From assembly GCA_033239005.1 (NCBI GenBank), contig BSQZ01000037.1:2577001-2641000 (forward strand): a DNA stretch of 64,000 nucleotides, in the 5' to 3' direction. The notes under the pieces are model-generated. The model saw nothing but the letters and a program-made list of their open reading frames with translations, was not told the DNA's origin and ran no database searches. Source of the stretch: Lamellibrachia satsuma (taxonomy: Eukaryota; Annelida; Polychaeta; Sabellida; Siboglinidae). Positions 1 through 64,000 of the stretch are shown piece after piece. Position numbers and translations under genes: made by a program. How positions within the stretch are numbered: position 1 is the stretch's first letter; every line of letters starts with the position of its first letter.

Positions 1-184
1 ATAATATTTATTCCAAATATATATATTTTTTTATTAGACGAAAATATATCTTCTTCTCCGAGTAATGGTCTCATCTCTACACCCTCCAAAAACTATGATT
101 TAAACAATGGATAAAAATATGGATGGATTCTAAATAACAAATGCATGTCAAATTATTATAAAGCAAATACTGAAATTTTCCTAC

Positions 185-28091
<27,907 letters not shown>

Positions 28092-28330
28092 TGTGTTGTC
28101 AATGTAAACGTTGCACTTCTATTAAACCTGCGTTCGACGCCGTTGTCGACTGCGCTACCTCGACACCCCGTCCTATCAAGTAACGGCGCTGTGCATGTAG
28201 TTGACCCCGCCGCACAGCCTCCAACCAGCGAGTAAATATTCACTGACGTCACATACTTGAATTTTGACGTTTTGCCCAGCACTCGGCTCACATTGACCAC
28301 ACGTTTGCGCGGCGCAGCCCGGGCCGATTG
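28092..28330 (-). promoter_or_regulatory. Probable XDH 5' UTR and promoter (CpG-rich)
   Basis: Directly upstream of the XDH start codon. CpG dinucleotides are dense here (runs such as GCGCGGCGCAGC) in otherwise AT-rich DNA. I see no convincing TATA box or initiator, so the transcription start is not placed. The call rests on position and base composition only. Confidence 0.35.
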
Positions 28331-28606
28331 TACAATATTTATAATGTTTCAGCAGTCGGTATGGGGTGAAACGTAAACCCGGTATGTCTATAAATAAGGT
28401 TATGTGTAGATCAGTGGGTAAGGGAAGGGTGGGCATGTTGATCTGCACCACTAGCTCCTTAGCTTAGGCTGAGCCTTAGGTATACTGTTTCGTAACTATT
28501 GTAATGAACTGTTTATGCCAGAGGCAGAAGGGTAACCTCTCGCCCTGTTAATATGTATATTTTGTAGTTTACAACTACCAATTATCAAACTTCGACTTCG
28601 TTTTGT

Positions 28607-28690
28607 GACGACCCTTCTAAGACCCGGATGTAAGGATCGAGGCGCGGGCACATGTAAAGCCGTGATACCCAATAAAGCAGTAAATGTACG
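28607..28690 (+). mobile_element. 3' end fragment of a LINE (same family as 54150-55335)
   Basis: Shares ACGACCCTT, AAGACCCGGATGTAAGGA, GATACCCAATAAAG with 55,258-55,325. It is only the 3' tail with its AATAAA signal. Confidence 0.75.
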
Positions 28691-28711
28691 CATTCATTGT
28701 GTACGAAATTG

Positions 28712-28883
28712 ACCATAGACATGTAAGTACCTATGTTAAATTATATTCGTAGAATTATGATGTACTGGTACACAAAGTACACAAATCAAACTATGTTTGT
28801 ACGCTGGTTCAGGATTTTATCTGAGGGATTTCAAGTCTATAATGGTGTCATGCAAGGGAGCATACTCTCACCGTACCTGTTTA

Positions 28884-28886
<3 letters not shown>
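28712..28886 (+). mobile_element. LINE reverse-transcriptase fragment
   Basis: Encodes RIMMYWYTK and FVRWFRILSEGFQVYNG, then a degraded GSILSPYLFNV. It matches 50,060-50,185 and 54,240-54,345. The sequence runs into a microsatellite and is interrupted by the piggyBac element; the RT continues at 31,643. Confidence 0.8.
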
Positions 28887-28929
<43 letters not shown>

Positions 28930-28993
28930 GCGTGTGCGTGTGCGTGTGCGTGTGCGTGTGCGTGTGCGTGCGCGTGCGCGTGCGCGTGCGTGC

Positions 28994-29071
<78 letters not shown>
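28887..29071. repeat. Compound microsatellite (TG)n-(TGCG)n-(TA)n
   Basis: About 185 bp. Open frames across it on both strands are artefacts of the repeat. Confidence 0.97.
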
Positions 29072-29073
<2 letters not shown>

Positions 29074-31642
29074 TCTTGGAACCCCAGCAATAAAAAAGTT
29101 TCAGAAATGGTTCAAATTTTGAACATATGTTACTTGATTAGCTATAATATGGAAAGTAATTTTTATTTATTTTTCTCTCGTGATTGGTCAGTTATGGAGT
29201 GTCCCCATACGGGGACATCGGGTCTCGGCCATTAAAAACACAAGTATAACAGTCAACTGAAAAGTGCTTTAATAACACACTAAAATGCCTTGCTGCAGCC
29301 CATTTGACGTTGTTTACATAAACAAGACTCCGTGCCTCGATGTAGCTTGCTTCAGTCTAGTTCACTTTGAGTGAAAGTCACGGAAGCAGTTTCTTGCAGA
29401 TGTCAGGCAGAGAAAAACATTGCATTTGTCGCATTTGATTCGAGTCTTGCCCTTGCAATTCTCGAGTCTGCATCGAGCAGAATTCTTTAAGTCGTACGCG
29501 ACTGCCAGGTGCTTAGCTGCCTGAACGCGGGATGCAAGATCGGGCAGAGCTGATACACGTCGTCGTTGCCCTGTTCAGCCTCTGATGAAGTGTCACTGTC
29601 ACACGATGATTCTGGTTCAGCATTCATGAGGGCAAGAGCAACTGTGCTTCGAAAATCGTAAAGCTGCATCGTTGACTGTGAATCGATGCGATGCTCGATC
29701 CAGCAGTTGCTCAGTACCATGTCGATGAAATGTGAAATGACACGGAGATTCCACCTTTAGTGCGAGCTTCCATGCGGTGGTATGATATCATACGATCACA
29801 CAGATCAACTCCACCCATGTTCTTATTATACTGGGTGATGACGTTCGGACGACGGACCTGAACATGTGCCCTGTCCTTCTTGGACCATCGACGACAGTCG
29901 TCTTCGGGCTCTACGCCATAGATTGATGACGCCATCAGGATCGATTTATTGTCAAACCATTTGACCAAGGATACAGCTGAGTTACCGCTGACATACTGCT
30001 CGTATGTTCCCCGTCCTTTCTTTGACATTGCCACGTCAGCTGTGAAAGGCACGGGCAGCTTTCGTTTTGTGATTGTTCCTGTCATATATATCTGTTTCTC
30101 TAAAAGGTGACAAATTAGCGGTAGTGTGGTAAAAAATCTGTCACAGAACAGGTGATGTCCGTTGGTCAGCGTCTCTGTGAGACGCAGCACTGCACCTGTT
30201 CCCTGGCCTGCCTTCTTACCGTCCAGCTCATACTGATCAAATGTTCCTGCCCCTGGTATAGCTCAAAGTCCAACACCAAGCCAGAAGCCCCAGCCAGAAC
30301 AAAGTTCTTCAGCCCAGTTGGACTCGGCTTCCGCGGCACATACTGGCGAGAAGGACAGCGGCCAGTAAACGAGATCATTTGTTCATCAATTGAAACGTTG
30401 GTTTCTCGAGGCAGTCCAACACACACTCGCTGTATGCGGTCTACAAATGGGCGCACCTTCCACAACCGGTCAGCAGCCATCTGTTCGTTGGTAACATCCA
30501 AATTGTCGACAACCGTAAAGTGATTTCGCAGTTTTGAGTAGCGATCTCGAGGCATGCAGTTGGCGATTACTGGTATGCGGGTTGCTCGCTGCCAGTATGA
30601 TCTAATACGTTTCATGCTGAGGCATCCCATCATGATGGACATGCCGATGAACTGTTTCATCTCTGTCGACGATGTCTGAATGTTCCTTCCTGTGGCCTGC
30701 ATGTAGTGACGACCAGTCATGTCCGACATCTCCGCATATGTGGCATCATTCAGGTACATACCGAAATAATCAGCTGGTGACCACGCCTGACGATCTCCTG
30801 AGTAGTCGTGTCGCAGAGGTGCGGGAACAACTGCTGGGTCAAACGTTGCCGTCTTCCTCCAGATGGTTCTTCTGCTTGAGGTGTTGGCACCACAGCTTCC
30901 TCGTCAGATGGAGCATAATCGCTGTATAGGACAGTATCATCATCGCTGCTGTCAAGGTTGCTATCATAGCCGTCACGTTCCATCTCAGCAAGGTTGGTTT
31001 CATCGTCAGACAAATCTATATCTGAATTGTCCATCAGCTCGAGAATGTCTTCCGCAGTCAAACGGTGATGACATGATCTTTCTGAAATAGAAGAAGGATA
31101 CATAATAAGTATACTTATTACAAGTAGTGACAGATACTCACTAACAATCATACATATAGCCTAGGGGTAGTACAATGTTTATTATACCTAAGTGTTACGA
31201 AAATGCTCTTATTATCGCTCACCCTTTGCTGCACCACATTTGAGTGATTCAGACCCAGTGTCCACGTAGAGGGACATATACATTACAAGGTCGTTCATTC
31301 AGTTAATTTAAGCAATCAGCTAATTCTGGTTACATTAATTTGAACACAAGCATGATATGGTAAATGTAGTAGATCAACAATTTAATTAAATAAATATAAA
31401 TTAGATTGTTGAGGCAACATACCTTGTCGGGGTACACGTGCTCTGCTTGAACTGGAGTCGGCCATTTTGGAGTAGGTCATATAAATAGATATCATTTTCC
31501 AATTGCATAAGCAGTCACCAGGAGGCAGCACGTGTGTGTCCCTTCACAGGGACAACAGGTTTTAAAACTTAGAAGTAAATATTTACAAAGATAACAATTT
31601 TAAACTGCAAGTCCCCGTACGGGGACATGTGGAGCCAGGAGG
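29072..31642 (-). mobile_element. piggyBac-family DNA transposon, inactive
   Basis: Ends are a short imperfect inverted repeat, TATATCCTC[T/C]TGG, set in TA-rich flanks. Because of the (TA)n the TSD cannot be read; the canonical TTAA is not present at either end. Subterminal hairpins flank the gene: GTCCCCATACGGGGAC at 29201-29216 and the perfect palindrome GTCCCCGTACGGGGAC at 31611-31626, with a third related one near 31,537-31,554. It is inserted into a LINE RT fragment, whose two halves lie at 28,712-28,886 and 31,643-31,731. Confidence 0.85.
29362..31465 (-). pseudogene. piggyBac transposase, frameshifted
   Basis: DDE transposase for cut-and-paste. A small first exon (31423-31465, MADSSSSRARVPRQ) splices by GTATGT/TTTCAG to 31081, where an acidic N-terminus follows (DNSDIDLSDDE). 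All three catalytic Asp motifs are visible: VSIDEQMISFTGR (about 30,400), FCDRFFTT (about 30,140) and NMGGVDLCDRM (about 29,805). The C-terminal cysteine-rich zinc domain reads RCRLENCKGKTRIKCDKCNV and ends at the stop at 29362. Frame is lost near 30,780, 30,240, 29,745 and about 29,520, so it cannot make a full protein. The spliced N-terminus suggests that the source copy was expressed as a spliced gene. Confidence 0.9.
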
Positions 31643-31731
31643 ATATATATATTGATGATTAAAATGCTGCACTAACAAAATCGAAAGTGTCGCACTGGCT
31701 GTTGTATTGATGACACGAATATAAATCATGT
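31643..31731 (+). mobile_element. LINE RT fragment (continuation after piggyBac)
   Basis: Matches 50,181-50,268 (YIDD...GCCIDDM...NIN region). It is cut at 31731 by the LTR of the element described next. Confidence 0.75.
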
Positions 31732-32122
31732 TGTAATGTTCGACCCCCGTCTCGTTGGGCGCGTGCGCGAGGGTCGTTTTTTACAAAGTTCGCTGTTAGC
31801 TCGCCATGTGTACGGTGTGTATGGCTGTACAACATCTCGCCAAACTTTCCCGGCCCGCTTATGGGTCAGGAAAGGGTGAGATCTTGAGGAACCGGTTGAC
31901 AACTCATCAATAAACTTCTAGGCACGGGGAAGAGCGTAAAATTTCGACCCACGCCTGTAGCTTGGTTCGGACAAAATACGCATTACTCACAATTGAACTT
32001 CTGACCCCAACACTATGCTACATGTTTACATAAACATCCTGAATTTTCTGAATAACAAAATGATTATATCTATATTAACCGCGTAACGAAGGCAATGACT
32101 TTACAATGCTACGACACTCCTT
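31732..32122 (-). repeat. Left LTR, outer portion (3' LTR of minus-strand element)
   Basis: About 95% similar by eye to 49147-49221 plus 49699-50016. It lacks the 477-bp segment 49222-49698 found in the right LTR. It continues after E2 at 46287-46318. Confidence 0.85.
32117..32122. repeat. 6-bp target-site duplication of E2, left
   Basis: CTCCTT. The uninterrupted LTR at about 50,008-50,013 has this word once, in the same context (ACGACA before, GTCAAAA after). Confidence 0.95.
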
Positions 32123-33172
32123 AGTAGTTAGCAGAGGTTTTTGGGACCTCCTTATCAGGTCGATCTAAGATCAAAGGAAGATCAAAGGAAAGACCCCTAA
32201 TATCGCGCAGAGTGCGCGCAGCCAATGAGAGAGCAGTAGAGCGCCCCCTGGCGATCGTAGCGGAGCGGAGTGCATGATGGGTAAGGTAAACGCCCCCTAG
32301 GGACTGGAGGAGGAACGAATATTGACCAGTAGTCATCGATGGTGGACATAGGAAAAAAGAAAATACACGTAATACACCCACCCACCACCCACCCACCCAC
32401 CCACCCACGTAGACACGTGACCGTGTGACCTGAACCTTGACCCGACGGAGTGACCAGTCCGAGTGGTTAGCTAATGTCGACTGGACATCCGAACGACTGG
32501 AGTTAAGTGTAAGCCGAGGCGTTTATCCAGCTGTGAGCCGTAGCGCGAGATCAAAGGACGCTAATCGGTACAATGTAGCAAGGGAGCCGAGCTAATCGGC
32601 GATAAACAGCAACTATGTGGCAGAGACGTCATTGATGTGTGTTATAGCGGGTTATATGGAGTGAACAAAAGACGTAATAAAAGTAAAACCGATAAACATA
32701 AGGGGAATATGTAATAGTTATTAATTAGCCGACATGCATGGCTATAAAATAACCGCTGGACGACGGAAATCGGACCGTTGGTTAAATAAAATGTAGCAGG
32801 ACGAAAATGGACTATGTGTAAAATATAATATGACATTAAATAAAATGTAGCAGGACGAAAATGGACTATGTGTAAATATAATATGCCAACAAAACGCAAT
32901 ACAAGACGGGAATATAAGGTGATGCAAACTTTAATACATGAAAAAGCACAATGACGGTATTGGTTATAACGTTATTAAAATGATCGTTTGTAGAAGTGTT
33001 CATGTATTCATTCGGGATGACAGATGGTGTTGAAGGCCGGCAAGAGCGATTGCCGAACGGAACGAGCAGTCATCCGACGAGCCAACGCAATTCGTAGCGA
33101 CACCGATCGACGCCGACGGAAGAGGGAAGGATAATGTATGGGGCCTCTGTGAAGGCGACGGAGACACAATAT
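32123..33172. repeat. E2 left arm: outer unique domain
   Basis: Mirror at 45230-46280. Contains (ACCC)n at 32,376-32,406, a direct duplication at about 32,780-32,880 (ATGTAGCAGGACGAAAATGG), and an open minus frame with no recognised domain (33000-33239, 79 codons; twin 45152-45391). Confidence 0.9.
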
Positions 33173-34997
33173 CGTCCACAAACGTTAGACAGAGGACTCT
33201 AAAGTCTCTTGCCATACGCATATTTGCGTTATATGTCAATATTGTTAAATAGTGCTCTTACACTTTACCCATAACTCCTACAGTTTACCCATAATTCCTA
33301 CAATTTACCCATAATTCTCCTATTGAATAAGAGTACAAGGACATTTTATTAAATATGTGAAAATAATGACACAATATCGTCCACAAACGTTAGACAGAGG
33401 ACTCTAAAGTCTCTTGCCATACGCATATATTCGTTATATGTCAATATTGTTAAATAGTGCTCTTACACGTTACCCATAACTCCTACAGTTTACCCATAAT
33501 TCCTACAATTTACCCATAATTCCTACAATTTACCCATAATTCCTACAATTTACCCATAAGTCTCCTATTGAATAAGAGTACAAGGACATTTTATTAAATA
33601 TGTGAAAATAATGACACAATATCGGCCACAAACGTTAGACAGAGGACTCTAAAGTCTCTTGCCATACGCATATTTTCGTTATATGTCAATATTGTTAAAT
33701 AGTGCACTCTTACACTTTACCCATAACTCCTACAGTTTACCCATAATTCCTACAATTTACCCATAAGTCTCCTATTGAATAAGAGTACAAGGACATTTTA
33801 TTAAATATGGGAAAATAATGACACAATATCGGCCACAAACGTTAGACAGAGGACTCTAAAGTCTCTTGCCATACGCATATTTTCGTTATATGTCAATATT
33901 GTTAAATAGTGCACTCTTACACTTTACCCATAACTCCTACAGTTTACCCATAATTCCTACAATTTACCCATAATTCTCCTATTGAATAAGAGTACAAGGA
34001 CAGTTTATTAAATATGTGAAAATAATGACACAATATCGTCCACAAACGTTAGACAGAGGACTCTTAAAGTCTCTTGCCATACGCATATTTGCGTTATATG
34101 TCAATAGTTGTTACTTTACCCATAACTGCGCTCTTACACTTTACCCATAATTCCTACTCCTACATAATTCCTTACCCATAAGTCTCCAATTGAATAAGAG
34201 TACAAGGACATTTTATTAAATATTTGACACAATATCGGCCACAAACGTTAGACAGAGGACTCTAAAGTCTCTGCCAATTTACGCATATTTTCGTTATATG
34301 TCAAATTGTTTGCACTTACATTTACCCATAACTCCTAAGTTTACCCATCAATTTACCCATAATCCCATGGAATAAGAGTACAAGAACATTTTATTAAATA
34401 TGTGAAAATAATGACACAATATCGTCCACAAACGTTAGACAGAGGACTCTAAAGTCTCTTGCCATACGCATATTTTCGTTATATGTCAATATTGTTAAAT
34501 AGTGCACTCTTACACTTTACCCATAACTCCTACAGTTTACCCATAATTCCTACAATTTACCCATAAGTCTCCTATTGAATAAGAGTACAAGGACATTTTA
34601 TTAAATATGTGAAAATAATGACACAATATCGGCCACAAACGTTAGACAGAGGACTCTAAAGTCTCTTGCCATACGCATATTTTCGTTATATGTCAATATT
34701 GTTAAATAGTGCACTCTTACACTTTACCCATAACTCCTACAGTTTACCCATAATTCCTACAATTTACCCATAATTCTCCTATTGAATAAGAGTACAAGGA
34801 CATTTTATTAAATATGTGAAAATAATGACACAATATCGTCCACAAACGTTAGACAGAGGACTCTAAAGTCTCTTGCCATACGCATATTATCGTTATATGT
34901 CAATATTGTTAAATAGTGCGCTCTTACACTTTACCCATAACTCCTACAGTGTACCCATAATTCCTACAATTTACCCATAATTCCTACAATTTACCCA
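33173..34997. repeat. E2 left arm: 207-bp tandem array, 9 units
   Basis: Units start at about 33173, 33369, 33614, 33821, 34028, 34227, 34414, 34621 and 34828 with ACACAATATCG[T/G]CCACAAA. Length varies with the number of TTTACCCATAATTCCTACAA subrepeats. Units around 34,100-34,380 are unusually scrambled. The right arm has only 7 units. Confidence 0.95.
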
Positions 34998-35065
34998 ACA
35001 CACATATGTAGTGAAGTGTGTTTGTTCGTTCACCTAGCTATAAAAAGAACGGGACTTTAGTTTCA

Positions 35066-38000
35066 ATAGTCACTGTACCCACAGTACAGAGCTGGAATAC
35101 TTAGTTGATGTACCCACAATACACAGCTACAGTACATAGTCACTGTACCAACATAACACATCTAGAATGCATAGTCACTGTATCCTGAGTAAACAGCTAA
35201 AGTTCATAGTCAATGTACCCACAGAACACAGCTAGAATGCCTAGTCACAGTACCCACAGTACACAGCTAGAATACATAATAACTGTACCCACAGTACACA
35301 GCTAGAATACATATTCATTGTACAAACAGCACACGGTTAGAATACATAGTCACTGTACCCACTGTACACATCTAGAATACATAATCACAGTAACCACAGT
35401 ACACGGCTAGAAAACATAATCAATGTAACCACATTACACGGCTGGAACACATAATCACAGTAAATGCATAGTCACTGTACCCACAGTACACAACTAAAAT
35501 ACATAGTCACTTAACCCACAGCACACAGCTAGAATGTATAATCACTGGACACACAGTACACAACTAGAATACATAGTCAATGTATGCACAGTGCACAGCT
35601 ACAGTACATAGACCTGTACCCACAGTACATGGCTACAATACATAGTCACTGTACCCACATTACTCAGCTAGCGTACATAGTCACTGTACCCGCAGTGCAC
35701 ATCTAGAATATAAAGTCACTGTACCCACAGTACAAATATATAATACATAGTTACTGTACCCACAGTACACAGCTACAGTTCATAGTCATTCTACCCACAG
35801 TACACACCTAGAATACATAGGCACTGTACCCATAGTATACAGCTACAATTTATATTCACTGTACCCACAGTACACAACTAAAAGACATAGTCACTTAACC
35901 CACAGTACACAGCTAGAATGTATAATCGCTGTACACGCAGTACACAGCTAGAATACATTGTCAATGTATGCACAGTGCACAGCTACAGTACATAGTCCTG
36001 TACCCACAGTACATGGCTACAATACATAGTCACTGTACCCACAGTACACAGCTACAATACATAGTCACTGTACCCACAGTACACATCTAGAATACATAGT
36101 GAATGTATCCAGAGTACACAGCTAATGCACATAGTCACTGTACCCACAGTACACAACTACAATACATAGTCACTGTACATACATTACACAGCTAGAATAC
36201 ATAGTCACTGTAACCAGAGTATATAGCTATAATACTTAGTCACTGTACACACAGAACACAGCTATAGAACATATTCACTGTACCCACAGTACACAGCTAG
36301 AATACATGATCACTGTACCCAGAGTACACAGCTAGAATACATAGTCACTGTACCCACAATATACAGCTACAACTCATAGTCACTGTACCCACAGTACACA
36401 AATAAAATACATAGTAACTCAACCCACAGTACAAAGCTAGAATATATAATAACCGTACCCACAGTAAACATCTAGAATACATAGCCACTGTACCCACCGT
36501 ACACATGTAGAATACAAAGTCACTGTACCCACAGTACACAACTACAATTCATAGTAACTGTACCCACATTACTCAGCTAGCTTACATAGTCACTGTACCC
36601 ACAGTGCACAGCTAGAATATAAAGTCACTGTACCACAGTACACAGCTAGAATACATAGTGACAGTAACCACAGTACACAGCTACAGTATATAGTCACTGT
36701 ACCCACAGTACACAGCTAGAATACATAATCACTGTATCCAGAGTACACAGCTAAAATACATAGTCACTGTACCCAGAGTACACAACTAGAATACATAGTC
36801 AGTGTACCCACAGTACACAGCTAGATTACATAGTCACTTTACCCACAGTACACAGCTACAGTACATAGTCACTGTACACACAGTACACAGCTAGAATACA
36901 TAGTCACTGTATCCAGAGTACACTGCTAAATTACATAGTTACTGTACCCACAGTACACATCTAAAATACATATTTACTGTACCCAGAGTACACAACTAGA
37001 ATACATAATCACTGTTCCCACAGAACACAGCTAGAATTCATTGTCACTATACCCACAGTACACGGCTAGAATACATAGTCACTTTACCCACAGTGTACAG
37101 CTAGAAAACAAAGTAACTGTACCCACAATATACAGCTAGAATATATAGTTGTTGTACCCAGAGTACTCAGCTACAGTACATAGTAACTATACCCACAGTA
37201 CACAGCTAGCAAACATAGTCACTATATCCAGAGTACACAGCTAAAGTACATTGTTACTGTACCCACAGTACACAGCTACAGAACATTGTTGCTGAACCCA
37301 TAGTACACAGCTAGAATGCATAGTTACTGTACCACAGTACACCGCTACAGTACATAGACACTTTCCCCACAGTACACAGCTAGAACACATAGTCACTGTA
37401 TCCAGAGTACACAGCTAAAGTACATTGTTACTGTACCCACAGTACACAGCTACATAACATTGTTGCTGAACCCATAGTACACAGCTAGAATGCATAGTTA
37501 CTGTACCACAGTACACCGATACAGTACATAGACACTTTACCCACAGTACACAGCTAGAACACATAGTCACTGTATCCAGAGTACACAGCTAAAGTACATT
37601 GTTACTGTACCCACAGTACACAGCTACAGAACATTGTTGCTGAACCCATAGTACACAGCTAGAATGCATAGTTACTGTACCACAGTACACCGCTACAGTA
37701 CATAGACACTTTACCCACAGTACACAGCTAGAACACATAGTCACTGTATCCAGAGTACACAGCTAAAGTACATTGGTACTGTACCCACAGTACACAGCTA
37801 CAGAACATTGTTGCTGAACCCATAGTACACAGCTAGAATGCATAGTTATTGTACCACAGTACACCGCTACAGTACATAGACACTTTCCCCACAGTACACA
37901 GCTAGAACACATAGTCACTGTATCCAGAGTGCACAGCTGTAATACATAGTTACTATACCCACTGTACACAGGACACAGCTAAAATTCATATTCACTGTAT

Positions 38001-38805
38001 CCATAGTACACAGCTAGATTGCATATTCACTGTACCCACAGTACACAGCTAGAATATGTAGTCACTATACCCACAGTACACAACTAGAATACATAGTCAC
38101 GGTACCCACAGTACACATTTAGAATAAATAATCACAGCAACCATAGTACACGGCTAGAAGACATAATCAATGTAACCACAGTACAGGGCTAGAATACATT
38201 GTCACTGGACCCAGAGTAAACAGCTACAGTATATAGTCACTGTACCCACAGTGCATAGCTAGAATACATAGTTACTGTACCCACAGTACACGTTTAAAGT
38301 CACTGTATCCCCAGTACACATCTAGACTACATAGTCACTGTATCCAGAGTACACAGCTAAATTACATAGTCACTGTACCCACATTACACAGCTATAATAC
38401 TTAGTCACTGTACACAAAGTACACAGCTATAATAAATATTCACTGTACCCAAAGTACACAGCTAGAATATATATATATATATATAGTCACCGTACACACA
38501 GTACACAGCTAGCATACATAGACATTGTACCCACAGTACACAGCTAGAATATATATAGTCACTATACCCAGAGTACACAACTAGAATACATATTCACTGT
38601 ACCCACAGTAAACAACTAGAATACATAATAATAATTATCACTGTACCCACATTAACCCACTACAATTCATGGTCACTGTACCCACAGTACTCAGCTAGCA
38701 TACATAGTCACTGTACCCACAGTGCACACCTAATATACAATGTTACTGTACCCACAGTACACAGTTAGAATACATAGTAACTGTTCCCACAGTACACAAA
38801 TAAAA
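35066..38805. repeat. E2 left arm: 35-bp tandem array
   Basis: About 105 copies of the E1-type monomer (CACTGTACCCACAGTACACA + GCTAGAATACATAGT). The part up to about 38733 belongs to the inverted arm; the rest lies in the centre. Confidence 0.96.
37217..37940. repeat. 174-bp higher-order repeat within the E2 left array
   Basis: Five-monomer blocks repeat at 37,219, 37,394, 37,568, 37,742 and 37,916 (period 174-175), each starting CACT[G/A]TATCCAGAGTACACAG and each with the same monomer variants (CACCGCTACAG, GTTGCTGAACCC). Confidence 0.93.
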
Positions 38806-39247
38806 TACAGCTATAATGCATTGTCACTACATCTCCAGTACACGATTAGAATACACAGTTACTGCTCACCCAGGACACAGCTCGAATACATGGTCGCTGC
38901 TGTATCTCCACCACACAGCTGTAAGATATAGTCACTACAACTCCAGTACACAAATAGAATACACAGTTACTGCTAGAATACATGACCAGTGCACCCTCAG
39001 TACACATCTAGAATATATAGTCAGTAAGTTGCTACGAACTCAATAATGGCGGTTGTGATGACGACACGACGATCTCAGCCGTCTTATATACCATGCTAGA
39101 AATAAGCCAGACAACTGACGTCAGCCTCGGAACAATACCACAGTAATCAGAAAACTGATAAACGCGGCAGGCAACTGTCAACTAACGACGCCGGGCATCC
39201 ATCACGGAAGGAAAAAGTGGGGTTACGCGTACGCAGACAGCGGTAGA

Positions 39248-39506
39248 ACATGCTGTATTACAGGCTGTCGTGCTGTATTACAGGCTGCCATGCTGTATAA
39301 CAGACTGCCATGCTGTATTACAGGCTGCCTTGCTGTATTGCAGGCTGTCTTGCTGTATAACAGGCTGCCATGCTGTATTACATGCTGCCATGCTGTATTA
39401 CAGGCTGCCATGCTGTATTACAGACTGCCGTGCTGTATTACAGGCTGTCGTGCTGTATTACAGGCTGTCTTGCTGTATTGCAGGCTGTCTTGCTGTATTA
39501 CAGGTG
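39248..39506. repeat. 20-bp tandem array, 13 units, in the E2 centre
   Basis: Units of ATGCTGTATTACAGGCTGCC with few changes. Each contains the near-perfect palindrome CTGTA-T-TACAG. Confidence 0.95.
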
Positions 39507-39667
39507 ATGGACGCAATGTGTAAAGAGCCAGGATGTGGCTGGAAGTAGGAGAAACAGAGGATAGTATGGTGGAGGCAATGTGTAAGGAGGAAGGGTGTGG
39601 CTTGAGGTAGGAAAGACAGAGGACAGTATGGTGGACGCAATGTGTCAGGAGTCAGGATCAACATTAC
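39491..39667. repeat. 177-bp direct duplication, copy A
   Basis: Copy B is 39805-39980, nearly identical; both run from TGCTGTATTACAGG to GGATCAACATTAC. The module GAGCCAGGATGTGGCTGGA is also present in the E1 arms. Confidence 0.92.
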
Positions 39668-39804
39668 ACAACTTCGCACAACTTCGCACAACTTCGCACA
39701 ACTTCACACAACTTTACCTTCTGATTACCACACCTCACCACCCCCACCATAGAGTAATGAGACGAGCATAGCCATCTGACCACCAGGGGGCGCAGAGGCT
39801 GCCC

Positions 39805-39980
39805 TGCTGTATTACAGGTGATGGACGCAATGTGTAAAGAGCCAGGATGTGGCTGGAGGTAGGAGAAACAGAGGATAGTATGGTGGAGGCAATGTGTAAG
39901 GAGGAAGGGTGTGGCTTGAGGTAGGAAAGACAGAGGACAGTATGGTGGACGCAATGTGTCAGGAGTCAGGATCAACATTA
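39805..39980. repeat. 177-bp direct duplication, copy B
   Basis: Second copy of 39491-39667. Confidence 0.92.
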
Positions 39981-40008
39981 CCCAACTTCACACAACTTCT
40001 GACACATT

Positions 40009-43000
40009 AGGTGTGCACTGTGGGTACAGTGACTATGTATGCTAGCTGAGTACTGTGGGTACAGTGACCATGAATTGTAGTGGGTTAATGTGGGTACAGT
40101 GATAATTATTATTATGTATTCTAGTTGTTTACTGTGGGTACAGTGAATATGTATTCTAGTTGTGTACTCTGGGTATAGTGACTATATATATTCTAGCTGT
40201 GTACTGTGGGTACAATGTCTATGTATGCTAGCTGTGTACTGTGTGTACGGTGACTATATATATATATATATATTCTAGCTGTGTACTTTGGGTACAGTGA
40301 ATATTTATTATAGCTGTGTACTTTGTGTACAGTGACTAAGTATTATAGCTGTGTAATGTGGGTACAGTGACTATGTAATTTAGCTGTGTACTCTGGATAC
40401 AGTGACTATGTAGTCTAGATGTGTACTGGGGATACAGTGACTTTAAACGTGTACTGTGGGTACAGTAACTATGTATTCTAGCTATGCACTGTGGGTACAG
40501 TGACTATATACTGTAGCTGTTTACTCTGGGTCCAGTGACAATGTATTCTAGCCCTGTACTGTGGTTACATTGATTATGTCTTCTAGCCGTGTACTATGGT
40601 TGCTGTGATTATTTATTCTAAATGTGTACTGTGGGTACCGTGACTATGTATTCTAGTTGTGTACTGTGGGTATAGTGACTACATATTCTAGCTGTGTACT
40701 GTGGGTACAGTGAATATGCAATCTAGCTGTGTACTATGGATACAGTGAATATGAATTTTAGCTGTGTCCTGTGTACAGTGGGTATAGTAACTATGTATTA
40801 CAGCTGTGCACTCTGGATACAGTGACTATGTGTTCTAGCTGTGTACTGTGGGGAAAGTGTCTATGTACTGTAGCGGTGTACTGTGGTACAATAACTATGC
40901 ATTCTAGCTGTGTACTATGGGTTCAGCAACAATGTTCTGTAGCTGTGTACTGTGGGTACAGTACCAATGTACTTTAGCTGTGTACTCTGGATACAGTGAC
41001 TATGTGTTCTAGCTGTGTACTGTGGGTAAAGTGTCTATGTACTGTAGCTGTGTACTGTGGTACAGTAACTATGCATTCTAGCTGTGTACTGTGGGTACAG
41101 TAACAATGTACTTTAGCTGTGTACTCTGGATACAGTGACTATGTGTTCTAGCTGTGTACTGTGGGTAAAGTGTCTATGTACTGTATCGGTGTACTGTGGT
41201 ACAGTAACTATGCATTCTAGCTGTGTACTATGGGTTCAGCAACAATGTTCTGTAGCTGTGTACTGTGGGTACAGTAACAATGTACTTTAGCTGTGTACTC
41301 TGGATACAGTGACTATGTGTTCTAGCTGTGTACTGTGGGGAAAGTGTCTATGTACTGTAGCGGTGTACTGTGGTACAGTAACTATGCATTCTAGCTGTGT
41401 ACTATGGGTTCAGCAACAATGTTCTGTAGCTGTGTACTGTGGGTACAGTAACAATGTACTTTAGCTGTGTACTCTGGATACAGTGACTATGTTTGCTAGC
41501 TGTGTACTGTGGGTACAGTTACTATGTACTGTAGCTGAGTACTGTGGGTACAGCAACTATATATTCTAGCTGTGTATTTTGGGTACAGTGACTTTGTATT
41601 CTAGCTGTACACTGTGTGTAGAGTGACTATGTATTCTAGCCGTGTATTCTGGCTGTGTTCTGTGGGTACAGTGACTATGCATTCTACTTGTGTACTCTGG
41701 GTACAGTAAATATATATTCTAGATATCTACTTTGGGTACAGTAACTATGTAATTTAGCTGTGTACTCTGTATACAGTGACTATGTATTCTAGCTGTGTAT
41801 TCTAGATGTGTTCTGTTGGTACAGTGACTGTATACTGTAGCTGAGTATTGTGGGTACAGTGACTATGTATTCTAGCTGTGTACTGTGGGTACAGTGACTA
41901 TGTATTCTAGTTGTGTACTGTGGGTACAGTGACTATGTATTCTAGCTGTGTACTGTGGTTACAGTGATTATGTATTCCAGCTGTGTACTGTGGGTACAGT
42001 GACTATATACTGTAGCTGTGTACTGTTGTTACTGTCACTATGTATTCTAGCCATGTACTGTGGTACAGTGACTTTATATTCTAGCTGTGCACTGTGGGTA
42101 CAGTGATTATGTATGCTAGCTGAGTAATGTGGGTACAGTTACTATGAATTGTAGTTGTGGACTGTGGGTACAGTGACTTTGTATTCTACATGTGTACTGA
42201 AGGTACAGTGGCTATGTATTCTAGCTGTTTACTGTGGGTACAGTGATTATATATTCTAGCTTTGTATTATGGGTTGAGTTACTCTGTATTTTAGTTGTGT
42301 AATGTGGGTACAGTGACTATGAGTTGTACCTGTATATTGTGGGTACAGTGACTATGTATTCTAGCTGTGTACTCTGGGTACAGTGATCATGTATTCTAGC
42401 TGTGTACTGTGGGTACAGTGAATATGTTCTATAGCTGTGTTCTGTGTGTACAGTGACTAAGTATTATAGCTATATACTCTGGTTACAGTGACTATGTATT
42501 CTAGCTGTGTAATGTATGTACAGTGACTATGTATTGTAGTTGTGTACTGTGGGTACAGTGACTATGTGCATTAGCTGTGTACTCTGGATACATTCACTAT
42601 GTATTCTAGATGTGTACTGTGGGTACAGTGACTATGTATTGTAGCTGTGTACTGTGGGTACAGTGACTATGTATTGTAGCCATGTACTGTGGGTACAGGA
42701 CTATGTACTGTAGCTGTGCACTGTGCATACATTGACAATGTATTCTAGCTGTGTACTGCGTGTACAGCGATTATACATTCTAGCTGTGTACTGTGGGTTA
42801 AGTGACTATGTCTTTTAGTTGTGTACTGTGGGTACAGTGAATATAAATTGTAGCTGTATACTATGGGTACAGTGCCTATGTATTCTAGGTGTGTACTGTG
42901 GGTAGAATGACTATGAACTGTAGCTGTGTACTGTGGGTACAGTAACTATGTATTATATATTTGTACTGTGGGTACAGTGACTTTATATTCTAGATGTGCA

Positions 43001-43631
43001 CTGCGGGTACAGTGACTATGTACGCTAGCTGAGTAATGTGGGTACAGTGACTATGTATTGTAGCCATGTACTGTGGGTACAGGTCTATGTACTGTAGCTG
43101 TGCACTGTGCATACATTGACTATGTATTCTAGTTGTGTACTGTGTGTCCAGTGATTATACATTCTAGCTGTGTGCTGTGGGTTAAGTGACTATGTATTTT
43201 AGTTGTGTACTGTGGGTACAGTGACTATGCATTTACTGTGATTATGTGTTCCAGCCGTGTAATGTGGTTACATTGATTATGTTTTCTAGCCGTGTACTGT
43301 GGTTACTGTGATTATGTATTCTAGATGTGTACAGTGGGTACAGTGACTATGTATTCTAACCGTGTGCTGTTTGTACAATGAATATGTATTCTAGCTGTGT
43401 ACTGTGGGTACAGTTATTATGTATTCTAGCTGTGTACTGTGGGTACTGTGACTAGGCATTCTAGCTGTGTTCTGTGGGTACATTGACTATGAACTTTAGC
43501 TGTTTACTCAGGATACAGTGACTATGCATTCTAGATGTGTTATGTTGGTACAGTGACTATGTACTGTAGCTGTGTATTGTGGGTACATCAACTAAGTATT
43601 CCAGCTCTGTACTGTGGGTACAGTGACTATT
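40009..43631. repeat. E2 right arm: 35-bp tandem array
   Basis: Inverted copy of 35,066-38,733. Confidence 0.96.
40797..41500. repeat. Higher-order repeat, mirror copy in the E2 right array
   Basis: ACTCTGGATACAGTGAC recurs at about 40,811, 40,986, 41,123, 41,297 and 41,472. One interval is 137 bp instead of 174-175, so one 35-bp monomer has been lost here relative to the left arm. Confidence 0.9.
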
Positions 43632-43696
43632 GAAACTAAAGTCCCGTTCTTTTTATAGCTAGGTGAACGAACAAACACACTTCACTACATATGTGT

Positions 43697-45229
43697 GTTG
43701 GGTAAATTGTAGGAATTATGGGTAAATTGTAGGAATTATGGGTAATTTGTAGGAATTATGGGTAAATTGTAGGAATTATGGGTACACTGTAGGAGTTATG
43801 GGTAAAGTGTAAGAGCGCACTATTTAACAATATTGACATATAACGATAATATGCGTATGGCAAGAGACTTTAGAGTCCTCTGTCTAACGTTTGTGGACGA
43901 TATTGTGTCATTATTTTCACATATTTAATAAAATGTCCTTGTACTCTTATTCCATAGGAGAATTATGGGTAAATTGTAGGCATTATGGGTAAACTGTAGG
44001 AGTTATGGGTAAAGTGTAAGAGTGCACTATTTAACAATATTGACATATAACGAAAATATGCGTATGGCAAGAGACTTTAGAGTCCTCTGTCTAACGTTTG
44101 TGGCCGATATTGTGTCATTATTTTCACATATTTAATAAAATGTCCTTGTACTCTTATTCAATTGGAGACTTATGGGTAAATTGTAGGAATTATGGGTCAA
44201 TTGTAGGAATTATGGGTAAATTGTAGGAATTATGGGTAAACTGTAGGAGTTATGGGTAAAGTGTAAGAGCGCACTATTTAACAATATTGACGTATAACGC
44301 AAATATGCGTATGGCAAGAGACTTTAAGAGTCCTCTGTCTAACGTTTGTGGACGATATTGTGTCATTATTTTCACATATTTAATAAACTGTCCTTGTACT
44401 CTTATTCAATAGGAGAATTATGGGTAAATTGTAGGAATTATGGGTAAACTGTAGGAGTTATGGGTAAAGTGTAAGAGTGCACTATTTAACAATATTGACA
44501 TATAACGAAAATATGCGTATGGCAAGAGACTTTAGAGTCCTCTGTCTAACGTTTGTGGCCGATATTGTGTCATTATTTTCCCATATTTAATAAAATGTCC
44601 TTGTACTCTTATTCAATAGGAGACTTATGGGTAAATTGTAGGAATTATGGGTAAACTGTAGGAGTTATGGGTAAAGTGTAAGAGTGCACTATTTAACAAT
44701 ATTGACATATAACGAAAATATGCGTATGGCAAGAGACTTTAGAGTCCTCTGTCTAACGTTTGTGGCCGATATTGTGTCATTATTTTCACATATTTAATAA
44801 AATGTCCTTGTACTCTTATTCAATAGGAGACTTATGGGTAAATTGTAGGAATTATGGGTAAATTGTAGGAATTATGGGTAAATTGTAGGAATTATGGGTA
44901 AACTGTAGGAGTTATGGGTAACGTGTAAGAGCACTATTTAACAATATTGACATATAACGAATATATGCGTATGGCAAGAGACTTTAGAGTCCTCTGTCTA
45001 ACGTTTGTGGACGATATTGTGTCATTATTTTCACATATTTAATAAAATGTCCTTGTACTCTTATTCAATAGGAGAATTATGGGTAAATTGTAGGAATTAT
45101 GGGTAAACTGTAGGAGTTATGGGTAAAGTGTAAGAGCACTATTTAACAATATTGACATATAACGCAAATATGCGTATGGCAAGAGACTTTAGAGTCCTCT
45201 GTCTAACGTTTGTGGACGATATTGTGTCT
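43697..45229. repeat. E2 right arm: 207-bp tandem array, 7 units
   Basis: Mirror of 33173-34997 with two fewer units and without the scrambled ones. Confidence 0.94.
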
Positions 45230-46280
45230 CCGTCGCCTTCACAGAGGCCCCATACATTATCCTTCCCTCTTCCGTCGGCGTCGATCGGTGTCGCTACGAA
45301 TTGCGTTGGCTCGTCGGATGACTGCTCGTTCCGTTCGGCAATCGCTCTTGCCGGCCTTCAACACCATCTGTCATCCCGAATGAATACATGAACACTTCTA
45401 CAAACGATCATTTTAATAACGTTATAACCAATACCGTCATTGTGCTTTTTCATGTATTAAAGTTTGCATCACCTTATATTCCCGTCTTGTATTGCGTTTT
45501 GTTGGCATATTATATTTACACATAGTCCATTTTCGTCCTGCTACATTTTATTTAATGTCATATTATATTTTACACATAGTCCATTTTCGTCCTGCTACAT
45601 TTTATTTAACCAACGGTCCGATTTCCGTCGTCCAGCGGTTATTTTATAGCCATGCATGTCGGCTAATTAATAACTATTACATATTCCCCTTATGTTTATC
45701 GGTTTTACTTTTATTACGTCTTTTGTTCACTCCATATAACCCGCTATAACACACATCAATGACGTCTCTGCCACATAGTTGCTGTTTATCGCCGATTAGC
45801 TCGGCTCCCTTGCTACATTGTACCGATTAGCGTCCTTTGATCTCGCGCTACGGCTCACAGCTGGATAAACGCCTCGGCTTACACTTAACTCCAGTCGTTC
45901 GGATGTCCAGTCGACATTAGCTAACCACTCGGACTGGTCACTCCGTCGGGTCAAGGTTCAGGTCACACGGTCACGTGTCTACGTGGGTGGGTGGGTGGGT
46001 GGGTGGGTGGTGGGTGGGTGTATTACGTGTATTTTCTTTTTTCCTATGTCCACCATCGATGACTACTGGTCAATATTCGTTCCTCCTCCAGTCCCTAGGG
46101 GGCGTTTACCTTACCCATCATGCACTCCGCTCCGCTACGATCGCCAGGGGGCGCTCTACTGCTCTACTGCTCTCTCATTGGCTGCGCGCACTCTGCGCGA
46201 TATTAGGGGTCTTTCCTTTGATCTTCCTTTGATCTTAGATCGACCTGATAAGGAGGTCCCAAAAACCTCTGCTAACTACT
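45230..46280. repeat. E2 right arm: outer unique domain
   Basis: Inverted copy of 32123-33172 with small differences, for example CTCTACTGCTCTACTGCTC here against one copy on the left. Confidence 0.9.
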
Positions 46281-46286
46281 CTCCTT
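46281..46286. repeat. 6-bp target-site duplication of E2, right
   Basis: CTCCTT directly after ACTACT; the LTR then resumes with GTCAAAATACGC. Confidence 0.95.
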
Positions 46287-46318
46287 GTCAAAATACGCTT
46301 CTTTGACACAACTTAACA
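46287..46318 (-). repeat. Left LTR, inner end (after E2)
   Basis: Matches 50,014-50,045 with one mismatch and ends ACTTAACA at the LTR border. Confidence 0.85.
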
Positions 46319-46849
46319 AAAGTAAAAAGTCACGCCTTCACTAAAATTAGACAGTATAAATGTCTTCTATATACTGGAAATATATACGTACAGTGTCAGA
46401 CTAAGCTCGGTATACTCATTGTCCCGAATCATCCATGAAAGGTCCGTTTTCAGTCTAACAAAACAAACGGGTTTAAATATGCATATGCACTATACACTTA
46501 TAATATAAAACATGTAAACCGGCTTGATCATACAAATCAGAGGCTTACACATGTTAAAAGGTTTTGGCGTAAAGAAAACCTGTACAAAAGCACTAGAACG
46601 CATGCGAACGACTACGGCGTTCGTAAAGAATGCCGGTACAAAAACACTGAAAACGCATTAGTATGCGTGTCAACCTACATAGTCACGTGATAGTAGTGTG
46701 TGCAATGCCTTGTCTCAAAACATACCGAGTTATACAATCGCTAACTTGCACATCAAACTACTGGTATACCTGACACCCTATTCGGTGTTTTGGTCAGTTT
46801 GCCACGCTCTTTGCAGCGAGGCTCTAGTAGGTAACTCATTCGAATTATC

Positions 46850-47742
46850 CCCCAATTCATTTACGGATTCGTGTTGTGACACCGTATTTACCTTTCGGCG
46901 GTGCACCATGATTAAGATACCCAACAGTCGCAATCACCACACCAATCAAACCGATTGCCACAGTCCAGGAAATATTATGCCCAGCGTATTTACCTCATAT
47001 TAGAGTGTCGTCAACGGAACTAACTGCTAGCCTATCTAGGTGGATCTTATTTCGCCCATAGACTTCCACACTGGACTTTTCAAGTGTCTTTATCGTTTCG
47101 TGGGGAATTATTTGAAGAAGGGACATGGGTGGAACGGCAATTACTGATAATTCGACCATCACGTGGGAGCTAAGTCGGGTTATACTCGATTATACTTGCC
47201 TTAGAGCAAAATCTCCACTCCTTAAATTTAGACGACGTTCGGGATTGTTAGCGGAAAACAGTGAGACGGATTCAGCATTAGTCAGTAAAACGAACGTTCA
47301 AAGAATTAATTCAATTACCGTCGGGTCTTTGTTGATCGGTTGTGTCACGGTTACTCTACACCGCTTTCGCTTAGCGACTGCCCATAAGAATTTTGCCAAC
47401 GAGGTGTACCTGTCGTTTGCACTCCAAAACATCGGCGCCGGTAGCTGTACCGAGCAGTGTTTTTGAAATGACCCCGAACAAAATAATAATACCTCGTTTT
47501 TCTGTAGGCACTGGGGCATGTTAAGTGAACATTGTTCGCTCAATGTCGTCAATTTGCAAGTCGTTTCGTTGGTTAGTTCCATCAGGCAAGAACCGTGGTT
47601 CGTTGAATCGTATATCTGTTCTGTCATAATCGGCAGACAGTACAACAGTCATTAATGCAGTCAAAATCATTAACGTGTAAAACACGCCACTAGATGAATA
47701 GCTTCCAATCGGCATTTTTTTAACGAATTCCGTCGGAGCCAA
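46850..47742 (-). pseudogene. env-like remnant of the LTR element
   Basis: Minus strand. The frame starting at 47742 opens with a basic then hydrophobic signal-peptide-like stretch (residues about 15-36). An overlapping second frame (47645-47298) has several cysteines and NxT glycosylation-type sites. Further on, 46914-46967 encodes an 18-residue hydrophobic segment followed by a basic tail (PPKGK), like the membrane anchor of an envelope protein. The frames do not join, so it is broken. No family motif is certain, and the env call rests on order: after gag, before the 3' LTR, with signal and anchor. Confidence 0.4.
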
Positions 47743-48644
47743 ATGTCGTCGCTTTCTGAAGTCAGGTTCTGCCTATGCGGCTGTCACCGTCGTCGGCCGT
47801 ACAGCTGTCGGGGACCGTCTCGTAACTGTGCAGTGTTATCATTGTCATTCCTCTATCGGGGACCGTCTTGGAACTGTCCAGTGTTGCCACCGTCATTCTG
47901 TTGTTGGACGTCTGGCCTGTCATTTCGCAAGCGAATTAGTTGTTGATATCTGCTAGATCTGTGTTGTTTATGCTTTGGCCGGGGGTGACCGTCATCCCAA
48001 TTTTGCTCTTGGTTAACAATGCGGACCTTCTCTTTGTTCAAAACTTTAGTCTTACCTTTCAATGATTATATCGTATACCGGTAGCCATATAACTGTAATT
48101 AATTTCTGAGTTTTGGCGTTATATATAATTCTTAGTTTCACTAAACCAAATGCGTATTCATCTTATATGTTTACTTTTTGAGAAATATTTTAACAATTTG
48201 AACAAACACAAGCATATTACAAACATATGTGAATCTGTATTTTCGTCATGTTCATGCGTAACTGCGCAATTGGGTTCGCCAAATTCCTGGGTATATGTGA
48301 TGACAGCTTGCTTCCTGTACAGTGCATATATCCCGTTACGGTAACTACCATGATATTCTACTGCATCAGCATCGGTAATTTCTTAAGTTTTTTTAGTTCT
48401 AAATTTCCTTTTTGAAACATTAATTTGCATAATTTGGCTACTTATTCTCCACTGGCACTCACTGTAATTATGAATATCAATTTTGTAAAAGTTTCACTGT
48501 TGTTAACATATCCTTCTATTACAACGTCAAATCTAAAATAGTTTTGTCGGTACATTAAAATAAAATCAGCAACAAACCGTATAGGCCAACGTTCTCATGC
48601 AGTTGCTCCATAAACATAACACACAAATGTTGTTTATTTAAGGT

Positions 48645-49100
48645 CCTTTAATTTTTCGCATCGCCTCGTCGCTGCGCATTGCTGTTGCGTTCGTAGATCG
48701 GCGTGTCCAAGCTGTTTTGATATGCTCCCTGATCGGCAGTCATCGAGGTCGCGGTTGCTGGTTTATGGGTCGCGGGCTCTGTTGTCTCGATTGCTGCTTG
48801 TCTTCGCACGCGCGTCGGGCGGTAGGCTCTAGGTCGCTCTGACATCGAACATCGTTTCCCGGTCGCTGTCTCTGCTTGGAGGTCGGCTGTCTACACCGGC
48901 GTGCATAATGGCCAATTCGTCCACAGTTGAAACATTCCAGCTGTCGCTAGCGTGGTCGGTCATCTCGCAGCAGACTGCTTCGCGCGTTCTCGGGGGCCTG
49001 GCGGCGTCTGGCGTCCCTCAAAGCGGTCGGAGTTCGCGGTTCTGGTTGACTGGTAATCTCGTATAGTTGTGGAATTGTTGGTTGTCCATGTTGAAATGTT
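48645..49100 (-). pseudogene. gag remnant with CCHC zinc knuckle
   Basis: 48893-48934 encodes CFNCGRIGHYARRC, a perfect CX2CX4HX4C nucleocapsid zinc knuckle that binds genomic RNA. An Arg/Gln-rich tail follows. A stop lies a few codons upstream, and only about 200 bp separate it from the primer-binding site, so matrix and capsid are missing. Confidence 0.8.
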
Positions 49101-49126
49101 CGAAAGTCAACTTACTGTGTTGTTGA

Positions 49127-49144
49127 ATAAATCCTGGTTCGCCA
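49127..49144 (-). other. Primer-binding site of the LTR element
   Basis: Minus strand TGGCGAACCAGGATTTAT, two bases after the LTR's terminal CA. It begins with TGG as expected for pairing with a tRNA 3' CCA end, and fixes the element's direction. Confidence 0.7.
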
Positions 49145-49146
49145 GT

Positions 49147-50045
49147 TGTAAAGTTCGACCCCCGTCTCGTTGGGCGCGTGCGCGAGGGTCGTTTTTCACA
49201 AAGTTCGCTATTAGCTCGCCAGATTCATTCACGTCTAGAATGAAATCAGTTGTAACACCAGTTGTCCAGGTATCGTCTCGATTAGAGATTTATTCGACAG
49301 CAAGTCACTTCTCGTACATTTCACAATCACATAAAATCGCCATCCCCGTTGCATCAGTACACCGTATAAGTATAATCGGTAACATCTTTAGTTGAAATTT
49401 GAAAAGTTCCGTAATTTTGAAATCAAACGTAACGCTAGTGCAAGCCGGCTTGGCTTGTCTATGCGGAAAATTTTGAAGGTCTGAAAGTTGGGAGCATTTT
49501 CTTCCCTCGTGGAGCGTACACGTCGTGTTTCGGTGAAATAGTCTGCCGCGCTCCCTCGAGTGTGCATATCTCTCCCCTTTAAAGCAAGTCAATAGCTTTC
49601 CCAGAAGTTTCCAGTATCAAAGTACGCATGCGTGAACAGGCCGACGCCACACAACCTCTCTGAAGAAAACCGATTTGTGTTTTCGCATAATTACTACATG
49701 TGTACGGTGTGTGTTGCTGTCCTACATATCGCCAAACTTTCCCGGCCCGCTTACGGGTCAGGAAAGGGTGAGATCTTGAGGAACCGGTTGACAACTCATT
49801 AGTTAACTTCTAGGCACGGTAAGAGCGTCAACTTTCGACCCACGCCTGTAGCTTGGTTCGGACAAAATACGCATTACTCACAATTGAACTTCTGACCCCA
49901 ACGCTAAGCTACATGTCTACATAAACATACTGGATTTTCTGAATAACACAATTATTATATCTAGATTTACCGCGTAACGAAGGCAATGACTTTACAATGC
50001 TACGACACTCCTTGTCAAAACACGCTTCTTTGACACAACTTAACA
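49147..50045 (-). repeat. Right LTR (5' LTR), intact; empty site for E2
   Basis: 899 bp. Aligned to the left LTR except for 49222-49698, which is an insertion here or a deletion there. The E2 target CTCCTT is uninterrupted at about 50,008-50,013. Confidence 0.85.
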
Positions 50046-50765
50046 AAAGTAGAAGTTATATTGTTAGAATTATGATATACTGGTACAAACTATGTTTGCA
50101 CGCTGGTCCAGGATTTTATCGGAGGGATTCCAAGTCTGTAAAGGTATCAGGCAAGGTGGCATACTCTCACCGTACCTGTTTAATGTATATATTGATGACA
50201 TAAGTGCTGCACTCACACAATATCGCACTGGCTGTTGTATTGATGATATGAATATAAACAATCTCATGTATGCAGATGACCTGGTTGTATTTCCTCTTCT
50301 AGCGTAGGTTTGAGGGAGCTGTTATTTGTATGTGAAAGTTATGGTCTAAACCATGAAATTAATTAATTTAATCATAAAAAGTGCAATACTCATTAAGTAA
50401 AGGAAAGCATATGAAAAACGTGTGCCACCTTGCATTTAAGTTAAATGGAGAGGATATTAAAGGAGTGAATAGTGTAAAATACCTGGGTCATATTATATAT
50501 GCAGTGACTCTAAGGAGGACAATTAAGATATAATGCGTCAGTGTCGCCAGTTGTATGTCCGTGACAATGTACTACTTAGGACATTTTAAATGTGCACAAA
50601 TGATGTCAAGGTCAAGCTGTTTAGTACATTTTGTTCATCTATGTATACAGCTCAACTGTGGTGGAATCATACTGTAGCTTCCACAACTAGTTAGATTACA
50701 TGTATGTTTCAATAATGTGTTTAGACGATTACACAGACTACCCAAATACTGCAGACGTATCACTC
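50046..50765 (+). mobile_element. LINE reverse-transcriptase fragment
   Basis: Frames give RIMIYWYK, ARWSRILSEGFQVCKGIRQG, GILSPYLFNVYIDDI and NLMYADDLVVF (YADD active site). Degraded thumb sequence then runs to about 50,760 (LGHII, LYVRDNVLL, FNNVFRRLHRLPKYC). Frameshifted; same family as 28,712 and 54,150. Confidence 0.85.
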
Positions 50766-50849
50766 TGGTGTGTGCCCCCCGCGGCCGCGCCCTGGGTGGT
50801 CCTTCAGGAGATCATCGTAGATAATTTTTATTATGTAAGTCGGTATCGG

Positions 50850-50945
50850 CCCTCATACGTCTGCGTAGAATGATTACCGTGTCGCCATCTAGCGGTAGTT
50901 GTCTGATGAAGATTGCTGATAGCAGCCGAAACGTCACGGGAAGAA
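50850..50945 (+). ncRNA. Hammerhead-like motif, possibly from a Penelope-like element
   Basis: CTGATGA at 50903-50909 and GAAAC at 50928-50932 bracket a stem (TTGCT-GAT-AGCAG). Flanking CCGTG (about 50,875) and CACGG (about 50,935) can pair. The arrangement is that of a hammerhead ribozyme, as known in Penelope-like elements. Against it: an extra A follows CTGATGA, one stem-II pair is mismatched, and helix III has a 3-nt misfit. It may be a dead relic. Confidence 0.3.
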
Positions 50946-51029
50946 AAATATAAACTAACTGTGAAATAAGTAAAAATATTACTCATTTGAACCATCCAGT
51001 CTGATGAATATCTTCACTCACAAGTTCAC

Positions 51030-53990
51030 ATTGTTGAAGGCAACATCGGAAACGTGCTAGGATTCAAGGCAGCCGGAGAACTCAAAATCCTAACGTTAAC
51101 TAGACAGATCACAACTGATGCTGATAGCATTCTAGAAGATTACCAGGACATTTTCTTAGGTATCTGGAAATTTAGCAACATAATGGTGTCGCTTCACACG
51201 AATCGGTGACACCAAAGTAGCAGCCACATCGACGCATTCCTTTCCACATTTGTAGAACAGGTATTGGCTCGTCTTGAGGCTGAAGATGTCATTGAGAAGA
51301 CAGAAGGCCCAGCGCCTTGGGTTTCCCCAACTGTGGTTGTTTCTAAGAAGAATTCAGGAGAAGTCCGCATTTGCATAGATATGCGTGAAGTAAACAAGGC
51401 AGTGCAAAGAGAGAAACATATCACGCATATCATTTGCATAGATATGCGTGAAGTAAACAAGGCAGTGCAAAGAGAGAAACATATCACGCATATCATTTGC
51501 ATAGATATGCGTGAAGTAAACAAGGCAGTGCAAAGAGAGAAACATATCACGCATATCATTTGCATAGATATGCGTGAAGTAAACAAGGCAGTGCCAAGAG
51601 AGAAACATATCACGCATATCATTTGCATAGATATGCGTGAAGTAAACAAGGCAGTGCAAAGAGAGAAACATATCACGCATATCATTTGCATAGATATGCG
51701 GGAAGTAAACAAGGCAGTGCAAAGAGAGAAACATAGCACGCATATCATTTGCATAGATATGCGTGAAGTAAACAAGGCAGTGCAAAGAGAGAAACATATC
51801 ACGCATATCATTTGCATAGATATGCGTGAAGTAAACAAGGCAGTGCAAAGAGAGAAACATATCACGCATATCATTTGCATAGATATGCGTGAAGTAAACA
51901 AGGCAGTGCAAAGAGAGAAACATATCATGCCCACGGGGACGACTTGATCACAGACCTGAACGGCGCGACAACGGTCATCACATTGGACTTGAAGGCAGGC
52001 TATCATCAACTTGAACTTGTTCCTGTAGTTCGTCACATCACATCGTTTAGCACACGTGTAGCGCTATACAGATACAAACGACTGGTGTTTGGCATAAATG
52101 CTGCCTCAGAAATCTTCCAAAACGCAGTCGCAGAGCTACTACATGGCCTAAGCGGATGCCGCAACATCTCGGATGATATCATCGTCTACGGCAATACGGT
52201 CGCAGAAGACGATGCAAACTGGAAAGCGGTTTTACGAGAGAACAACGCACGTCTGAACAAAGAGAAATGCAAGCTCTACTAAAACACATTACATTCTATG
52301 GTTACGCTTTCGGTGCACATGGAATCCGAACAGATCCAAAGAACATCGAATCGATCAAGAATGCACTTCGACCAACCAAAGCATCAGAGGTTCGACCACT
52401 TCTTGGCTCAGTATGTTTCGAGGTTCATAGCTAACTTTACTACCATCGTTGCTCCACTACGTGAACTAACCAGGCAAGATGAACCATGGCATTTTGGAGT
52501 AGCTTTAGGAACAATCCTTTCGAGCTCTAACAAATGTTTTGACGAACACCAGCACGATGACATACTTCGACCCAAACACGCTCTCGGAAGTGTTTGCCAA
52601 CCCCCTTGGTCTTGGCGCCATCCCCACACATGGTGGGAAAGTGATAAGCTACGCAAACCGAGCTGTCATTGACGTTGAAAGAAGACTCGCAAACGGAACA
52701 CGAAATGCTCGTAGTTGTCTGGAGTGGAGAGCATTTCCATCTCCATTTGCATGTCGCAATCTCTGTCATTTACACAGATCAGAAGCCTCTGCTTGTCATC
52801 TCCAAGAGCCAACGTCCACTCTTCGCACGAATTGAAAGATGGCGATTGCGTCTCGTGCCCTATCAATTCGAACTGCGACATCGACCTGGAAAAGACGACA
52901 AAAATCCGACAGACTACATTAGTCGTTACCCTTGTTCAACAGAATCAAGTGATCCAATCGAAGACAATGTGAATTATGTATGCTACTCCGCCAGTTCCAA
53001 AGGCAAGTAGATCAGGTCACACAGCACACTAGCACTGATATCGTTCTTCAGGCAGTCACCAGAGCTGTCAAAACTGGTCACTGGAACGATGCACGTTTAA
53101 GCAACTTCAAAAATGTTCAAAACGAACTGACAACCTGCAATGGCATTGGACTAAGAGGAACACGCATCGTTCTGCCAGCAGCATTACAAGCTAAAGCTGT
53201 AGAAATCGCCCACGTAGGCCATCAAGGAATAGTGAAAACGAAGAAACTACCGCGTGAAAAAGTGTGGTTCCCACGGATTGACTACATGGCAGAGAAACAA
53301 GTAAAGAGCTGGCTAGCGTGTCAAGCAACTACTAGCGGTGCAATCAACCCTAAACCAACGATCGCAACACCACTTTCTTCCGCGCCGTGTCTCGCTTGAC
53401 TTCTTAGGCCCAGTTCCTACCGACGATACCTTCTCGTTGTTATGGACGACTACAACATATTTCCAGAATTGGAAATAGCCGCAGTCTACAGCTGCAACAG
53501 CCGTCATTCCAAAGTTGGATAGCATCTTCGCACGACAGGGAATTCTGGAATTGACCAAATCTGACGACGGTCCACCGTTGAATGGTACAGAATTCGATAA
53601 ATGTTCTCATCATCTTGGATTCCTCCATTGATGAAAGCTATCAGAGCGTCACACGTAGAACAACCAGCCGAAGCACTGGACGGAAGAGAACTGCGTGTCA
53701 CACTTCCGGAACACAACAGATTCACACCCACGAATCACAAGACAAACTCAGACATGAAGATATGGAGAATAAAGCAGAAATGAAAGCCTACTGCGACAAA
53801 AGGCGTAATGCAAAGCGATCTCAACTGCAAGTTGGAGATATTGTTCTCGTTCGACAACATCGCAGAAACAAACCATCACCACCGTTCAACCCGAGACCAC
53901 TGGAAGAAATTCAACGTAAAGACAGCATGGTGACAGCGAGGAACGTACACAATAACTCGAAATGTCTCACACTTCAAGCGTTATGATGCA
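51030..53990 (+). pseudogene. Gypsy-type LTR retrotransposon pol, decayed
   Basis: Domains in order on the plus strand, in several frames. Pre-RT region (GFKAAGELKIL, DSILEDYQDIF). RT from about 51,264 (EDVIEKTEGPAPWVSPTVVV; ICIDMREVNKAV; LDLKAGYHQLEL; YKRLVFGINAASEIFQ). The YxDD-box region is altered to NISDDIIVYG. RNase H/tether follows (FARIERWRLRLVPYQFELRH, PTDYISRYP). Integrase comes next: a zinc-finger-like AHVGHQGIVKTK...LACQATT, then core pieces (KSDDGPPLNGTEF), then a C-terminal basic region. At least five frameshifts or stops. No LTRs found. An in-frame 63-bp tandem expansion interrupts the RT. Confidence 0.9.
51369..51935 (+). repeat. In-frame 63-bp tandem repeat (9 units) inside the Gypsy RT
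   Basis: Nine copies of 21 codons, ICIDMREVNKAVQREKHITH plus one residue, nearly identical, with three single changes (Q to P in unit 4; a T-to-G base change at about 51,701; I to S in unit 6). The unit covers RT motif 1 and the residues after it. The array is open in frames on both strands because 63 is divisible by 3. Confidence 0.97.
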
Positions 53991-54149
53991 ACACATCCTC
54001 TTCCATTACACGTGTATAGCGACGTCAATGACTTTGACAGCTTACCGACAGAATCTAGTGATTCGACAACTGACACTGTCGAGAAACGTGATGCATTGAA
54101 GTCCTGCATCATTTGAGATAACGAGACACAACATCTGACGACGAAGTAA

Positions 54150-55335
54150 GTGTACTGCATACTGGGAAAACACCTCATGAACATTTACAGAATAAGACAT
54201 TCTACATTATTTAAGAAATTGATTGATAGGCAAGTACCTAGTTATGTTGTTAGAATTATGATATACTGGTACACAAATCAAATTGTATTTGTACTCTGGT
54301 CCAGAATTATATCTGAGGGATTTCAAGTTTCCAATTGTATGTGAAAGTTATGGTCTAAACCATGAAATTAAATTTAATCATAAGAAAAGTGCAATACTTA
54401 TAAGTAGAGAAAAGCATATGGAAAATGTGTCACCTTGCATTTAAATTAAATGGAGAGGACATAAGTGAATAATGTGAAATACCTGGGTCATATTATATAT
54501 GCAGTGACTCTAAGGATGACAAAGATATAATGCGTCAACGTCGCCAATTGTATTCCCGTGGTAATGTACTACTTAGGACATGTTATATGTGCACAAATGA
54601 TGTCAATGTCAAGCTGCTTAGTATATTTTGCTCATCTAAGTAGACAGCTCAACTCTGATGGAACCATACTGTATATAGCATCCACAGATTACACAATAAT
54701 GTGTTTAGACGATCATTCAGACTACCCACATACTGTAGTGCGTCAGGTATGTTTTCGGAGAGACTGACTCCTAACTGTGAAGCAGTCATATGAAACCTTG
54801 TATATAAATTCATGATACGTTTAGATAAATCTAGAAACAAACTGATAATTGCGGTACTTCGTACTGACATCAGATGGAAATCAAGGATAAGGATACAATG
54901 GGTAATGTCACTTTATATACATAATGACCTTGTGTAATCATACTGTATGTATGTTTTACGTTTCACTTGTTTTTTTCGACGTTCGACGCTCCAGCAGGCT
55001 CCGAAAACTACCTGTGAAATTCATAGACTTAACTCTTGGGTTTGCCAGAAGCTGAGTACTAGAGGCAAACTGTCAAAGTGAGTGGATAACGCTTTGTATG
55101 TAGAGAGTGAAGTGCTTGTAACCTCTCCTCTCAAGTTAATATATCATTTTAGTTATACTTGTAATGGCCGTAAACTGGCATATTCTTATTTTAAAGACAC
55201 ACTTTCATTTCAAGTAGAGGAGGAATGTTGTGTCCAACTGTGTTATAATCGTTTAGAGACGACCCTTTGTAAGACCCGGATGTAAGGAGGCGCGGACACA
55301 TGTAATGGCGGGATACCCAATAAAGGTGTTCGCAT
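54150..55335 (+). mobile_element. LINE remnant with 3' end
   Basis: Begins with HSTLFKKLIDRQVPSYVVRIM, has ISEGFQV, and then jumps to the CESYGLNHEIK-type segment: about 200 bp carrying the YADD motif is deleted compared with 50,046-50,765. It continues through the thumb to a 3' UTR ending GGGATACCCAATAAAG at about 55,325. Frameshifted. Confidence 0.82.
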
Positions 55336-55339
55336 TCAT

Positions 55340-56750
55340 GTTTATTTTAATCTGTTGCGATAAAATAGAATCATTTGAGATAACGAGACACAACACTTCA
55401 CTAAGAAAAGCGTATATTTTATCAGTATGAGTTGATCGGATATGTCCCAGGGTACTGCATTCTGCTACTGGACATAACCGCCCAGACACGTGGAAACATA
55501 CATCGTGTATTTCAGGCCGTTGCTGCAGAGCAGAATACGAACTGCAATGGTGAATGTCATGCTGCAGAACGTCATACAGCTAGTTAGGTATACCCATAAG
55601 TATTATTTGAGGATCACATGGGCTTATACAAATAATACAGAACGTAAGTGGATTACGATACATCCGCGTTAGTGAGTGCCTCCTCTTGGGCGACGCACAT
55701 TATCGCCCACCTATAGTTACCTTAACGTTTACAACTAGTTTGTCGGTTTACTATAGCTTTATTGATATTATGGCGTTGTAGCTTCAGTCGTTGTAGCTCT
55801 AGTCAATTGCATATCAAACTCAACCACGCTCCAATTAAAGGGGAGCCAGCTAGGCGGCTTTTGACAGCGTACATACTTTATGTTTTATCTTCAATCCGGA
55901 ATGTTATTGTCGAAACCGTGCCACGGCGTTGTCCGTTGTTCCCGTAGTAAATCAGTGTTGTTAATTATTAGATAATTAAAAACAATTAAATTTGTAACCA
56001 TTAATTATATGGTCATACAGTAGGAAGACATTTTATCTTGTATCATTACTTACTATTCCGGAAATATTTCAGATGTTATTTTGTATGTTGAGCCATATTT
56101 TTAGGTTCGCATGTCCGGAAAATACTTCGCAAATGCATTTCGATTGCATAATATTTCTATTTCTTTAAGAATAAGCGGCTGGACATTGACTCGACATAAA
56201 CATATAATAAGAACAAGTAGAGCAAGATCTGTAACCGTTGATTTGTTCAGTCAACATGTACTCAAGTTCTCGTATTCTTTATGCACATTTATTCATCTTC
56301 TTCGATTTTAGCAACCTATATTTGTTTTCTGTAAAAACCCACAATACACAATTATTTCAAATAGTTAAAACAGTTTTACTACAAAAAATATGAAACACAT
56401 TTGAGATGGTGGCTCTGCTAAAATCAAACTGCTCAGAGAAGTTCAAATCCCTGCAGCCGAAGCAGGACTTCATAATAATCTGCAAAAGCTGGTTTTGAAA
56501 TGACAACTTTCCACCCTGCGTAGTAGTCTTTAGAAATATCAGTTATGGAGGCGAAGAGCAGCATCTGGAATATTCAAGGCAATCATATGTATTTACAGAA
56601 ACATTGATATAATTTGTAGTGCGGGAGATACTATTATGCTGTGTCATCTGTGAATATATTATAAAGACAAATCAGAATGCATTAGAAATTTTAATCTTCT
56701 ACTCCTTCTTTACGTATTAATCTGTGATTCAACATTTACTTAAATGAATC
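55340..56750. other. No recognised gene
   Basis: AT-rich; short open frames only, none with a motif. No tandem repeats of note. Confidence 0.4.
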
Positions 56751-56769
56751 GACAGCTTTGCAATATATT

Positions 56770-57715
56770 TTATATGTATGTATGCATGTATATATGAAAA
56801 ACATCACATTTCGAACAATACATAAAATTACTATAAATACCCTTCATGATGATCTTGCCAAATCTGATCTTTTGATCCAACATAAATCTACATTATGCGA
56901 GCTTGTTAATCAGTACAATGAAACATTAAGTACATTCCTGGATAAACATGCCCCTAAACAAACTAAAAGTATACAAGTTCGCCCTCCATCACCCTGGATG
57001 TATCATGAAATATTTGTAACAAAACGTCGTCGATATCTTGAAAGAATTTGGCAACGAACTCGTTCTCCACTTGATCGATCATGTTATGCTACACAGCTAC
57101 ATATATGCAATCACATGATGTCAAAAGCAAAGCCCGATTACTATACAAATTTTTTTCTCAACAAATTCTGAAAACCCTCGCCAGATGTGAAAATCCGTAA
57201 ACACAATTCTACATCGGCAGAAATTAAAAGCACTGCCTGAACATTCTTCATTTGATACATGTAGTTCTTTTTAAAAATACTTCACACATAAGATTGCTCG
57301 CATTCGATTGCATTTTTTTATTAATGTATGATTTCCCTGAACCACCACTTTCACACCTGCATCTACTAGTGACTATCTCATTACCATTAAAAATCTCTAA
57401 ACAAACCGTGTGGTCTTGACCCAGTTCCAACACTTCTACTAGAAAGCTGTATCAATCAACTCATCTTTCCAATTACTACTATCATAAACCTTTCAATGCA
57501 GGGCAGAGTTGTTCCACGGGATTTCAAATCATGTTATTAAAAAACAAACTCTGTGTAAAAATTACCAAAATAATTATCGTCTCCAATCTCAGTTTTCTGT
57601 CAGACGTATTGAAAAAAGTAGTTGCTAATAGCCTTCATGAAAATATTTATAAACATCATTTATCAAATGATCTAACGTAAAGACTAAAGTGCCGTAATTT
57701 CATCGTCATCGAAGT
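56770..57715 (+). mobile_element. Jockey/CR1-like LINE remnant (endonuclease-RT linker and RT start)
   Basis: Open to 57,171 with DDLAKSDLL, LDKHAPKQTKSIQVRPPSPW and RRRYLERIWQRTRSPLDR, the characteristic segment between endonuclease and RT. Decayed RT then continues in mixed frames to about 57,715 (YFTHKIARIR, LCKNYQNNYR, FHRHRSLK). Truncated at both ends. Confidence 0.78.
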
Positions 57716-57719
57716 TTAA

Positions 57720-59490
57720 AGGGGGGGTGAAGCACTCGAACAACCATAGCCCAAACATAATAACATACCATTTACAGTATATATCACCCTTATATGATAG
57801 GCGCAACGCCACGGTAATTTTGTAATATCCTTTTAAACTTTGCCATTATCTTCGCTGGGCGGCGCCATATTGCTCTGCGGGGGGCTCAGCGGCAGAGTGA
57901 TTTGAGTACGAGCTCCTGGCACGGCGTTCACACAGTAAAAACCTCTCGGAAAAACGGCCGAAACGCATGGAAAATCGAATAAAAAGAAAACTGGTGTACA
58001 CTGAATGGCTCCTGGATATATCAACTAGTACTACAAATGCAAGGAAAAAACTTTTGATCGACTTCCGAGGAAGAATTTGCAGCGGAAAAGGTGGTTGCAA
58101 ATGCGGAAATTGCCGTGTCCGCCAGCCGCAGGCACTGCGAGTGACCACTTTTCCGACAAAAGACTGATGAGCATGGACAGACGGAGAGCATCAAGATGTC
58201 ATTCTTGGTCAAAGACACCGTTCCATCTTAGATTTTTTTCCGCATATGACCATGCACCTACAGACTATTCTGCGACAAGGAAACGTCAGATATCAAAGGG
58301 CAGAGCGATGCGCAGGAAGCGACGAGCCGAAACCAGGTTAGTAAATTGGATTACCGTTACCATTGTGACTTATCACTACGATTACAATATAGTTCCACCC
58401 CAATAAGCACAGCTGTGCTTCAACGTCAGCATATATATAACCCACAGTAAATCGAAATGTATGAATACAATAAAGTGCGAGTAACTGTTAATAGTTTGAT
58501 ATAATTACGAGTGTTTTCCTATCCGCCGATTTATTTTCGACGTGATCAGACGTACCGTCAATACGTGGCCGTACTCAAAACAATAACAATTAATAACTCA
58601 ATAAGTGCTACAGGATATACTGCAGCCTTATAACATGGGCCATGGCGTATGTACTAGGCAAAATTATTCAAGAAAATAATTTTATATTATTTATTGACAG
58701 TCATAATAAGTCTCATACTCCAGTGTTTTAAATGCCTAGAGACCAAGCAGCAAGCGTAAGGCTAAGCCTAAGGGGGTAGATGCCTGGGAGAAACACACCA
58801 AAAGACAGTATAGACTATAGCGCAACAGAAGCCTGCTGTTGCTGTTTACATTTCAAATTCTTTATGGAAATATTTAAATATACAAATACTTTCATTGTGA
58901 TTAAGTGCAAATGCAGTTACACAAACTTTTTAAAAGTATTTAAATATTTAATAAAATGTATTTCACCCATGCAATGTCTAGCTGGAGAGGAAACTAACTA
59001 AGGCATCGTCTTCTACCCAGTTGAACACTGTCAGATTACATGTCTGCTTTCTATAATGACACTTTACAATTTCTGTCTGAATTCTTGTGACTTGACAATA
59101 AGGCACAATTATATAAAATTTGCTTTATTGATCAGATTAAACCCCACATGTAATAACCGGAAGTTCATAAAGAGATGTATTAATTACATTTTATTCTGAG
59201 TCGACTGATAACACTGTAATGAATATCGTGGGGGGAGGGGGCAACTATCGGCAACCCACAATAGTATTAGTACAAGCTATACATATGAAGGAAGTCTATT
59301 AGGCATGGGGGTCAATTCTGTTTTGTCAATTCCAAAAAATCATTTCTAATTCCGCCTTGCAAAAAATCAATTCCAACTGTTAAAATCCTAGGCTAAAGAA
59401 AAATTCAAATCCAATTCGTTTTAGCACAGTTTTATTTGTCACGTGTGCACAATCATATTTAATTAGATATGATTACAAAATTATTGTTCG
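57720..59490. other. Mostly unannotated; CpG-rich island at 57.84-58.34 kb
   Basis: 57,840-58,340 is CpG-rich. A plus frame at 57967-58167 (66 codons) has a Cys/Gly cluster, CSGKGGCKCGNC, and ends at TGA; an overlapping frame (58077-58406) is strongly basic and crosses a donor-like CAG|GTTAGT at about 58,337. This could be a host promoter and first exon on the plus strand, or a fragment of an unknown repeat; no family recognised. The rest is AT-rich and empty. Confidence 0.3.
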
Positions 59491-59492
59491 TT

Positions 59493-62789
<3,297 letters not shown>

Positions 62790-63540
62790 TTCATGAGAGC
62801 TGCTTGCAAAAAGTGTTGAAGTGCTGCTGGCTTTTGCAAGTTACTAGCGGCACTCTCTCGGGGAGCAAATAGAGGTCTCACACCGGCAAGAACACGTCAA
62901 GACAGGCGCGAGCTATTTATCCCTGCAGTGGCTGGTCGGGAGATGTTGGGAGTTCCATTCATCAACCACCCTTGATGCTGCCACAATGACATGGTTTTCT
63001 GTTAGGGTTTGCTCCCTTAGCCTTCGGTTCTGTCGAGAACCTGTATCACAAGGCAGTGATTTTCAACTCTGCAATGCAGGGGCGTCAAACTCCCTGAGGT
63101 ATTGTAGTACCAGAGGTACTGTAATACTTGCATACATAATAATACTTGCATACATATATATTATATATATATCAAGTCCAGGTCATTTGCCCCCCTCCCG
63201 GACATTTGCCACTTTGTCACTTGCCCCCCCAGACATTAGCCCCTTGCCTTATTCAAAATCTGGACATTTGCCCCCTGTCCGTAGCCTCTGGATTATTTGT
63301 AAGTTTTTTAAGAAATTTTTTTTAACTTATTTTTTATTTCTGAACATGAATTCAAGATATATATATTACCCTAATTGCAATTAATGTTCTTTGTGCCAGA
63401 TCAGCCAAGTAAATTACTTTATATAGTTGGAGGTGATCCTGTAATCAAAGGATTATCTTTATTGCAATTGTGGAAGAAGCCAGCGACATTAGGACCTGGA
63501 CCTGTTAGGACAATTGAGGATATTTGAAAGAAGCCATCTC
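62790..63540. other. Upstream of the LINE: no gene
   Basis: May include the LINE 5' UTR. A CATTTGCCCCCC-type phrase repeats several times at 63,184-63,284, and a short TA run lies at 63,154-63,172. No credible ORF. Confidence 0.4.
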
Positions 63541-63682
63541 AACAAGGTTTCTTTTGAATTGCATTTACCATGGAGAGTTGGAGTGACTCCATTTTCCTAT
63601 AAAACTGGATGCACAAGCCAGAGTTGTCAGAATTCACTTATAACTTCACCATAGAGATGTTTTGAGTGTCATTCCTACACCA

Positions 63683-63990
63683 AGAAGGGGGACCAACAAG
63701 ATTACTCTTCAATGGGAGTGAAGCCATCGTCGATCCTGATCATGCAAGGGTGCTGTGGTCACTGATCTGATCTCCAGATCCAGAATGCGATCAACAAGAC
63801 TGCCTGCAACCATGATGGTGACATGGCACCGATAGAAGCTGCCAAGGTCGGTGAGGACCTGAAAACTAAGGCAGCTAATACCAGGGGCACTCCAAACCAG
63901 CTGATCTCTGACTCGTTACTGTCCACCACTGTTTGTGGAAGCATCACCCCAAGAATCCATCTTCCACCACTGATCTGACTATCAATGATA
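63683..63990 (+). pseudogene. FLYWCH/MULE-derived fragment
   Basis: Two separate frames. 63,685 onward reads EGGPTRLLFNGSEAI, like the start of a FLYWCH zinc finger (..GG.KLLFNG). 63,781 onward reads CNHDGDMAPIEAAKVGEDLK then NTRGTPNQLISDSLLS, the spacer typical after FLYWCH domains in MULE-type transposon proteins. The zinc-finger middle is missing and the sequence runs to the window edge. Motif recognition only. Confidence 0.5.
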
Positions 63991-64000
63991 CCTAGAAGAC

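Follow-up and report, generated by a model that had tools for sequence, protein, structure and literature searches.

The question raised by this locus, a 64,000-nucleotide stretch of the genome of the annelid Lamellibrachia satsuma (hereafter the window), is whether a 14-kb near-palindrome found in it is a genuine insertion and, if so, which kind of enzyme inserted it and what made its two arms alike. An earlier note, made from the sequence, had described the interval 32117-46286 as a 14.2-kb palindrome, named E2, that moved as one unit into an LTR. This interval consists of E2 itself and both copies of a short target duplication. The features that define the insertion are as follows.

32123-46280, no strand assigned: the entire E2 insertion, 14,158 bp, AGTAGT...ACTACT
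32117-32122, plus strand: CTCCTT, the target duplication on the left side of E2
46281-46286, plus strand: CTCCTT, the target duplication on the right side of E2
49697-50054, plus strand: second host-repeat copy, in which the site is empty (uninterrupted)

When the two flanks of E2 were joined through a single CTCCTT and aligned to the second host-repeat copy (49697-50054), 335 of the 359 columns were identical (93%), and the only gap was located away from the junction, which is unbroken. Since the joined flanks match the second copy of the host repeat across the junction, the insertion of E2 postdates the duplication of that repeat. The target duplication is exactly 6 bp because the adjoining bases mismatch on either side, and the chance that two random 6-mers in the window agree is 5.4e-4. 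E2 is therefore a near-palindrome that was inserted with a target duplication of 6 bp, and the earlier note was right about the empty site, the match between the host-repeat copies across the junction, the CTCCTT duplication and the placement of both ends to the base.

The same note considered the host repeat to be the LTR of an element into which E2 had inserted. The relative timing holds with respect to the duplication of the host repeat, but the identification of this repeat as an LTR is unproven. The pair is composed of a 77-bp block at 96% identity and the 359-column block at 93%, and the right copy includes an extra 475 bp between its two blocks. The edges of the repeat, the exact location of which is uncertain, are not TG..CA (they read GTTGTAA and AAAGTAAAA or AAAGTAGAA), and scans of open stretches that lie between the two copies found no gag-pol domain above cut-off. 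The only domain above cut-off in 10 open stretches at the host repeat was an RVT_1 match at 50068-50298, just outside the right copy. LINE-like sequence from the same part of a reverse transcriptase precedes the left copy and also follows the right one, and as a consequence the pair is not a simple insertion into one LINE.

The internal structure of E2 is defined by two arms, which include two tandem arrays each, and a loop.

32123-38731, plus strand: E2 left arm, 6.6 kb
40008-46280, minus strand: E2 right arm, 6.3 kb, with its 35-bp array at 40008-43630
38732-40007, no strand assigned: E2 loop, 1,276 bp with no partner in the arms, including short modules related to the inner arms of the sister element E1
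33163-34997, plus strand: left-arm array of units of about 207 bp built on a 20-bp motif, with its mirror at about 43699-45228
35066-39026, plus strand: 35-bp tandem array on the left side, the final part of which (38732-39026) is unpaired in the right arm

From the outside in, each arm consists of about 1 kb of mostly non-repeated DNA, the array of 207-bp units and the array of 35-bp units. The palindrome described previously is real but imperfect: besides the 1,276-bp unpaired loop, which is not itself palindromic, it shows 67 mismatches between the arms as well as several indels, the largest of which (164 bp) lies within the 207-bp array. Most of the mismatches (54 of 67) fall between nucleotides 36367 and 37224, and the outer 1,976 bp include none, with two indels of 8 and 4 bp.

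A related palindromic element, E1, is located 5.3 kb from E2.

13143-26817, no strand assigned: E1, 13,675 bp, AGTAGT...ACTACT
13137-13142 and 26818-26823: the two copies of the E1 target duplication, AACGTT
19416-19651, plus strand: LINE 3' end in the left arm of E1, with an identical mirror copy at 20305-20540

The E1 arms differ by 62 mismatches and six indels of 1-5 bp, and its centre (401 bp when folded) pairs to within a 28-nt loop. Across the first 118 columns of their alignment E1 and E2 are 70% identical, and they share a 25-bp block further on. They also have in common several central modules and a 35-bp array whose consensus units are identical at all 35 positions. No further similarity between their outer arms was detected at E 0.01 in a comparison with the arrays masked. 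A terminal pattern of 21 bases marks each of the four ends of E1 and E2 and, with up to 3 mismatches, is found at no other place in the window (mean of 0.00 in 100 shuffles). The two elements thus share one inverted plan, and in each of them element-specific segments sit in both arms.

This relationship bears on the proposal that E2 moved as one palindromic unit. The insertion stands, but the empty site alone says nothing about the form of what was inserted, and a shorter element could have been inserted and then turned palindromic in place. We consider this highly improbable, as E1 and E2 occupy different sites and have the same inverted plan, i.e., the ends, the 35-bp arrays in both arms and the central modules. 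The presence in E1 of these common ends, inverted arrays and central modules argues that E2 was already palindromic when inserted.

A read-inversion artefact was ruled out by the unique flanks, the 6-bp duplications and the empty site of E2. A different kind of artefact would be an assembly mosaic, in which arms or patches from different copies or haplotypes were joined; inverted arms rich in repeats assemble poorly, and the patches of mismatches lie mostly inside tandem arrays. The distinct unique flanks and matched 6-bp duplications of both elements, together with the empty site of E2, make such a mosaic very unlikely, although this evidence leaves the inner arrays unprotected.

Neither element includes a stop-to-stop stretch of at least 150 amino acids. 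Thirty of the 43 open stretches of at least 70 amino acids in E1 and E2 were scanned, the remaining 13 being right-arm counterparts of scanned stretches, and no Pfam domain above cut-off was found in them, including integrase, polymerase, ATPase or capsid domains. The only Pfam matches were to BON, below the cut-off (E 0.027 and 0.032), in mirror copies of one frame. A Maverick-type integrase gene is absent from the window, which also gave no match in scans for Rfam families or tRNAs; neither did scans against collections of viral contigs and genome contigs, which are not meant for animal DNA, give any. In a piggyBac search, Watersipora subatra and Priapulus caudatus were the only organisms named among the matches, which covered parts of the query at 61-67% identity. 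In addition, the ORF of a LINE (59667-62840) matches part of a protein recorded for Lamellibrachia satsuma with 99% identity along 56% of the ORF; this points to a vestimentiferan tubeworm as the probable host, although one LINE match would not by itself identify the species.

The ends of E1 and E2 were compared with those of known mobile elements. The commonest ends of vertebrate Mavericks are reported to be (AGT)2//(ACT)2, with (AG)3//(CT)3 as an alternative, and intact ones have 6-bp duplications, sizes of 12.7-24.6 kb and inverted repeats of 46-1,447 bp (PMC8097293). A 6-bp duplication is also given for Polintons (PMC10045372). Both E1 and E2 have AGTAGT//ACTACT ends and 6-bp duplications, AACGTT and CTCCTT respectively, a pattern of Maverick/Polinton transposons (PMC8097293; PMC4028283) that the earlier note had not recognised, and with 13.7 and 14.2 kb they are within the reported range of intact Mavericks (PMC8097293). 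They also have inverted ends, but these extend for 6-7 kb rather than 46-1,447 bp (PMC8097293), hold tandem arrays, and enclose no detected core-gene domain. Since no core gene was detected, E1 and E2 are considered elements with Maverick-type ends and not autonomous Mavericks. The Maverick type appears to be the best fit for these ends, through short features only, namely the end motif and the length of the duplication, and we infer that the mobilising enzyme of both elements was probably of this type.

E1 and E2 could instead be foldback cut-and-paste transposons of another DDE superfamily, with repeat-rich inverted ends and a likeness to Mavericks confined to the tips. Foldback elements such as Tetris (PMC4079207) and Galileo (PMC3688188) typically combine long inverted ends bearing tandem arrays with a small or absent coding capacity, and the 6-bp duplication is shared with IS3EU and GingerRoot, whose transposases are described as integrase-like (PMC10045372). 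Nevertheless, the duplications reported for Tetris are 8-10 bp (PMC4079207), both Tetris and Galileo have other ends and have been proposed to use P- or Mutator-type transposases, the ends of IS3EU and GingerRoot are TA..TA or TG..CA (PMC10045372), unlike AGTAGT//ACTACT, and Ginger1 and Ginger2 have TGTNR ends and duplications of 4-5 bp (PMC2836005). On this evidence we regard a foldback DDE transposon as unlikely.

The origin of the arms was addressed through the distribution of their similarities and differences. Segments specific to one element are present in both of its arms: the 207-bp array in E2, and the outer arm and the LINE fragment in E1. The two copies of the LINE fragment with their surroundings are identical at 301 of 301 bases; a relative of this LINE 3' end is located at 5485-5731 (90% identity over 247 columns). 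The longest runs free of mismatches, 2,529 bp in E1 and 1,976 bp in E2, are both outer, and neither length was reached in any of the 10,000 random placements made for each element. The mismatches are patchy in both elements. Of six patches, three (17250-17345, 18030-18290 and 36360-37230) are such that either arm finds its best other match in the mirror arm; in the patch 15660-15970 this applies to the right arm only, and for 16605-16685 and 34090-34580 an array unit elsewhere is a better match than the mirror. Because in three of the six patches the mirror is not the best other match for both arms, exchange with other array units is mixed in.

Two processes could account for this pattern once a Maverick-type insertion is assumed. 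One is chromosomal gene conversion, which would keep the arms alike after insertion. Patches of mismatches between long identical runs are what conversion tracts leave, and the three patches in which each arm finds its best other match in the mirror are in agreement with this process. It would, however, maintain a palindrome and could not create one, and E1 pairs to within a 28-nt loop; the presence of whole element-specific segments in both arms is a further difficulty, though conversion can copy insertions too. A Maverick-type insertion with gene conversion in place of fold-back copying is an unlikely account, though gene conversion is the leading alternative for how the arms are renewed.

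The other process is copying of the arms by folding back, and we prefer the reading, with a probability of about 0.45, that E2 is a non-autonomous element inserted by a Maverick (Polinton) integrase, whose palindrome was made and renewed by fold-back copying. According to this reading an integrase of the Maverick type, supplied by another element, would insert E2. A single strand of E2 undergoing replication would form one long hairpin whose end is completely double-stranded, and extension of the hairpin or repair of its mismatches would pass a change in one arm on to the other. The palindrome would then be the natural substrate for the copying that makes and renews its arms. In favour of this reading are the empty site and the 6-bp duplication of E2, the same ends with a different 6-bp duplication at E1, the agreement of end motif, duplication length and size with vertebrate Mavericks, the mirrored element-specific segments, the 28-nt loop of E1 and the long outer runs free of mismatches. 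The reading as a whole is weakened because the stretches scanned in the two elements yielded no gene for an integrase, polymerase or capsid, the arms exceed severalfold the inverted repeats of intact vertebrate Mavericks, the end motif and the duplication length are short features, and the E2 loop is not palindromic. Its fold-back component is further weakened because chromosomal gene conversion also yields patchy homogenisation and because the exchange of array units is mixed in.

A more specific version of the preferred reading, which we offer tentatively and with considerable doubt, is that E1 and E2 are snapback satellites of Mavericks. They would be gene-free hairpin parasites that retain only the ends needed for replication and integration, that are renewed over their whole length by folding back during protein-primed replication, and that compete with the virus-like element that serves them. 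Snapback and copy-back defective viral genomes and the palindromic derivatives of protein-primed linear plasmids are likewise self-complementary and need the enzymes of another replicon. E1 and E2 differ from these genomes in that they are integrated in an animal chromosome.

Mavericks count as possible integrated viruses, the particles of which are reported never to have been observed (PMC8097293). If the preferred reading is correct, these elements would have a satellite or defective genome in the form of a gene-free palindrome that carries Maverick ends. We know of no such kind of genome, and none is named in the titles and abstract openings of the matches listed from the open-licence literature. 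Such an element would reveal the sequences that are sufficient for movement, and past fold-back copying would be preserved in it as in a fossil record. The presence of E1 and E2 within 5.3 kb of each other is also a warning that a palindrome of 14 kb in an animal assembly can be a genuine insertion.

Two short motifs were confined to the related palindromic elements E1 (13143-26817) and E2 (32123-46280). The sequence CGCCCCCTGG is similar to a CTCF-site core, and its four occurrences in the window, at positions 20010, 32242, 39783, and 46144, are all inside E1 or E2. The sequence GCGCGCAGCCAAT is kept near all four ends of the two elements (13233, 26715, 32214, and 46177) and was not found elsewhere in the window; this block is CCAAT-box-like.

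Three coding features lie outside the two elements:

29711-30903, minus strand: piggyBac-type transposase (DDE_Tnp_1_7), by domain match
51210-51947, plus strand: open frame containing a 63-bp tandem repeat
59667-62840: LINE open frame of 1,057 amino acids with endonuclease and reverse-transcriptase domains

The transposase is divided between two overlapping minus-strand frames, and a Lamellibrachia satsuma record matches the LINE frame at 99% identity across 56% of the frame. In the host repeat, a pair of copies of which the left one carries E2, the right copy includes 475 bp (49222-49696) missing from the left copy, with no clear target duplication around this segment. The 51210-51947 frame, for which Pfam returned SidC_C alone, under the cut-off, is by its look presumably a gypsy-type reverse transcriptase. 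Its repeat (51368-51927) consists of 8.9 copies of the 63-bp unit at 98% and, since it sits within the open frame, a 21-amino acid segment repeats in frame.
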